DNA from: Acidobacteriota bacterium
GTDB taxonomy: Bacteria > Acidobacteriota > Terriglobia > Acidiferrales > UBA7541
Length of the DNA: 62,703 nucleotides
Reading direction: 5' to 3'
NCBI GenBank assembly: GCA_003224085.1
Contig: QHYK01000055.1
Coordinates: 1 to 62,703, forward strand
Of the stretch, positions 1-62,703 are shown one piece after another; positions within the stretch are counted from its first letter, which is position 1; every line of letters begins with the position of its first letter. The notes under the pieces are model-generated. The model made no database searches and was not told where the DNA came from. It saw nothing but the letters and a program-made list of their open reading frames with translations. Both the position numbers and the translations under genes were made by a program.

Positions 1-2
1 AT

Positions 3-623
3 CTCATCAACTACACGCCGGGCTACGTCCGAGAGGAATTGGAAGAGCAACCGCTGGTGGAAAACCCGGAGCTCAGGGAACTAAAGAAACAGCGGGCGGG
101 GTTGGTCAGCGAGTTGAACCGGTCGAAAATTGAATTGGCCGATCACCTGCTTGAGCCGCCGGCCAAAAAACGCGGGACCCCATCCCGGAGTCAAAAGGAG
201 GTAATGGACGACATCGCGGTGATCGAGGGTAAGATTCTGTTGGCGGATGATCAATTGGAAAAACTGCCGTCGGAAATCCGCTTTGACGAGGCGCACGCCG
301 GAGAAAAACTGTTAAAACTCAATCACGAGAAGAAGCGGTTTCTGGATTGCATCAAGGTGTTTGTCTGCAACTCAAAAGCCGAAATGTGCCGCCTGCTGTT
401 GAAACATTATGATCGGCCGAGGGAGGTCATACCAGCGCTGGCGATGATTGTCGAGCGAACGGGCTATGTGAAATTGGAAGGAGGGCGGTTAGAAGTGACG
501 TTGAGAAGATTTACGGATCGCGAAATCGACTATGCTGCCCGGCACCTATGCGAGGACCTCAACCGCATGCAGCCTGTAACCTTGGACAAATTTCATCTTC
601 CGATCCGTTACCACGTCCAGTAG
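3..623 (+). CDS. C-terminal fragment of a transposase-like protein (runs off the left edge)
   Basis: The reading frame is open from base 3, so the gene starts outside the window; the first internal start codon is a TTG at 39. About 206 residues are visible. They are charged and helical, with a Lys/Arg/Glu-rich stretch (KKQRAGLVSEL) likely to be coiled coil, then a compact end with LEVTLRRF and LCEDLN motifs. From memory this spacing (charged helices, an HEKKRF block, then a short beta-rich end) matches the C-terminal tail of a large family of DDE-type putative transposases, but the catalytic core is not in the window. The tRNA-like sequences just downstream suit a mobile or former mobile element. 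The family assignment is tentative. Confidence 0.5.
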   Translation, partial: LINYTPGYVREELEEQPLVENPELRELKKQRAGLVSELNRSKIELADHLLEPPAKKRGTPSRSQKEVMDDIAVIEGKILLADDQLEKLPSEIRFDEAHAGEKLLKLNHEKKRFLDCIKVFVCNSKAEMCRLLLKHYDRPREVIPALAMIVERTGYVKLEGGRLEVTLRRFTDREIDYAARHLCEDLNRMQPVTLDKFHLPIRYHVQ

Positions 624-709
624 CAGACCCACAAGAAATTTTCTTAAAACGCGCAAAAAGCTGATCGTTTGCTAAGACCTCTGTACTAGGTGCTTCACTG
701 CGAAGATTT

Positions 710-782
710 GGCGGCAACCAAACTCGCACTCACCCACCTGCTTGGGAGGCAGGCGCTCTACCAGATCCACCCGAGTTACGCC
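710..782 (-). tRNA. Degenerate tRNA-Gly(CCC)-like sequence
   Basis: On the minus strand a perfect five-base-pair anticodon stem (CCTGC/GCAGG, 737-753) closes a seven-base loop CTCCCAA with anticodon CCC. It is preceded by a D-arm-like GGTAGAGCG. The acceptor ends GGCG and CGCC can pair only partly, the D loop is about six bases too long and the T arm is not canonical. It is probably a decayed or non-standard tRNA. Confidence 0.35.
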
Positions 783-944
783 GGTGGGCTTTTGAACCAC
801 CGCTCCTTTTCTAACCAATCTGGCTCTGTCGTGAAGTCGGTTCCCGTGATGTCTTTCAGGCCTGGCACTCAATCGGTTAGACGAGAGCTCGATCCATTTT
901 CCATCATTTTCCAATTACCAGGAATTTTGTTTTAGTTAAGTGCC

Positions 945-1016
945 GCCAGTTCAGCGTGTTAAGGTTAACCAGAGGAAGCTTGGAAAGCTTCTATACTGCC
1001 ATTGTACGACGCCCGC
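945..1016 (-). tRNA. Half-preserved tRNA-Gly(TCC)-like sequence
   Basis: The 5' half is close to a canonical bacterial tRNA-Gly: acceptor strand GCGGGCG (1016-1010), a D arm with AATGGCAGTATA, and an anticodon arm GAAGC-TTTCCAA-GCTTC (991-975) with anticodon TCC. The expected T arm and the 3' acceptor strand CGCCCGC are missing, so it cannot fold as a complete tRNA. It lies on the same strand as the Gly(CCC)-like sequence. Confidence 0.4.
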
Positions 1017-1309
1017 TCTATTAGGCTCACGCCATTATACCCAACAACGGTTACTTGCGTACGGATGCAAACCAGTGACCAGGGTGACCAGGGTCGTGCC
1101 CTTTTGAAAGAAACTTCTACTTCGTTATTGTGTAACCCAAAAGCAGGATGTTGGTAACCTCAAAATCCGGGCGTATGCGCCGCGGGCATGGAATGCGACA
1201 GGACTCTTCTCACACGAATCTAACCGATGTTAGCACGGCCCTTTTGCGTTAGAATTTGCGGATGAGTATTTTGCGGCGGCTTTCACGCTGGATAGGATCG
1301 CGGGACGAC

Positions 1310-1807
1310 ATGACTCATATCGTTGCAGGCAACACGGCTCCGGAATTTTCTCTGAAATCGCTCGAGCAGAAGGAGTATTCGCTTCGATCGCTTCTCGAGC
1401 GTGGCCCGGTCGTTGCCGCTTTCTTCAAAATCTCCTGCCCCGTCTGCCAATTCACTTTTCCTTTCCTGGAACGCCTGCATCAGCGTTACGGCTCCAGCGA
1501 AGCAGCAACCTTCCTCGGCATCTCACAGGACGACGCCCGCGCCACAAAAAGCTTTGCTTCCGAGTATGGCATCACATTCCCCATGGTTCTAGATGGAGAC
1601 GGCTATCCCGTTTCGAACGCCTATGGCCTGACCAATGTCCCGACCATTTTCCTGATTGAGCCCGGCGGCAAAGTGAAGGTCAGTTCGACCGGTTTTGACA
1701 AAAAAGATTTGGAAACTATCGCCCAAGAACTTGCCGAACGCCGCAAGATTGCTCTTACCCCGCTGTTCCGCCCCGACGAAGTCGTTCCCGCCAACAAGCC
1801 TGGCTGA
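1310..1807 (+). CDS. Peroxiredoxin / TlpA-like thioredoxin-fold protein
   Basis: About 165 residues of AhpC/TSA-type thioredoxin fold. An N-terminal GNTAPEFSL segment is followed by the redox motif CPVC at residues 43-46 and a conserved VPTIFLIEPGG strand with the cis-proline. Such proteins reduce peroxides or exchange disulfides. No signal peptide is seen from this start, so a cytoplasmic location is likely. The frame is open upstream to a TTG at 1256 and an ATG at 1262, but the ATG at 1310 best fits the start of the fold; the upstream codons add a basic tail. It stands alone, with no gene close on the same strand. Confidence 0.8.
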   Translation: MTHIVAGNTAPEFSLKSLEQKEYSLRSLLERGPVVAAFFKISCPVCQFTFPFLERLHQRYGSSEAATFLGISQDDARATKSFASEYGITFPMVLDGDGYPVSNAYGLTNVPTIFLIEPGGKVKVSSTGFDKKDLETIAQELAERRKIALTPLFRPDEVVPANKPG

Positions 1808-2313
1808 AGCTCAAAGAACTAGGTCCGGTCGGGACCTCCTAAGGCCGTTTGCCGTAGTTTTGGCCGTGAGTTACGTCAGGAAGGCAGGCACTTAGGCCTA
1901 AAGAAGGCCTTTCTGGAGCCAATTGCTGTTAATCCAACTCTGTCTCGAGCCAATGTTTTTTGTGTTTCTCCGGGCGTTTTCTTTTGTTGGCGATCACTCG
2001 CGTAACGGCTGGAGCGATTCCGGATTTTCGCGCCACGCGCCGCGCCTCTTTTACCACGTCGATGGTTTTCTTCTTTCGCCGCTTCATGACAGCGAGAGGT
2101 TAACCCAAGCAAGCAACAGAAGGAAGCGCCGATTCAACAGCTTGGGGAAAATGAATTGAAGAAGGTCATTCCGGGGAGCCAAACGACGAGAAATCGGCTT
2201 TCTCTTTATTTTAGGCGCTTTTGAAAAGCATATCCCTCGCTCCGCGAAACCCACCGGAGCGCAAAAGGCGCGCTTCGCTCGGGATGACAACATACCAGGT
2301 TTTCGGCGGGCCG
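1808..2313. other. Intergenic region, convergent genes
   Basis: No convincing gene. It separates the convergent peroxiredoxin and TonB-receptor genes and carries one copy of a dispersed repeat (2251-2288). No strong terminator hairpin was recognised. Confidence 0.6.
2251..2288 (-). repeat. Dispersed REP-like repeat, copy 1
   Basis: The sequence matches 26583-26620 at nearly every position over about 38 bases (CCGGAGCG, then AAAAG, then CGCGCTTCGCTCGG, then ATGAC). A shorter relative at 36527-36555 in the opposite orientation shares the GTCAT..CGAGCGAAGC core. Confidence 0.7.
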
Positions 2314-5300
2314 CTAAAAGTTGAACAGGCACTGCAAGTAGATCAGGCGATTTGCTGTCGAAGAAGAAAACGGACGGCCGGCCAATGCGTTCGATTGCAA
2401 ACGCACGGACGGGGGCGCGCTCAGATTGCCAAAGGGATTGGACACATTCACTATGTTAAAGACATTTCGCGCGTTGATGCTGAACGTCAAATTGTAATGG
2501 CCTTCCGAAGGATTCCCGCCGAACATGCCGCCACCATGTGGCGCCCGGCCAAATGTGCCTCCGCGCGGGCCGCCGCCGCCCCCGGGGGTTTCTTTCTTCT
2601 CGCCAAACCCGAAGGTCTTGCTAAACCGCAGGTTCAGCGTAAACCGCGCCGGGCCCGTCCCCTCGTCAATTGGAATTCCGATTTGCCCCGGCTTTACCTG
2701 TTGGTTGAAACAGCCATACACGGTGGATATCACTCCCGGACTGCCGCACGTGCCTAGCGTTGGGCGCGCATTGAACGTATTGATTCCGTACAAATCCTGG
2801 CCCGTCGTGATATTGAAAGGAGAACCGGATTGCGCGACCATGAACGGGCTCGCGCGCAGGCCCCAGGGCATGCTGATCGAGCCGCCAACGAATGCGCGAT
2901 GCCGCACATCGAACGATGCCCGGCCGTAGTCTTCTGCTATACCGCACGCCGGCAGGGTCGATGATTCGCAGGGGATCGATGGAATGTAGCCCGCGCCAGA
3001 GGTGTCGCTGTGCGCGGAGTTCAGCGTGTAATAACCCCACAATGAAAGTGTCGTTCCCACTTGCACGCGGCTGTTCAAGATGAGCTGGTTTTGTTTGAAG
3101 ATTCCGCCCGCTTGGTACTGGTAAATGATCGCGGGATTAAAGCCGGCAGGGGGAGGGGTGGCAACTGGTGGCGGTGGTGTGGCGTTCGTATAGAACTGAT
3201 GAACCCCGCGGGAATTGAGATAAGTAACGGAAAGATTCGCGGATTTGCTGAGCTGGCGCTCGACCGTCGCTCCCGCCTGCATGATGTACGGAGTCCGAAG
3301 GGCAGGATTGGGTATGTACACCACTTGGGGCTGCACGCCGCTTGGCGGCACCGGCTGCGGTTCATCGGGATCAAAAAACTGCGGGTTCTTCACAAGAAAT
3401 TGCTGTTGAGTCACTCCGTTTTGCAATTCCTGCTGCAAGACCAAGTCTGAACTAAAGCGGTCGTAAAAAATGCCGTAGCCCGCTCGCAAGACGGTCTTTG
3501 GCGACCTGTTATTTCCCGCGCCGCCCAGAGCCCAGGCGATGCCCACACGGGGCGCAAAATCGGCATGATCTCCTAAGTCGTTTTGCCTCTCGTAACGCAA
3601 GCCGGTGCTTAGCGTCACGTTCGGCCGGATGCGCCAATCATCCTGAACAAAGAGCGCGCCGTCAAACCACGTAACGTTCGCCAGCGCTGCTCCTGAAGGG
3701 CCGGAATTCAACACGTAATAACTCGCGCCACCCCCGTTGGCGATCCCTGCCAGTTGATTGGCCTCCGTATCTCCGGTCGCGATGGCCTGCAACATAATCT
3801 GATAAGCCTGAATCCCGGTTAGCTGCGGGCAGGTGTTCGGCGGATTCGGCACGTTACAGCCCGTCACTCTCGGATCGGGCCGCGGGCCAAAAACGTATTT
3901 GCTATTGAACTGCGCCGTCGACAAATAGTCATCTGTTGTGGCGCGCAACCTGCCGCCATACTTGATGGCATGCTTCCCCATGTTGAAATAGGTGATGTTC
4001 TGGAGCTCGTAGCGGTTCTGCGTATCAAGGTTCACCCCGCCGCTGCTCCCTCCGGTCGTGTAGGCCCCTTGAATCGAAATCGTTGGCTTCGGAAACAGAG
4101 GATTCTGATCACTCTCATAGTGTATGTATTGAAAGCGCGTTTCGTTGATGGCACGCGGCCCGAGCACCTGAGTATCCGTCATTTGAAACGTGTGTTCCGT
4201 ACCGAGCAGGTCAAAAGCCGCACTCGGCAACGTGAAGGAGTCGATCCCGTCGTCGTTCTCGTTGTTGCGCCAGTACTGGTAGCGTGCGGTCAGCGTGTTG
4301 CTGGGAGCGACTTGAAAATCGAAGCGCTGGTTTACTTCCGTGCGCGTGCGCGGATTAGGAAACGCGCCGCTGAACGTCGTGATTTGCAAAGTCGCGGGAT
4401 CCACATACGGCGTGTCCACTACGGACAGCTCATTGAGATTCCGGCGCTCGACATTGGTAAAGAACGACACTTTTTTCCCGAGCGCGCCGCCCAGATGCCC
4501 CTCGTACTGCGTCGAATAATAGTCTGGCGGCGGCCCCGCGCCTTCAAAAGGATTTTTCGAGTTGAAGGCCGACATGTTGCCCATCACCCAGAACTGCCCA
4601 TGCAGCTGGTCCGTTCCCGGCTTGGTTAAGACTTCGATCCGGCCATAGCCCAGTTTGTCGTACTCGGAAGAAAACGGATTCTGATTGATGCGGATTTCGC
4701 GGATGGAAGCCTTGGGTGGCAGTTGTCCGCCTGTGAACCCATCAATGTAGATTTGTCCGCCATTCGGCCCAGCCGATGGCCCTGCCAGCGCCTGCAATTC
4801 CGACTGCAGATCATCCGGGTCATCGGAGAGCGCCTCGAGGTCCTTGCCCTTCATGACCACTTCGCCGGCATTGTTCGCGGGATCGACGTCCACCTTCGTC
4901 GTCTCGTCGGTGACTTCGACTTTTTGCTCTTCCATGTGGATCATGAGGCTGATGTTGACCTGTTGCACTTGGTTCGCCGTGATCTGAACATTCTCCTGGG
5001 TGAAGAGGGCAAATCCTTTCGCCACCGCATTCAGCGCATAAACTCCAGGCGGAAGCGCCTTGAATTCGTAGATTCCTTCCTTGTTGCTCGTTGCGTCGTA
5101 GGACGCGCCGCGCGCATCGGTCAACCGGACGGAAGCTTTGGGAACTCCTGCACCGGAAGGGTCCGTCACCATGCCGGTCAAGCCGCCCGTCGGGCCTTTC
5201 GCTGGAACTGCCTGCGTTGCCTGGTTCGCTGCTTTGCCGGTGACCTCGACTTTTTCCGGCTCAACATGAACGGTCAAACTGACGTTCACTTGCTGCACTT

Positions 5301-5649
5301 GGTTCGCCGTGATTTGCATATTCTCTTGTGTGAAGGGATCGAATCCTTTGGCCACGGCTTTCAACGCATAAGCTCCCGGTGCCAGGTCCTTGAACTCGTA
5401 GATCCCCTCCTTATTGGTCGTCGTGTCGTAAGAAGCGCCGCTTGCATCCGTCAGGCTTACAGAGGCCTCCGCAACCACCGCGCCCGAACGATCGGTCACC
5501 AACCCCGTTAAACCTCCGGTCGCGCCCGCCGCCTGGCCTGCCGGAGGTTCGCTCGCGGGCGCCTGCGCGCACAAATGCCCGCTAACATGCGAAGAGAGAA
5601 AGAAACATAAAAAGAATGCAGAGGTAGCTCGAAACGGAAGGAAGCTCAT
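2314..5649 (-). CDS. Oar-like TonB-dependent outer membrane receptor with two carboxypeptidase-regulatory-like domains
   Basis: A protein of about 1,111 residues. The start at 5649 has AGGAG six to seven bases upstream and begins a signal peptide (MSFLPFRATSAFFLCFFLSS, cut near CAQAP). Two almost identical 110-residue repeats follow (bases 5517-5188 and 5187-4858), each with a GGLTG.VTD..G start, a KEGIYEF strand and ITANQVQQVN; these are CarboxypepD_reg/CNA-B-like sandwiches. Next comes a plug-like segment (IYIDGFTGG, IRINQNPFSSEYD, GRIEVLTKPGT), then a long beta-barrel ending in Phe, as barrels do. Family members of this type are thought to import oligomers or act in adhesion; the ligand here is unknown. 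It lies 43 bases behind the DUF5666 gene and is probably co-transcribed with it. Confidence 0.88.
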   Translation of the reverse strand: MSFLPFRATSAFFLCFFLSSHVSGHLCAQAPASEPPAGQAAGATGGLTGLVTDRSGAVVAEASVSLTDASGASYDTTTNKEGIYEFKDLAPGAYALKAVAKGFDPFTQENMQITANQVQQVNVSLTVHVEPEKVEVTGKAANQATQAVPAKGPTGGLTGMVTDPSGAGVPKASVRLTDARGASYDATSNKEGIYEFKALPPGVYALNAVAKGFALFTQENVQITANQVQQVNISLMIHMEEQKVEVTDETTKVDVDPANNAGEVVMKGKDLEALSDDPDDLQSELQALAGPSAGPNGGQIYIDGFTGGQLPPKASIREIRINQNPFSSEYDKLGYGRIEVLTKPGTDQLHGQFWVMGNMSAFNSKNPFEGAGPPPDYYSTQYEGHLGGALGKKVSFFTNVERRNLNELSVVDTPYVDPATLQITTFSGAFPNPRTRTEVNQRFDFQVAPSNTLTARYQYWRNNENDDGIDSFTLPSAAFDLLGTEHTFQMTDTQVLGPRAINETRFQYIHYESDQNPLFPKPTISIQGAYTTGGSSGGVNLDTQNRYELQNITYFNMGKHAIKYGGRLRATTDDYLSTAQFNSKYVFGPRPDPRVTGCNVPNPPNTCPQLTGIQAYQIMLQAIATGDTEANQLAGIANGGGASYYVLNSGPSGAALANVTWFDGALFVQDDWRIRPNVTLSTGLRYERQNDLGDHADFAPRVGIAWALGGAGNNRSPKTVLRAGYGIFYDRFSSDLVLQQELQNGVTQQQFLVKNPQFFDPDEPQPVPPSGVQPQVVYIPNPALRTPYIMQAGATVERQLSKSANLSVTYLNSRGVHQFYTNATPPPPVATPPPAGFNPAIIYQYQAGGIFKQNQLILNSRVQVGTTLSLWGYYTLNSAHSDTSGAGYIPSIPCESSTLPACGIAEDYGRASFDVRHRAFVGGSISMPWGLRASPFMVAQSGSPFNITTGQDLYGINTFNARPTLGTCGSPGVISTVYGCFNQQVKPGQIGIPIDEGTGPARFTLNLRFSKTFGFGEKKETPGGGGGPRGGTFGRAPHGGGMFGGNPSEGHYNLTFSINARNVFNIVNVSNPFGNLSAPPSVRLQSNALAGRPFSSSTANRLIYLQCLFNF

Positions 5650-5692
5650 CACTTCTCCTAATCCCGTTGGATGGTCGTTCGATTGCGCGCCA

Positions 5693-6916
5693 TTATGGGT
5701 TCCCCGCTTCCCCGCCAGGCGCTTCACTTAGGCTCCACGGAGAGAGGATCGTGGAAGCATTGCTATTCGGCGAAGCCTGCAGAATGGGCTCCACTCCGCC
5801 AAGAAGCATGACCACAGACGGCACGCCGTTGGGACTTCCCTCGGTCGCGACGATCATCACCGCGTCGCCCTTCTGCAAATCCGCTAGCGTAGCGGCCGGC
5901 ATGCGACTGAGGGCCTGCTGGAAATCTCCACCGCCTCGAGCGGATCGTCCGGGACCGCTATCTCCCGAGCCAGCGGCGCCCGTTCCTCCTGATTTCGGTG
6001 CTTGTACGGCCGCCGCGCCGGTTCCTCCCGATGCAATGGACCCCTGTGCATTTACCGCCGTTCCCTTCAAGCGCATGGCAATGCCCTGAGCCATCTGCAA
6101 CGGCAGCTTGCGAACCTGCGAATCTGCGGTCATTCGCACGGTCAAAGGTCTCTTGGTCGCCAAATCCTGCACCGTGATGCTATTCGCGGAAGTATCGATC
6201 GCAGAAATCGTTCCCGCGATGTTCCGGAAAGTGCCGCAAACGATTTCCGCCGCCGTCAATTCGCTTCCATCCGCGCTTCGTGTGCCGCGTGCGCGCAGTT
6301 GGTCGCCCGGCTTGATCTCCTCCAGCTTCGCAGGTTTCGCATCGTCAAACTTGATCGAGTCCGGAGCATACCGGCGCACAATGGTGTCTTTTGAAACGTG
6401 AATCGTCACCGTTTTCTTTTCGCCCATCACCTGCTGGGTGATGAGAATCGAGTTTCCCGCCGGATCCACGCTGCTCGCCAATCCCGCCGTTCCTTGCTTT
6501 CGCCATTCTTCGCGCTCGCGCGCCTGCTTCTCGGCAATACTTGCTTTCTTCATCGCGATGATGGCCGCCGCAAGCACGGTTTTTCCATCCCCCGCAAGTT
6601 GTCCGCGCACCAGGATGCGGTCTCCTGCCGCCAATTCCTTCAGTTGAATCGGCACAGCTTGCTTCAAATTTTTCTGATCGGGCTCCACTCGAACCAGCTT
6701 CGCCGAATCTTGCACCACGACGCTCACGTCGCTCCCCGCGTCGGTCGTCAATACAATGTTGTTCCCGGAAACCGACTTAATCGTTCCCATGGGCCGCGCC
6801 GAATTGGGAGCTTGCGCCCGCGCCGCGGACAGGAAGGCCGTCATCATTGCTCCCGCGGCCACAAACAAGGCCGCACGCAGCAAGATTCTTTTTGGTTGCG
6901 GCCTACAAATCACCAT
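5693..6916 (-). CDS. Secreted DUF5666-type beta-barrel repeat protein
   Basis: About 407 residues from the ATG at 6916, followed by a basic stretch and a signal peptide ending in SAARAQA. The frame is open to 7039, but the extra N-terminus resembles nothing. A GGGAGG sits 13 bases upstream of this ATG. The mature part holds three OB-like DUF5666 units, each with GTI..V..N.I.L/V, a LKELAAGDRILVRG or LEEIKPGDQLRARG turn and an LTAAEIV-type strand. The tail is Gly/Ala/Pro-rich. The function is unknown; such proteins are exported and often sit beside surface receptors. Here it precedes the Oar-like receptor in a likely two-gene operon. Confidence 0.75.
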   Translation of the reverse strand: MVICRPQPKRILLRAALFVAAGAMMTAFLSAARAQAPNSARPMGTIKSVSGNNIVLTTDAGSDVSVVVQDSAKLVRVEPDQKNLKQAVPIQLKELAAGDRILVRGQLAGDGKTVLAAAIIAMKKASIAEKQAREREEWRKQGTAGLASSVDPAGNSILITQQVMGEKKTVTIHVSKDTIVRRYAPDSIKFDDAKPAKLEEIKPGDQLRARGTRSADGSELTAAEIVCGTFRNIAGTISAIDTSANSITVQDLATKRPLTVRMTADSQVRKLPLQMAQGIAMRLKGTAVNAQGSIASGGTGAAAVQAPKSGGTGAAGSGDSGPGRSARGGGDFQQALSRMPAATLADLQKGDAVMIVATEGSPNGVPSVVMLLGGVEPILQASPNSNASTILSPWSLSEAPGGEAGNP

Positions 6917-7201
6917 CGGCTTGTTCACACCTCCCGAATTGTTCAGGATGACCCGGCCCGACGGTTGGATCGTCGCCCCGGTTTTACGCGCGCGCCCTTC
7001 GACCAGACGCATAATATTTAGACGCTTCCGAACCCGCAAACCGTTTCAAGGTCTGCATAGAGGGAAATACCGCAAATCTCTTTCGGGAACTCTCCCCTAC
7101 AGGTTTCACGCTTTACCGGCGAGATTGTGACGCCGGTCACATATTCCCGTGTCACGGCGCTCCCGCCCGCTCCCCACCACAATTTGTCCATCGGAGGCAC
7201 C

Positions 7202-7585
7202 ATGCCCGAGCCGAAAAAAGATGATCGCGACCTCTTGGATCTTCTGGAATTCGAGCTGCGCTTTCTCGAAGACGGCGGCTACGGCCATTCGCCTCACGCT
7301 GCGCGCCGGGCCTCCCGTGTTTTCGAGGACTCTCTCACCTGCATGAATTTCAACAGCCAGGACGAGCGTCAACCCTGCAGCGCCTGCCTGCTCGTGAAGC
7401 TCGTCCCGCCCAACCGCGCCGCCGAACAAATCCCGTGCCGGCACACTCCTCTCGACGCCGCCGGCCAAACGCTTGCTTCCTTGTATGAATCCGGCAACCA
7501 GTTGGAAATCGAGGAAGCTTTGGGGAACTGGCTGCGCGCCACGATTCGTTGCCTCGAGCAGGAACGCGCCGCGGCCGCCACTTAA
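7202..7585 (+). CDS. Conserved hypothetical protein with cysteine cluster
   Basis: 127 residues. The ATG at 7202 has a clear GGAGG six bases upstream; the frame is open from 7127. The protein is soluble and acidic at the start (DDRDLLDLLEFELRFLEDGG) and carries CSAC, then IPCRHTPLD, which could bind a metal, followed by a helical end. No family is recognised. It is divergent from the DUF5666 gene, sharing about 285 bases of intergenic space that must hold promoters for both. Confidence 0.7.
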   Translation: MPEPKKDDRDLLDLLEFELRFLEDGGYGHSPHAARRASRVFEDSLTCMNFNSQDERQPCSACLLVKLVPPNRAAEQIPCRHTPLDAAGQTLASLYESGNQLEIEEALGNWLRATIRCLEQERAAAAT

Positions 7586-7884
7586 ACTCTTGGACTCTTA
7601 GGCTCTTAAACCTGCACCAACCTTTTACCTGGGCCTTCCCCGCCCGCGCCTGCGTTCTTCTTGTTCACCTTCTTCAATGAATTTGTTTGATTCATTGCCT
7701 TCATTTTCGTGCTAAAATCTACTCATCAGCTGTTTACCACGGGCGACGACCGGAGAGCGTGGCAACGCTTGGCCAAGATAAAGGAGCTTGACCATCCGCC
7801 TGACATCGTAAGGCCTGTATTCACTTCCTCGGAGTGAGCAGTCTTCCCCGGCTACCGGCGCCCTGGAGAAAGGGGCCCTCTCTC

Positions 7885-8097
7885 ATGCATCGGATCCCAG
7901 TTTCCTCGGTCGACATTACCCAAATCGGTTATCAGGAAGATTCTGAAACTCTCGAAATCCAGTTTTCCCGCGGTGAGGTTTGCCAGTATTACAACGTACC
8001 TTCCGGCATCTACGACGAGCTGCTGAAGTCCCCGGCCAAGGAAGAGTACTACCACACAAAAATCGGCGAACGCTTCCCCTGCACCCGCGTCCGGTAG
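7885..8097 (+). CDS. KTSC-domain small protein
   Basis: 70 residues starting MHRIPVSSVDI at the ATG at 7885. The order of features fits the KTSC domain: SS..I..IGYQ...LEIQF..G.V.QYYNVP, then a short helix (YDELLKSPAKEEYYHTKI), then RFPCTR. KTSC domains occur alone or at the end of lysyl-tRNA synthetase-like and phage proteins; no activity is established. The frame upstream of 7885 is open but looks non-coding. Confidence 0.8.
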   Translation: MHRIPVSSVDITQIGYQEDSETLEIQFSRGEVCQYYNVPSGIYDELLKSPAKEEYYHTKIGERFPCTRVR

Positions 8098-8120
8098 GAT
8101 CTTTTCTCCACTGGGCGTAG

Positions 8121-8223
8121 GGGCACGATATATCGTGCCCGCATTCTTGGTGTGCGCCTGCAGGGACGCACTTCACCGCGTCCCCATCCTTGCCTCCTAT
8201 AGGGGCGCAGCACTGCTGCGCCC
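8121..8223. repeat. Cluster of three palindromic repeat units (REP/BIME-like)
   Basis: Three stem-forming units stand about 40 bases apart. Unit one (8121-8140) is a perfect 20-base palindrome with GGGCACGATA as its left arm. Unit two (8163-8184) pairs GGGACGC with GCGTCCC around an eight-base loop. Unit three (8203-8223) pairs GGGCGCAGCA with TGCTGCGCCC around one base. Units one and three are preceded by TAGG or TAGGG. The cluster starts 24 bases after the KTSC stop codon and may also act in transcription termination. Confidence 0.7.
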
Positions 8224-8329
8224 AACCGAGTCGAAGTATCTCTCATTAAGGCCCAGTCGATTGCCCGCCGTCCCCGCGCAACGTGCCCCGGGAGCAAGCA
8301 AGCCAAAGTCGAGTGTCGCGAGGTCGCTC

Positions 8330-8572
8330 ATGTGGTACGACTCACGGCTGCTTTTCGCGCAGATTTGCATCCGTTTGGATCACACTCCGGCTTGCTCTCT
8401 AGCGGGTCTTTCGCGCGAATTCCAGGTCGGCGCCAGAACGATTTCAAAATATCGTTACACCCATGACCGGAGGCGGAAGTTCAGCAGCTTCAAGGACGAC
8501 ATTCTGATAGCCAGATTGACCCGCCTCTTCCTTGCCCGGCCCTTCTCGCCCCGTCAAGGAACTGTCGTTTGA
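8330..8572 (+). CDS. Short AraC-type helix-turn-helix fragment
   Basis: 80 residues from the ATG at 8330, with a GAGG about seven bases upstream. The segment CSLAGLSREFQVGARTISKY and the following FSSFKDDILIARLTRLF resemble the first helix-turn-helix of AraC-family regulators, in which LSREFGVS..TI is followed by F...R.E.LLARL. The second helix-turn-helix is absent, so this is either a minimal DNA-binding protein or a decayed regulator. The region upstream (8135-8329) contains the palindromes and is not convincing as coding sequence. Confidence 0.45.
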   Translation: MWYDSRLLFAQICIRLDHTPACSLAGLSREFQVGARTISKYRYTHDRRRKFSSFKDDILIARLTRLFLARPFSPRQGTVV

Positions 8573-8787
8573 TCTAGGCTAAAAATCCAGTCTAACTTTC
8601 GCTCGCGCCGTTCGGCGCGCCTGTGGCGTCTCAACCGCCGAACTCCGCAAAAGAATTGTCTCCGAAGCCGCCGCACAAAAGACGCCCCGCGCTAGGAAAG
8701 CGGCCACCACGGCTCACTGATTCACGAAACGATTCTTGCCTGCTTGGTTTGGCCGATTTTCCAATTTCGGTTTTCGAGTTTCCAGCT

Positions 8788-9030
8788 TCAGCCTTGTTCC
8801 AGATCCCGCTTCCGACTATAGCGATATGCCAATGCCAACCCCACGCTCATGAATCCGGCGGCGGGCAGCAGCAGCAGCAGCACTGCTTTATTAACTGCTC
8901 GCTGCCCGCCTTTGGAACTCGCTTCCACATAACTGGAGCACATTGCGCACCCCTGGCTGAACGCCGGTGGCGTTACCCACAGCCATCCCGACAAAACAAC
9001 CACGGCCAAAATTGCAGTGCGAAGTTTCAT
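8788..9030 (-). CDS. Small membrane protein with CAMC motif, last gene of the oxidase operon
   Basis: 80 residues. The N-terminal hydrophobic segment ends in PAFSQG, like a signal peptide. It is followed by CAMCSSY, a CxxC pair that would lie on the periplasmic side, then one membrane helix (VLLLLLPAAGFMSVGLALAY) and a basic tail. It lies 37 bases behind the subunit IV gene on the same strand, so a role in oxidase assembly, such as copper or thiol handling, is plausible. That role is inferred from position and the cysteine pair only. Confidence 0.65.
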   Translation of the reverse strand: MKLRTAILAVVVLSGWLWVTPPAFSQGCAMCSSYVEASSKGGQRAVNKAVLLLLLPAAGFMSVGLALAYRYSRKRDLEQG

Positions 9031-9067
9031 TTCATCCTAAGAGCTTGCCGGAATCCCTCGCTCGCCG

Positions 9068-9406
9068 TCATTTCACTCCCAGTGTAAGAATCCGAACCGC
9101 GTCCGGGAAGAAGAAAATCGTCATCAGGATCAGGCACCCCACCACCGAACACATGGTGATCCACTTCATACGCGAGATTTCGTACCGCAAATGCATGAAG
9201 AACCCGATAATCAGCGCCGCCTTGATCAGCGACAAGCCCATCAGAATCATCAGCATCTTCGCGGGGGCCATGTTCTGGTACGTCAGATACACTTCAATCC
9301 CGGTCATGATCAGCAGCGCCGCCCAGACCCAGAAAAATTGCGCCATCTTGTGATGCCGCTGCTCTTCCGCCACGCGTTCCGCAATCGCAATTTGAGTTTC
9401 GTCCAT
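9068..9406 (-). CDS. Cytochrome c oxidase subunit IV
   Basis: 112 residues with three hydrophobic helices, the usual size of the bacterial caa3-type subunit IV (CtaF/CoxD). The second helix has the family pattern AKMLMILMGLSLIKAALIIGFFMHL. The subunit packs against subunits I and III and is not catalytic. It comes after both subunit III genes, 34 bases downstream of the nearer one. Confidence 0.85.
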   Translation of the reverse strand: MDETQIAIAERVAEEQRHHKMAQFFWVWAALLIMTGIEVYLTYQNMAPAKMLMILMGLSLIKAALIIGFFMHLRYEISRMKWITMCSVVGCLILMTIFFFPDAVRILTLGVK

Positions 9407-9440
9407 TCTTTGCGCCTCCTAAAATCCCTCTTGCGCTTCT

Positions 9441-10235
9441 CTAAATTCTTGCGGACATCAAGTAAACCAGCGGGAAAATGAACATCCACACCAAATCGAC
9501 GAAGTGCCAATACAGTCCGGCGACTTCCACGTCCGACGAATCGTACACCTTCGGCTTCAGCCACAAAATGATGCTGACCACAACCGCCGCCAGCAGCAAC
9601 ACGTGCGCGCCATAGTGGAATGGGCTGTAGCTCGGCGTCGCTAGCCACGCGATCAGCCACAGCGCCAGCAGAATCGGAATGAACTTGCGGCGAAGAGCGA
9701 CCACGCCGAGATAGACGATACCCAAAGTGACGTGCAACATGTGCATGCCGGTCAAAGTGAAAAACGTCGAAGGAAATTGTGGCACGCTCTTCGCCACGTT
9801 GGCGAACTCCGCGCTCACTTCGTGGCCCGGAACTTGGGGAAACATCGGCAGCGTAAGTCCCTCGGCGATGAGGTTGCTCCACTCCCGCCCGTGCAGGACA
9901 ACGAACGCGGCGCCGCAAACGATTGTGGCCAGCAGCCAGATCGTTTGCATTTTCGCGTCTTTCTGGACCGACGCGCGTACCGCCAGCACCATGGTCAGCG
10001 AACTCGTCAGCAGGAACGCCGTCATGATTGTGGCGTTGACGATGCTTGCGGAGTGAAACGGCGTCGGCCAGCCCGCCGTCGAAATGCGCCCGTAACTATA
10101 GGCGTACAGCAGCGCGCCAAACGTCAGCGAGTCCGACATCAGGAACAGCCACATCCCGATCTTTTTCGAGTACGTCCCGAATAGCGACGGCTCGTACACC
10201 GACGGGATGTCGTGCGCAACCACGCGATCAGCCAT
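9441..10235 (-). CDS. ctaE: Cytochrome c oxidase subunit III, copy A
   Basis: 264 residues with seven predicted membrane helices. The typical elements are present: KIGMWLFLMSDSLTFGALLYAY near the start, TLTGMHMLHVTLGIVYLG in the middle, and a YWHFVDLVWMFIFPLVYL end that defines the family. Subunit III stabilises the proton-pumping core. It follows a second subunit III gene by 52 bases. This copy has the classical length and a complete N-terminus. Confidence 0.93.
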   Translation of the reverse strand: MADRVVAHDIPSVYEPSLFGTYSKKIGMWLFLMSDSLTFGALLYAYSYGRISTAGWPTPFHSASIVNATIMTAFLLTSSLTMVLAVRASVQKDAKMQTIWLLATIVCGAAFVVLHGREWSNLIAEGLTLPMFPQVPGHEVSAEFANVAKSVPQFPSTFFTLTGMHMLHVTLGIVYLGVVALRRKFIPILLALWLIAWLATPSYSPFHYGAHVLLLAAVVVSIILWLKPKVYDSSDVEVAGLYWHFVDLVWMFIFPLVYLMSARI

Positions 10236-10287
10236 GCCCCAGGCCTCCTCGTCAACTCGCGGGGACGCCCTAAAGCGCGCCCCTGAA

Positions 10288-11031
10288 CTACTTTGCCAAC
10301 TCCAGCAACGCGAAAATGTAAACCCACAGCGCCGCCATGAAATGCCAATACCACCCGGTGACGTCCACGACGATGCTGCGCGTCGTCACCGATCGGTGCA
10401 GCAGCGCAAAAAGTCCCGCCACCAGCAACGCCAGGACGCCGCCCATCAAGTGGACTGCGTGCGCTCCCGTCAGCAAATACACAAAGGAACTGCTTGGCGT
10501 CGTCGCGACGTAAAATCCGCTGGCGGCGAGCTGTTTCCAGGCCATCCACTGCCCGAGCAAAAACAAAAGTCCGAGCGCAATCGTCATTCCCAACCACGGC
10601 GTCTTCCCTTCCCCGCTGACGGCGACCCCCTTCGCCGATTTTGTAGTGGCCGCAACGGCCGCGAGTTTCGTTTGCCGCCGCGCCAACTCCATGCCGACGC
10701 TGCTCAGCAGCAAAATCGCTGTATTGACGATGAGCAGTGCGGGCAGCTTCACCGGAATCCAGTCGCGCACGAGCTGATTCGTTCGCGGATCCAGCGTGGG
10801 CAGGCCTTGGCGCACGACGTACGCGCTGGTGAACGAAACGAAGAGCATCAGCACCGGTGTCAGCGCAACCAGCAACCCGAGACGCGCGCGGCGCAATCGC
10901 GTCGGGTAATCGGGCAAACCACGGCTGCGGTCTCCGTCGTCGCCACCTCCAAAAGTTGGTGGCGCTCCGCCATCGTTGCCGCGGGAAACCTGGGGTTCGT
11001 CTAAGGTTGCGGTTGTGCTGAAGCTGGCCAT
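10288..11031 (-). CDS. Cytochrome c oxidase subunit III, copy B (divergent)
   Basis: 247 residues. A polar Gly-rich N-terminus of about 45 residues precedes the membrane part. Family signatures are present: TGAHAVHLMGGVLALL and TGWYWHFMAALWVYIFALL at the end. It differs strongly from copy A, so it is not a recent duplicate; tandem subunit III-like genes are known in the BACCD-type oxidase arrangement. Whether both enter one enzyme, or one is an assembly variant, cannot be told here. It lies between subunit I and copy A. Confidence 0.88.
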   Translation of the reverse strand: MASFSTTATLDEPQVSRGNDGGAPPTFGGGDDGDRSRGLPDYPTRLRRARLGLLVALTPVLMLFVSFTSAYVVRQGLPTLDPRTNQLVRDWIPVKLPALLIVNTAILLLSSVGMELARRQTKLAAVAATTKSAKGVAVSGEGKTPWLGMTIALGLLFLLGQWMAWKQLAASGFYVATTPSSSFVYLLTGAHAVHLMGGVLALLVAGLFALLHRSVTTRSIVVDVTGWYWHFMAALWVYIFALLELAK

Positions 11032-11157
11032 TCCTAAATTTTTCGGTCCTAAGTTTTAAGTATTAAGTTTCCATCCCCGTGTTTCGGGCTTTTCTTTCTG
11101 TTTATTTCTGTCCTTAACACAGACAGCGGCATAAATTTCCTGTAGCGCCATCGCGTT

Positions 11158-12879
11158 TCAGTGCTTCGCCGTGACCGGCGCGTCGGTCTGCATCACGAAG
11201 TCGCGCGGCGCTCCTGGAACACTGTATTCGTAAGGACCGTTGTGCACCACGGGCGTGACACCGCCGAAATTATCGTGCGGAGGCGGCGTCGCGGTGGTCC
11301 ATTCAAGGGTCGTGGCTTCCCACGGATTGTCGGCAGCCTTTTCGCCTTTCTTCATGCTCCAGAAAAGGTTGACGAGGAAAATAAGCTGGCTGGCGATAGT
11401 CACGAACGCTGCGATGCTGATGAATTTCTGGATCGGGGCCAAATTATTAATCCACTCTACTTCGGTGCCTTGCGAATAGCGCCGCAAGCCGCCTGCCATG
11501 CCGTAATAGTGCATGGGCATGAAAATGGCGTAGGCACCGACGAAGGTGAGCCAGAAGTGCGCTTTCGCCAGCGTCTCGTTCATCATGCGGCCAAACATTT
11601 TCGGGAACCAATAATAGGTCGCGGCAAAAATGCCGAAGATGGACGCTACGCCCATGATCAAGTGGAAATGTGCGATGACGAAATACGTTTCATGGAGATA
11701 AATGTCCAGCACGGGCTGCGCCAGGAAGGGGCCGCTGATTCCGCCGACGACGAACAACGAAACGAAACCAATGGCGAACAACATGGGCGACAAAAAACGA
11801 ATCTTCCCTCGCCACAGCGTTCCGAGCCAGTTAAACGTTTTGATGGCCGATGGCACGCCGATGGCCATGGTCATGATGGAAAACGCGAACGCCGTGTACG
11901 GGCTCATGCCGCTCATGAACATGTGATGGCCCCACACCATGAAGCCGAGGAAGCCGATGGCCATGATGGCGTAGACCATCGCTCGGTAACCGAAGATGGG
12001 CTTACGCGAAAATACAGAGAGCAACTGCGAGCACAGGCCCATCGCCGGCAAAATCGCGATGTACACCTCGGGATGTCCGAAGAACCAGAACAGGTGTTGC
12101 CACAGCAGCGGCGAGCCGCCCTTGTGTCCTGTGAGCACACCGTTCACGGTGACCAGCGGGACGAAGAAGCTGGTGCCCAGGTTGCGGTCCATTAAGAGAA
12201 GAATGCCGGCGGAGAGCAGCACGCCGAACGCCAGCAATCCCAAAATTGCGGTTATGAACCATGCCCAACACGTCAACGGCATGCGCATCAAGGTCATGCC
12301 CTTGGCGCGCATGTCCAGAGTGGTCGTGATGAAGTTCAGCGCGCCCATCAGCGCGCCGATGCAGAAAATGGCGATGCTGGTTATCCACAAATCCGCGCCC
12401 AATCCTTCTCCGGGTCCGGCCGATGGCAGTGCACTCAGCGGCGCGTAGCCGGTCCAGCCGTGCAGCGGCGCGCCTCCGGTCACAAAAAACGCCGCAACAA
12501 GCACGATGAATCCAAGGAACGTGGTCCAGAAGGAGAGCATGTTCAGCACCGGAAACGCCATGTCCGGCGCGCCGATTTGAATTGGCAGGAAATAATTTCC
12601 AAAGCCGCCCTGGGGCGCGGTGGTCAGCACGAAAAACACCATGATGGTGCCGTGCATAGTGAGCAAGCTGAGATAGGTTTCCGGCTTGATCTCCCCGAAA
12701 AACGGCAGCGACGCGTTGGGCCAAACCAGGTGGATGCGCATCAGCAGCGACAGAAACATTCCTGTGAACACCGCCACCAAAGCGAGGAAGAAATACTGCA
12801 AACCGATGACTTTGTGGTCCAGGCTGAAGATATATTTTCGAATGAAACCTTGCGGGGCTGCGATATCGTGAGTAGCCAT
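11158..12879 (-). CDS. ctaD: Cytochrome c oxidase subunit I (aa3-type)
   Basis: 573 residues with twelve membrane helices. The binuclear centre is recognised from WFFGHPEVYI (CuB histidine, cross-linked tyrosine and the glutamate of the D channel, so a type A1 enzyme), the WGHHMF pair, and the heme-binding HETYFVIAHFHLIMG. It reduces oxygen to water and pumps protons across the cytoplasmic membrane. Its ATG directly abuts the stop codon of subunit II, indicating translational coupling. A 126-base gap separates it from the next gene. Confidence 0.96.
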   Translation of the reverse strand: MATHDIAAPQGFIRKYIFSLDHKVIGLQYFFLALVAVFTGMFLSLLMRIHLVWPNASLPFFGEIKPETYLSLLTMHGTIMVFFVLTTAPQGGFGNYFLPIQIGAPDMAFPVLNMLSFWTTFLGFIVLVAAFFVTGGAPLHGWTGYAPLSALPSAGPGEGLGADLWITSIAIFCIGALMGALNFITTTLDMRAKGMTLMRMPLTCWAWFITAILGLLAFGVLLSAGILLLMDRNLGTSFFVPLVTVNGVLTGHKGGSPLLWQHLFWFFGHPEVYIAILPAMGLCSQLLSVFSRKPIFGYRAMVYAIMAIGFLGFMVWGHHMFMSGMSPYTAFAFSIMTMAIGVPSAIKTFNWLGTLWRGKIRFLSPMLFAIGFVSLFVVGGISGPFLAQPVLDIYLHETYFVIAHFHLIMGVASIFGIFAATYYWFPKMFGRMMNETLAKAHFWLTFVGAYAIFMPMHYYGMAGGLRRYSQGTEVEWINNLAPIQKFISIAAFVTIASQLIFLVNLFWSMKKGEKAADNPWEATTLEWTTATPPPHDNFGGVTPVVHNGPYEYSVPGAPRDFVMQTDAPVTAKH

Positions 12880-13689
12880 TTATTGTTTCTCCGCCTCCCT
12901 CGCCGCAAGCCACTGGCTGAACTCCTGATCGCTGACGACCTTTACAATTCCATGCATCTTGTAATGCCCGAGCCCGCAGAGTTCCGCGCAGGCAAGTTCA
13001 TAGTCGCCGGTCTGAATGGGGGTGAAGTGCATGTGAATCGCGAGCCCCGGCACGGCGTCCTGCTTGAAGCGCATGGCCGGCACAAAGAAACTGTGAATTA
13101 CATCGTGTGAGCGGAGGATTACTTCGATTTCGCGGTTCACCGGAACCACCATGACTCCCGCGACGACGTCATCCTTCGAAGCGGGATCGGTCGTGTCCAG
13201 GCCTAGTGCGCCAGCGCCGCCCAAGGAAGCGTCTTCCAGTTCCGGCTTTGTTGCGCCAAATTTTCCGTCCGGACCTGCGTAGCGGAAATACCAGGCAAAC
13301 TGCATTGCGGTGACTTCCACCTGAACGGCGCCGGGTTTTGCGGCATCAAAACGCTCGGTCGCCCAAATGGATTCGCTCGCGAGATTCAGACCAATAAACA
13401 AAATGATGGTGAGAACAGTCCAGACAATCTCGAGCGTGGTGTTGCCGTGCGAATAATATGCTTGTTGGGGACCAGCGCCTCGGTCGCGATACTTCCACGC
13501 AAACCATCCGAGAGCGAGCTGCGCCGCAATGAAAACGGCGCCCATAAGAATGTAGGTGGTGGTGAAATGGTGATCGATTCCCGCTGCGGCCGCGGAGGCC
13601 CCGACTGGCAGCCACCAGGTTTTTGCGATGATGAAATACGAGCCGACCACAGTGATCAGCCAAATGACCACCAGAAGACCGAGGCCCAT
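12880..13689 (-). CDS. ctaC: Cytochrome c oxidase subunit II (CuA)
   Basis: About 269 residues from the ATG at 13689, with GGAGGAGG ten bases upstream; the longer frame to 13836 looks non-coding. Three hydrophobic segments precede the cupredoxin domain, one more than the usual two. The CuA site is complete: SHDVIHSFFVPAMRFK, then CAELCGLGH and KMHG at the end. There is no fused cytochrome c domain, so electrons must come from a separate carrier, plausibly the octaheme cytochrome of the divergent operon. It is the first gene of the oxidase operon. Confidence 0.94.
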   Translation of the reverse strand: MGLGLLVVIWLITVVGSYFIIAKTWWLPVGASAAAAGIDHHFTTTYILMGAVFIAAQLALGWFAWKYRDRGAGPQQAYYSHGNTTLEIVWTVLTIILFIGLNLASESIWATERFDAAKPGAVQVEVTAMQFAWYFRYAGPDGKFGATKPELEDASLGGAGALGLDTTDPASKDDVVAGVMVVPVNREIEVILRSHDVIHSFFVPAMRFKQDAVPGLAIHMHFTPIQTGDYELACAELCGLGHYKMHGIVKVVSDQEFSQWLAAREAEKQ

Positions 13690-14506
13690 TGAGCGCGAAC
13701 CTCCTCCAGTTTTGTCTCGGCTTTCCCCGGAGCAGGCCAAAAATCCCCGACACTCGCCGTGGGGAATCCAAAACGGGGCGAATATATCACAGGTTTTTCT
13801 CGAAGCAAGCAAGTTCTTGCATGCCATGCATGCCATAGAGGGATTCGTGACGAGGGATTGGTGGCGAGGGACTCATTCTTGAGGACGAAGGCGGGGTTAG
13901 GTTGCGGTCCCTCTTACAAAAGAGACGGATTAAAGGTTTTTCCCGAGCGCGTTTAAGGATTTGCCAGCCATCGCACACGCTGCATAGTCTTCGCGCACCG
14001 GAACACATTTCAGCTCCTTTTCCCCTTCCTTCGACGTGGCTCTAATTTATTCTCAAACTTGATTGACGAATTTTTTCGATTTGAGTAATATCCGGTTCGA
14101 ACCTGGGGGGCCGTAGAAAATGTTTGGGGCCTCACGATGTCTTCGGAACATGCCTTTCCAATTCGATGGGCACCCGGCACGGAGAGCCGATTCGCCCTTC
14201 GCGCGTGATTCTTCTACTCATTCAAGTTCCACGAGGTTGTTCGCGAATAAGGAAGAGCGGCGCGCATTCCTTTGGGGAAGCGCAAAGCTCTGCGGTTTGA
14301 AGATGCGTTGAATTCAAATGGAAGACTACAGGCTGAAAGTTTAAGGCTCTAGTTCTTGAGGGAGAGACCGGCGGCGCAAGCGGCTGCCGTTGCAAGAAGT
14401 TCAAGAAAGGACCGGTCTTTCCGGCAAAAGACGGCCGGGACGCCCCGACAGAGTCAGGGTGGACGCCAACAGCGAAATACCGGCCAATACATCCAGGAGG
14501 TTCTGC
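13690..14506. other. Divergent intergenic region between oxidase and bc-type operons
   Basis: About 800 bases with no convincing gene. It must hold the promoters of both respiratory operons. A GGTTCGAACC palindrome (14094-14103) is visible, but no tRNA surrounds it. No conserved operator was recognised. Confidence 0.6.
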
Positions 14507-15151
14507 ATGGCGGCGCCCGAATCGGAAACGGTCAAACCTAAACCGGAGGCGGTAAAAACTCTTGCTGCCGCCGGGGAAAAGGACGCGACCAAGTACGTTG
14601 GTACTCCCGCCGTCGGCACGTCCAAGGCGGCACCGGCAGGTGGCCTGGCCAGCGTGGGGCCCGAGCCCAGCGCCGCCAACGAAGGGCGCCGCCGCCTAGT
14701 ATGGTGCAGCGTCACGGCCTTTCTCGGCGCTTGGTTTATTGCCTTTCTCCGTTTCTTCCTGCCGCGCACGCTTTTCGAGCCTCCCACAATCTTCAAGATT
14801 GGATATCCCTCCGACTACGCGCTTGGCGTGGACACCAAGTGGCAGCAGAAGTTCCGCGTCTGGGTGGACCGCACTCCAGACCGCATCTTTGTGATTTATG
14901 CGCGTTGCACGCATCTCGGCTGCACACCTGACTGGAAGGCCAGCGAGAACAAGTTTAAGTGTCCGTGCCACGGCAGCGGCTATGACAGCGAAGGCGTGAA
15001 CTTTGAAGGGCCCGCGCCGCGCCCCATGGACCGCGCCAATGTGTCGCTGGCGCCCGACGGCCAGATCATCGTGGATACTTCGCGGCTTTACCAGTGGCCT
15101 AAGGGGCAGCCCAGCCATTTCAATGATCCGGGAGCGTTTTTGCCAGTGTAG
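14507..15151 (+). CDS. Rieske iron-sulfur protein of a cytochrome bc-type complex
   Basis: 214 residues. The ATG at 14507 has AGGAGG six bases upstream; the frame is open to 14390 without a site. A long Ala/Pro-rich cytoplasmic N-terminus leads to a single membrane anchor (about residues 64-85). The 2Fe-2S site is complete, with CTHLGC at 134-139 and CPCHGS at 152-157 followed by G.NFEGPAPRP. It passes electrons from quinol at cytochrome b to cytochrome c. It heads the operon, 86 bases before the cytochrome b gene. Confidence 0.94.
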   Translation: MAAPESETVKPKPEAVKTLAAAGEKDATKYVGTPAVGTSKAAPAGGLASVGPEPSAANEGRRRLVWCSVTAFLGAWFIAFLRFFLPRTLFEPPTIFKIGYPSDYALGVDTKWQQKFRVWVDRTPDRIFVIYARCTHLGCTPDWKASENKFKCPCHGSGYDSEGVNFEGPAPRPMDRANVSLAPDGQIIVDTSRLYQWPKGQPSHFNDPGAFLPV

Positions 15152-15237
15152 GAGAGTGGCAAAGAAGCAGAGGAAGTAAGGAAGCAAGGAAAGAGAAGAA
15201 GAAACCCATCGGGCTCGAAGAAACGGGGAGTGGCGCA

Positions 15238-16155
15238 ATGCCTGAAGAAGTCAGCAAGGGGAACGGGAACAACGGAAAAAAGGGTGGCTTGTTGGGTCAC
15301 ATCAGGGAAGACCTGGAATCCCTGAAGACCGATCTGCCTGCCAAAGCCAAAGAGCAGGTCGAGATTCTGAGCAAGCCCACCAAGACCCAGGTCTACACTT
15401 CCATCTTCCGGCATAAACACGACGACACGCCGCGCAACCGCGCGCTAGGCGTGCTTTCAAACGTCTTTTTGCATTTGCATCCGGCGAAAATCAATCGCGA
15501 CGCGGTTCGTTATTCCTACACCTGGGGCATGGGTGGCATTACCTTTTATTTGTTTTTCGTGCTGACTCTGACCGGCGTCCTGCTGATGTTTTATTACCAT
15601 CCGAGCAAAGTGCAGGCGTTCCGCGACGTACTCTATCTCGAGCACGACGTGCCTTACGGCAAATTGCTGCGCAACATGCACCGCTGGGCCGCACACTTGA
15701 TGGTTATCGCGGTAGAATTGCACATGTTCCGCGTCTTTCTCACCGGTTCGTACAAGAAGCCGCGTGAATTCAACTGGACTGTCGGCGTGATTCTCCTCGT
15801 CCTGACGCTGCTGCTCTCCTTCACCGGCTACCTCCTGCCAGACGATCAGCTCGGCTTCTGGGCCGTCACCGTGGGAACCAACATGGCGCGCGCCACTCCT
15901 TTATTGGGGCACGAAGGACCGTTTGGAGCGCAGCTGGGAATGACTCCTTATAATGACGTGCGCTTCGGCCTGTTGGGCGGATCCATTGTGGATGCCAACG
16001 CGCTCTTGCGTTCTTACATCTGGCACTGCATCGGCATTCCCATCATCGCCTCGGTCTTCATGATCGTGCACTTCTGGCGCGTGCGAAAGGACGGCGGCAT
16101 CTCCGGGCCAGCCCCAGTAGTCCTCGACTCCGAAATCAAGGAGGCGAAGAAGTAG
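15238..16155 (+). CDS. Cytochrome b, N-terminal part (b6-type, heme-binding)
   Basis: 305 residues. After a charged leader of about 75 residues come four membrane helices. Two histidine pairs bind the two b hemes: HRWAAHLMVIAVELHMFRVF in helix B and HCIGIPIIASVFMIVHFWRV in helix D. The quinol-site region GYLLPDDQLGFWAV is present. The C-terminal half is encoded by the next gene, as in b6f complexes. Two bases separate the two genes, so they are translated together. Confidence 0.93.
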   Translation: MPEEVSKGNGNNGKKGGLLGHIREDLESLKTDLPAKAKEQVEILSKPTKTQVYTSIFRHKHDDTPRNRALGVLSNVFLHLHPAKINRDAVRYSYTWGMGGITFYLFFVLTLTGVLLMFYYHPSKVQAFRDVLYLEHDVPYGKLLRNMHRWAAHLMVIAVELHMFRVFLTGSYKKPREFNWTVGVILLVLTLLLSFTGYLLPDDQLGFWAVTVGTNMARATPLLGHEGPFGAQLGMTPYNDVRFGLLGGSIVDANALLRSYIWHCIGIPIIASVFMIVHFWRVRKDGGISGPAPVVLDSEIKEAKK

Positions 16156-16157
16156 CC

Positions 16158-17087
16158 ATGGATTGGAAACAACTCTGGGAAATCCTCTCCGCCCCGGACA
16201 ACGTTCCGATCATCGCGATGATTCCGCTGCTGGCCTTCTACATTTATCTGGCGTGGAAGCAGGCGCATGCCAACGACTTGCTCATTGCCGAACTCGCAGC
16301 CGATCCCGCACTGGCGAAAACCCATCACCGCAAAACCTGGCCGTTTCGACCGGGATGGCAGAAGGAAGTGCACGTCTGGCCTTTCCTGCTGCGCGTGGAA
16401 TTCCTCGCCGCGATCATCGTCACCATTATCCTCATGGTGTGGTCCATCACGCTGAACGCACCGCTCGAGGAGCCTGCCAATCCGAACCTGACGATGAACC
16501 CGGCAAAAGCGCCGTGGTACTTCCTCGGGTTGCAGGAAATGCTGGTGTACTTCGATCCGTGGATTGCCGGCGTGGTGATGCCGACGCTCATCATCATCGG
16601 CTTGATGGTGATTCCTTATATTGATACGAACCCGCTGGGTGCGGGCTACTACACCTGGAAGCAGCGCAAGTTCGCCATCGGTACATTTCTTTTCGGCTTT
16701 GTCATTTTGTGGGTGTCGATGATTTTCATTGGGACCTTCATTCGCGGGCCGGGCTGGCAGTGGTTCTGGCCCGGGCAGACCTGGGACCACAACCGGTTGA
16801 TCTATGAAGTGAATCGCGACTTGCCGGATATTTTCGGCATCACTTCGAACTTCTGGAAAGGCATCTTCGGCGCGATTGTCGTCGGCGGTTATTTCATCGT
16901 AGGCGGGCTGATTGTGAACGGATTGTTCCGCCGGAGCAATCCCAAAGATTACAAGCGCATGAGCCTGCTCCAGTACTCTCTCATGATGACGTTTTTCCTC
17001 ATCATGGTGGCTCTGCCGATTAAGATCCTGATCCGACTGTTATTTCACATCAAGTACGTTTGGATTACGCCCTGGTTCAACATTTAG
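16158..17087 (+). CDS. Cytochrome b, C-terminal part (subunit IV-like)
   Basis: 309 residues. The N-terminal helix and a WPF.PGWQKEVHVWPF segment precede the recognisable subunit IV core, with PANPNLTMNPAKAPWYFLGLQE covering the PEWY-like quinol-oxidation loop (here PAKAPWYF). Further helices follow, giving about seven, more than the three of plant subunit IV. With the preceding gene it forms the complete cytochrome b of the quinol oxidising complex. It is followed nine bases later by the multiheme cytochrome. Confidence 0.9.
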   Translation: MDWKQLWEILSAPDNVPIIAMIPLLAFYIYLAWKQAHANDLLIAELAADPALAKTHHRKTWPFRPGWQKEVHVWPFLLRVEFLAAIIVTIILMVWSITLNAPLEEPANPNLTMNPAKAPWYFLGLQEMLVYFDPWIAGVVMPTLIIIGLMVIPYIDTNPLGAGYYTWKQRKFAIGTFLFGFVILWVSMIFIGTFIRGPGWQWFWPGQTWDHNRLIYEVNRDLPDIFGITSNFWKGIFGAIVVGGYFIVGGLIVNGLFRRSNPKDYKRMSLLQYSLMMTFFLIMVALPIKILIRLLFHIKYVWITPWFNI

Positions 17088-17096
17088 GAGGACCTG

Positions 17097-20000
17097 GTGC
17101 CCGAGAAGTCCATCCCCGAGAACGATCCAATCGTCACCAAATCGCTTGCGCCGCATTACGTTGTGTGCATGGTCATCCTCATGGCCACTCTTTTCTGGGC
17201 GCTATGGGATGAGGATTTCGGCCAGCGGCCTTGGAAAACTTTTCAGCACGAATGGAAAGAGCGCTATTCCTCTTTCCTGAAAGCGGCGCGCACCCAGTCG
17301 GCGCAATCGCAGAAGGAGATCGAGAGCGGCGCCGATTATCAGAAGCTGCAGCAGGATTACGAGGCCGCGAGCCAGAGCGCTGCGCCGCGCATCAAGGAAA
17401 TCAACGAGCGGCTGCGCAGCCTGGGCGCAGAACTGCTGGCGGTGCAAAACGTGTTCACCGATCGCCGCGCGTACGTAAACGCGTCAACCTACGACATGGA
17501 GACCACAAGCAGTCCTTCCTCGAAGAAAAGCAAGCAGCAGGATCTCGACGCGTACAAAAGCAAACCCAGCAGCGTCGAAATGCCCGACGGCAAGAAGCGC
17601 ACCTTTAAAAACTTTGACGAACTGGAAGAAACCTATAACGAGCTGCGCAACGAGCGGACGCAATTGAGCGCCGAACTGGGCGAGTTGCTCAAGCCGGTCA
17701 ACGAGAAGAAAGAGTTGATGGATTCCTACGTGACCGACCACATGGTGAGCCTGACGCCGGCGCAGCTGCAGAACCTGCAGAACGATGTCGAGTCGCTGAC
17801 ACCGAAAGTCCGCCAGATCAACGTAAACGAGCACGCAGCCAATCTGGAAAGAGAAGACAGCGCGCAGATTGTCGACCGCTGCGAATCATGCCACCTTGGA
17901 ATTCGCGAGCCGCTGAAGCTTACGGCGGCGTCCATGTCGTTGAAAGGGAAAAAGCCGGACGAATACGCGCGAGCGTTCACCAGCCATCCCGAGCGGGATT
18001 TGCTGAGAATTCATGATCCGGAGAAATTTGGCTGCTCGCCGTGCCATCAGGGAAATGGCCGCGCGACAACAAGCGTCGAAAAAGCTCATGGCAATTACGA
18101 GCACTGGCTGTGGCCGATTTTTACCCCGCAAAACTACGAAGCCGGCTGCCAGATTTGCCACTCCGCAGACATGGTCCTGACGGTCAACGACGTCGGCTGG
18201 GTTGTCAGCGAGGGAAAAGACCTGTTCCGCCAGCGCGGGTGCGTTGGCTGCCATCGCTACGAAGGTTACGACAAAGAGCCTGAAGACCTGCTCGCCAACG
18301 GTCAAGAGATCAAGCTGCTCGAGCAAAAGAAGAAAGACAATCTCAAACAGGCCGACGACTTCATGGCACAGGCCGACCAGGCGCAAACCAACGAAGAAGC
18401 GAATCACCTCAACGAACGCGCGGTTGCGCTCAAGGTCGAAAACAGCAAAGTCGATCTGCGCGTCATGCAGCTCGACCGCACGACCAAGAGCTTGTTTCAA
18501 GACATGAAAAAAGTTGGGCCGAACCTGAAGGACGTTCGCCTCAAACTTGACAAAAATTGGATTCCGGTGTGGCTGAAAAAGCCCACCGACTTCCGCCCAA
18601 CGACCAAGATGCCGAACTTCCGCTTGAACGATGAACAGATTAAAGCCATCGCGGCCTACGTCTGGCAATCCGGCCTAACCGATCCGCTTCCTAAACACAA
18701 GCCCGGAAACGCCGCGCATGGCAAGGAATTGTTCGAAGCCCGCGGCTGCCTGGCTTGCCACTCCATCGGCGAGGGCGATCAGATGCAGGGCGGCACGTTC
18801 GCGGCGAATCTCACGCGGGTCGGGGAAAAAGCGAACTACGATTATCTTGTTCGCTGGGTTCATAACGCTCGCGAGCGCACGCGCCCCTACTGCCCCTACG
18901 AGAAAAAAGACATTGGGCCCGAGGATTACAAGAAGAAGGGCCTGCCCTACGTCTTCGATCTGGATCACAGCAAATGCCCGAACGACGGCCACGAGCTGCA
19001 GGTTCAGAACATGACCGTGATGCCGAGCCTGCGCCTCTCCGAATCCGATGCGGAGGACATCGCCAGCTTTCTCATCACACAAAAGAAGAAGAACCCGTCT
19101 GATTATCCTGACGCGTCGTTCATGGATGATCCGAGCCTGAAGGCTGAAGGCAAAAAATGGATTCAATTCTTCGGGTGCGCCGGCTGCCATGAAATTTCCG
19201 GCCTTGAAGAGGAAGGCCGCATCGGCACTGAGCTGACCACGGAAGGCAGCAAGCCGGTCGAGCGCCTTGACCTCGCGCTGCTCACCGAAGTCGCGCAGCG
19301 CGGCGGCAGAGAGCCCATTAGCGACCCCGAAGATCTCGCGCGTTTGCCCGAAGGTCCTGCGAAAGAGCCTTGGTACGACCACAAGGGCTTCTTCGAGCAC
19401 AAACTCGCCGAACCCAATATTTGGGACCTGGGCAAAATCAAACCGCCCTCCGAACAGTTGCGCATGCCCAACCTGCATCTCACGAAAGAACAGGTTCGCG
19501 CCCTTACGACGTTTTTGCTCGGCAGTCAGGAAAATCCGCTTCCACCCAGCTACCAATACCGTCCGCTCGACTATCGCAAAGACATTCAGGAAGGCTGGTG
19601 GGTGGTCAAAAAATACAACTGCATGGGGTGCCACCAGCTCATTCCGGGCCAGAGAACCATCCTCATGGGTTTGGCGCGGTATCAGGATGCCCAAGAGCAG
19701 TTGCCTCCGAAGCTGCTCACCGAGGGCGCGCGCGTCGATCCCCAGTGGTTGCTGCGCTTCCTGAAGAACCCCGCGCTGAACGACCAGGACACGAATCGCA
19801 ACGGCATCCGAAGCTACCTACAAGTGCGCATGCCCACGTTCTCGTTCTCGGAAAACGAACTCGGCAAACTGGTGCGATTCTTCCAGGCGCTCTCGCGTCA
19901 GCCGTTCCCGTACATTCCGGAAGAAGTCCCCGTACTCACGGCCAAGGAAACGGAAATGGCGCGCAGTCTCTTCAGCAGCACGGCCGCGCCATGCCTGAAG

Positions 20001-20366
20001 TGCCACGCCACTGGCGAACCCGCGCACGACCGTACCGCTACAGCTCCGAACTTCCTCCAGGCACGCGGGCGATTGAAGCCTGACTGGATGGAGCAGTGGA
20101 TGCTGGACCCGCAAGCCATCAGCCCGGGCACCTCGATGCCGTCAGGACTGTTCAAGCGGCAAAACAATCACTGGGTCTTTTCTGGCCCGACTCCGCCATC
20201 GTTCCAGGGCTATGACAAAGACCATACGAAGCTCCTTGTGGATTACATCCTGCAACTTACGCCCGAGGAGCAACGGCGCGTCTCAGCTTCGATGGGACGC
20301 TCGAGCGCAGCCGGCAGCTCCAAAGCGTCCGGCGCAAGCGCAGGTGGTCACGGAGCGGGCAAATAG
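17097..20366 (+). CDS. Membrane-anchored octaheme cytochrome c of the bc-type complex
   Basis: 1,089 residues starting at GTG 17097, with GGAGG six bases upstream. One membrane helix (residues 20-37) is followed by a long charged coiled-coil-like region (60-250) and eight CxxCH heme sites: CESCH 262, CSPCH 313, CQICH 351, CVGCH 382, CLACH 551, CAGCH 694, CMGCH 842 and CLKCH 966. Between hemes there are typical cytochrome c domains with distal methionines (for example TKMPNFRL, MPSLRLS and RMPTFSF). It takes the place of cytochrome c1 and could wire cytochrome b/Rieske directly to the oxidase CuA. The C-terminus is Ser/Ala/Gly-rich. Confidence 0.92.
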   Translation: MPEKSIPENDPIVTKSLAPHYVVCMVILMATLFWALWDEDFGQRPWKTFQHEWKERYSSFLKAARTQSAQSQKEIESGADYQKLQQDYEAASQSAAPRIKEINERLRSLGAELLAVQNVFTDRRAYVNASTYDMETTSSPSSKKSKQQDLDAYKSKPSSVEMPDGKKRTFKNFDELEETYNELRNERTQLSAELGELLKPVNEKKELMDSYVTDHMVSLTPAQLQNLQNDVESLTPKVRQINVNEHAANLEREDSAQIVDRCESCHLGIREPLKLTAASMSLKGKKPDEYARAFTSHPERDLLRIHDPEKFGCSPCHQGNGRATTSVEKAHGNYEHWLWPIFTPQNYEAGCQICHSADMVLTVNDVGWVVSEGKDLFRQRGCVGCHRYEGYDKEPEDLLANGQEIKLLEQKKKDNLKQADDFMAQADQAQTNEEANHLNERAVALKVENSKVDLRVMQLDRTTKSLFQDMKKVGPNLKDVRLKLDKNWIPVWLKKPTDFRPTTKMPNFRLNDEQIKAIAAYVWQSGLTDPLPKHKPGNAAHGKELFEARGCLACHSIGEGDQMQGGTFAANLTRVGEKANYDYLVRWVHNARERTRPYCPYEKKDIGPEDYKKKGLPYVFDLDHSKCPNDGHELQVQNMTVMPSLRLSESDAEDIASFLITQKKKNPSDYPDASFMDDPSLKAEGKKWIQFFGCAGCHEISGLEEEGRIGTELTTEGSKPVERLDLALLTEVAQRGGREPISDPEDLARLPEGPAKEPWYDHKGFFEHKLAEPNIWDLGKIKPPSEQLRMPNLHLTKEQVRALTTFLLGSQENPLPPSYQYRPLDYRKDIQEGWWVVKKYNCMGCHQLIPGQRTILMGLARYQDAQEQLPPKLLTEGARVDPQWLLRFLKNPALNDQDTNRNGIRSYLQVRMPTFSFSENELGKLVRFFQALSRQPFPYIPEEVPVLTAKETEMARSLFSSTAAPCLKCHATGEPAHDRTATAPNFLQARGRLKPDWMEQWMLDPQAISPGTSMPSGLFKRQNNHWVFSGPTPPSFQGYDKDHTKLLVDYILQLTPEEQRRVSASMGRSSAAGSSKASGASAGGHGAGK

Positions 20367-20412
20367 AACTTCAAATTTGAGAGATTTTCATTCTCAGGGG
20401 AGAGAGAAAGAA

Positions 20413-21186
20413 ATGAAAACAAAAACTTGGAGGGCAATTAGCTTGCCCGCGCTGTGCGGCCTCGTTCTCCTTGCGGGCTGCGGCGGCAAGAAAGAGGAAA
20501 CGGCGGAGCAGCCCGCGGCCACGCCCACTGCGGCTCCGGCCGCCACACCGATCGATCCAGCGACCGCCGCGACCGTCAGCGGCACCGTGAAGTTTGACGG
20601 CGCGGCCCCTCCGGCCGCGAAGATTGACATGAGCCAGGATCCCGCCTGCAAAGGCACGAACACGGCCGAAGCCGTAGTGGTCAGCGGCGGCCATCTCGAG
20701 AACGTGTTCGTGTATGTGAAGGAAGGTCTCGGCGGCCGCACCTTCGACATTCCGAAAGAAGCTGTCGCGCTCGACCAGGGCGGCTGCAGATATCATCCGC
20801 ACGTGCTCGGGGTGATGGCCGGCCAGGACATCAAGATCGTCAACAGCGATCCCACGACTCACAACATTCATCCCCAGCCGAAGGACAATCGCGAGTGGAA
20901 CGAATCTCAGCCGCCGCAGTCGGCGCCGCTCAACAAGAATTTCTCGCGCGAAGAAATTTTGCTCCCCGTAAAGTGCAACCAGCATCCGTGGATGAAAATG
21001 TACGTCAACGTGGTGAAGAGCCCCTTTTATGCGGTCACCGGCGCTGACGGCAAATATGAAATCAAAGGCCTTCCGCCGGGTGATTACACGCTGGCCTTTG
21101 TGCACGAAAAGTATCCGGAGCAAGACATGAAAGTCACCCTGACAGCAAAAGAGGCGAAGACGGTCGACGTGACCTTCAAGCCGTAG
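20413..21186 (+). CDS. Cupredoxin-like lipoprotein with carboxypeptidase-regulatory end
   Basis: 257 residues. The ATG at 20413 begins a lipoprotein signal with lipobox LLAGC (Cys23), then an Ala/Pro/Thr linker. The core contains GQDIKIVNSDPTTHNIHPQP (His150 or His153) and the loop KCNQHPWMKMY (Cys188, His191, and Met194 or Met196), the ligand order of a type 1 copper site. It ends with a GKYEIKGLPPGDYTL sandwich segment as in carboxypeptidase-regulatory domains. It is likely a membrane-tethered periplasmic electron carrier or copper protein working with the octaheme cytochrome, 46 bases upstream. Copper binding is inferred from the motif. Confidence 0.82.
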   Translation: MKTKTWRAISLPALCGLVLLAGCGGKKEETAEQPAATPTAAPAATPIDPATAATVSGTVKFDGAAPPAAKIDMSQDPACKGTNTAEAVVVSGGHLENVFVYVKEGLGGRTFDIPKEAVALDQGGCRYHPHVLGVMAGQDIKIVNSDPTTHNIHPQPKDNREWNESQPPQSAPLNKNFSREEILLPVKCNQHPWMKMYVNVVKSPFYAVTGADGKYEIKGLPPGDYTLAFVHEKYPEQDMKVTLTAKEAKTVDVTFKP

Positions 21187-21234
21187 CATGAGATTCTTTG
21201 CACCAGTTTCCCATCACCCGTGTGAGGAGGCGAC

Positions 21235-21462
21235 TTGCTTGCCGTGATGCTCTTGATCTCGATTGTGCTCGGCTTGATCCCCCTTGCGGGCATTGCCTGG
21301 ATCGCTGTCAGCGGCACACTAACCACCGTCGACGGTCTCTTCGAGAGCCTTATCATGCTCAGTCTCTCTGCCGTTTTCTTTCTCAATGCTTTCTGGGAGC
21401 TCCGGGGCCAAAACAAGCCGCCCGGTCCGGGTAAGCCCGGTTCGTCCTCTGACCAAAGTTGA
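21235..21462 (+). CDS. Small two-helix membrane protein in the bc-type operon
   Basis: 75 residues starting at TTG 21235, four bases after a GAGGAGG ribosome site. It has two membrane helices (about residues 2-25 and 37-55), then a polar Pro/Gly/Ser tail. No family is recognised. Its strand, spacing (48 bases after the cupredoxin gene) and strong ribosome site suggest a small accessory subunit of the respiratory complex. Confidence 0.6.
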   Translation: MLAVMLLISIVLGLIPLAGIAWIAVSGTLTTVDGLFESLIMLSLSAVFFLNAFWELRGQNKPPGPGKPGSSSDQS

Positions 21463-21663
21463 AACGTGCTCGAAACATGCACATGGTAATTCCGGGCCCA
21501 GCTTGGGCCATGAGGCCTGCCGTTTTTGTTTCGCGCGAGCGTTGATTTGTTATCCCAAAGCCGGGTCGTGTTCTTTACGAAGGGTGGTGAAGCCCGCCTG
21601 TCGCGAGCAGGGCTCTGCTTTTCCCTCTAACGCCCGTAAAATAGACTCCTGCGACTGCTAGAC

Positions 21664-22602
21664 ATGAAAACATCTTCGCGATCTTCCGCAAACGGTGGCG
21701 GCGAAGAAAATCCGGCTGCGCAACTCAGCGCGCCGCCGGAAAAATCCCCGCACGGCATGTCCACGCGCACGCGCTTGCTGTTTTATTTCGCCGCGTGGCT
21801 CATCGTGCTCCTTCCCTTTCTCTTTTGGTGGAACACCTGGTTCGGCCGCCGGCTTTCCGACCAACAAATCACGCAATATTTGGCCGATGATAAACGGCCG
21901 CGCCATATCCAGCACGCGCTGGTGCAGATTGGCGAGCGCATCGGGCGGCATGACGCCGCAGCAGCGCGCTGGTATCCCCAACTCGTCCGTCTCGCTTCGC
22001 ATCCCGTCGAGGAAGTGCGCAACACCGACGCCTGGCTGATGGGGCAGGACACTGGGGGTGCGGGATTCCACGAGGCGCTATTAAGGATGTTGCAGGATCC
22101 CTCGCCGATGGTGCAGGGAAACGCCGCCCTTTCCTTGGTTCGCTTTGGCGACGGGTCGGGCCGCGAGCAAATCGTCGCGCTGCTGCATCCCGCTCACATT
22201 TTCGCGCCAAATGCGGGCCGTGTCCTAGACACTGCACGCGTGGGCACCGCCATCCGCCAGGGCGGGATCGTCGCCAAACTTCAACTGGCGGGGGCGGCTT
22301 GGGCCAATTCCCCAAATGACGAATCAACGGCGGAAATTCGTTCGCCTATCGGCGGCCGTGTTCACTCGATCTCGGCACCTACCGGAGCGAGCGTCCCCGC
22401 TGGCGCCGAAATCGCCACCGTCGATCCCGGCGATGAACAAGTCTGGGAAGCCCTGCGCGCGCTCTATCTCATCGGCCGCGCCGAAGACCTGCCCGCGATC
22501 CGGCCTTACGAGCGCGAATCGCGCGACCTCCCCGACCGCGTCCGCCAGCAAGCCCTTCTTGCTGACCAAGCCATCCGCTCGCGCGCCTCGGCGCCTGAAT
22601 GA
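21664..22602 (+). CDS. Membrane-anchored HEAT-repeat protein with a lipoyl-like insert
   Basis: 312 residues. A polar N-terminus and one membrane helix (about 36-58) precede HEAT-type helical repeats (about 80-180: HALVQIGERI, PQLVRLASHPVEEVRN and LLRMLQDPSPMVQGNAALSLVRFG). A segment at about 224-258 (IRSPIGGRVHSISAPTGASV, then PAGAEIATVDP) has the look of a biotinyl/lipoyl or HlyD barrel-sandwich half. It lacks the DKA lysine, so no cofactor attachment is expected. A last helical repeat (WEALRALYLIGRAEDLPAI) closes the fold. No known function; position suggests a scaffold or assembly factor of the bc-type complex. Confidence 0.7.
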   Translation: MKTSSRSSANGGGEENPAAQLSAPPEKSPHGMSTRTRLLFYFAAWLIVLLPFLFWWNTWFGRRLSDQQITQYLADDKRPRHIQHALVQIGERIGRHDAAAARWYPQLVRLASHPVEEVRNTDAWLMGQDTGGAGFHEALLRMLQDPSPMVQGNAALSLVRFGDGSGREQIVALLHPAHIFAPNAGRVLDTARVGTAIRQGGIVAKLQLAGAAWANSPNDESTAEIRSPIGGRVHSISAPTGASVPAGAEIATVDPGDEQVWEALRALYLIGRAEDLPAIRPYERESRDLPDRVRQQALLADQAIRSRASAPE

Positions 22603-22687
22603 CCACTCCTACGAACACCGAAGCTTTTGTTGCTATCACGGTTGGCCGAGTCTGCCTGCACTGAGCTTTCACGGTGGAGAAGTTTTT

Positions 22688-23050
22688 TCACCACCGCATG
22701 GCGCCAAAAATGTTCGTAAGCACGAGGCCATTGAATCGCTGCAAAATAGACCACGGGATGCGCCCCTGCGGGAACTTGAGCCCCACGAAAAAGCGGTTGT
22801 TGGCTACCTTCTGGCAATAGACCACTTCGCCCCGCATGGAGATTTCTTCCTTCATGGGAGTCACATCTGCCTGCTCGCCATGCATCCAGGCGCTTGTGGA
22901 CTGCACGCGAATACCATGCGCACTGATGTTATCGGTGAAGGTCCTCTCGCATCGGTCGTCGTTCGCACGCGCGACCGGCGAGAGGTGCACCTCCATCATA
23001 ATGGGTAGTCTTCTTTCTTCCCTGCCGTTGAGGCGGTGATCGGAACCCAT
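22688..23050 (-). CDS. PilZ-domain protein
   Basis: About 120 residues from the ATG at 23050; a TTG at 23071 is an alternative. PilZ features appear in order: REERRLPIMMEV near the start (the RxxxR-like motif that contacts cyclic di-GMP), DNISAHGIRVQS (the D/NxSxxG motif) and GEVVYCQ...NRFFVGLKF. A single-domain c-di-GMP receptor would act by binding a partner. The first motif is imperfect, so nucleotide binding is not certain. It is convergent with the HEAT gene. Confidence 0.82.
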   Translation of the reverse strand: MGSDHRLNGREERRLPIMMEVHLSPVARANDDRCERTFTDNISAHGIRVQSTSAWMHGEQADVTPMKEEISMRGEVVYCQKVANNRFFVGLKFPQGRIPWSILQRFNGLVLTNIFGAMRW

Positions 23051-23510
23051 GCCTTGTCCCTTGCAAAGCAACTTGAGTTTTGGCCCATGTTACCGAGGCT
23101 GGTGGGAATTGAACGAGAAGTCTGACTGGTTGTCCTACTCGGCTGGTCGGCGCTTGTAGCGTTCCACTTCGTCCGGTGTGTTTTACCCCTGGTAAAATCC
23201 CCTGGTTCACAGCTTAATTAATTTCCTTCAGGATGTCAATCCAGTGAACACCTGAGCACCCGCCAGTACGCCCTTGCCGCAATAAACTAATAGTACCTCT
23301 ACAATTCGATCAATTCTTGGACTCTTACTCCCCGCCCAAATGGGAGCAAAGTGCATCAAAATTTTTGATGCATCGAATGCAATGTTCTGAGGGATAGAGT
23401 ATCTAACGCGGTGGTACGCTCATTCTGAGGCCTTTAGCAGGGGCTGGGCATCCAACCGTCGCCAAAGTAGGCCGCCGGAAATTTCCGATGACCGGCACAG
23501 GGACCAGGCC
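23051..23510. other. Intergenic region before cobA
   Basis: About 460 bases between divergent genes with no gene recognised. The usual signature boxes of a cobalamin riboswitch were looked for upstream of cobA and not found. Confidence 0.5.
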
Positions 23511-24338
23511 ATGAAGACGCCAATTCGAAAAGGAAAAGTCTATTTGATGGGAGCGGGACCGGGGAATCCGGAACTGCTGACGGTACGGGCGATGCAGATC
23601 CTGAAGAGCGCCGAGGTCGTGTTGCACGACCACCTCGTGCCGCAGGAAATTCTCGATTTGATTCCGGCGTGGACACAAGTGCGCAACGTGGGCAAGCGCT
23701 GTGGACAAGCGGGAATCTCGCAGGACCAGATTCACGCATTGCTGATTGCGGCCGCTCGGGAAGGCAAGCAGGTCGTGCGGCTCAAAGGCGGGGACCCGCT
23801 GCTTTTCGGGCGCGTGGGTGAAGAAATGGAAACCCTGGCGCGCGCAGGGGTCGAGTTTGAAGTGATACCCGGAGTAACTTCGGCGATGGGCGCGGCCGCG
23901 GCGGCAAAGATTCCCCTAACCGACCGCCGGTACGCTTCAAAGCTGATTTTCTTGAGCCATCACACAGCCGGAAACGTATCTCCGGAATGGGATGACGTGG
24001 TCTTGAGAGACGCGACGTATGCTGTGTACATGCCGGGAAAAAACTACAGCGCAATTGCGACAAAGCTAATGGAAGGTGGGTTGGACGCGGCGACACCGTG
24101 CGCCATCGTGGCCAATGCCACGCAGGCAGATCAGCAAATTCATCGCACGACGTTGCAAGAATTGGCTCTGGAGGAACGGCTGCCTGCTCCTTCCCTGCTG
24201 ATCATCGGCGAGGTTGCGAGACCCCTGCCGCCTCCCCAAGAGGAAAAGGATGATTTTGGGTGGGAGACGCCCGCGAAAACGACTGAGGTAGTATTGGACT
24301 TGGGCGAGACCCGCAAGGAAGAAGAGATCATCGGGTGA
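23511..24338 (+). CDS. cobA: Uroporphyrinogen-III C-methyltransferase
   Basis: 275 residues, the size of single-domain SUMT. It adds methyl groups from S-adenosylmethionine at C2 and C7 of uroporphyrinogen III to make precorrin-2, for siroheme or cobalamin. Family motifs are KVYLMGAGPGNPELLTVRA at the start, VVRLKGGDPLLFGRVGEE, and EVIPGVTSAMGAAAAAKIPLTDR. A charged tail of about 35 residues is extra. No fused CysG oxidase/ferrochelatase domain is present. The hemD gene, which makes its substrate, lies next to it in convergent orientation. Confidence 0.94.
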   Translation: MKTPIRKGKVYLMGAGPGNPELLTVRAMQILKSAEVVLHDHLVPQEILDLIPAWTQVRNVGKRCGQAGISQDQIHALLIAAAREGKQVVRLKGGDPLLFGRVGEEMETLARAGVEFEVIPGVTSAMGAAAAAKIPLTDRRYASKLIFLSHHTAGNVSPEWDDVVLRDATYAVYMPGKNYSAIATKLMEGGLDAATPCAIVANATQADQQIHRTTLQELALEERLPAPSLLIIGEVARPLPPPQEEKDDFGWETPAKTTEVVLDLGETRKEEEIIG

Positions 24339-24453
24339 GGTCGGGCAGACCGCTTTATTCGACCCTCTGCCGCGGTCAAACAAAGGAAAAAGCTCAGGCA
24401 GGTCACGGCTATGCTCAGGGGGCGGTTTTCACAATCGTCCGAATAAGCCGAGC

Positions 24454-25323
24454 CTAAGCTAAAGCTGTCCCTACATTCCGCTTTTTGGCAAGCAGAGCGG
24501 CGGCTTGGTCCGCAGTTTCTTTCACGAGAAAGCCCATCTTGGGATGAGACGGCTCCAGATCGGGCTGAATTCCGTTCCGCTGTAGTTCCTCGGACGTGGT
24601 CGGGCCGATCGAAGCAACCATGGCGCGGCGCAGTCCTTGGCGCATTAGTTCTTCCAGCTGCATTTTGGCCGCAACTTGAAACAGATGCGTGACTTGCACG
24701 CTGGTAGTGAAAAAAATGACGTCGATGCTGCCTGCGGCAATTTCCTGGATCGCACATTCCAGCGGAGAGGTGTTTTCCGGCAGCGCCCATCGGTAGACAG
24801 GGACGCGCGTGACGATGGCGCCGCGCTCTGTGAGGCTAGAAATTAGCTCAGGATTCGAAACGCCATATTCCTGGAGCGCAATGCGCGCACCGCGGAGGCG
24901 AAAATCCGCTGACGACTTTGGGGCTTCATCGAGCGATTGCAGAAGTTCCCGCCAGGTGTTGGGCTCAGGCACAGTGAGAGCCGGAGTGACGCCGAGTTCG
25001 CGCAATACGGCAATCGGCTTGGGGCCTCGAGGCACGACTTTCACGCGTTGCAATGCGGCGACGAAATCTTCGCGGCGGTATTTCGTTTCCGCAACGCTCA
25101 AAACCGCCCGCGTGCCGCCGCCGGTTAAAAAAATTACGATGTCATATTTACCAGCCAGGAGCGATTCGGCAAAGGACAGCGCTTCGCTGTTCGAATCGAG
25201 CGGGACTTCGCGCATCGCCGGGGCAACGATTGCCTCGCCGCCGTAGGTGGAAATGAGTTTGGCGAGTTCGGCAGCGCGGCGGCTTTCCAATGCCAATACT
25301 CGCAGCCCGGTGAATCCGCTCAT
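24454..25323 (-). CDS. hemD: Uroporphyrinogen-III synthase
   Basis: 289 residues, two-domain HemD fold. It closes and inverts ring D of hydroxymethylbilane to give uroporphyrinogen III. Recognisable parts are LRVLALESRRAAELAKLI at the start, DIVIFLTGGGTRAVL, LRGARIALQEYGVSNPEL at the domain junction, VPVYRW, DVIFFTTSVQVTHLF and VASIGPTTSEELQRNGI near the end. HemD sequences vary strongly, but order and length fit well. It converges on cobA, with 115 bases between the stop codons. Confidence 0.88.
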   Translation of the reverse strand: MSGFTGLRVLALESRRAAELAKLISTYGGEAIVAPAMREVPLDSNSEALSFAESLLAGKYDIVIFLTGGGTRAVLSVAETKYRREDFVAALQRVKVVPRGPKPIAVLRELGVTPALTVPEPNTWRELLQSLDEAPKSSADFRLRGARIALQEYGVSNPELISSLTERGAIVTRVPVYRWALPENTSPLECAIQEIAAGSIDVIFFTTSVQVTHLFQVAAKMQLEELMRQGLRRAMVASIGPTTSEELQRNGIQPDLEPSHPKMGFLVKETADQAAALLAKKRNVGTALA

Positions 25324-25431
25324 GGGTTGAAATTGTGAAACAGAACCGCGTTTAACACCAGCGGGAAATCGGTTAAGGTAAGGGCGAATTCGAAATAGCG
25401 AGCATCCGCAAGATGAATGGTCTCCGGTGCG

Positions 25432-26499
25432 CTATTTCTGATTATCACCTGGCGCCCGGTCAAGGTAATGGACCTCGCCGGCTTCGAGGAGGCGTGTAGC
25501 CGCGGCTTCCGGAGTGAGGTCGCGCTGCGGCGAAGCGAGCAGTTCGTAGCCAACCATGAACTTTCGGACGGTGGCGGAACGCAGGAGCGGCGGGAAATAG
25601 TGCGCGTGAAGATGCCAAGCTTCATGGGGTTGACCGTTGGTCGGCGGCTGGTGGAAGCCCATGGAATAAGGGAAAGCTGTTTCAAACAAATTATCGTAAC
25701 GAACGGTGATGCGCCGTAGGATGTCGCCGAGAAAACCGCGCTCCGCCGGGCTGAGCTGATCCAGCGACGCGATATGGTGCTTGCTCACGACGAGCGTTTC
25801 GAAGGGCCACACAGCCCAAAAGGGGACGACGACGGCAAACGCATCGTTCTGGCAAACCACGCGCTCGTTGCGTCGCATCTCTAGTTGCAAGTAATCGCAC
25901 AGCAGGCAGGAATGTTTTTTCGAGTGATAAGCCAGCAGAGATTCGTCTTCGCGTGCAGGAAGATTCGGGAGCGTAGCGTTGGCCCAGATCTGGCAGTGAG
26001 GGTGCGGGTTGCTGGCGCCCATGAGTTCGCCGCGATTCTCGAAAATTTGAACGTTGCGAACCCAGGGAATTTCCGCGAGTTCGGAAAATTGCTCTGCCCA
26101 GGCATCCACCACGCCACGCAATTCCGGAGCATCCATGCGCGGAAAGGTGAGATCGTGACGAGGAGAAAAACACAGGACACGGCACATGCCGCGGTCCGTC
26201 TGCGCGACGAGCAAACCATCCTTCTCATATTGCAGTGGCTCCACATCCGGTAAGAGTGCGGGAAAGTCATTATCGAACGCGTAGGTACCCGTGTATTGCG
26301 GTGTTTGCTTGCCTCCCGCACGCTTGTTTCCGGGGCACAGGTAGCAGTTGGGATCATAGGTGAGAGACGGAGGCGCAGGGAGTCTTTCCACTTTTCCTTG
26401 CCACGGCCGCTGCGTCCGCTGCGGAGAAACGAGCACCCATTCCCGCAGGAGAGGGTTGAAACGTTTGTGCGGAGTAGAAAGCAGTCTTTCAAGATTCAT
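25432..26499 (-). CDS. galT: Galactose-1-phosphate uridylyltransferase
   Basis: 355 residues. It exchanges UMP between UDP-glucose and galactose-1-phosphate in the Leloir pathway. The active site NPHPHCQIWAN (about 164-174, second His as nucleophile) is present, as is the zinc pair in CYLCPGNKRAGG (52-55) and a FENRGELMGASNPHPH loop. The C-terminal domain carries HAHYFPPLLRSATVRKFMVGYE. It lies downstream of galK on the same strand with 144 bases between, a stretch that contains a REP-like repeat. Confidence 0.94.
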   Translation of the reverse strand: MNLERLLSTPHKRFNPLLREWVLVSPQRTQRPWQGKVERLPAPPSLTYDPNCYLCPGNKRAGGKQTPQYTGTYAFDNDFPALLPDVEPLQYEKDGLLVAQTDRGMCRVLCFSPRHDLTFPRMDAPELRGVVDAWAEQFSELAEIPWVRNVQIFENRGELMGASNPHPHCQIWANATLPNLPAREDESLLAYHSKKHSCLLCDYLQLEMRRNERVVCQNDAFAVVVPFWAVWPFETLVVSKHHIASLDQLSPAERGFLGDILRRITVRYDNLFETAFPYSMGFHQPPTNGQPHEAWHLHAHYFPPLLRSATVRKFMVGYELLASPQRDLTPEAAATRLLEAGEVHYLDRAPGDNQK

Positions 26500-26580
26500 G
26501 CTGAAGTTTGCCGGCCATGAATGTTAGCAGGGTTAGGAGCTAACGCGATGGAAGGAAAAAGCAATTCCTCGTTCCGTAAA

Positions 26581-26620
26581 GGCATCCGGAGCGTAAAAGT
26601 CGCGCTTCGCTCGGTATGAC
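26581..26620 (-). repeat. Dispersed REP-like repeat, copy 2
   Basis: It lies between galK and galT and is nearly identical over its length to copy 1 at 2251-2288. It may influence the amount of galT transcript by forming structure in the mRNA. Confidence 0.7.
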
Positions 26621-26643
26621 AAGTGTGTGGTGGCTCCGTTGCC

Positions 26644-27825
26644 TCATCGCTGGCCGAAGTTGCTTGAGCTGACGTCGATCTGTCGTACGCCGGCAGCAGC
26701 CGGAGAGACATAAATCTCAGGCGATAGACCTATCTTGGCAAGATATCGGGTGGCGACATTTTGTTTGAAAGCTTCAACGGCAGTGGCCTCGACCAAGTTG
26801 ACGGTGCAGCCGCCAAACCCGCCTCCGGTCATGCGCGCCCCGATGACGCCGGGTTGCGCAGACGCGATTTCGACCATGAGGTCGAGCTCCTTGCAGCTCA
26901 CTTCGTAATCGTCACGGAGGCTGCGATGCGACTCGCGCATAAGTGTCCTGAGAGCGCGATTATCGCCGCACTCAAAAGCGCGCATCGCGCTTTTCACGCG
27001 ATTGTTTTCCGTGATGACGTGATGGCAGCGCCGGTACACCGTTGCGTCCAAGAGCGCGCGGTGCTCTTCCAAACGGCCAAGCGTAACATCGCGCAGGGCT
27101 TGAATTTCGGGCAGAACCCGCCGCAAAGTGCGGACACCTTCCTCGCACTCGGCACGGCGGCGATTGTATTCACCGGAAGCCAATTCATGCTTGACCATCG
27201 TATTGCAAATCACCAGTTGAATCACGGGCGGCAGTTTGACCAGCTTGTGCTCCAGCGAACGGCAATCGAGCAAAAGCGCATGCGACGGGCGCCCATGGCA
27301 CGCGACGAACTGATCCATAATGCCGACGTGAGCCCCGACAAATTCATTCTCGGCTTTCTGGCATAGCCGCGCTAACTCCGTGCGATCGACGTGGAGGCCG
27401 CTTTGGTGCAGGAGTGCGAAGCCCACGGCAACTTCGAGAGCCGCCGAGGAACTGAGCCCGGATCCAAGCGGCACCTCGCCACCGATGAGAAGATTCGCGC
27501 CGTTCAGGCGCTTTCCCGAGTTTTGCAGCGCCCAGGCAACACCCAGAGGGTAGTTGCCCCAGTGGTTCTTGCGCGCTGCCGATAAGGAGTCGAGATTCCC
27601 TTCGACGGTTTCGCTGAAATTCTCGGAATGAATGACGAGTTTCCGGTCCGTGCGGGGAGCACAAGCAACCCAACAGTAGAATTCAATGGCCGCGGGCAAA
27701 ACGAAGCCGTCGTTGTAGTCGGTATGCTCGCCAATAAGATTCACGCGGCCCGGCGCGCCGTAAATGGCTGCGGGCGCGGCAAAGCGCGCGCGGAACCTTT
27801 CCAGAAGCTGCATCGGATTTGTCAA
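26644..27825 (-). CDS. galK: Galactokinase
   Basis: 393 residues, full GHMP kinase. It phosphorylates galactose at C1. All three family motifs are complete: the galactokinase signature GRVNLIGEHTDYNDGFVLP (27-45), the ATP loop PLGSGLSSSAALEVA (119-133) and the C-terminal RMTGGGFGGCTVNL. The catalytic aspartate lies in VGIMDQF. It forms a galKT unit with the next gene. An epimerase gene (galE) is not in the window. Confidence 0.96.
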   Translation of the reverse strand: MTNPMQLLERFRARFAAPAAIYGAPGRVNLIGEHTDYNDGFVLPAAIEFYCWVACAPRTDRKLVIHSENFSETVEGNLDSLSAARKNHWGNYPLGVAWALQNSGKRLNGANLLIGGEVPLGSGLSSSAALEVAVGFALLHQSGLHVDRTELARLCQKAENEFVGAHVGIMDQFVACHGRPSHALLLDCRSLEHKLVKLPPVIQLVICNTMVKHELASGEYNRRRAECEEGVRTLRRVLPEIQALRDVTLGRLEEHRALLDATVYRRCHHVITENNRVKSAMRAFECGDNRALRTLMRESHRSLRDDYEVSCKELDLMVEIASAQPGVIGARMTGGGFGGCTVNLVEATAVEAFKQNVATRYLAKIGLSPEIYVSPAAAGVRQIDVSSSNFGQR

Positions 27826-27831
27826 CGCTCG

Positions 27832-29274
27832 CTATTTTTTCAGATTCGCATTCGGGAGGCTGGAAGAATTTGCCGCCGCGGAATTGGAAAAATCGGCTAC
27901 GCCAATGCGAATCACGGTATCGCGCGTCGTAATATTTTCGGGCTTCTCCGTCCAGATGCCGTAGACGCGGCCGTTCATCGCTGCCAGCCCGTTGTAATCG
28001 CCGATGAAGCCGCCTTTGGCATTGAAAGCTTGATCGGTCCAGGAATAGTTCTGGAAAGATTGGCCGCCATCCGTGGAGCGGGCTAGGACGACGATTTGCG
28101 CGCGATTCCTCGGGTCGCCGCGCCGGTCGTAGAAGACAACGTAGATAGAGCCGTCTGCTGGATCCACGGCCATCCACTGAAAGAAATGCTCCGCGCCGTC
28201 GTGCACGGGATCGGTATTCACGCGTGTTGCCGGCGACCAGGTAACACCGAAATCTTTCGACGCGGAACAAAGGATATCGATCTCGCCATTGCGGTAATCC
28301 GCCCAGCTTACATACAGACGTCCGCCTTTCGGGCCGCCCCGCGGGTCCATGGCAATTTGCGGGAACCCGTTGGCGCGAGCGACCGCATCAATGCTGAAGA
28401 TCGCCGGTGCGGTGTCAATAATGTTGCGCGGGGGCGCAAACGTGGCGCCGCCGTCGGATGAAACAGTGAAAACGATGTGATTCCCGTCCTCCCAAACGGC
28501 GTACAGCGTGCTGTCCGGCCCGACCGCACCCGCAAATCCTTCGACAGCGCCATTATCGTCGCGGGGCAGGCCGCGCACATTGTCGATTTCCACAGGCTTC
28601 GACCAAGTCCTGCCATGGTCAGTGGAGCGCACAAACTGAATCTGCGAATCGGCGATGGTCCAGCGCGTCCACCCAATGTATAAGTTGCCGGCGTAAGGGC
28701 CGTGGCTGTTGTCGGCGACAATGTAGGGTTTGTCCTCCCAAGGAACATCCTTTCCATCTGGCGTCTTGTCGGGTTGCTCGGTCGCAGCGATATCTTTAGG
28801 CTCCCAGGTCTTACCGCCGTCAAGAGAGCGGCGAACGTAAATGCCATTGCGCGAAGAGTTGTGGCCCCAATAATTGAAGGTGCCGAGCTTGTCGAACGCG
28901 ATATAGCAAATGAACGCGTGGCCCTGATGGTCATAAGTCGCAGAAACGTCGCCGGAAACGCGATAGCTGGTCGACTCGACGCCGGCTGCAATTTGCCAAG
29001 TGCGCCCGGCATCGAAGGAGTACGCCGCGTGCGCATTGTCCTGATAAACGGCGACGATTTGCTGCGGATTGTTGGGATTGATGGCGATGCCTGGCTCGGT
29101 AAAGTAGCCAGCCTGGGGAGTCAGCGAGATGACGCTGGAATTGGGCGCTTTGGGAGGAAGTTGCGCGGGAAGGCTTTCCGCGATCGACAAATGTGCCACC
29201 ATCAAGAGAGTTGCTCGAAACACTTTTCCTCCGCGAGAACGCCGACAAGGGCCATACCCAGCGTATGTCATCAT
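27832..29274 (-). CDS. Secreted BNR/Asp-box beta-propeller (sialidase-like fold)
   Basis: 480 residues. The start has AGGAAGG about eight bases upstream and an alternative ATG one codon later; a short basic stretch and hydrophobic signal end near LPAQLPP. Several Asp boxes (S.DGG.TW type) are seen: FDAGRTW, SLDGGKTW, STDHGRTW, SSDGGATF and STDGGQSF, spaced as in six-bladed sialidase-type propellers. The catalytic arginine triad of true sialidases was not identified, so the substrate is unknown. It lies 44 bases behind the large BNR gene and is probably in one transcript. Confidence 0.82.
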   Translation of the reverse strand: MMTYAGYGPCRRSRGGKVFRATLLMVAHLSIAESLPAQLPPKAPNSSVISLTPQAGYFTEPGIAINPNNPQQIVAVYQDNAHAAYSFDAGRTWQIAAGVESTSYRVSGDVSATYDHQGHAFICYIAFDKLGTFNYWGHNSSRNGIYVRRSLDGGKTWEPKDIAATEQPDKTPDGKDVPWEDKPYIVADNSHGPYAGNLYIGWTRWTIADSQIQFVRSTDHGRTWSKPVEIDNVRGLPRDDNGAVEGFAGAVGPDSTLYAVWEDGNHIVFTVSSDGGATFAPPRNIIDTAPAIFSIDAVARANGFPQIAMDPRGGPKGGRLYVSWADYRNGEIDILCSASKDFGVTWSPATRVNTDPVHDGAEHFFQWMAVDPADGSIYVVFYDRRGDPRNRAQIVVLARSTDGGQSFQNYSWTDQAFNAKGGFIGDYNGLAAMNGRVYGIWTEKPENITTRDTVIRIGVADFSNSAAANSSSLPNANLKK

Positions 29275-29318
29275 GGAGTTCCTTCCTGTTCCCGAAACTT
29301 TCGGGGTGTAATTTTCTC

Positions 29319-32300
29319 TTAGCCCCCGGCGTCATCCTCGTTGTCTTCTTCGGCGGGGCGCACGAAAGCAATTGGCGCGATTCCTTTGTCTAGCAAGGAG
29401 CGGTTGAAGGAAGGAATCTCCTTTTCGATAAGTTTTTGATAAGCACCCTGGGCCTCGGCGAGATCTTTTTCTATGGTTTCGAGCATGGCGGCAGCCGTGT
29501 CGGTGGGAGGATTATCCGCGCCGCCGGCAACGTCCCCTGCGCCCGTTCCTACTTCCGCGTTCAGCCAAATCAGATGCAGATAGATTTTCTCCGGGATGGA
29601 ATAGTATTTGTCGTCGCTCAGCGCGTCGGCACGCGAAATGAATTTGTACTCGACGTCCTGCATCTTCTGCTCCATGGCTTCGACCGCTTTGAGCAATTCG
29701 GGATCGGGATTGGCCTCGCTGTTTTCTTGTTTCGCCCCTTTTGGGCCATTTTCACCATCCTTAGCTTCTTCTCTCTTCTCCTCCCCGCCCGCAGGCACGA
29801 CCTTGCGGCCGCCCAACATGCGCGCGACCACATCAAGCTGCTTCCGCATCCATTCGAGTTTGTTCGTGGCTTCGGAAGTTTTCGTAATGTCGTCGCGAAT
29901 ACGCAATTGCAGCTTGAACGCCGCCGCCAACTCCTCGTCGCTCGCGCGGGCATTCGGGTTTTTCACAAGAGTCAGAGGCTGCGTGAAAGTTTGACCGTCC
30001 ACGGTAAGCCGAATCGTATATTTTCCTGGCAGCGCCATGGGACCGACTTCGGCTTCGCGAATCCCCCAGTGCAAAACTCGGCGCGAATCGCTTCCGCGAA
30101 AGCGGCGCTCTTCCCAGATATGCTGATTTTCAGGCGGAGTGGTGCGCAACGCAACGAGTTTTGGCGGATCGTAAAGGAAATTCCACTCCGCACGGTTCAT
30201 GCCCGCCCGGCCCGGTGGATCCAGCTTTCGGACCACGGCTCCGTTCGAATCGAAAATCTCCATTTTGGGCGGAGCCTTGGGCGCAGCTTTCAGCGAATAG
30301 CTGATGGCCGCTCCGCCGTTAGGAAAAATACGAAACGTATCGCGCGGAGCAAATAGCCGTACGGGAACGTCTTCGGCCTTCTGGGCCATCTGCTCAAGCG
30401 GAGTGATGTCGTCGAGAATGTAAATTCCGCGGCCATAAGTCGAGACTACCAGATCGCGAAACTGTTTTTGCACCACGGTCCAGGTAACCGGTGCGTGCGG
30501 CAGCCCGGCGGTGAAGGCTGTCCAATGCACGCCATCATCGAGAGAATAGAAGAGCCCATTTCCCGTACCTGCGAAGAGCAAACCTTTTTGATTGGGATCT
30601 TCCGCAATAGTTCGAACGTATCCGAGTGGATGCTTGGGCAAGCCTTCTGAAATCTTTGTCCAACTCTTGCCAAAATCCGTGGTCTTGAAAATGTACGGAT
30701 CGCGGTTGTCCATCAGATGATGGTCGACGCACACGTACGCCGTTCCGGCGTCAAAGTGCGAAGGCTCGATCCGCGTGACTGTGCCCCAAGGCGACAAGTC
30801 CCTGATATTTCTCGTGACATTCGTCCAGTTCGCGCCGCCATCTTTCGTGTACCAGATCAAACCATCGTTCGTGCCCGCCCAAATCAGACCTTTCTGAACT
30901 TCCGAGGGCGCGATCGCAAACACGACTTCGCCATAAAACTGGCCCAGGTTGTCGCCGACAATTCCTCCCGAAGACCCAAGGTACTTCGGATCCTGGGTGG
31001 AAAGGTCCGGGCTGATAACCGACCAGCTTTGCCCGCCGTTCGTCGTTTTGAAGATGACCTGGCAGCCGTAATAAACGGTATTGTGTTCGAACGGATCAAT
31101 GGCCAGCGGCGGCGTCCAGTGGCAGCGGTACTTTAGGTCGCTCGGGGGCGAGTCCAGCGAATGAATCCACGGGCTTACCGACCGCGCGCGCTTGGTTTTC
31201 GCGTCCCACCGCGTCACTTCGTTTCCATAGCAACTGGCCCAAACAATGTTGGGGTCTGTCGGGTCCGGCAGCGTAAAGCCGGATTCGCATCCCCCCATAC
31301 GTCGCTCCCAACCGGTGTCCACGACTCGGCCGTATTCAAGCGGCGGAGGAATGCTCGGCCCGCGCATGTTCGGGCCGTCCTGCATGTTCGTATAAACGTA
31401 ATACGGAACCTGATTGTCGACGGCGACGTGGTACATCTGGCCGATCGGAAGCTGGATGCGATGAAAGCCGCGGCCATGAACCGTGGTGATGTTTAGTCCC
31501 CCGTCGTCGGTAATGACGAAGCGATCCGGATTCAGCGGATCGATCCACATATCGTGATTGTCGCCGCCCCAGGGCACTTCCTTGAAAATTTCGCCCCCGT
31601 CCAGAGATTCGAGAAAACTGCTGTTCGCCACGTAGACTTCGTTGTCGTTTCCCGTGGACACGGCAATGCGAATGTAATACCCAGCTCGGCCGATAAGCTG
31701 CCGCTGGTAATTCACAACTTGCCAATTTTCGCCGCCATTATCGGACCGCCATAGCGCGCCTTGGTCCTTGGTCTGGATTAAAGCGAAGTAGCGCTCGGAA
31801 TTTGTCGGCGCGATGGCCACGTCGATTTTGCCGAGGGGCGGCCGCGGCAATCCATGGCCTTCGAGCTTCGTCCATTTCGTGCCGCCATCTTTTGAAATGT
31901 ACACAGCGCTTCCCGGCCCGCCGCTGAGTTCCCCCCAGGTATGCATTTCCACTTGCCACATTCCGGCGAGAAGAATTCGTGGATTGTGTGGATCCATGGC
32001 CAGGCCCGAGCAGCCAGTATTCGCATCCGCGAAAAGGACGCGCTCCCAATGCTGTCCCCGGTCTGTAGTGCGATAAACACCGCGCTCTTGCTGCGGGCCC
32101 GTCGTGCGCCCCAGCGCGCACACAAACGCGATGTCGGGATTGGTCGGATGAACCAGGATCCGTCCAATGCGTCCCGTGTCATCGAGGCCCACGTGCGTCC
32201 AGTTTTTGCCGGAGTCCGTCGAAAGATAAACGCCGTTGCCCATCACGTCGCTGTCGCGAATCGCCCAGGCCTCCCCTGTGCCCACCCAGATCACGCCGGG

Positions 32301-32621
32301 GTCGAACGGCGCAACCGCGATGGCACCGATGGCCGCTACCGGATGCTTGTCGAAGATAGGATCCCAGCGATTGCCCCCATCCGTCGTTTTCCAGACGCCG
32401 CCGGAAGCGGCGCCCGCGTAATACGTGCTCGGGTCACCCGGGACGCCGGCGATAGAAGCAACACGGTTCCCAGCGCGCGGCCCGACAAATCGAAACCGGA
32501 ACGTCTCTTCGTCGCGCACGCCCGGTGGGCGCTGCGCGTAGGCAAAGGCCGCGCAACTTGCTAGCGCCACAAGCAGCAAACCTGTTTCGATACAGAGATG
32601 AGATACGGAAGTAGCGCGCAT
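29319..32621 (-). CDS. Large secreted VPS10/BNR-repeat protein
   Basis: About 1,100 residues. The ATG at 32621 has AGGAG nine bases upstream and opens a signal peptide cut after FAYAQ; the frame is open to 32726. Two long beta-propeller parts carry many Asp boxes (TTDGGNRW, STDSGKNW, TTDRGQHW, SKDGGTKW, SDNGGENW, TTNGGQSW, TKDGGANW and TTDFGKSW), as in sortilin-like glycosyl hydrolase-type proteins. Then come a beta-sandwich and a helical, Glu/Lys-rich end. Such proteins are abundant in Acidobacteriota and Bacteroidota; their substrates are not established. Confidence 0.87.
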   Translation of the reverse strand: MRATSVSHLCIETGLLLVALASCAAFAYAQRPPGVRDEETFRFRFVGPRAGNRVASIAGVPGDPSTYYAGAASGGVWKTTDGGNRWDPIFDKHPVAAIGAIAVAPFDPGVIWVGTGEAWAIRDSDVMGNGVYLSTDSGKNWTHVGLDDTGRIGRILVHPTNPDIAFVCALGRTTGPQQERGVYRTTDRGQHWERVLFADANTGCSGLAMDPHNPRILLAGMWQVEMHTWGELSGGPGSAVYISKDGGTKWTKLEGHGLPRPPLGKIDVAIAPTNSERYFALIQTKDQGALWRSDNGGENWQVVNYQRQLIGRAGYYIRIAVSTGNDNEVYVANSSFLESLDGGEIFKEVPWGGDNHDMWIDPLNPDRFVITDDGGLNITTVHGRGFHRIQLPIGQMYHVAVDNQVPYYVYTNMQDGPNMRGPSIPPPLEYGRVVDTGWERRMGGCESGFTLPDPTDPNIVWASCYGNEVTRWDAKTKRARSVSPWIHSLDSPPSDLKYRCHWTPPLAIDPFEHNTVYYGCQVIFKTTNGGQSWSVISPDLSTQDPKYLGSSGGIVGDNLGQFYGEVVFAIAPSEVQKGLIWAGTNDGLIWYTKDGGANWTNVTRNIRDLSPWGTVTRIEPSHFDAGTAYVCVDHHLMDNRDPYIFKTTDFGKSWTKISEGLPKHPLGYVRTIAEDPNQKGLLFAGTGNGLFYSLDDGVHWTAFTAGLPHAPVTWTVVQKQFRDLVVSTYGRGIYILDDITPLEQMAQKAEDVPVRLFAPRDTFRIFPNGGAAISYSLKAAPKAPPKMEIFDSNGAVVRKLDPPGRAGMNRAEWNFLYDPPKLVALRTTPPENQHIWEERRFRGSDSRRVLHWGIREAEVGPMALPGKYTIRLTVDGQTFTQPLTLVKNPNARASDEELAAAFKLQLRIRDDITKTSEATNKLEWMRKQLDVVARMLGGRKVVPAGGEEKREEAKDGENGPKGAKQENSEANPDPELLKAVEAMEQKMQDVEYKFISRADALSDDKYYSIPEKIYLHLIWLNAEVGTGAGDVAGGADNPPTDTAAAMLETIEKDLAEAQGAYQKLIEKEIPSFNRSLLDKGIAPIAFVRPAEEDNEDDAGG

Positions 32622-32786
32622 TCCCCCAAACTCCTTCGCGTGGTCAATAGGATTTGCCGCTGGCATGCCAACTATTTGTTCCAAGATGGAAACGCGGGCT
32701 CGAATTCCGGCCAGCAGCCCTGGCAAGTTCTTCGTGCCCGCTTGGCTAATCCGCGCCAGAAGACCGTGAGAGGTTATAACGCAGGT

Positions 32787-34007
32787 CTACGCGCCAGACA
32801 ACTTTTCTCTCGCCAAAGCGAGGGCATTTTCCACTTGGGAAGCATCCGCGAGTTTGCCCCGCGCGAAATCGCGCGTTCCTCCGCCCTTGCCGGCGATTTT
32901 TTCAAAGACCTGCTTGAGAAGGGCGTTCATGTCTTTGGCCGACGAGGGATGCTGCGCAAAGAGCATCTGACCGCTCTTTTTTCCCGCGAGAAGGGCGACG
33001 GATTTTTCTGCTTTGGCGATTTCCGTCGCCAACAATCCGAGATATTCTGGCGACATCTCGTCAAGCGCACGCTGGAAGAGGCGAACTCCCTCAAGGCCAG
33101 GCGACGCGCTCCGTAAGGCGAGTGCCGCTTCTGCCTCCGCAAGTCTCTCCAGCAAAGCGCGATAATTCTTGAAATGAACATCGCGCTCGGTGAGCGCACG
33201 CACTGCGGCAGAAACAACGTCCGCCGTAGCGCAACTCAGTTTCTCCGCGACCTGCCCCAACAATTGAAAATCGTGCCGGGCGGCTCTTTCTGCGCGGCCC
33301 CCGCACACAAATTCGACGCGCCAGTCCTGGCGCATCTTCGAGCAATTGCGCACCAGTATCATGCCGATCTGGCCCGTGCTTTTGACGTGCGTTCCTCCGC
33401 ATGGCTGCAAGTCGGCCGATTCGATTTCGATGGCGCGAAGTATACCTTCGCGTTGGACTACTTTTCTTACTCCAAGCCGGGCGAATTGCTCCGCAGTTCC
33501 ATAACGCACGTGGACGCCTCGGTCTTCAAAAATAATCTGGTTTGCGGCGCGCTCCGCGCCTTCCAGAAATTCCTCGGATGGCTCCGGTCCTTGCAAATCG
33601 ATCGTGCAAACCTCGGCGCCTAAATGAAACGACACAGTAGGCAATCCGAAGCGCTCCTGAAACATCGCCGACAGCACATGCTGCCCGGTGTGCTGCTGCA
33701 TGTGATCGAAACGCCGCGGCCAGTTGACGCAACATTTCACGTCCGGATCGCTTGCCCGGCGGTCCACGATATGAATGATTTCATCGCCTCCGTCGCGCAC
33801 TTCCAGGACATTCGCTTCTTCGATCTTGCCTAAATCGTGCGGCTGACCACCCGAAGTGGGATAAAACGCCGTTCGATCGAGGATCAGGCTCCAGACATTT
33901 CCGGTGATTCCCGCGCTCAAATCTGGTGGAAGCACTTCGCAATGCACTACCCGCGCCGTGAATTCCATTTGGTACGCATCATCGTAATAGAGCCTCCGCG
34001 TGGCCAC
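32787..34007 (-). CDS. AlaX-like alanyl-tRNA editing protein with DHHA1 domain
   Basis: 406 residues starting at GTG 34007 behind GAGGGAGGG. It resembles the back half of alanyl-tRNA synthetase. The editing domain has the zinc motifs HTGQH (106-110) and CGGTH (203-207). It is followed by a coiled-coil segment and a DHHA1 domain (KSGQMLFAQHPS, and GKGGGTRDFARGKL near the end). The aminoacylation domain is missing, so it should hydrolyse mischarged Ser- or Gly-tRNA(Ala) rather than charge tRNA. Length and order match AlaX type II. It is downstream of threonine synthase on the same strand. Confidence 0.9.
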   Translation of the reverse strand: MATRRLYYDDAYQMEFTARVVHCEVLPPDLSAGITGNVWSLILDRTAFYPTSGGQPHDLGKIEEANVLEVRDGGDEIIHIVDRRASDPDVKCCVNWPRRFDHMQQHTGQHVLSAMFQERFGLPTVSFHLGAEVCTIDLQGPEPSEEFLEGAERAANQIIFEDRGVHVRYGTAEQFARLGVRKVVQREGILRAIEIESADLQPCGGTHVKSTGQIGMILVRNCSKMRQDWRVEFVCGGRAERAARHDFQLLGQVAEKLSCATADVVSAAVRALTERDVHFKNYRALLERLAEAEAALALRSASPGLEGVRLFQRALDEMSPEYLGLLATEIAKAEKSVALLAGKKSGQMLFAQHPSSAKDMNALLKQVFEKIAGKGGGTRDFARGKLADASQVENALALAREKLSGA

Positions 34008-34176
34008 CGGGCACGCCCTCCCTCAATTTCTTGCGCTCGAGAAAACCAGTTCCCTAACGTTTTTCTGGTACGGCGCTTCGAATTCCGCGTTTCGATTTTC
34101 GAGTTTCCTGTTTCGAGCTTCGAGTTTCCCCTTCAACAACCGCTTTTCGCCATCTTGATGCTCTCGCGCGCCAACT

Positions 34177-35376
34177 TCACGCCTGCAGCGCCTTCTCCCA
34201 AGTCTCGGAGTACTTATACCCCGTGCCGGTGTTGAACAAAACTACCGTTTCGTGCGGTTTGATCCACCCCGATGCCGCGAGGATGCGCGCAGCCACGACC
34301 GTTGCGGCTCCTTCCGGCGCGGCAAATATTCCTGCGAGCGACGCCAGTTCCCTTCCCGCGTATAGCATCTCTTTATCGGTTACCGCGATGGCCGTTCCGT
34401 TGGTTTGCCGCAGCATTCTTAAGATCAACTGATCCCCCAGCGGCCCGGGCACGCGCAATCCCGAAGCAATCGTCGCCGCGTTCTGGAAAAACTGCGCCGA
34501 CTGCTGGTTCGCCTCCCACGCCTTCACGATGGGCGCGCAGCCTTCCGCCTGCACCGCGACCATGCGCGGCCGCTCGCGGCCAATCCTTCCCATCTCTTGC
34601 AGTTCATCGAAAGCCTTGCACATCCCAATCAGCCCGACGCCGCCCCCCGTGGGATAAAAAATCACATGAGGCAGCTTCCCGCCAAACTGCTCCCACAGCT
34701 CGTACCCCATCGTCTTTTTCCCCTCCACGCGGTAGGGCTCCTTTAGCGTGGACACGTCGTACCATCCCTCACGGTCTTTGTGTTCCGCCACATATTTGCC
34801 GCAATCCGAAATCAACCCGTTCAGCTTCACAACCTTCGCCCCAAACGCCTGGCACTCCATCACGTTTGCTGAAGGCGTGTCCGCGGGCATCACGATTACC
34901 GCGGGAATGCCGGCCGCCGCTGCATACGCCGCCAGCGCGCCTCCCGCGTTGCCCGCCGTGGGCGCCGCCAGGGCTTTTACCCCAAACCGCCTCGCTCGCG
35001 TCACTGCTGCCGTCATTCCGCGCGCCTTGAACGAACCGGTGGGGTTCAGCCCTTCGTCCTTCACGTACAAACTCTCGAGTCCCATCCTCGCGCCCAGGCG
35101 TCTGGCATGAATCAAGGGAGTCAGGCCCTCGCCCAGCGACACGGGCGGGTCATCGGGAAGCACCTCCGCATAGCGCCACAGCGTTCGCGGGCGATCCTTC
35201 AAGGTTTGCAGCGTCAGCGTACCCGCGGCATGGCGTAGGTCGTAGCGCGCCAGCAGCGGCTTGCCGCACGTGCACAAGTGCTGCTCCTGCTCAGGGTCGT
35301 ACTTCTTCCCGCACGCGGAGCACTCCAGCTCCACCAAGTTCGAACTCATGGACGCGATTCTCGCCCGCTCGCTCAT
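34177..35376 (-). CDS. thrC: Threonine synthase
   Basis: About 399 residues, PLP-dependent fold type II. It converts O-phosphohomoserine to threonine. An N-terminal zinc ribbon (CSAC and CTC) precedes the core, with the PLP lysine in NPTGSFKARGM (Lys about 117), the phosphate/serine loop APTAGNAGGALAAYAAAAG and the C-terminal GTGYKYSE. The start is set at the ATG at 35376; a second ATG at 35349 just before SSNLVELECSACG is an equally good choice. Close relatives include threonine dehydratase-like enzymes, but the zinc ribbon favours ThrC. Confidence 0.9.
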   Translation of the reverse strand: MSERARIASMSSNLVELECSACGKKYDPEQEQHLCTCGKPLLARYDLRHAAGTLTLQTLKDRPRTLWRYAEVLPDDPPVSLGEGLTPLIHARRLGARMGLESLYVKDEGLNPTGSFKARGMTAAVTRARRFGVKALAAPTAGNAGGALAAYAAAAGIPAVIVMPADTPSANVMECQAFGAKVVKLNGLISDCGKYVAEHKDREGWYDVSTLKEPYRVEGKKTMGYELWEQFGGKLPHVIFYPTGGGVGLIGMCKAFDELQEMGRIGRERPRMVAVQAEGCAPIVKAWEANQQSAQFFQNAATIASGLRVPGPLGDQLILRMLRQTNGTAIAVTDKEMLYAGRELASLAGIFAAPEGAATVVAARILAASGWIKPHETVVLFNTGTGYKYSETWEKALQA

Positions 35377-35445
35377 AATCAAGAGAGTTTAGCACAAGCC
35401 TTTTTAGCCACTCCGTGGGGCCATCCCCTATCCGGTTACCATTTC

Positions 35446-35475
35446 CTCTGTAGCGCTGTTCTCTGTAGCGCTGTT
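35446..35475. repeat. 15-base perfect tandem duplication
   Basis: CTCTGTAGCGCTGTT occurs twice head to tail in the intergenic space between thrC and the HAD gene. The AGCGCT core is palindromic. It is probably a replication-slippage product. Confidence 0.7.
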
Positions 35476-35633
35476 CTACGCAGCCTCTCTGACTGACAAC
35501 CTTTTCCCACCATTGCCTGGACTCGGCGAACACCGCACCTCGCTCTGTAGCTGCCGAGCTGAAAGTTCTGCTCCAGCAAGCAACCTGCAAACTTTTCAGC
35601 CTGCAAACCCTCCGCTCCCGCTACAATAGAACA

Positions 35634-36485
35634 ATGCCCGTACGCCTCATTGCTCTGGACATTGACGGCACCCTTCTGGACAGCCGTTGGCAGGTTTCTG
35701 AAGCCAATCGCCAGGCCATCGCCGAAGCCGCCCGTCGCGGCATGGAGGTCGCCTTGGTCACAGGTCGTCGGTATGACTTCGCCATGCCCATTGCGCGCCA
35801 GCTGCACGCTCCCCTGACCATGATCGTCAGCAACGGCGCGCTCATCCGCTCCAATGACGGCCGCACGCACTTGCGCCACCTCCTTCCACAGCGTGTCGCC
35901 GCTCGGGTCCTGCAGCTGACAAAGCCATGGCGTGAAGGCGCGGCCGTGATTTTCGATCGTCCCAAGGAAAACCAATTGATGCTCGAGCGCCTCGACCCAG
36001 GCGACTCGCTTCGCTATGCCTACTATTCCCGCAACAAGGAATTCATCGGCTTCGCGAATCCCCTGGAAACCTGCTTAACCGAAGACCCCATTCAGGTGAT
36101 GCTTTCCGGGAAGGTCCGGCCGATGCGCGACGCCGAGCGCGTCCTGCGCGGCGCGCCGTTCGCGCAGGAGTTCGCCCTGGCCGTCACCATGTACGAACCC
36201 CGCGACTTCGCTATGATTGATGTCCTCAACCCGGTTTGCTCCAAAGGCGCATCCCTGAAGGAATGGGCAGCTCTCCGCGGCTTCGCCCGCGAAGAGGTCA
36301 TGGCCATCGGCGACAACCATAACGACCTCGAAATGCTCCACTTTGCCGGCATCCCCGTGGTGATGGGCAACAGCGTCCCGGAACTGAAAGCCTTCGGCTG
36401 GCAGGAAACCACCACGAACGATGAAAACGGCGTCGCTCATGCCATCGAACAGTTTGCCCTTCGCGAGGCCGCCCCATGCGCCTGA
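35634..36485 (+). CDS. HAD-superfamily Cof-type sugar-phosphatase
   Basis: 283 residues of the Cof/YidA type. Motif I is ALDIDGTLLDS (nucleophile Asp9), motif II VTGR, motif III a lysine in VCSKGASLKEW, and motif IV GDNHNDLEML. The cap between motifs II and III is of the C2B kind. Such enzymes dephosphorylate sugar phosphates or flavin intermediates; the substrate cannot be told. The stop codon overlaps the start of the next gene by ten bases, so the two are translated together. Confidence 0.9.
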   Translation: MPVRLIALDIDGTLLDSRWQVSEANRQAIAEAARRGMEVALVTGRRYDFAMPIARQLHAPLTMIVSNGALIRSNDGRTHLRHLLPQRVAARVLQLTKPWREGAAVIFDRPKENQLMLERLDPGDSLRYAYYSRNKEFIGFANPLETCLTEDPIQVMLSGKVRPMRDAERVLRGAPFAQEFALAVTMYEPRDFAMIDVLNPVCSKGASLKEWAALRGFAREEVMAIGDNHNDLEMLHFAGIPVVMGNSVPELKAFGWQETTTNDENGVAHAIEQFALREAAPCA

Positions 36486-37306
36486 GCCTGACCCGTCGCC
36501 CTGTTATTCCAAATTCGCAATACTCCGTCATTTCGAGCGAAGCAAGAAATCCCTCTTCCTCTTTTCTTCGTGGCGGCGGCTTACTGCTCCTACTTACGTT
36601 TCTCGCCACCCCCTTCGCCCGTGCTGAATACTTTGTTCTCCGGGGCGGCGAGCGCCTCCACGTGACCGGTTATCAGCTCATGGGTGACAAGTACCGCCTG
36701 CAACTCCAAGGCGGCTGGGTCGACGTCCGCCTCGAGGACGTCGTAAACATCGAGCCCGAAGAAGTGTTTACGCCCGTGGTCCCGCCGCCCCTCATGCCAA
36801 AGACCGTTCCGGCGGCCAATTCCTCGCCATTTCACGACTTGGTTGTCGCGGCCGCTTCGCGCTATGGCGTGGACGCTGAACTCATCACCAGCGTGATGGA
36901 GGTCGAGTCCCACTTCGATCCGAATGCCATTTCCCGCAAGAATGCGCGCGGCTTGATGCAGTTGCTCCCGGAAACCGCCGAGCGCATGGGCGTGAAAAAC
37001 ATTTTCGATCCGCAGGAAAACATCGACGGCGGCACGCGCTATTTGAAAGAGTTACTGCAACTCTACAACAACGACCTGACGCTGGCGCTCGCCGCGTATA
37101 ATGCGGGCCCCGACAACGTCCAGAAATACGGCAATGTCCCGCCTTTCCGCGAAACCGTTTCCTACGTGAACCAGGTCAAGCGCAAGTATCAGAAGTCCAA
37201 ATCCGCCGCCCCCGCAACGCAAACCGTCAATCCCAAAGCCACCGCTCCCAACGCGGCTCCCCAAGGCCAATCGGCCCCTCCTCCACAACCCAATACCAAT
37301 AACTAA
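36476..37306 (+). CDS. Lytic transglycosylase (Slt-type) with repeat-derived N-terminus
   Basis: 276 residues. The catalytic domain (about 120-235) shows SVMEVESHFDPNAISRKNARG with the catalytic Glu, GLMQLLPETA, NIDGGTRYLKELLQLY and ALAAYNAGP, as in family 1 lytic transglycosylases, which cut peptidoglycan between MurNAc and GlcNAc. It is exported: a hydrophobic stretch (GGGLLLLLTFLATPFARAEY) acts as signal. Oddly, about 30 residues precede it, including VISSEARNP, which is the translation of a dispersed DNA repeat (36527-36555). The true start may therefore be further in, or the repeat has been absorbed into the gene. The C-terminus is Pro/Gln/Ala-rich. Confidence 0.88.
   Translation: MRLSLTRRPVIPNSQYSVISSEARNPSSSFLRGGGLLLLLTFLATPFARAEYFVLRGGERLHVTGYQLMGDKYRLQLQGGWVDVRLEDVVNIEPEEVFTPVVPPPLMPKTVPAANSSPFHDLVVAAASRYGVDAELITSVMEVESHFDPNAISRKNARGLMQLLPETAERMGVKNIFDPQENIDGGTRYLKELLQLYNNDLTLALAAYNAGPDNVQKYGNVPPFRETVSYVNQVKRKYQKSKSAAPATQTVNPKATAPNAAPQGQSAPPPQPNTNN
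36527..36555 (+). repeat. Dispersed REP-like repeat, copy 3, inside a coding region
   Basis: GTCATTTCGAGCGAAGCAAG followed by AAATCCCTC is the reverse orientation of the core in copies 1 and 2 (GTCAT..CGAGCGAAGC). It is read in frame as VISSEARNP at the start of the lytic transglycosylase. Confidence 0.7.
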
Positions 37307-37324
37307 GGAACTTGTAGCGCCTGG

Positions 37325-37978
37325 TCATGCCGAGCTACGACGGCGGTAAAGGCGAAAGGACCAAAAGAAGGACTCGCGATGACTGGCGAGGTCAAAACCG
37401 GCTGCCTCCAGAACCGCTGCCATCTGCTGAGGCGGGTGAACGAAAATGCGAAACGGGTTGCGTGCCAGGCCGAAAAAGAAGTTCATTAGCGCGAATCCCG
37501 CGCGCATGTGCCAGCGGTAGGGCGGATGAGTGAAGGCAAGCAGGCGGCGAGATCGCGCAGCCGCTGCGCTCAGGAGGGTCTCGGCGTTAGGGTAACAGCA
37601 GACGACCCGGTCGAGCGTCACGATGTCCGCCTCAGGAAGGGAGGCCGCGGTCGAGGCGAAATCACCGAGTATGAATTGAGCCGGACAGGAGACATAACGC
37701 GAGCCCACGTTCCGCCGCGCTGCCTCGAGATACGCGGGGGAGGCGTCCACGAGGGTGGCGCTGGCCAGGCCATCAACGGCGAGTTCGGCCGCGATCACGC
37801 CAATGCCTGAGCCGACATCGAGAAGATGAAGACCATCCAGCATCCCGCGGCGAAGCCCGGAGAGGAGCATGCGTGTACTGGAGTCGGGACCGCGGCGGTG
37901 GTAGCGGCGCAGGTCGCGGTTCGCAATGCGCGCATCGAAAAAGCCAGCGGCAGCGCAATGACCGGCGCAACACGTCAT
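37325..37978 (-). CDS. Class I SAM-dependent methyltransferase
   Basis: 217 residues. Motif I LLDVGSGIGVIAAEL (about 52-66) and the following acidic strand end ATLVDAS mark the SAM site; ADIVTLDRVVCCYPNAETLL is motif IV. The CCYPN stretch and FFFGLARNPFRIFVHPP recall the magnesium-protoporphyrin O-methyltransferase/UbiE-like group. The substrate is unknown. It is convergent with the lytic transglycosylase, only 18 bases apart. Confidence 0.83.
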   Translation of the reverse strand: MTCCAGHCAAAGFFDARIANRDLRRYHRRGPDSSTRMLLSGLRRGMLDGLHLLDVGSGIGVIAAELAVDGLASATLVDASPAYLEAARRNVGSRYVSCPAQFILGDFASTAASLPEADIVTLDRVVCCYPNAETLLSAAAARSRRLLAFTHPPYRWHMRAGFALMNFFFGLARNPFRIFVHPPQQMAAVLEAAGFDLASHRESFFWSFRLYRRRSSA

Positions 37979-38418
37979 GCAGCACTCCTCCCAGGATCGG
38001 AAGCCGCCGCGTCACCTCGCGGCGTGGTGATGATCGTAACTGATCCACGCCCCATCTACCCCGATGAATTTGCTTTTCTCTTGCCTTTGTAGTGACCAGT
38101 CTTCAGACCCGTTCTTTCTTTGCCCAGTCTCGCCTTGAACCGTAGAATCAAGCCCTGGAGGCGCGCCAGAAGTTAGCCCAAGCGCCGTAGGCGCGGCACT
38201 CACGTTTTCCTGAGCGCGCAGCTCGTCGGGCGCAGCTTCGAGCCGCACGGAGCCGTCGCCAAGGCCGAACCTATCATTCCTTAGCGGAGCAGGCCGACTT
38301 TTGCTTCCGCGTTCGCTCCTGCAAACGCGTCGGCCTGCGTAGTCGAGGAATCTCTAATTCGATCAATCCGTCTCTTACCGCGTTCCCCTGGATACGATGA
38401 AACGGCCGCCTGGCCACC
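37979..38418. other. Intergenic region with a possible second SnoaL remnant
   Basis: No intact gene. On the minus strand at 38012-38075 the frame ends KFI..DGAWISYDHHHAAR, which looks like the last strand of a DUF4440 protein with internal loss, compare KFIHLWQYKDGAWKITRV in the next gene. A GCGCC/GGCGC palindrome (38182-38194) and a long hairpin (38289-38348) also lie here. Confidence 0.4.
38289..38348. terminator. Long stem-loop, possible terminator or repeat
   Basis: GCAGGCCGAC (38289-38298) pairs perfectly with GTCGGCCTGC (38339-38348), and inner TTTTGC/GCAAA extend the stem. It lies about 70 bases after the end of the minus-strand SnoaL gene. No clear U-run follows, so a palindromic repeat is equally likely. 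Confidence 0.4.
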
Positions 38419-38616
38419 TTATCTCCCCGCCTGGCGGTGATCAAAACTAATCACCCGCGTAATCTTCCACGCCCCATCCTTGTACTGCCACAGGTGAATG
38501 AACTTCGCCTCGCCAACCGCCTCGGTATCCTCATGCCCCGGGTGATGGAACCGATGCACACCAATCTCCACTGCCCCGTAACCCTTCATGTAATAAATCT
38601 GTAAGCTGCTCGGCAC
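38419..38616 (-). pseudogene. SnoaL/DUF4440 protein, C-terminal half (split gene)
   Basis: The frame reads VPSSLQIYYMKGYGAVEIGV, then HRFHHPGHEDTEAVGEAKFI and DGAWKITRVISFDHRQAG: the second half of a DUF4440/SnoaL-like fold with its conserved G.GAV and W.ITRV strands. The matching first half, ending in VTREL, lies at 45508-45858 on the same strand. The homologous boundary is near 38616, and the codons upstream of it do not belong to the fold. It cannot be expressed from its own start as a functional protein. Confidence 0.75.
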
Positions 38617-39004
38617 GAAACAAGTCGAAGTCAGCGGGCGCATCTACGTCGGGAAATTTGATTTCATCATCGATGCTCCCTGCGAACCTCACACTCAGGC
38701 CGGAGTGTGGCTGGACATCGTTGGCGACGTAACGTCGCCTGCGCAGTATTGGGACATCGGCAATTTTCTTCCAAAGAAGCATGGAGCGGATGTTCAAGTA
38801 AGGGGTATCGCCGTCCCTCTCGTCCATGACACTCTTCTCTATCAGTTCGTGAACGATGTCGGGGCTATTCGCTTCCGAATGCCGAACGGCCAAGACTGCG
38901 GTTCGGACTGCCTTTTCTACGAAGTGACCGCAACGCCGAGAGGGAGGTTTTTCTCCGGTGTGGAGGGCGGGTTTGGAATGGAGCACTGCTGCCACCTTCT
39001 TGTC

Positions 39005-39650
39005 GTGGAGCAAGTCAGACACCCCCCGCAGAGCGGGTGGCTTGGTGAGTGGGGCCGCCTCAAAGGCGGTTGTCCCGTTGGTTTAGGCGTCGCGCTAAAG
39101 CGCGCCTTCGTGGATGAGTTTAGAAGCTGCCGCTATTACCATCCGCGCCCTCTTGTTCGCGGATGTATTTGCGAACTTGCTCCAACTCGAAACCCACCGT
39201 GGACACTGCGTATCCACGGGCCCAGAAGTGCTCGCCCGTGAAATTCCGCTCTTTGCCACACAAGCGGGCCATCGCTATGGCGCTTTTCCCTTTCAGAAAT
39301 CCGATCACCGAGGCCACCGGATACTTCGGAGGGATCGCGATGCACATATGCACATGGTCCGGCAGCAGGTGTCCCTCAATGATCTGGCACTCCTTCTGCC
39401 GCGCCAAGGCGTGGAATACTTCTCCCAACTTGCGCCGTGCCTGGCCAAACAGCACCTTGCGCCGCCGCTTGGGCACAAACACCACATGATACTTACAGTC
39501 CCAACTGGAATGCGCTAACCTTTGATACGTTTCCGACATAACATCCTCCTTTTTTTTGGCTCTCACCAAGCCACGGGGGATGTTATGCCCGAACGGAACG
39601 GTCAAACCTTTTCTGGTCTCACTGGTCGAACCAGTGGCTTACCTAAAATC
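39005..39650 (-). mobile_element. IS200/IS605-family element (tnpA only)
   Basis: A single-gene element around tnpA. On the promoter side a hairpin CACTGGT-CGA-ACCAGTG (39620-39636) fits the left end. Beyond the tnpA stop are three short stems, the outermost (39020-39040) pairing CACCCCCCGC with GCGGGTGG, which fits the right end. A 13-base perfect inverted repeat (39037-39049 and 39562-39574) also brackets the gene. The exact cleavage sites are not determined. Confidence 0.7.
39120..39539 (-). CDS. tnpA: IS200/IS605-family Y1 HUH transposase TnpA
   Basis: 139 residues from the ATG at 39539 with GGAGG six to seven bases upstream; the frame is open to 39605. It begins with SWDCKYHVVFVPKRRRKVLF, has the metal-binding HUH motif DHVHM, and ends with a helix bearing the catalytic tyrosine in YIREQE. 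Such enzymes cut and join single-stranded DNA at hairpin ends and move during replication. The gene is full length and shows no damage, so the element may be active or recent. Confidence 0.93.
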   Translation of the reverse strand: MSETYQRLAHSSWDCKYHVVFVPKRRRKVLFGQARRKLGEVFHALARQKECQIIEGHLLPDHVHMCIAIPPKYPVASVIGFLKGKSAIAMARLCGKERNFTGEHFWARGYAVSTVGFELEQVRKYIREQEGADGNSGSF

Positions 39651-39662
39651 TGAGTTACAAAG

Positions 39663-39953
39663 TTGTCGTCCAAGAGAACCAGTGTTCCAGCCGGGGGAAT
39701 ATATCAGTGCTCCTCGGTGCGTTGGCATCCCTCGCCGGAGGAACTGACGGCTCTGGCGGAAATTCCGGGATGTTCGTTGCGGGAAAATTTCAAGAACTGT
39801 TTCCCGATTGCCGCAAAGCATTGGGGCGAGACAATCAAGACTAGGGCGGGTCTTGGCGACAGGGGTTGGATTTCGCCCGACATGACGCTCTTCTACAAAT
39901 TTGCTGGCGGGTTCGTCCAGAAGCCTCACCAAACGACAGAGATGACGCCATAA
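39663..39953 (+). CDS. Hypothetical protein in the island
   Basis: A 96-residue frame with plausible composition (WHPSPEELTALAEIPGCSL, and RGWISPDMTLFYKFAGGFV). No family is recognised and the ribosome site is poor. It lies just past the IS200 left end and in the same frame as the next small gene, from which it is separated by a stop codon. The two could be pieces of one decayed gene. Confidence 0.35.
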   Translation: MSSKRTSVPAGGIYQCSSVRWHPSPEELTALAEIPGCSLRENFKNCFPIAAKHWGETIKTRAGLGDRGWISPDMTLFYKFAGGFVQKPHQTTEMTP

Positions 39954-40064
39954 AGCTCGTTTATCCGCGAAGAGTGCCGTCCAACTTCTCCGGCGCACAC
40001 GCCTTCCGACCACATCTACTGTGACTTTTACAGATCAAATCAACCGGAAGACCAGACCGCCGCC

Positions 40065-40415
40065 ATGGCGTTGCTGGCACGCGTTGAAGCTGGTCAGGAC
40101 GTTTGGAGAACATCCGACATGGCGCAAGTAGGGTGGTTGGCTTATGAGCAGGCGAGAAGACAGTGGAATCTCGACGCCGCCGTTCAAGCCAAACTCTCGA
40201 AATGCGAGCCGTGGCCGCCGGGGAAAGATGGAGAGGGAAACCAACAACAATGGGGCTACTGCACATGGTTCACGCTTGATGATATGCAGGAAATCACGGT
40301 CATGCTGCACAAGCCCGGCTTCCTAGCGAATGCTGCCCGGCAATTCCAGAATGTCCCGTGGCTGACGACCGAGGTGGAGGTCAATCTTTGCTGGGCCGCC
40401 CCTTCGGCGCGTTGA
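40065..40415 (+). CDS. Hypothetical protein in the island
   Basis: 116 residues from the ATG at 40065; the frame is open further upstream (HIYCDFYRSNQPEDQTAA). It contains a helical stretch (AQVGWLAYEQARRQWNLDAA) and WGYCTWFTLDDMQEITVML. No family is recognised. It is soluble, with no signal peptide. Confidence 0.4.
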   Translation: MALLARVEAGQDVWRTSDMAQVGWLAYEQARRQWNLDAAVQAKLSKCEPWPPGKDGEGNQQQWGYCTWFTLDDMQEITVMLHKPGFLANAARQFQNVPWLTTEVEVNLCWAAPSAR

Positions 40416-40718
40416 TCCCGGCAGCGGGTGGCCCACAGACATTAGGTGATACACCGTTTGCGCACCACTTAGCAGGCCACCAAATTCGCTGGATTCGCGA
40501 AGCCAGCGGAAAGAGCCTTTGTTGACCAGAACGAACTTTCAACAACTTGTCGAGTTTCCGCCTCTTTGCTTCTCTGCTCCCTTCGAACCACGGGTTTCCG
40601 GCAGATGTTAGCAGTGAAATGCGGCAGGAGTTCCGAATTTGTTGTTTGCCATCTCTGCATTTCAAGGCAGGTTCGTCGTTTGGTGGGCAAGGGCCCTGCG
40701 GAGGAATCTCGCGGAAGA

Positions 40719-41744
40719 TCACTGGGGCCAATAGGAAATCGTGCGGGAATCGATCTCGTACACCTTGCGTTCGCCGAGCGACCGGGACCAGACCCAGATT
40801 ACCCTGTGCGTCCAGTTGCGATGCGCGTCGATTTCGTACTCGTAATATGCGCCGCAAAGGAGTTCTCCGGACTCGTCCCGCCATTCCACGCTCTGCGGGT
40901 TCCGACGCTTCGCGTCCAAGTAAACGTAGTGGATTCGTGCTCGCTCGCAAGTCCCATCACTGTGGCAGTTATATGTAGCGAAGGTGTCATTGCCGATGTT
41001 TTCCGAGAAACCGTCCCCATACTGCGACGGCGAGCCGGGCAGTTGCCAATAGGAGCTTAGCTTTCCGTCTTTGACGGTCCACGTCAGCTTGATCCCGCCG
41101 GATGCGTCGAAGCTCGTGAACTGCTCAGTCTGGGTTTTCGGATCGACGGTTTGCCGAACATGGAGCAATAATTCCCCCTCCTTCCCCCAGTCCCACTGCT
41201 CAGTGTGGTTGCCATCTTTATCAGTGTTCACGACCGTGCGGCCTTGCTGATTGCCAGCACCGTCTGAGGTCAGCCAATCGATCCTGTGTCCGTACGGGTC
41301 ATAAGTGAAGATAACGTGAGATTGAAGTTCTCCATTCCGGTAGTGGAATTCCTCGGTGTTCCCAAAAGGCCCCACGATCTCGCGGCGAGTGGTCTCTCCT
41401 GTGGATGCGTCCTCCGCAATGCGCTCCGTCACGTGCCCCTGTCCGTCAAGCAAAAGGTGAATAATTTCCCCTTGGAAGCGACCATCGATCATTTGGCCAA
41501 ACTTCGTGCGGTTTCCATTTGGATCGAACTCGCATTCTTGGCACCAGATCGGGATGGCCAGAGTCGGGCCGCCGGGCTGACTCCAGACGACATCCGTCCT
41601 CGTGGTCTCCGTCGAAACAGATTTCACCGGGCCGGCAAGGTCCACGCGCTGAACATCGGTGAGACTCTGCTGCTGCCCGAGGGCGGAAAGACACAATCCG
41701 CTGAAGAGAACTGGCAGGGTCACAGCGTGGCGTAGAAGTCGCAT
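40719..41744 (-). CDS. Secreted RHS/YD-repeat-like protein
   Basis: 341 residues with a signal peptide (LPVLFSGLCLSALGQQQ). The mature part is a run of short beta-strand repeats with the RHS/YD flavour: FDPNGNRTKFGQMIDGRF, YDPYGHRIDWLTSDGAGNQ, NTDKDGNHTEQWDWGKEGEL and YEIDAHRNWTHRVIWVW. There is no C-terminal toxin domain and no RHS core motif, so it is a short free-standing repeat protein of unknown role at the cell surface or periplasm. Confidence 0.65.
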   Translation of the reverse strand: MRLLRHAVTLPVLFSGLCLSALGQQQSLTDVQRVDLAGPVKSVSTETTRTDVVWSQPGGPTLAIPIWCQECEFDPNGNRTKFGQMIDGRFQGEIIHLLLDGQGHVTERIAEDASTGETTRREIVGPFGNTEEFHYRNGELQSHVIFTYDPYGHRIDWLTSDGAGNQQGRTVVNTDKDGNHTEQWDWGKEGELLLHVRQTVDPKTQTEQFTSFDASGGIKLTWTVKDGKLSSYWQLPGSPSQYGDGFSENIGNDTFATYNCHSDGTCERARIHYVYLDAKRRNPQSVEWRDESGELLCGAYYEYEIDAHRNWTHRVIWVWSRSLGERKVYEIDSRTISYWPQ

Positions 41745-42090
41745 CTGTCCCTCCGCTACGTGGGCTCATGGGCAACGAGAACTCAATTCCTATGACTTCT
41801 TCGGGCTGCCAGAGGTTGCCACGTCGTCCAAATCGAAACCGCGAAGAAAATTGCATGGTGAGGCTTTCGACTGGTCTGCTAGGATAACCGTCCTCAAGCT
41901 GGGAGAACGCCGATGGACGAGGAACAGTTCGATCTTCTGATGGGGGCGCGACGTTTTGCAAAGGAAGATGCGGCTCGGGCGGACACCCAGTCTCAGGGTA
42001 CGAGAAGCCTGAGCCTTCTGCTTCGAAATGAACGTCGAATCTCGTCTTCGGAGGGTGCCGTCAGGTGGAACACGCGAGCCTTCTTCGTGT
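41745..42090. other. Intergenic region in the island
   Basis: About 345 bases between two minus-strand genes. Short open frames exist but none has a ribosome site or recognisable content. Confidence 0.5.
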
Positions 42091-42540
42091 TCAACTATTC
42101 GGTCGCAGCCACACGTGCCAGATGAACAGCCCAAGGTAGCTCACAGCAAGAGCAAGAAACAGGAGGGTCAGAAGCACGTGCCCCACAGCAAAGGCTGATC
42201 CCTTTGGCCAGTCAGTGTGGGAAAAGTACAGAGCGTCCACAAGAATCCGCGTAGTCCAGTAAATCCCAATAAAGCAGGTAAGCCCCAAGGCAGCATGGTC
42301 ACCCCGGAGAAGTTCCGTGTGCAGCAGCAGCGTGAGTGTACCAAACGCGATGATGGTCAACACGGTAAATCCACTCTGTACCCAAAGCAATTTCCGGTTG
42401 AACGGCATCAACTGCCGCAAGTCCTGTTTCCACCCCAGTCGATATGGCACTTGAAAGCTAGCGAACAGGATCACAAAATGCGCAGCGCCGACGAACCACA
42501 GGTCGATGTCGAAGACCCGTTGCGTGAGTGAATTGGTCAT
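42091..42540 (-). CDS. Small four-helix integral membrane protein
   Basis: 149 residues from the ATG at 42540, whose ATGA overlaps the stop codon of the acyltransferase gene, showing translational coupling. Four membrane helices are visible (around FVGAAHFVILFASFQV, FTVLTIIAFGTLTLLL, GLTCFIGIYWTTRILV and HVLLTLLFLALAVSYLGLFI). Conserved-looking polar residues lie in loops (YRLGWKQDLR, SHTDWPKGS). No family is recognised. It forms the last gene of the three-gene cassette. Confidence 0.75.
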   Translation of the reverse strand: MTNSLTQRVFDIDLWFVGAAHFVILFASFQVPYRLGWKQDLRQLMPFNRKLLWVQSGFTVLTIIAFGTLTLLLHTELLRGDHAALGLTCFIGIYWTTRILVDALYFSHTDWPKGSAFAVGHVLLTLLFLALAVSYLGLFIWHVWLRPNS

Positions 42541-43507
42541 AGAGCGTGAATTGCGTGCATGAACGGAAGCATTACACGCATGACAAACCATGGGTGAAAG
42601 AGCAAAAAGACTGGTGCGGCAAGGAACACTATCATGAAACTCCAGCCGCGCCCCCCACGCCCAAGGCCGAGCCGCTTGCCGAACCACGAATGCTCAATAG
42701 TCATTCCCGTGCCTTGCAGTAAGAAGTAGAGCGTGGGGAGACCATAGCCTCCGCGAGCGGGTAACGAGATTACGAAGTCGTGGATCAAACCAGAAACCGC
42801 GAACACCAAGAATCCAGCCGCGTCCGCGCCCAGCCTTCGATGTAACGGACGGAAAATCAACTCATGAGAAAGTTGGCGGAAACCCAAATTCCAACGCTTT
42901 CCCCAAAACTCCCCAAGGGATGCGGAGCGGAGTGGCGCAGACATGATGGCTTCTGCATTGACGCCAACGCTTTGCCAGAGGAGCGCGATGATTTGGAATG
43001 TGCCGAAATGAAGGAGCAGGATGAGTCCCAGCATTGCCACCCACCCGCGCAGAAACGGTTCCCCCTGCGGAATGGACGCGTCACGACCCAGACCAGAACG
43101 GTGCCGAGGATTGTCTTGAAGATCGCCCGGAGCCACCCCACGGGCGCTGGCGGCTGTACGCGCTGACTCGCATCCAAGAACGTCTCCGCATCCATTCCCG
43201 GCCAAGCTAGAAGGTAGGCTGCCGAGCGCCAAGCCGGGTGTGCAACTCGCGACCGCGCCTTCCACCATGTTAGCCACTTGAGGCTGATGAAGATGGCAAA
43301 CGACAGAATCCACATGAACACCCAAGCAGGCAGGAGATTAAGGCAGGCAACTGCCGTCAAAGGGAGCACCAAGATCGGGAGCCAACCGATCCACGAGAAG
43401 CCTCGCACAAGCTGAGTCGATTCGATCTTTTTGGTTTCACTCAACGTAGGGAGGTCACTCTCCTCCAGAAATGCGAATCTCGTAGACGGTTGGAAGCTGA
43501 TCGTCAT
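42537..43507 (-). CDS. MBOAT family wax-synthase-like acyltransferase, frameshifted
   Basis: Two overlapping frames together give one multi-helix membrane protein. The first (43507 to about 43075) ends in helix LGTVLVWVVTR and includes WLTWWKARSRVAHPAWRSAA and PGMDAETFLD. The second continues with IPQGEPFLRGWVAMLGLILL, LGEFWGKRWNLGFRQLSHEL and AVSGLIHDFVIS, the EFWG.RWN and SGL.HD signatures of wax synthase-type MBOAT_2 enzymes, which esterify fatty alcohols or similar acceptors. One base is missing near 43071-43075 (CCATTCCG for an expected CCAATTCCG). This may be real decay or a sequencing error. The 5' end overlaps the DCC-MBL gene by 53 bases. Confidence 0.72.
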
Positions 43508-44978
43508 TCCGACGAACGAAGCTGCGAACCAGTTCCGTGCGAGAAAAATGCCCGAGGCTTAGCAGCCGCATGCATTCATCGGTAGCGCAACTCTCCCACG
43601 AAGTACGGTTTTCCCACGGAAAGCAGCTTGCCTCGACGGCACGAACCGGAAGCCCTTCTTGAAATCCGGCTTCAATCTGTTCGCGGAGCCACCGCAAATA
43701 ATCCAACTTCTGGGAGATGGCAACTTTTGGGTCTTCGCGGATCACCACACCGCGGAAATCGGGGATGTCGCCCCGCAAGGTGTGAATGTGCCCGTGCCCT
43801 TCGACCAGAATCTCGATGTCGAGTTCCATCAAACGTTCGAGACTGAGGAGCCACTTCTGGCTGTCCACATCGGGATTGGGCGTCGCGAAGTAGCTCCCCA
43901 TGAAGGCGTCACCTGCCAGCAGCACCTTCTCCTTGGGGTCATAGAGCGCGATGTGGTCATCGCAGTGGCCGGGGGTAGGGATCACCTGCAAGTAGCCCGA
44001 TTCGGTATCGATGGTTTCACCCAACAGATGGTAGGGCTGCTTCAAATTCGCAGGTTGTCCGATTATCGTGGCACGTACCCAAGGGAGATTCTTGAATGGC
44101 GTAAGGAAACGGGCGGTCATCTCCGAAACGAAGATCGGAGCGCCAGTAAGTTCAGCCAGCCAGTTCAGATTTCCGACGTGCTCTTCATGGGCATGGGTAG
44201 CGACCACTTTCTTGATTTTTGGTTTCACTTGTCGAAGGTGCCGTGCAAGCGACCGCCGCATCTTGGGTGAGCCGGGATCGATCGCGGCTCCATCGTAAAG
44301 CACCGTTGTGAATAGTTCCCCAAACAGAAGCGGAACGGTGTTGGGCAACATGCCATCCAGAAACAAAATGTTCAGCTTGCCGTTCAGAAGATCAAGCCGC
44401 TTGTGATACGTCAGGGCGAAAGTACTCATTCTTTGTCCAGCAGCCTTGATCCCTGCCCACAGGACGAGGGGCAACCGAATGAAGAAACCCAGTGTGTAGC
44501 ACGACCAGAACGCGCCCAGTCGGGCTTGCCGTCGTACCGCTTCTGGTTTGGCAACGCGGCAAGCGCCACCGCGACATTTGCTGAGGGAATATCTGTTCGT
44601 GGCAACGAACTCGTAAAGCAGTCGCCCTGCGTTGCGAAATGGGAACCGCTGTCCCAGTGCGCCGATGAGCCAAGTGGACGGGAACAAACGCGCCAGACAC
44701 GCGACGGCATCCCAGCCGACATGGATTTCGCCTCCGGGAGTAACAACATGCAGCTGCCGCAGACAATCATCCAAATTGAGCCGGGCATCAACGGTGGGCA
44801 ACACCTCTGCGCTGATGGGCACGCAGACGGTCCTGTTTTCGCGGTCGAGAGTCTTCAGCCACGACACGCAGGCCTGACAAATCTCGCACTGGCCGTCGTA
44901 GAGCACCCGATAGGCTGCTTTTGCGCTTTCCTTTTCGGCAGGCTTTTCGGCGATGTCCTCGACCGAGTATCTACTCAT
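43455..44978 (-). CDS. Fusion of DCC-family (DUF393) thiol oxidoreductase and metallo-beta-lactamase-fold hydrolase
   Basis: 507 residues. Residues 22-150 form a DCC/DUF393 domain: YDGQCEICQACVSWL with Cys31, Cys34 and Cys37, in place of the usual DG.C..C motif, then a thioredoxin-like body. A hydrophobic stretch (about 158-178) links it to a metallo-beta-lactamase domain with THAHEEH (261-267), TPGHCDDH (335-342), GDAF (356-359) and GHGHIH (394-399), the full metal ligand set, with Glu in place of Asp in the HxHxDH motif. The C-terminus is a charged helical region. The reaction is unknown. It is the first gene of the cassette. Confidence 0.82.
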   Translation of the reverse strand: MSRYSVEDIAEKPAEKESAKAAYRVLYDGQCEICQACVSWLKTLDRENRTVCVPISAEVLPTVDARLNLDDCLRQLHVVTPGGEIHVGWDAVACLARLFPSTWLIGALGQRFPFRNAGRLLYEFVATNRYSLSKCRGGACRVAKPEAVRRQARLGAFWSCYTLGFFIRLPLVLWAGIKAAGQRMSTFALTYHKRLDLLNGKLNILFLDGMLPNTVPLLFGELFTTVLYDGAAIDPGSPKMRRSLARHLRQVKPKIKKVVATHAHEEHVGNLNWLAELTGAPIFVSEMTARFLTPFKNLPWVRATIIGQPANLKQPYHLLGETIDTESGYLQVIPTPGHCDDHIALYDPKEKVLLAGDAFMGSYFATPNPDVDSQKWLLSLERLMELDIEILVEGHGHIHTLRGDIPDFRGVVIREDPKVAISQKLDYLRWLREQIEAGFQEGLPVRAVEASCFPWENRTSWESCATDECMRLLSLGHFSRTELVRSFVRRNDDQLPTVYEIRISGGE

Positions 44979-45129
44979 GGCGGAAATGTTAGGTCTGACA
45001 GGAGGGAAAGGTCAATCATGGAGGAGCAAGGGTTATTGCAACTTTGCGTACCCGGTTTTCGCTCTACTGAAGGACATCGACTCGACGCCTCCTCTCAATA
45101 ACCTCAAGAACGACTACGACTACGCGTGG

Positions 45130-45428
45130 CAGGAAGAGCGGAATGCGGCAATCCAGATTTTCAGTCCGCCGATCTCAATACCCTCGTCAATCAGCAGCGT
45201 CGCGTTATAAATCACGTCGCGCAGCTTAGGGTCTTCCAGCGGCTAGTTGTGGTTGCCGGGAACGACCAGCTTGAAGTGATGCGGCAACTCCCCGAGCCAG
45301 TCATTGAAGTCGCGAAGCTCCGAACTTTGCTTGCCGAAGAAAAGGAAATCGCCCGCGTGAATGAGGATGTCGCCCGGCGGAAGGTCGAGGTCGCGGTGAA
45401 GCTTATGCGTAGTCGATCTACCGTTCAC
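45130..45428 (-). pseudogene. Calcineurin-like metallophosphoesterase remnant
   Basis: The frame reads LHRDLDLPPGDILIHAGDFL, then WLGELPHHFKLVVPGNHN, the Asp and Asn-His metal motifs of a small metallophosphoesterase. A TAG follows directly, and after it homology goes on in the same frame (PLEDPKLRDVIYNATLLIDE, then GLKIW) before being lost. The first metal motif upstream (DxH) is damaged as well. It lies at the right edge of the island and is not functional. Confidence 0.7.
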
Positions 45429-45507
45429 CTCTCGCGACAGGCAAATCGCACAATAAACCCTGAGATATAACGCCCGGCAAGTTTGGTCCCGTGATTTAGT
45501 CGTCGTG

Positions 45508-45858
45508 GAGCTCCCGCGTCACTTTCCCGCAGATATTCTTCTTCACGCTGTCGGTCAATGCCGCTCTGCCCAGCGTCACGCCTCCCTGATCGTGATAGAA
45601 CTCCACATCCTCCGCAAAGAAGGAAGCAAACTTCTCCAGCTCGCACCGATTATAGGAGTCAAAAAGCGCCGCATCGAGCGCCGCGACCGCCTTGTCTAGC
45701 TCCGCCTGCGACTTGATGTCCTCGAAAGCCGGCACCGCCTGCTCCGCGGCGATAGCTGGCGCCGCCTGCCGAACGGCCTGGCCGCTCGTCTGCGAGACGC
45801 CAACCGCTATCATAGGCAAGAGCAACACCATTCTTAGCGAAGCCCATAGCTTCTTCAT
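45508..45858 (-). pseudogene. SnoaL/DUF4440 protein, N-terminal half (split gene)
   Basis: Signal peptide (MVLLLPMIAVGVSQTSGQA), then LDKAVAALDAALFDSYNRCE, KFASFFAEDVEFYHDQGGVT and KKNICGKVTREL: the first half of a secreted DUF4440/SnoaL-like domain. Homology stops after VTREL near 45508; the foreign codons HDD and a stop follow. The missing second half lies at 38419-38616. The gene was split by the 6.9 kb insertion. Confidence 0.75.
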
Positions 45859-45959
45859 CGGAAGGACTCCCTCTTTTCGGATTTGAACAACTCAGATAGA
45901 GGTACGGCCCTCAACAGACAATTGTTCCGTGGCACCGACAAAGCTCAGAGTGAACCATG

Positions 45960-46053
45960 CTATTGTCGGGACGCCGGTGGGATGATGCCGTTGAGCCGCA
46001 GATATTCGACGATCTGGCCGTAGTGATTCATGACGTGCCCAATCGCTCCTGCC
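45960..46053 (-). pseudogene. DinB-family C-terminal remnant
   Basis: About 30 codons read [20 protein letters not shown], then NGIIPPASR and stop, the typical last helix of DinB/DUF664 four-helix proteins (H..HYGQ...YLR..G..PP.S). The rest of the gene is absent upstream. Confidence 0.6.
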
Positions 46054-46630
46054 GTAAGACCAAAAAGCTAGCAGCCTACGTTTCATGGTCGTTTCATGGC
46101 TTCAACCCCGAACCGTGCGTGATAGTCTAGAACACTAAAGCGCCTGCCGCCTCATTGGGTTTTCTGAACCGCACCGGCCTTGACTCCTACGCTGCACCTT
46201 CCCGCCGACGCAGTTCTACGCCGCTGCCTCCATTGGACTCACCAATTTCTTGACCCCATATCTTTACTATGTTTTCAACACATCAGAATTCGCGTCAGGC
46301 GCTTTTTCAAGCCCGCTGCGCTTAGGTGCGGCCGGTTGAAGGTGACCAGAACCCCGCAAGCGGACCATCCTTCCCCCGGTTCCTCTTTTTCGTAAGCTCA
46401 TTAGAATCAACACATTCGCAAGTGTCGATTCGAAACAACTTAAAACCCTTTGCAATCAACGCTTGTTACAAAAACCACCGGGGGCCCATTCACCTCGTTC
46501 TTCCCACCTGGTGTTTACTTCGAGAGTAACATGGTCATACCTCCATAGCTACATTTTCCGCTTGTGGTTCTGGAGAGAGGCTGGTGAACTCACTTGCAGA
46601 ACCCGCGAAGCATCTGGTCGGTGTCCGCAA
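46054..46630. other. Intergenic region without recognised features
   Basis: About 575 bases. No ORF with a ribosome site, no RNA gene and no clear hairpin was recognised. Confidence 0.5.
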
Positions 46631-46876
46631 TCAATGCCGCGCATCGAGCACGCCCCAGATTTTAGGGTCTCCTGGCCCGATCGGCGGCTCCTCTTCCTCC
46701 GCTTCCTGGACTGGTCTTGGCGGTGGCAGGAACACCGTTTCGCGTATTCTCCTGCCCTTCCCTTTGAGCTTTTGTGCCATGGCGTTCCAGCATTCAGGGC
46801 AAATGTCGTATTCCCTGCGGTCAATTTCCTTTTGCAGACAATCCTTGGCTTCCCCGCAAAGGTCGCAAGTGATCAT
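46631..46876 (-). CDS. Small zinc-ribbon protein
   Basis: 81 residues from the ATG at 46876 with GAGGAGGG eight bases upstream. Two cysteine pairs, CDLCGEAKDC at residues 4-13 and CPECW at about 26-30, form a likely zinc ribbon. The rest is basic, then acidic (AEEEEPPIGPGDPKIWG). No enzymatic domain is present; it may bind nucleic acid or protein. It stands alone. Confidence 0.68.
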   Translation of the reverse strand: MITCDLCGEAKDCLQKEIDRREYDICPECWNAMAQKLKGKGRRIRETVFLPPPRPVQEAEEEEPPIGPGDPKIWGVLDARH

Positions 46877-47087
46877 GGACTTCCCTCCTCTCGTTATCCC
46901 CGTCTCATCTCAGCGCGTAATCTGCAGGATGGCGTTTCCTACCATTCTAACGCCGCACGTGCGTTCGGGAACAAAAATGGAAGAAAGGGGAAATTGGAAT
47001 CGCACGAATCTCTTGCCGACCGCGGATCGGGAAGGTAGGCTGCTGGCCTTGAAGTGACATACGTTCGACCGACAGCGAGGCCAAACG

Positions 47088-47486
47088 ATGAATTTCCTAA
47101 AGCGATTCTCGGAGCAGCTTTACAGCCTGATGCGATTGGTCGCGGGCTTCTTGTTTGCCTGTCATGGCGCACAGAAGCTTTTCGGCGTTCTCGGCAGCCC
47201 GCAGCTCGCGCGAGTTCCTCTAATGCTGGCCGCGGGAATTATCGAATTCTTCGGCGGCTTGCTGATCGCGTTGGGTGCGTTGACGGCCATTGCCGCGTTG
47301 ATTGCCAGCGGCGAGATGGCCACGGCTTATTTCCTGCAACACGCCCCGCATGGCTTGTGGCCGATAAAGAATCACGGCGAACTGGCGGTGCTGTTCTGCT
47401 TTGTGTTTCTCTACATTGCTTCACGCGGCGACGGGGCCTGGAGCATTCGCACGTTTTTGATGGGCAACTCGGTAACGTATCCATGA
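47088..47486 (+). CDS. DoxX-family membrane protein
   Basis: 132 residues with four membrane helices. The start LMRLVAGFLFACHGAQKLFG and the middle AAGIIEFFGGLLIALGALT are typical of DoxX/DoxD-like proteins, as is MATAYFLQHAPHGLWPIKNHGE. Members have been linked to thiosulfate:quinone oxidoreductase and to redox stress complexes; no specific role can be assigned here. Confidence 0.88.
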   Translation: MNFLKRFSEQLYSLMRLVAGFLFACHGAQKLFGVLGSPQLARVPLMLAAGIIEFFGGLLIALGALTAIAALIASGEMATAYFLQHAPHGLWPIKNHGELAVLFCFVFLYIASRGDGAWSIRTFLMGNSVTYP

Positions 47487-47652
47487 CGACGGCGGACTCT
47501 AAACGCATCGTGGCGGGGTGTCAAACGGTTTTGTGGGAGCCGTTTTGCGAAAAAGCAAGATGGCTCGACGCCAGAACAAGCCTTTTTGCAAGTCAAGTCT
47601 AGAACGGTTGTCCAGGGGAATTTGCGCAAGGACTCGAAGCTCCTGAACAAGC

Positions 47653-49146
47653 TTAAGGGAGAAAGCGGCCAGGGGCGAAGAGGTTTTGGGGGTCGAAGGC
47701 CGATTTGAGACGGCGCAGGAGTGTAAGCTCGGAGCAGTTGGATGCCGCGGCTGAGGAAGGGACCGGAGTTGAGGAAGAAGAACGCCGGGAGGCCTCGTTG
47801 CGAGCGGAGTTAGAGGCCCGCGCTGCAAAATCAAAACCCCAAATGTTCACTTCCCGTTTGAGAGCCGCGGGGCACCAGGGAAGAGTGGCAGAAGCGTTTT
47901 CCGCAGAGCAGAGAGAGAAGATTGCGGCGGCAGCTTCAGCAAGGCGATAGCGCGAGCCAGAATCATCGGGTGGCGGCAGAAGAGCGAAGTAGACGACACT
48001 GCAGGCGCGAGCGAGAAATGCGTGGGGAAGAGAGGCTTGATCGGAGAGCATGCGCAAATGTTCGAGAAGGGAGGCAAGGCGGCTGGGAAGCAGGCTGATT
48101 TTGAAGATCGCGGCAAGCGGGGAGGTTTCGAGAAGAAGCGGAATAGACTGACCCAGATCGTGCCAGAGGTCGGCGCCTTCGGCTTCGTTGAGAGTGATGA
48201 GCTCGGGGAGTTTTGCGTCAGGGATAGCAGCTATACGAGCAAATTCGCGCGAGGCGCGCTCGCAGACTTCGGGATTGCCTTCCACGCTGACGCAAAGATG
48301 GCAAGAATCGGCGGCAAATTTTCCTTGGAGCGGCGCGGCGGGAACTTCGGCAGAATTGTTTTCAGCTTCGAGGAAGAGTTGCATCAGCTGTGGGCTCACG
48401 AGATCAACAGAGGCGGGGCGAAGAGGAGAGCGTTCGACGAGGTTGATGAAAGCGAGCGCGTCGTCTGGCGTTCGAAAGGAAAGGACGAAGCCACGGCTCG
48501 CGGGCGCAGCAGGAAAAGTGCGGAAGTTGAGGCGCGTGATGACCGCGAGCGTGCCCAGAGAGCCGATAAGGAGCTTGTGAAGGTCGTACCCGGTGACGTT
48601 CTTGACGACGCGGCCGCCGCTTTTGCAGAGGCGGCCGGTGCCGTCGATGAATTCTGCGCCAATCAGGAAGTCGCGCGCGGTGCCGTAAGAATGGCGAAGC
48701 GACGAGTCCACTCCGGAAGCGATGATGCCGCCCATGGTGGATTCGAAATAAAAAGGTACGGAGAGCGGGAGAAACTGTTTTTGCTTGTAGAGAGGGACGG
48801 CAAGGTCATTGAAATTAGCGCCGGCATCGACGCTGACGGTGAGGTCGCCGGGGTCGTAGTGGGCGATTTGGTTGAGGCCGGTCATGTCGAGGGCGATGTC
48901 GTAGCGCGAAGGGGGCATGCCGATCTGGAGTTTGGTGCGGTGACCGCAGGGAATTAAAGCGAGCTTTTCGAGAGCGGCGAAGCGGACGATTTCGGCGGCT
49001 TGCTCGGCGGACGCTGGCTTGGCAACGGCGGATGGAGTGATTTCGTCAACAGCGTATTCTGAGCAAATTGCTGGATCGACAGAGACGTGAGACGGGCCGA
49101 GCGCGGACCGTAGGCGGAGAGAAAAGTTGGAGGGGGCGCTAGCCAT
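47653..49146 (-). CDS. glcE: FAD-binding oxidase, glycolate oxidase subunit GlcE-like
   Basis: About 497 residues from the ATG at 49146; the longer frame to 49317 reads like non-coding. A FAD_binding_4 domain is seen with ALEKLALIPCGHRTKLQIG, DPGDLTVSVDAGANFNDLA, ESTMGGIIASGVDSSLRHSY and GRVVKNVTGYDLHKLLIGSL, the last being close to GlcE. The C-terminal cap is less conserved and rich in Ser/Ala. GlcE works with GlcD and the iron-sulfur subunit GlcF to oxidise glycolate to glyoxylate. It follows glcD after 219 bases; no glcF follows. Confidence 0.82.
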   Translation of the reverse strand: MASAPSNFSLRLRSALGPSHVSVDPAICSEYAVDEITPSAVAKPASAEQAAEIVRFAALEKLALIPCGHRTKLQIGMPPSRYDIALDMTGLNQIAHYDPGDLTVSVDAGANFNDLAVPLYKQKQFLPLSVPFYFESTMGGIIASGVDSSLRHSYGTARDFLIGAEFIDGTGRLCKSGGRVVKNVTGYDLHKLLIGSLGTLAVITRLNFRTFPAAPASRGFVLSFRTPDDALAFINLVERSPLRPASVDLVSPQLMQLFLEAENNSAEVPAAPLQGKFAADSCHLCVSVEGNPEVCERASREFARIAAIPDAKLPELITLNEAEGADLWHDLGQSIPLLLETSPLAAIFKISLLPSRLASLLEHLRMLSDQASLPHAFLARACSVVYFALLPPPDDSGSRYRLAEAAAAIFSLCSAENASATLPWCPAALKREVNIWGFDFAARASNSARNEASRRSSSSTPVPSSAAASNCSELTLLRRLKSAFDPQNLFAPGRFLP

Positions 49147-49365
49147 GAAATCGCGACCGCGAGAAAACGCCAATCGTTGAAAGTTGATAGTTGAAAGAGA
49201 AAAGACAATGCAGAGACGCACAGTAGCGCGCAGAACCGCAGAGGGGATGAGCCAGAATGAACACCGAGGACAAAGAGGCAGAAAGCATAGAGGGCACAGA
49301 GAAGAAGGCAAGGTCAAGCGCAGCGGCGCGGCGAAGAATAAAGATAGGAAAAATGGGAAAAGCGT

Positions 49366-50805
49366 TCATGAAGAGCTCGCATGAGGAGAGGATTGGGCGT
49401 GCGAACGGACGCGGATTTCGCCGCAACCTTTGCTGAGCGGGAAGATTTTGCCGGGATTAAGTGAACAGTTGGGATTGAAGGCATCGTGGACGCGGCGCAT
49501 GAGGTCGAAGTCAGCGTCGGAGAAAAGAAGCGGCATGAGCTCGGATTTCTCCATGCCGATGCCGTGCTCTCCCGTGAGCGCGCCGCCTACTTCGACGCAG
49601 TAGCGGATGATTTCTGCGGAGGCTTGCATGGCGCGCTCGAATTGTCCCTTGTCGCGCGGATCATAGAGAACAATGGGATGAAGGTTGCCGTCGCCAGCGT
49701 GGAAAATATTGCAAATGTCAAAGCCGTACCGCGCGCCGACTTCCCGGATGTGGCGAAGCGTTTGCGGAAGCTTGGTGCGGGGAATGACGCCGTCAAGGAC
49801 GTAGTTGCTCGGAGCGAGACGGCCGAGCGCGCCGAAAGCGTTTTTGCGGCCTTTCCACAGGAGTTCGCGCTCTGCATTATCTCGAGCGAGGCGGACTTCC
49901 CGGGCGTGATGAATGTTGCAAACTTCGGTGATGGCGGCGGCCTGGGCAGCAACGGCTTCGGCGAGGCCTTCGACTTCGAGGAGAAGGACGGCGGCGCTGT
50001 CGCGCGGGAAGCCCGCGTGGACGAAGTCTTCGACGACGCGGAGCGTCCAGCCGTCGAGCATTTCGCAGGCCGCAGGAATGATGGCGCGGGCGGTGACGTC
50101 CACGACGGTTTCGGCGGCATCATCCACAGAATCGAAAACAGCTAGAAGCGTTTTGACGGCTTCTGGCCTGGGGGAAAGCTTGACGGTGATTTCGGTGACG
50201 AGGGCAAGCGTTCCTTCCGACCCCACCAACAGGCCGGTTAGATCGTAGCCGAGAGCGTCGCCTTGCGCGCTGCCGACGCGAACGATTTCGCCGTCGGGGA
50301 GGACGAGTTCGAGAGCCGTGACGTGATTGGTTGTGACGCCGTAGGCTAGCGTGTGCGGGCCACCGGCGTTTTCCGCGACGTTGCCGCCAATGGTGCAGGA
50401 TTTTTGGCTGGAAGGATCAGGCGCGAAATAGAGGCCGTAAGGCTCGGCGGCAAGCGTTAGATCGTAATTGACGACGCCAGGCTGGACAACCGCGCGCTGA
50501 TTTTCGGGGTCGATGGAGAGAATGCGGTTCATGCGTGCAAAAACAATCATCACGCCGCCAGTACGGGCGAGCGCCCCGCCGGAGAGGCCCGTGCCGGCGC
50601 CGCGGCCAACGATTGGAACGATGTGCTTAGCGGCAAGTTTGACAATTTGTGAGACCTCTTGCGTGGTGGTGGGAAAGACAACCATGTCGGGGCGGCCTTT
50701 TTCGACCGAGCCATCGTATTCGTACAGGAGAACATCTTCTGGCTGAAAAAGGACAGAGGATGAGCCGAGAAGTTTTTCGAGGTCGCGAAGAAGGCCAGAA
50801 TGCAT
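49366..50805 (-). CDS. glcD: FAD-linked oxidase, glycolate oxidase subunit GlcD
   Basis: 479 residues. The FAD domain has VFPTTTQEVSQIVKLA, PIVGRGAGTGLSGGAL, QPGVVNYDLTLAAEPYGLYF and LLVGSEGTLALVTEITVKL. The substrate domain ends with FHAGDGNLHPIVLYD and GALTGEHGIGMEK, which includes the catalytic histidine region. D-lactate dehydrogenase is a close relative, but the neighbouring glcE, hydroxyacid dehydrogenase and glycerate kinase support glycolate. It is divergent from the dehydrogenase gene across 124 bases. Confidence 0.9.
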   Translation of the reverse strand: MHSGLLRDLEKLLGSSSVLFQPEDVLLYEYDGSVEKGRPDMVVFPTTTQEVSQIVKLAAKHIVPIVGRGAGTGLSGGALARTGGVMIVFARMNRILSIDPENQRAVVQPGVVNYDLTLAAEPYGLYFAPDPSSQKSCTIGGNVAENAGGPHTLAYGVTTNHVTALELVLPDGEIVRVGSAQGDALGYDLTGLLVGSEGTLALVTEITVKLSPRPEAVKTLLAVFDSVDDAAETVVDVTARAIIPAACEMLDGWTLRVVEDFVHAGFPRDSAAVLLLEVEGLAEAVAAQAAAITEVCNIHHAREVRLARDNAERELLWKGRKNAFGALGRLAPSNYVLDGVIPRTKLPQTLRHIREVGARYGFDICNIFHAGDGNLHPIVLYDPRDKGQFERAMQASAEIIRYCVEVGGALTGEHGIGMEKSELMPLLFSDADFDLMRRVHDAFNPNCSLNPGKIFPLSKGCGEIRVRSHAQSSPHASSS

Positions 50806-50833
50806 AAGAAAGCCGCCCTGGAGAGGCTCCTTG

Positions 50834-50843
50834 CACTATAGTG
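50834..50843. promoter_or_regulatory. Palindrome in the glcD/hydroxyacid dehydrogenase divergent promoter region
   Basis: CACTATAGTG is a perfect ten-base palindrome 29 bases upstream of the glcD start codon, in the only space that can hold the promoters of both operons. It could be an operator, but ten bases can occur by chance and no regulator is nearby. Confidence 0.25.
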
Positions 50844-50929
50844 AGATTTCCGGGGGTCGCGCAACGTCAAGTTACACTTCAGGGAAGCGAGTATGTTAGT
50901 GTGAAGGCCCCCAGCCTTGCTGAGGACCA

Positions 50930-51907
50930 ATGGCCAAACCGAGGGTGCTAGCGACACACCGATTGTTTGAAGCGGCAAGGCAAATCCTGCAGGAGAGCTG
51001 CGACGTGGAGTACTGGGAGAGGCCCGAGCGGCCGCCGCGAGAGGAAATGCTGGAGCGCGTGAAGGATAAGGAGGGCTTGATCTGCCTGCTAACGGAAAAA
51101 GTGGACGACGAGTTGTTGCGGGCGGGGCCAAAACTACGGATGGCGGCGAACATAGCGGTAGGCTTTGACAATATTGACGTGGCGGCGTGCACAAAACGCG
51201 GAGTGGTAGCGGCGAACACTCCGGGCGTGCTGGACGAGACGACGGCGGATTTTGCTTGGACGCTGCTGATGGCCGTGGCGCGCCGGCTGGTGGAGGGTGA
51301 TGCGCTGGCGCGCTCGGGAAACTGGAAGGGATGGGATCTGGACCAGCTAGTGGGCACGGACGTGTGGGGAAAAACGCTGGGGATCGTGGGATTCGGACGG
51401 ATTGGGAAAGCGATGGCGCGGCGGGCCAGTGGCTTTCAGCTGAAGGTGATTTACACGGACGCAGTGCGGGCGACGCCGGAAGCCGAGAAAGAGCTACGAG
51501 CGGAGTTCCGAGAGATGAATGCATTGCTGGCGGAGTCGGACTTCATCAGCTTGCACACGCCACTGCTGCCGGAGACGCGCGGGCTGTTTAATGAGGAGAA
51601 ATTCGGGCGGATGAAGCGCACGGCGTTTTTGATCAACACGTCGCGCGGGCCGGTCGTGGACGAAGCTGCGCTGGCGGCGGCGCTGGAAAGCGGGAAGATC
51701 GCGGGCGCGGCGCTCGACGTGTTTGAGAAAGAGCCAGCCATTCATCCCGGCCTGAAGCGGCCAAACGTGGTGCTGGCGCCGCACATTGCTTCGGCTTCGC
51801 TGGAGACGCGGACGAAGATGGCGTGCATGGCCGCGGAAAACCTGGTTGCGCTGTTGCAAGGGCGGCGTCCTGTAAACGTTTTGAATCCAGAGGTATTGAA
51901 AGGGTAG
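50930..51907 (+). CDS. D-isomer specific 2-hydroxyacid dehydrogenase (glyoxylate/hydroxypyruvate reductase)
   Basis: 325 residues. The NAD(P) site GIVGFGRIGKAMARRA, the VGFDNIDVAACTKRGVVAAN segment, the catalytic arginine in INTSRGPVVDE, the glutamate in DVFEKEP and the histidine in APHIASAS are all present. It is close to GhrB-type glyoxylate reductases, which reduce glyoxylate to glycolate or hydroxypyruvate to glycerate. It lies 25 bases before the glycerate kinase gene, which favours the hydroxypyruvate reaction. Confidence 0.92.
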   Translation: MAKPRVLATHRLFEAARQILQESCDVEYWERPERPPREEMLERVKDKEGLICLLTEKVDDELLRAGPKLRMAANIAVGFDNIDVAACTKRGVVAANTPGVLDETTADFAWTLLMAVARRLVEGDALARSGNWKGWDLDQLVGTDVWGKTLGIVGFGRIGKAMARRASGFQLKVIYTDAVRATPEAEKELRAEFREMNALLAESDFISLHTPLLPETRGLFNEEKFGRMKRTAFLINTSRGPVVDEAALAAALESGKIAGAALDVFEKEPAIHPGLKRPNVVLAPHIASASLETRTKMACMAAENLVALLQGRRPVNVLNPEVLKG

Positions 51908-51932
51908 ACGGAACCTTGGGGCCATCCCTCCT

Positions 51933-53246
51933 ATGGCGGATTTGAAACAACTCGCCCGCCAAATTTTCCACGAGACCATGGCCGCCATCGATATCCCTCG
52001 CACGATGCAGAGGAAACTGCAGCGGCGAGGCACGCGAATCGTGTGTGGAGAGAAGACGTTTGACCTGAAAGATTTCGGGAAAATACGAGTGGTGGGCGTG
52101 GGAAAGGCTGCTCATGCAATGGTGGAAGGGCTGGTGCAGACGCTTGCGCCGTTTGTGGGATTTGAGGGAATTGTTTCTGCACCGGCCCGTCCAAAGAGAG
52201 CCGTGCCAGGCTTGAAATACTTTGCCGCAGGGCATCCGGTGCCGAATGACGAAAGCTGGAAAGCGGCGGACGCCGTTCTCGGGTTGCTCAAGAAATGCGA
52301 TGAGAAGACGCTCGTGTTCTTTTTGCTGTCGGGTGGCGGGTCGGCGATGTTGGAACTGCCACTGGATCCGAGGCAAGCCCTGGAGGACGTCCAGCAATTG
52401 CACAAGACGCTGGTGACCTGCGGGGCGAGCATCGATGAAATGAATACCATTAGGAAGCATTTGTCTGCGGTGAAGGGCGGGCGGCTGGCGACGGCGGCTC
52501 CGGAAGCGACGAAAATCACACTGGCGGTTAGCGACGTCCCCATTGGAAAAGAGTCCGCGCTGGCTTCTGGACCGACGCTGCCCGATCCAACAACCGTTGC
52601 CGATGCGAAACGCGTGATCAAGGAATATTCGCTGCGCGAGAAGTTTTCGCTGGCTCTGCAGAAGTGGCTCGACGAAGGCAAGATTCCGGAGACGCCCAAG
52701 GCCGGCGATGCGGCGTTCCGGAAAGCCTACTTCTACCTGACCATGGGAATGGACGACCTCTTACATCCGGCCCACCACGCGGCGGAGGCGCTGGGATTCA
52801 TGACCTGTTGCGACAATTCGACCGATGACTGGCCTGTTGAAAAAGCGGCAGAAGCGCTACTTGGGCAACTGGAAGAGTTGCGTGCGACACATCGAGGTCA
52901 ACGTGTGGCGCTAATTGCGGATGGAGAGGTGAGTTCGCCCGTGACGGGGAACGGGATTGGGGGACGGAATTCGGCGTTCGTGCTGGCTTGCGTAGAAAAA
53001 ATCGCCGGAAAGAAAATGGCGGTGCTAAGCGCCGGGACTGACGGAATTGACGGCAACAGCTCCGGAGCCGGAGCGGTTGCGGACGGAGAAACGCTGCAGC
53101 GAGCGCGGGAGGCAGGACTTGATTCGAAAGAGTTTTCCCGGCGAAGCGACGCGTTCACGTTTTTTTCAAAGCTGGGGGATGCGATTTTGGCGGGACCGAC
53201 GGGAAACAATTTGCGGGATTTGCGAATACTGCTGGCAGATCGATAA
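51933..53246 (+). CDS. Glycerate 2-kinase (GckA/TtuD type, DUF4147)
   Basis: 437 residues, MOFRL-type glycerate kinase. It phosphorylates D-glycerate to 2-phosphoglycerate. Signatures are VVGVGKAAHAMVEGL near the start, YFAAGHPVPNDES, FFLLSGGGSAMLELP, EMNTIRKHLSAVKGGRLA, VSDVPIGKESALASGPT, and in the MOFRL end ALIADGEVSSPVTGNGIGGRN and SAGTDGIDGNSSGAGAVADG. Together with the dehydrogenase upstream and glcDE opposite it completes a route from glycolate into glycolysis. Confidence 0.94.
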   Translation: MADLKQLARQIFHETMAAIDIPRTMQRKLQRRGTRIVCGEKTFDLKDFGKIRVVGVGKAAHAMVEGLVQTLAPFVGFEGIVSAPARPKRAVPGLKYFAAGHPVPNDESWKAADAVLGLLKKCDEKTLVFFLLSGGGSAMLELPLDPRQALEDVQQLHKTLVTCGASIDEMNTIRKHLSAVKGGRLATAAPEATKITLAVSDVPIGKESALASGPTLPDPTTVADAKRVIKEYSLREKFSLALQKWLDEGKIPETPKAGDAAFRKAYFYLTMGMDDLLHPAHHAAEALGFMTCCDNSTDDWPVEKAAEALLGQLEELRATHRGQRVALIADGEVSSPVTGNGIGGRNSAFVLACVEKIAGKKMAVLSAGTDGIDGNSSGAGAVADGETLQRAREAGLDSKEFSRRSDAFTFFSKLGDAILAGPTGNNLRDLRILLADR

Positions 53247-53359
53247 GAACAAAGAAGTAACGGTAGAGAAGGGAGGGAACACATCTGGAAAGAAAAAGCC
53301 TGATGGTCTGAACCCCATCGAGCGCGAGGGACCACCTGTTTTTTGAATGACTCCTTTGC

Positions 53360-55999
53360 TCAAGGCTTCGAGGAAGGCAACCGCGATTCGATGGTTTTGA
53401 GCCGTTCGTTCATTTCCTGAACCAGGTGCTCCAATTTATCGAGGCGCTGCAGAACGGCGTCCGAGTCACCAGAGTTTTCTGAAGCAGAACCGGAACCGCC
53501 GACAGATTCGTCACCGCTCGAACTCGCTGAGGGGGACTTCGAGGTGGCGGGCTTTTTCAGGCGGGCGATCTGCCCTTTGATCACGGGAACCATTTCGATG
53601 CTGAGATCGTCGCTCTTCAACAGCGCTTCGAGGGCTGGCACGGCAGTGGCGTCTCCCCGGCCACCAAGAGAAAAAATTGCGGCCATTCGAACAGGGAAAT
53701 GGGATTCGGCGAGGTAGCCGGCGATTTGCTTGGTGATGTCCTGGTTGCTTTTCTGAAGGGCGGCCAGGCTGCGAATTGCGGCGGTGCGGGATTCGATGGG
53801 CTTGCCCGGGGCGGACCATTGCTCCAAGAGCGGCGCGGCTTTGTCGTCGCCCAGCGCGCCTAGTGCGCGAAGAGCGGCATTGCGCAAGTAGCCGTCCGGG
53901 GAATCGCCAGAGACTGCCGCTTCGAGAACGGCGAGAGCTCCAGGCGATTTTTGCTGGCCGAGCGCTTGCAGAGCGGCCGCGCGCACACGATAGGAAGTAT
54001 CGTTCTTGGCGATGGTCGTAAGTTTCTCAGCGATTGCGGAGTCGTCCTTAAGATTGCCGAGAGCGTTGACGATGCGGTAATGGAGCCAAGGCTCGTTCGC
54101 GGAATTCAGAGCGTCAAGAAGTTGTTTGGACGCGGCAGCGCCGCCCAACTTGGCCAAAGCATCAGCGGCTTCGGCGCGGAGGCCCCAGAATGTGTCGCTG
54201 TGAAGCGCGTTACCGAGGGCGCCGATGACTTCTTCGTCATTTTTGATTTTCTCGAGAGCTGCAACTGCGTCAGCGCGATCGGCGAATTCGCTGGCGTTTT
54301 TCAATTGATAGAGCCATTCCTTCTTTTCTTTGTGGAATTCGGCGGACTTGAGGATGTGGCCGCCTTTGTCAAAAAGGACCATGAGTGGCGTGGAATCGGA
54401 AGGAAAAGTGAAAATCTCCTCAGCCTTCGAAACGGTAATCGAATAGACCCTTTGCCCGGAACCCGTAGTGATCTCGACGTCCATGGGAACGCGGAAGATG
54501 CCAACGCGGCCTTCAACTTTTTGGGTTTGCTTGACGGTCAGAGCGACCTGATGCTTTTCATTATCGTGGGAATAGCTCAGGTCGAAGTTCGGCGCGCCGG
54601 CACCATAGAGCCACTGGCGGAAGAATTGATCAACGTTAACGTGCGAGGATTCTTCGATGGCTTTGGCCAGGTCGGCGGTGACGACATTTTTGCCGCGATT
54701 CACTTCGAGGTAGTGCTTGAGAGCGCGATAGAAAGCGCCTTCGCCAAGCTGATGGCGAAGCATGTTGAGAACCCAGCCCCCTTTCCCGTAAGCATTGCCG
54801 TCAAATTCGCTTGAATCATCGAAATCGTGGCGGACGATCGGCTTGCTGAACAGGTTCGCCTGGCCAAACCACTCGCGCCCGGTTTCCCAGCGCTCGTAGT
54901 CAGCCTGATTCTTGCCGTAGTGCGCTTCTGTCCAGACACTTTCCATGAATGTAGCGAAGCCTTCGTTGAGCCAGAGATCGCCCCAGTCTTTGCAAGTGAC
55001 GAGGTCGCCAAACCATTGGTGGCCTAGCTCATGAGAAATGAGGCCGTCCTCGTCGGTGAGCATTTCGGCGGCGATCTTCGGGTGATTGAGAGAGCTGCTG
55101 GTGTTGGTTGTGGCGCTGGAATTTTCCATTCCGCCGGCGACGAAGTCATCCACCATGACTTGGGCGTACTTCTCCCAGGGGTAGTCGACGCCGAGCTTCT
55201 TGCTGAAGAGATCGATCATCGCGGGCGTGCGACGGTAGTTCACGAAAAGACGATCGCCACGGCCCTTCGGCGCGTAATAAGTGACCGGAATGCCGCGCCA
55301 GGAGTCTTTCACTTCATCGAATTCGCCGGCGACGACGGTGATGAGGTAAGTAGAGCTTGGGACGGATTCGCGCCAGGTCCAAGTTTTCAGACCTTTGCCG
55401 GCGTCGGTAACACTGATGAGCTTGCCATTCGAAACAGTGAGCCAGGACGCGGGAACAGTAAGAATCGTTTCGGTGGTGAGGCGATCGTTGGGGTAGTCGT
55501 AGGTGGGAAGGTAGTAGCGCGTGTCCTCGGATTCGCCCTGGGTCCAAATTTGCTTGGGGCGGTCGGGATAATCCTTGTCGGGAAGAATGAAGTACATGCC
55601 TTTGGTGGGTTTGCCTTCGTAGCGGATGGCGACGTCAAATTTGTCACCCGCTTTGGCGGCGGGTAGAGGAACAATGAGTTTGTCGGAGGTAGTTTCGAAT
55701 CGCGAAGCGGATTTGTTGACGGTAACGCTGTGGATGGTGAGTCCGACGGAATCGAAGGCCACTTTGGAAGTCCCGTCGCGAAGAATGGAAATCGAATGCG
55801 TGACGTCGCCCATGACTTTTTTCTGTTCGACGTCGAAGCGCAGAGCGATGCGGGAATGCTGCAAATCGTAGTCGCGCGCGCGGGCGTACGGCTCATCGGC
55901 GCGAAGCAAGGGTGCGGCGATGAAAACAAACAGCAGTGCAGCTAGAGAAAACACGACCATGCGACGGCGGTTTGTGGTTCCCTGGAATGGGATCATCAT
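53360..55999 (-). CDS. M1-family zinc aminopeptidase with C-terminal HEAT repeats
   Basis: 879 residues, exported (FSLAALLFVFIAAPLLRADEP). The catalytic core has GGMEN (289-293), HELGHQWF (323-330) and the third zinc ligand Glu346 in LNEGFATFME, so it should be active in cutting N-terminal residues from peptides. After about residue 565 the usual M1 end is replaced by six or more HEAT repeats (ALGNALHSDTFWGLRAEAAD, IVNALGNLKDDSAI, AALQALGQQKSPGAL), a Ser/Gly-rich linker and a final coiled coil (RLDKLEHLVQEMNERLKTIE). The HEAT part may recruit partners or substrates. It probably shares a transcript with the SDR gene upstream. Confidence 0.92.
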   Translation of the reverse strand: MMIPFQGTTNRRRMVVFSLAALLFVFIAAPLLRADEPYARARDYDLQHSRIALRFDVEQKKVMGDVTHSISILRDGTSKVAFDSVGLTIHSVTVNKSASRFETTSDKLIVPLPAAKAGDKFDVAIRYEGKPTKGMYFILPDKDYPDRPKQIWTQGESEDTRYYLPTYDYPNDRLTTETILTVPASWLTVSNGKLISVTDAGKGLKTWTWRESVPSSTYLITVVAGEFDEVKDSWRGIPVTYYAPKGRGDRLFVNYRRTPAMIDLFSKKLGVDYPWEKYAQVMVDDFVAGGMENSSATTNTSSSLNHPKIAAEMLTDEDGLISHELGHQWFGDLVTCKDWGDLWLNEGFATFMESVWTEAHYGKNQADYERWETGREWFGQANLFSKPIVRHDFDDSSEFDGNAYGKGGWVLNMLRHQLGEGAFYRALKHYLEVNRGKNVVTADLAKAIEESSHVNVDQFFRQWLYGAGAPNFDLSYSHDNEKHQVALTVKQTQKVEGRVGIFRVPMDVEITTGSGQRVYSITVSKAEEIFTFPSDSTPLMVLFDKGGHILKSAEFHKEKKEWLYQLKNASEFADRADAVAALEKIKNDEEVIGALGNALHSDTFWGLRAEAADALAKLGGAAASKQLLDALNSANEPWLHYRIVNALGNLKDDSAIAEKLTTIAKNDTSYRVRAAALQALGQQKSPGALAVLEAAVSGDSPDGYLRNAALRALGALGDDKAAPLLEQWSAPGKPIESRTAAIRSLAALQKSNQDITKQIAGYLAESHFPVRMAAIFSLGGRGDATAVPALEALLKSDDLSIEMVPVIKGQIARLKKPATSKSPSASSSGDESVGGSGSASENSGDSDAVLQRLDKLEHLVQEMNERLKTIESRLPSSKP

Positions 56000-56071
56000 T
56001 AGGCTTCGGCTCCTGTGAAATCTCTTTAGAAGAAAGCAAGTTTAAAACGGCGGGATACGCTGGCATGGAGT

Positions 56072-56788
56072 TTAGAGGAGACTCCTGACAAGACCACCAT
56101 CCACCGCGATAGAGACGCCGGTGACGTAACTGGCGCGCTCGGATGCGAGAAACGCGACAACGGCGGCGAATTCGTCGGGGCGGCCGAGACGCCCCGCGGG
56201 GATTTCACGTTCCCAATTGGCGAAACCCTCTTCGGGCTTGGCGCCAGTGCGTGCGGAAATGGTGGAAGCGAGGCCGTCGAGACGAGCGGTGCGCGTGTAG
56301 CCGGGACAGACGTTGTTCACGGTGATGCCATCGGCAGCGTATTCATTGGCGAGAGTGCGAGCAAGGCCGGTGACGGCAGCCCGCACTGAATTAGAAAGCA
56401 CGAGGCCGTCCACCGGTTGCTTTACAGCCGAAGAGGTAATGGTAATCAAACGTCCCCATTTATTTTTCTGCATGCGCGGCAAGCCCTCCCTTGCGAAGAA
56501 GATGGTGCTCATCAAAAGCTGGTCAACGGTGGAGCGCCAGTCTTCGGGCTTCGTGTTCCTAAAGGAGTTGGACGGAGGACCGCCGGAATTGGTAACGCAA
56601 ATATCGAGGCGGCCGAAATGGGTTTCCACGGCGCCAACCAACGAGGCCACGGCTGGGGAATCTGTGACGTCGAGGGCCTGATGGAAGACTTCGCGGCCAA
56701 TGGCTTTGCGGATGTGCGCGCCCGTTTCCGCAAGAGTAGTCGCGGTGCGCGCGCAAATGGCGACGCGGCCGGTGAGTCCCAGATCCAT
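56072..56788 (-). CDS. SDR-family oxidoreductase lacking the nucleotide-binding loop
   Basis: 238 residues. From residue 14 on it matches an Acidobacteriota/Proteobacteria SDR group: ICARTATTLAETGAHIRKA, ALDVTD, FGRLDICVTNSGGPP, LITITSSAVKQPVDGLVLSN, NNVCPGYTRTARLDGLAST and FLASERASYVTGVSIAVDGG. However, the start reads MDLGLTGRVAICAR, with GRVA joined directly to ICAR. The roughly 25 residues that hold the TGxxxGxG dinucleotide motif are missing, without a frame change. The protein should not bind NAD(P) normally. The active-site tyrosine is replaced in this group by SN..R. Confidence 0.82.
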   Translation of the reverse strand: MDLGLTGRVAICARTATTLAETGAHIRKAIGREVFHQALDVTDSPAVASLVGAVETHFGRLDICVTNSGGPPSNSFRNTKPEDWRSTVDQLLMSTIFFAREGLPRMQKNKWGRLITITSSAVKQPVDGLVLSNSVRAAVTGLARTLANEYAADGITVNNVCPGYTRTARLDGLASTISARTGAKPEEGFANWEREIPAGRLGRPDEFAAVVAFLASERASYVTGVSIAVDGGLVRSLL

Positions 56789-56977
56789 TCTTTTGCCTCT
56801 TGCAAATCCTTAATCCTCTCGCAAAATGCGGGAAAGGGTCAACGCTGGACAGCGTCGAATGGGTGAGTCGCACGAAGAATTTTGTTTGCCTGGCGCGCCG
56901 CACGGAACTAAGATGCAGGCCATTCCATCATTGCTGACGGGGTGACCGCTGACTCGAACGGTCACAGGGGGTATCGT

Positions 56978-58138
56978 ATGCGACACCGCAAACGGTTGAT
57001 TGGGGCGGTAATCCTGCTGGGCGCCTGGACCAGTGACGCGCTTGCGCAGCAGATTGGGCAATATGTGCCCATTCAGGCCGGCTCGGACGTGGACCACGCC
57101 CTGAGCGAAATCAATGCGGCCACCGACCCAGCGCAAAAGCTCGGTCTCATTCAAAAATTTGCCGACGGGATTGGGAAAGAGGGCAAATATCCGCTCCTGG
57201 CGAACGGGCTCTTTGTGGACTATTACCTGGGCCGGAAGAATTATGACAAGGCGTTCGAATACGGCGACAAGGTTTTTGAGCTGGACCAAGACAATTTTCA
57301 AAACGCGATCAACATGGTGCGCGCTGCTGTGGAAAAGGGCGACTTGGACCGGCTGAGCTCCTATGGAGAAAAGACCGGGGGGATTATTCAGCGATTCAAA
57401 GCCGCGTCTGCACCGGCGGATACGTCAGCCTCGGCCTGGGAAGAACAGAAAAAGCGGACGCTAGAGGCCAACAAAGACAACTTCACCTATGTTCAGCAGC
57501 TGGTGTTTAGCGGAGTGTACCAGGCAAAGGATCCAGCGAAGCGGGCAGCGCTTCTGGTGAAGTTCGCGCAGGCTTTTCCGGATTCGGCATACGCGAATCA
57601 GGCAATGGGCATCGCGGCGACGGCCTATCAGCAAGCGCAGAATACGCCAAAAATGCTAGAAGTCGCGAACGGGCTGCTGACGAAAAATCCCAACGATGTA
57701 GGAATGCTGCTCCTGCTTTCGGATTATTACGGCGAAAAAGGAGAGCAGCTGGACAAGGCCGAGAGCTACGCGAAGAAGGCGCTCACAACGCTGGAGTCTG
57801 CAGCAAGGCCGGAGGGGATGACGGACGACCAGTGGGCGCAACAAAAAGCCCTACAGAAAGGCCTTGCGCTGAGTTCGCTCGGGCAAGTTAACATCGAAAA
57901 GAAGGACAATGCGCAGGCCGTGGAAAATTTGAAGGCGGCGGCACCCCTGGTAAAATCCGATGACGTGAGTTACGCGCGCAACCAATACCGGCTGGGATTC
58001 GCGCTGCTGAACTTGAAGAGGAATCCGGAAGCGAGGGAGGCCTTCACGCAAGCGGCTTCCGTAAATAGCCCGTATCGAGCGCTGGCCCAGGACAAATTGA
58101 AGGGCCTAGCGGCGCCAGCAAGACGGAAGGCATCGTAG
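56978..58138 (+). CDS. Secreted TPR-like protein
   Basis: About 386 residues from the ATG at 56978 behind AGGGGG; the frame is open from a GTG at 56942. A signal peptide (LIGAVILLGAWTSDALAQQ) leads to a purely helical chain of TPR-like units (KNYDKAFEYGDKVFELDQDN, YANQAMGIAATAYQQAQNTP, KDNAQAVENLKAAAPLV and YRLGFALLNLKRNPEAREAF). It is likely a periplasmic protein-protein interaction module. No enzyme domain is present. Confidence 0.8.
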   Translation: MRHRKRLIGAVILLGAWTSDALAQQIGQYVPIQAGSDVDHALSEINAATDPAQKLGLIQKFADGIGKEGKYPLLANGLFVDYYLGRKNYDKAFEYGDKVFELDQDNFQNAINMVRAAVEKGDLDRLSSYGEKTGGIIQRFKAASAPADTSASAWEEQKKRTLEANKDNFTYVQQLVFSGVYQAKDPAKRAALLVKFAQAFPDSAYANQAMGIAATAYQQAQNTPKMLEVANGLLTKNPNDVGMLLLLSDYYGEKGEQLDKAESYAKKALTTLESAARPEGMTDDQWAQQKALQKGLALSSLGQVNIEKKDNAQAVENLKAAAPLVKSDDVSYARNQYRLGFALLNLKRNPEAREAFTQAASVNSPYRALAQDKLKGLAAPARRKAS

Positions 58139-58213
58139 ACGGCTTGGTGAATCAAATGAAACCGTCGGCATCTAATAAGTGCGAGAAAACGAATGTAGGA
58201 AAGGGAGAATTCG

Positions 58214-58687
58214 ATGGCTGAGATTGCTACATTTGGAGCGGGATGTTTCTGGGGAGTGGAGGCGGCTTTCCAGCGCGTCCCGGGAGTGATTGACACGGTT
58301 GTGGGCTATACCGGCGGGCACACGGAGAATCCTACTTATCAGGATGTGTGCACCGATGAGACTGGACATGCGGAAGTCGTTCAGGTGACGTTCGACCCGG
58401 CCAAAGCGAGTTATGAGCAGTTACTGAACGTGTTCTGGCAAGCGCACGATCCCACGCAGCTGAACCGCCAGGGGCCGGACTTCGGGACGCAGTACCGCAC
58501 GGCCATTTTCTTTCACTCACCGGAGCAGGAAGCGGCAGCCAAGAAGTCGAAGGCGGCGCTGGAAGCCAGCGGCAAATTCCGGCGGCCGATCGCGACCGAG
58601 ATCACACCGGCAGGGCCGTTCTACCGCGCTGAAGAGTATCACCAGAAGTATTTGCAGAAGCGCGGGGCAGCGTCTTGCCACCTCTGA
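58214..58687 (+). CDS. msrA: Peptide-methionine (S)-S-oxide reductase
   Basis: 157 residues, the standard single-domain MsrA. The active site [13 protein letters not shown] carries the catalytic cysteine; [19 protein letters not shown] and [11 protein letters not shown] follow in order, then [23 protein letters not shown] resolving cysteine lies near the end (GAASCHL). It repairs oxidised methionine. GGGAGAATTCG provides the ribosome site. It lies 75 bases behind the TPR gene. Confidence 0.96.
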
Positions 58688-58722
58688 GAGGGTGCCGACT
58701 CGTTTTTGGCGCGGCCGTCGGA

Positions 58723-59773
58723 TCAAACGACTTTGCGTAGCTTGGTGACTCTGCCCACTTCCACCCATTCGACAACAAAGATGTTGCCCTGATGATCGAA
58801 GCAAGCTCCGTGAGGACACAAGAAGCGGCCGGCGATGAATGTATCGCGAGCCTGTTCGCGAGCCTTGCGCCAGTCCTGTTGCGTTGAATAATCACCATTG
58901 CCCAGACTGGCCACCGCTTTGTTGGCACTGTCAAGAATCACGACCTTGCTCCACAGGTCCGGAATGACCACGTCGCCGTTGCGTTCGTCAAAGTGGCAAG
59001 GCATTTTCGTCGTGCCCAAAATAAAATCGATGTGCTTTCCGTCCAGGGTGAATCTTTGTAATCGCGCATTCGAGCGATCGGCAATTACGAGCACGGGAGG
59101 CTCGATGCGCGTGTCTACCCAAAGGCCGTGAGGGCAATCGAGCTGGCCGACGTCCTTTCCCAAGCCGCCAAAAGTGCGAAGGAACTGCGCTTTCTGGTTG
59201 TATTGGTTGATGTAACTGGAGCCGTAGCCGTCGGCAACATAGATGTCTCCATTGGGAGCGATGGCCACATTGGTTGGTTTGTAGCTCGGGGCCATCCCGT
59301 TCTTGCCTTGATAGGCCGGCGACTCAGCCGGGTAGCCGAGGGTGAAAACCTCTTCACCCTTTAGTGTGCGCTTTGTGACTATGCCGTGTTGAAAATCACA
59401 GAGATAGAGGAATTCTTCGCTACGCTCTTTGCGGATTGACAAGCCATGCGCTCCGCCTTTGAACTGCCCACCCCAAGAGCGCACGAACTTTCCGTCCCGG
59501 TCAAAAACAACAATCGTGTCCGGAGATTCGCTGGTGGAATGAACCGTGTGATGAATGTAGATATGGCCTTGCGAGTCTTCGCAGACCGCCGTGCGTGTTC
59601 CCGTATCGGATATTGGCAGGCAGCGTGCCCCAATCGTGGAGCGCCTCGTACTGATGTTCCCCTTCACCAAGAATCGGCGCGCGGCTGCCGGATTTGTTGG
59701 TTGCTCCGAGAAGGAGCGGCGCCACTCCGGCTGCGCCGGCGGTGGCGAGGAAGGTGCGTCGGGTGACTTTCAT
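58723..59773 (-). CDS. Peptidyl-hydroxyglycine alpha-amidating lyase-like (PAL-like) NHL beta-propeller, frameshifted
   Basis: The gene starts at the ATG at 59773 with a Tat signal (TRRTFLATAGAAG) and a mature start HQYEALHDWGTLP. Near 59585-59590 one extra G shifts the frame; the rest continues as EDSQGHIYIHHTVHSTSESP. A six-bladed NHL propeller follows with GAHGLSI, PTNVAIAPNGDIYVADGYGS, CPHGLWV, LVIADRSNARLQRF and CPHGACFDHQGNIFVVEW. Order and histidines match the PAL half of eukaryotic PAM, where three histidines bind zinc. The gene lies 50 bases behind a PHM-like gene. The shift may be a sequencing error. Confidence 0.75.
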
Positions 59774-59823
59774 GGACTCTAAACTCCTGTAGAAGAAAGA
59801 ACGAGAGCAAAGATGGCCGGAGT

Positions 59824-61203
59824 TTATTTTTGCGCCGTTACAGGTTTCTCCGTGACGAGTTGCGGGTCGGCAAATTGCAGCCAGAAACCCATCATTTCTT
59901 CGTCGCTGGGTTCGCCCCAACGAAGTGCCTTAGACGGATCGGGATTCAGCGGATTGTTCTTCGAGTTGTCGAAGTAGGCGACGGTCATTAGTTTAGTGCC
60001 TTTCGGCAACAAAAACTGCTTCTTTAAAAAATAGGTCTCCTGCCAGCGAAAATCGTAGTGCGGTACGTCGAGCAGAACCTCTTCGTGGCCGTCGGCGTAG
60101 ATTGCTTTGGTCATCATGCTTTTTCCGCGGAAGTGCATGTGCGCAGTATAAGCCACGGCCGTGACGTCTTTCGGAAGAATGAAGCAGGAGGTGACGCGAT
60201 GATTGGCGTCGTTCGGTGGAATCCGAAACATGTTGTTCCAAATTTCGTACTGCGCGACTTCGTGCTGCACCGGCTCCTTGGCAAATACAAGGCCGACGCT
60301 GGTGCGATCCTTCACGTCGAGTCCGTGATGATTGCTGTAGTGAACTTGAAATTGCAAATAGGCGCCAGCAGGAATGCGAAGCGCATATCCGGGAGGACGT
60401 ATCTCCGGCATATGACCGGGGAGGTAAATCGCTGGGACAATATTCAAATAGCCTGAAGAATGACCCGGGATTCCGCCGCCGTCGGGGGCGGAGCAGCCGT
60501 CGTCAATGACCGGCGCGTCCGGCCGGAGATGCAACACCTTTCCAGTGCGATAGTGATATTCGTCCACGCCGGCATTCTCTTTGGCGCGTTCCGCCAGGTG
60601 CTTGGCATATTCGGCCTGATCAATCACGGAAACAGTAGCGTGATGCACCACGCGGCGGTCGCCGGGAAGCACTTCACCTGCTTGAATCCACATGTCCTCG
60701 GTGAAATTCGTAGGAACGTGGATATATTCGTAATCGTCCTGAGCCTCCTTGGGCACAAGGAACTCGGGGATGGTGAAAACGACGTCTGGCTTGATATGCC
60801 AGCCGGCCTCAAAGACGGGGCCGGGAGGCAGGTCTTTCGGGTCGCCCATTTTCGTTCCGCCTTTTACCCACGCGTCGATTGTTGCGATGTCCGTGTCACT
60901 CAAGCGCGCGTCGTTCATAAATTCACCCACGTTGGGGTCTGCGTGCCAGGGCGGCATCTTGCGTTGGTCGACGTCCTGCTGAATCATGCGCGCAAAAGGC
61001 AAAACTTCTTCATAAGTCATAAGCGACATGGGCGCGACGTCGTTGGGCCGATGGCACACAACGCAGTTCTTATACAGGATTGGCGCAACGTCTTTGGTGT
61101 AGGTGATTTCCTTTTGGGGCGGTGGGGTTTGGTTTGCGGCTTCAAGCAAAATGCCACTGAATCCGGCAAAGCAAACGATTCCAACGATTCTTCGCAGACG
61201 CAT
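59824..61203 (-). CDS. Cytochrome c fused to a PHM-like copper type II monooxygenase domain
   Basis: 459 residues from the ATG at 61203 behind AGAGG (a TTG at 61218 is possible), with a signal peptide. The N-terminal domain has one heme site, CVVCH (47-51), with CHRPNDVAPMSL and a distal MPPWHADP. The second part carries the full ligand set of a peptidylglycine hydroxylase-type dicopper enzyme: VVHHATV (His187, His188), LQFQVHYSN (His288), AHMHFRG (His355, His357) and SDEEMMGF (Met437 or Met438). Spacing resembles PHM. The heme could supply electrons in place of ascorbate. The substrate is unknown; the PAL-like gene follows. Confidence 0.85.
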   Translation of the reverse strand: MRLRRIVGIVCFAGFSGILLEAANQTPPPQKEITYTKDVAPILYKNCVVCHRPNDVAPMSLMTYEEVLPFARMIQQDVDQRKMPPWHADPNVGEFMNDARLSDTDIATIDAWVKGGTKMGDPKDLPPGPVFEAGWHIKPDVVFTIPEFLVPKEAQDDYEYIHVPTNFTEDMWIQAGEVLPGDRRVVHHATVSVIDQAEYAKHLAERAKENAGVDEYHYRTGKVLHLRPDAPVIDDGCSAPDGGGIPGHSSGYLNIVPAIYLPGHMPEIRPPGYALRIPAGAYLQFQVHYSNHHGLDVKDRTSVGLVFAKEPVQHEVAQYEIWNNMFRIPPNDANHRVTSCFILPKDVTAVAYTAHMHFRGKSMMTKAIYADGHEEVLLDVPHYDFRWQETYFLKKQFLLPKGTKLMTVAYFDNSKNNPLNPDPSKALRWGEPSDEEMMGFWLQFADPQLVTEKPVTAQK

Positions 61204-61218
61204 AGGACCTCTTGTCAA

Positions 61219-61653
61219 ATTGCGCTGCCCCTACTGGTGAGCCGGTCCCTGGTTGAATGGCAGCAGATGACATTCTACATCGATGGGGTGCCGCGAACAC
61301 TGAGAATTGGCGGAGCCGGTGGGTCGACTGGGACTCACTTCGCTTGACGCGGTCCCGGTGGCAACCTGACATGCGCTCCTATGATCGTCCTCAGTGCTCT
61401 CCGTTTCGGCTGAGCTTCTTGAAAAGCAGGCTTCCCGATATTCAGCACCTTGACGTGCTCGAAGCCTAACAGCGGTGGAAGACCGAAGGCACGGCCATAT
61501 CGGATGCGATCGATCGCGCCGGAACACCATGGTTAGGCATGATCGATAAATCAGCAAAGCGCGTCGATGAAATCCTTTTTCCGCGCGAATACCAGACGAT
61601 CCTGAGGAGGAAAGCAGGGACGCCTTTCGCGAGCAAATGGCACAAGCAGCCGG
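61219..61653. other. Intergenic region upstream of the PHM-like gene
   Basis: About 435 bases without a convincing gene. It should hold the promoter of the PHM/PAL unit. Short open frames here have no ribosome site. Confidence 0.5.
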
Positions 61654-62245
61654 GAGACGCTGGGTCTCCGCGAGCGAAAAAAGGCGAGGCTGCGGCAGCA
61701 GATTATCGACACCTCGATTCGGCTGTTCCGCAAACACGGGTACGAGAACACGCGGGTAGAAGACATTGTCCAGATTCTCGAAATCAGCCAGCCCACATTT
61801 TTCCGCTAGCAAGGACGCAGTGTTGCGCGAAGTCGGCCGGCGAGGCTACAGCTGCATCAAGGAGCATCTGAAAACCGAACTCTCGAGCGACGCCACGACG
61901 GCAGAGCGATTGCGGCGAATGTACGCGGGCATGGCTCGCGACGTAGAATCCGACAGGCCGTTGTGGAGAGCCGTCGTGCTTTCTGCGGCAATGGATCCGG
62001 TGCGTTCGCCCGAGATGCGTCGGCTGGAAGAAATCGCTTTTAGCCTGCTGCGGGAAATCCTGGCGGAAGGCCAGGAACGCGGGGAAGTCACCAAGGCATT
62101 TCCTGTGGTGCATCTCGCGGAGTTCATGGAAGGGCTCTATACGACGGTGGTTCGCCGGTGGGCCGTCGATCTTCCGGGACCGCATAGTTTGACCGAGCGG
62201 GTGCGCAGCGCGCTCGAGTTTTTCCTCAAGGGCGTACAGCAGTAA
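61654..62245 (+). pseudogene. TetR-family regulator, broken by a small deletion
   Basis: The first frame reads LRERKKARLRQQIIDTSIRL, then FRKHGYENTRVEDIVQILEI and SQPTFFR, a complete TetR helix-turn-helix, and then hits TAG. The second frame resumes directly with SKDAVLREVGRRGYSCIKEH and a full C-terminal domain to LEFFLKGVQQ. An intact gene would have about eight more bases (YFP) at 61807. No start codon was found in the first frame, so the 5' end may be damaged too. Confidence 0.75.
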
Positions 62246-62371
62246 GGTACGGAACGGGAGAGAAGACTTGTTTCCAGCGATGTCCTACTTCCCTTCTCTT
62301 CCAAACCAAGATCGAGTTGCTAAACAATCTCCGGCATCCTCGAGCCACCCCGCTGAGCTGAGGGGACCGGG

Positions 62372-62538
62372 ATGAAAGCTGCAGTCCTGCGTGAGTTCAA
62401 AAAGCCTCTCGCGTTTGAAGACGTTCCCGTCCGTCGTTGGATGCCGATGAAGTCCTGATAAGAATAGAGGTTTGTGGCGTTTGCCATTCGGATTTGCACG
62501 TCGCGGATGGAGATTGGCCTACGTTCGCCTCCCTTACC
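62372..62538 (+). pseudogene. Zinc-type alcohol dehydrogenase, N-terminal remnant
   Basis: The ATG at 62372 begins MKAAVLREFKKPLAFEDVPV, then the frame is lost near 62430-62440. In another frame it continues DEVLIRIEVCGVCHSDLHVA and DGDWPTFASLT, the catalytic zinc cysteine and glucose-dehydrogenase-like start of a medium-chain alcohol dehydrogenase. After this homology ends abruptly. Only about 55 of some 340 residues remain. Confidence 0.7.
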
Positions 62539-62703
62539 GAGGGGAGCCGTAAAGCCCCTTGCCTTCAGATTTCTGAGGAATGCTGTCAAGGAGAAATTGA
62601 CTTTCCACAGGAAAATTCACCCCCCCTCCTGCACAGTTTTCAAACACGTTTCTCACAACGCCACCGCTTTCGTTGCTGCCACCAGCGGCGAGTTGTGTTT
62701 GGC

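Follow-up and report, generated by a model that had tools for sequence, protein, structure and literature searches.

The window analysed here, the whole 62,703-nucleotide stretch at positions 1-62,703 of contig QHYK01000055.1 (Acidobacteriota bacterium, GCA_003224085.1), carries a gene that by its sequence and predicted fold encodes a fusion of cytochrome c with a PHM-type copper monooxygenase, accompanied by an optional, and here broken, PAL-like propeller partner. An earlier note on this DNA had taken the two genes for a two-gene bacterial counterpart of peptidylglycine alpha-amidating monooxygenase (PAM). Our data do not establish a bacterial PAM: the oxygenase has Thr at the place of Arg240 of rat PHM, the propeller has no counterpart of Arg533 of rat PAL and gains an invariant His, and the propeller gene is broken in the assembly and apart from PHM in most loci examined.

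A cytochrome c domain fused to a PHM/DBM-type oxygenase

The oxygenase gene encodes 459 amino acids from ATG 61203, or 464 from the alternative TTG 61218, from which its residues are numbered throughout. A start that is hydrophobic by eye is followed by a CVVCH motif and then by a C-terminal copper type II monooxygenase domain (Pfam Cu2_monoox_C, 31.5 bits against a cut-off of 23, and 34.1 bits in the genome search). It was the one PHM-like gene found in its own assembly, which is 97% complete. Conservation was scored over 70 distinct oxygenase homologues with 28-92% identity to the window protein, planctomycete and Bacteroidota sequences included. The features of the gene are as follows.

59824..61203 (-) cytochrome c-PHM/DBM-type copper monooxygenase gene
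61051..61065 (-) CVVCH heme c attachment motif, residues 52-56; C52 and C55 in 68/68 and H56 in 69/69 covered rows of 70
60640..60645 (-) His192-His193, matching rat PHM His107/His108 (CuH); 70/70 homologues
60340..60342 (-) His293, matching rat His172 (CuH); 70/70 homologues
60145..60147 (-) Thr358 at the rat Arg240 place, by ungapped HMMER alignment; T in 30/30 covered orthologues
60133..60141 (-) His360-Met-His362, matching rat His242/His244 (CuM); 69/69 covered rows of 70
59893..59895 (-) Met442, matching rat Met314 (CuM) by the SDEEM motif and position; 65/65 covered rows of 70

The copper-ligand pattern that the earlier note had picked out (HH, HY, HMH and the Met of SDEEM) is borne out, as the ligand residues are invariant wherever covered in the 70 homologues and all six are also invariant in a 24-row alignment. 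The window oxygenase has the five His and one Met of the PHM/DBM superfamily, which would make up two putative copper sites. Excerpts of PMC6123673, which treats the copper ligands and mechanism of PHM, give His242, His244 and Met314 as ligands in rat PHM and describe the CuH mutants H107A, H108A and H172A. The C-terminal profile search reached only DBH (E 0.31) with an alignment that ended before the Met, and because the HMMER alignments stop short of this residue, Met442 was equated with Met314 by motif and position. Rat PHM Asn316 and Tyr318, placed in the same way, would presumably fall on Gly444 and Trp446.

The front of the protein appears to be a c-type cytochrome domain, judging from the CxxCH motif and a distal Met; Met88, kept in 70/70 homologues, would be the axial (distal) heme ligand. 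A heme domain in this position had also been proposed in the earlier note and is upheld by the invariant CxxCH cysteines, although the Pfam Haem_bd match is weak (20 bits, under the cut-off of 27).

An AlphaFold model of the oxygenase (pLDDT 82) points to a two-domain PHM/DBM fold. The first 31 Foldseek matches were all DBH and PHM, and in VIA-align the best structural match was DBH 4zel_A (Z 21.7, 293 residues, 3.2 A), with PHM 6ala_A at Z 20.8 (252 residues, 3.1 A, ~16% identity) and the next fold among those listed at Z 9.0. Several rows just under PHM/DBH (Z at most 9.0) are PNGase F-type proteins, which belong with PHM to one Pfam clan (excerpt of PMC8812541), so that these rows do not represent an unrelated background.

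The oxygenase resembles the PHM half of PAM in its predicted fold, its two-copper ligand set and the Gln before HY (rat Q170), present in 31/31 orthologues (defined as oxygenases of at least 60% identity; 31 distinct, 30 with downstream sequence, after removal of 23 duplicate loci). Unlike PHM, it has a cytochrome c domain in front and Thr for Arg240. DBH is both the best structural match and the best PDB profile match (E 8.6e-8), but the window oxygenase gave no DOMON match in the Pfam scan, having the cytochrome c domain instead, and holds Thr at the place of Gln410, a residue that in DBH is part of the dopamine hydrogen-bond network (excerpt of PMC3197665, on DBH ligands and substrate network).

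A PAL-like NHL propeller, broken in this genome

The propeller gene begins on the same strand 50 bases beyond the oxygenase (59824 to ATG 59773), the spacing that the earlier note had stated. Its description there as an NHL propeller with a PAL pattern holds for the motifs, since DGYG, PHGL, ADR..ARLQRF and PHGA are all present, but not for the gene as one open frame, because the coding sequence is split between two frames at about 59587. The start matched Pfam TAT_signal with 21 bits, under the cut-off of 22.7. Conservation was scored in a 38-row alignment; propeller residue numbers follow L034, a relative in which the gene is intact.

58723..59773 (-) PAL-like NHL propeller gene, divided over two frames and opening with a Tat-like start; ATG 59773; Pfam NHL 36.6 bits
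59591..59593 (-) fourth channel-type His, L034 position 61 (Ser in rat PAL, ungapped match); H in 36/36 readable rows
59580..59600 (-) region where the frame changes; one extra base relative to L034, near 59587
59545..59547 (-) Thr, L034 position 76, at the rat PAL Arg533 place (ungapped match by eye)
59446..59448 (-) zinc-type His, blade 2 (L034 H109; rat H585); 37/37 covered rows
59224..59226 (-) catalytic-type Tyr (L034 Y183; rat Y654); 38/38 rows
59128..59130 (-) zinc-type His, blade 4 (L034 H215; rat H690); 38/38 rows
59074..59076 (-) catalytic-type Arg (L034 R233; rat R706); 38/38 rows
58810..58812 (-) zinc-type His, blade 6 (L034 H321; rat H786); 38/38 rows

The zinc ligands of rat PAL are H585, H690 and H786. 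All three zinc-type His and the Tyr/Arg dyad of PAL (Tyr651/Arg703 in the human enzyme, excerpt of PMC10303134) are kept in the propeller alignment, outlining a putative PAL-type metal site. The additional His61, whose codon in the window sits in the upstream frame, stands at the head of the inner strand in blade 1, the position that the zinc His occupy in blades 2, 4 and 6; in this register it would face the propeller channel. Cys259 (blade 5) and Cys324 are likewise present in 38/38 rows and could form a disulfide.

The model built on L034 (pLDDT 79) matches NHL domains in general. Its match to rat PAL 3fvz (Z 30.8, 273 residues, 2.6 A) scores level with those to fly Thin and TRIM NHL domains, so the six-bladed propeller match is not specific to PAL, itself counted among NHL structures (excerpt of PMC6107167), and rat PAL has the highest identity (23%) among the 50 structural matches listed. 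Structure prediction, which the earlier note had put forward as a check on both proteins, accordingly returned the folds it expected (PHM/DBM, Z 20.8-21.7; NHL, with PAL 3fvz at Z 30.8). By sequence the window propeller matches Thin/TRIM NHL domains better (E to 4.3e-17) than it does PAL (3.8e-8), while the part of L034 ahead of the later repeats finds PAL as its best, weak, match (E 0.0038). The family match to ScyF-type NHL proteins (NCBIfam NF035926) reached 79.4 bits, far under the model cut-off of 350. The propeller shares with PAL the NHL fold, the three zinc-type His and the Tyr/Arg pair; it differs in its HHT motif without Arg in the Arg533 stretch, in the extra invariant His of blade 1 and Cys of blade 5, and in being a separate gene with a Tat-like start and, in the window, a broken frame.

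That break joins the frame of ORF 59501-59920, which holds the propeller start, to the frame of ORF 58723-59670, which holds the remainder, and the extra base near 59587 is the only internal length difference from L034. Codon differences between the window and L034 propeller genes are mostly silent (20 silent and 9 changing before the break, 90 and 25 after it), which implies either that the propeller was under constraint until recently or that the break is an assembly slip. We hold a true mutation and an error of sequencing or assembly to be equally probable, since the nearest relative, L034, also has an oxygenase gene whose front part is divided over two frames, near residue 61. A programmed frameshift is disfavoured, as L034 has its propeller in one frame and no slippery sequence was seen by eye. 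The window belongs to a clade of five oxygenases (support 84/79; 100/99 for the four without L057) in which the propeller is broken, truncated or absent in four and intact in L034: L057, whose oxygenase is the same as in genome G028, lacks the first ~140 propeller codons and has two TAG stops, and in L032 and L033 the interval from PHM to msrA holds no propeller. In the assembly of the window's own genome, the broken propeller gene leaves the oxygenase on its own. The same genome holds three more NHL proteins, none with RGD by pattern, and a further one, C12 (33% identity), so that a canonical PAL elsewhere in it may exist.

Linkage of the two genes is real but optional

A same-strand downstream propeller was found in 12 of the 30 orthologues, namely the window (broken), L034, L057 (remnant), L041, L042, L043, L038, L045, L046, L048, L051 and L101; in the other 18 it is not next door. 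In L045 oxygenase and propeller are separated by an NHL gene that bears RGD. The NHL family is present in 147 of 399 class genomes with just 1-4 matches each (E 1e-25), and given this low number the recurrence in 12/30 orthologues argues for a pairing beyond chance. No propeller was found downstream of 23 more distant oxygenases (38-48%), 8 of which have less than 1.3 kb of downstream sequence. Alternative next genes fall into an FG-GAP/UnbV-ASPIC cluster (L035, L036, L037, L039), a metallo-beta-lactamase-fold cluster (L047, L049, L054) and an HMBD cluster (L050, L053), each identified from one scanned member, with other genes elsewhere.

On the oxygenase tree the linkage label needs 8 changes, a number matched or undercut in 34 of 500 shuffles; on the propeller tree, whose rows were partly picked because they are linked, it needs 2 (0/500 shuffles as low), with one all-linked clade of 10 rows (100/99) and a linked pair, L048 and L078 (94/75), adjoining an unlinked row. 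The adjacency that the earlier note had suggested surveying is therefore kept through this clade and one pair but absent in most relatives examined. Among the best 30 propeller loci of the 399 class genomes, 4 lie beside PHM, and in 26 no PHM was found within ~1.5 kb (or up to the contig end). A propeller (~E 1e-90 or better) occurs in 16 of 18 genomes that have an orthologue (E up to 1e-170) versus 74 of 381 without one (Fisher 1.5e-9, kinship ignored); the two exceptions are G019, with none at 1e-25, and G011, with only a 34% relative. Taken together, linkage of oxygenase and propeller is real but optional. This sets the system apart from bifunctional PAM, as the genes are neither fused nor always together (adjacent in 12/30 orthologues). 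The 36 related loci in named records comprise 30 with acidobacterial names (six of them 'gp2'), 2 planctomycete and 4 Bacteroidota; the nearest related oxygenase loci (87-92% identity) are from gp2 Acidobacteria, and the planctomycete L062 oxygenase bears an extra redoxin-type domain.

Propellers also occur beside other cytochrome genes. PSD1-type and DUF1501 genes were found in 15 of 46 PHM-less propeller regions (up to ~5 kb each side, either orientation), and 29 of the 46, some on short contigs, had none of the genes sought. A tight PSCyt/PSD1-DUF1501-propeller-PSCyt1/DUF2231 row is present in four of seven genus members; a fifth has PSCyt/PSD1-DUF1501-propeller at a contig end, and two are without the row. 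Part of this association may be chance.

Glyoxylate is a product of PAL chemistry, and the window holds genes resembling glycolate oxidase, 2-hydroxyacid dehydrogenase and glycerate kinase at 49366-53246, ~5-9 kb off. A search of 86 related loci at E 1e-15, in which the stretches of close relatives end before that region, turned up no copy of these genes, and we take them as local background.

Substrate-side residues

Arg240 of PHM acts at the substrate carboxylate, and Arg533 of PAL, in the HRGD stretch, matters for the glycine end of the peptide. Two residues ahead of the HTH motif, rat PHM has Arg240 and human DBH has Gln; the window oxygenase has Thr358, and Arg occurs at this place in 1 of 69 covered homologues. 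In the propeller, the rat PAL stretch SGVALDSKNNLVIFHRGDH set without gaps on L034 HGVCEDSQGHIYIHHTVHS brings Arg533 onto Thr76 and Ser onto His61. MAFFT instead gaps the RGD-type row, so that its Arg lands on position 80, which leaves some uncertainty in the register; with both alignments, Arg is missing from this stretch in 37/37 covered rows. Lys is present in 11 of the 37 and could serve in place of Arg. The missing Arg at both places disfavours a peptide C terminus as substrate without amounting to proof, so that C-terminal amidation is disfavoured and the system probably acts on something other than glycine-extended peptides.

A proposed oxidation system and its alternatives

We favour, with moderate confidence, a PHM/DBM-superfamily dicopper monooxygenase that is fed by its cytochrome c domain, works outside the cytoplasm with an optional PAL-like metalloenzyme, and probably does not act on glycine-extended peptides. 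The upstream protein would be exported, and its c-type heme domain would feed single electrons to the dicopper centre, taking the place of ascorbate as electron source. The copper site would bind O2 and hydroxylate a C-H bond in an extracytoplasmic substrate, either a small molecule or a polymer. Where intact, the downstream gene would encode a PAL-like metalloenzyme with six blades, likewise exported, to act on the product of the cytochrome-linked oxidation, most likely by breaking a carbinolamide or hemiacetal made by the hydroxylation. Since key Arg residues are replaced in both proteins, the substrate is probably not a peptide C-terminal glycine, but an enzyme of broad specificity might hold a carboxylate through different residues. 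A non-catalytic role of the propeller is also possible.

A true two-gene PAM, in which alpha-hydroxyglycine peptides made by the oxygenase would be split by the propeller into amide and glyoxylate, would explain the same two folds, metal ligands and Tyr/Arg pair, the same order and strand in 12/30 orthologues, and even the three glyoxylate-type genes ~5-9 kb off. It would, however, have to accommodate Thr for Arg240, the lack of Arg in the Arg533 stretch, a propeller lost or damaged in 4/5 of the window clade, and the failure to find those three genes in 86 related loci, and we regard it as improbable. Rather more weight goes to an oxygenase that works alone, with the propeller as a separate sensor, carrier or enzyme, often found with other cytochrome genes, that was once adjacent and is being lost. 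The 18/30 orthologues without an adjoining propeller, the UnbV/ASPIC, metallo-beta-lactamase-fold or HMBD neighbours found in its place and the decay or absence of the propeller in the window clade all point this way. The 10-row propeller clade, by contrast, is wholly oxygenase-linked (its rows partly chosen as linked), and co-occurrence in 16/18 against 74/381 genomes, kinship ignored, also speaks for a partnership; on balance we think this account unlikely.

Very improbable, in our view, is a copper store, chaperone or electron carrier that has the PHM fold but is no oxygenase. Heavy-metal-binding (HMBD) proteins adjoin the gene in L048, L050 and L053, and the redoxin fusion of planctomycete L062 would suit such a role, but both copper sites, Met ligand included, are kept wherever covered, down to ~28% identity.

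Beyond the favoured cytochrome-fed monooxygenase, we offer a broader and distinctly tentative proposal. Both kinds of propeller neighbourhood may belong to a modular extracytoplasmic oxidation system powered by c-type cytochromes. These would drive a fused PHM-type dicopper oxygenase in one version and a PSCyt/PSD1/DUF1501 module in the other, and the final step, on a non-peptide substrate, would fall to a PAL-like propeller whose metal site is changed (four channel His, no Arg533). This would be a dealkylation pathway made from the folds of animal hormone amidation.

Neither a bacterial PHM-PAL pair nor a cytochrome c-PHM fusion was found among the matches listed in open-licence literature, and excerpts of PMC5461114, PMC6919629, PMC12636437 and PMC10020429 contain no bacterial PHM-PAL pair. 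In the literature searched, PHM and PAL are the animal and algal peptide-amidation pair. The window has these two folds as separate bacterial genes, a heme protein fused to the oxygenase, and changed residues on the substrate side. If the electron path is as proposed, this would be a PHM-type enzyme without a need for ascorbate, and the optional linkage would offer a clean genetic test of a role of the pair other than peptide amidation.

Relatives of the oxygenase

Homologues of the cytochrome c-PHM oxygenase are numerous in some relatives of the same class, with 40 matches in genome G059 and 22 in G043, although one protein may yield two matches. Two loci are of note:

L034:3201-3452 and 3419-4645, oxygenase gene of the nearest relative, in two frames, with the break near the heme domain
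L062:5305-7326 and L062:3086-5089, two planctomycete oxygenase-related genes, divergently transcribed

The frame split in L034 is perhaps an assembly error. In planctomycete locus L062, the single chain encoded at 5305-7326 carries an AhpC/TSA match together with weak cytochrome-like and copper-monooxygenase matches, the last scoring 22.3 bits against a cut-off of 23.

Neighbouring genes and propellers

Genes grouped around the oxygenase and the PAL-like NHL propellers were as follows:

window 49366-53246, a group of three genes, for a glycolate-oxidase-like FAD-linked oxidase, a D-2-hydroxyacid dehydrogenase and a MOFRL glycerate-kinase-like protein
L050:7398-8324 and L053:1783-2706, HMBD (heavy-metal-binding) cluster genes directly 3' of the oxygenase
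L048:8303-9208, HMBD cluster gene directly 3' of the oxygenase's propeller
L128:849-8200, conserved gene row PSCyt1/PSCyt2/PSD1 - DUF1501 - PAL-like NHL - PSCyt1/DUF2231
L045:3334-5409, RGD-bearing NHL protein between the oxygenase and an HHT-type propeller

By family, the window group, some 5-9 kb from the oxygenase/propeller pair, would be a glyoxylate-handling set; no link between it and the pair was found among 86 related loci. For the HMBD assignment, the domain scan covered only the L050 member of the three. Adjacent reading frames in the L128 row touch or overlap, and the same row also occurs in L124, L127, L129 and L171. Rat PAL is nearer to the RGD-bearing protein of L045 (phmmer E = 4.9e-25) than to the propeller protein of the window (3.8e-8).
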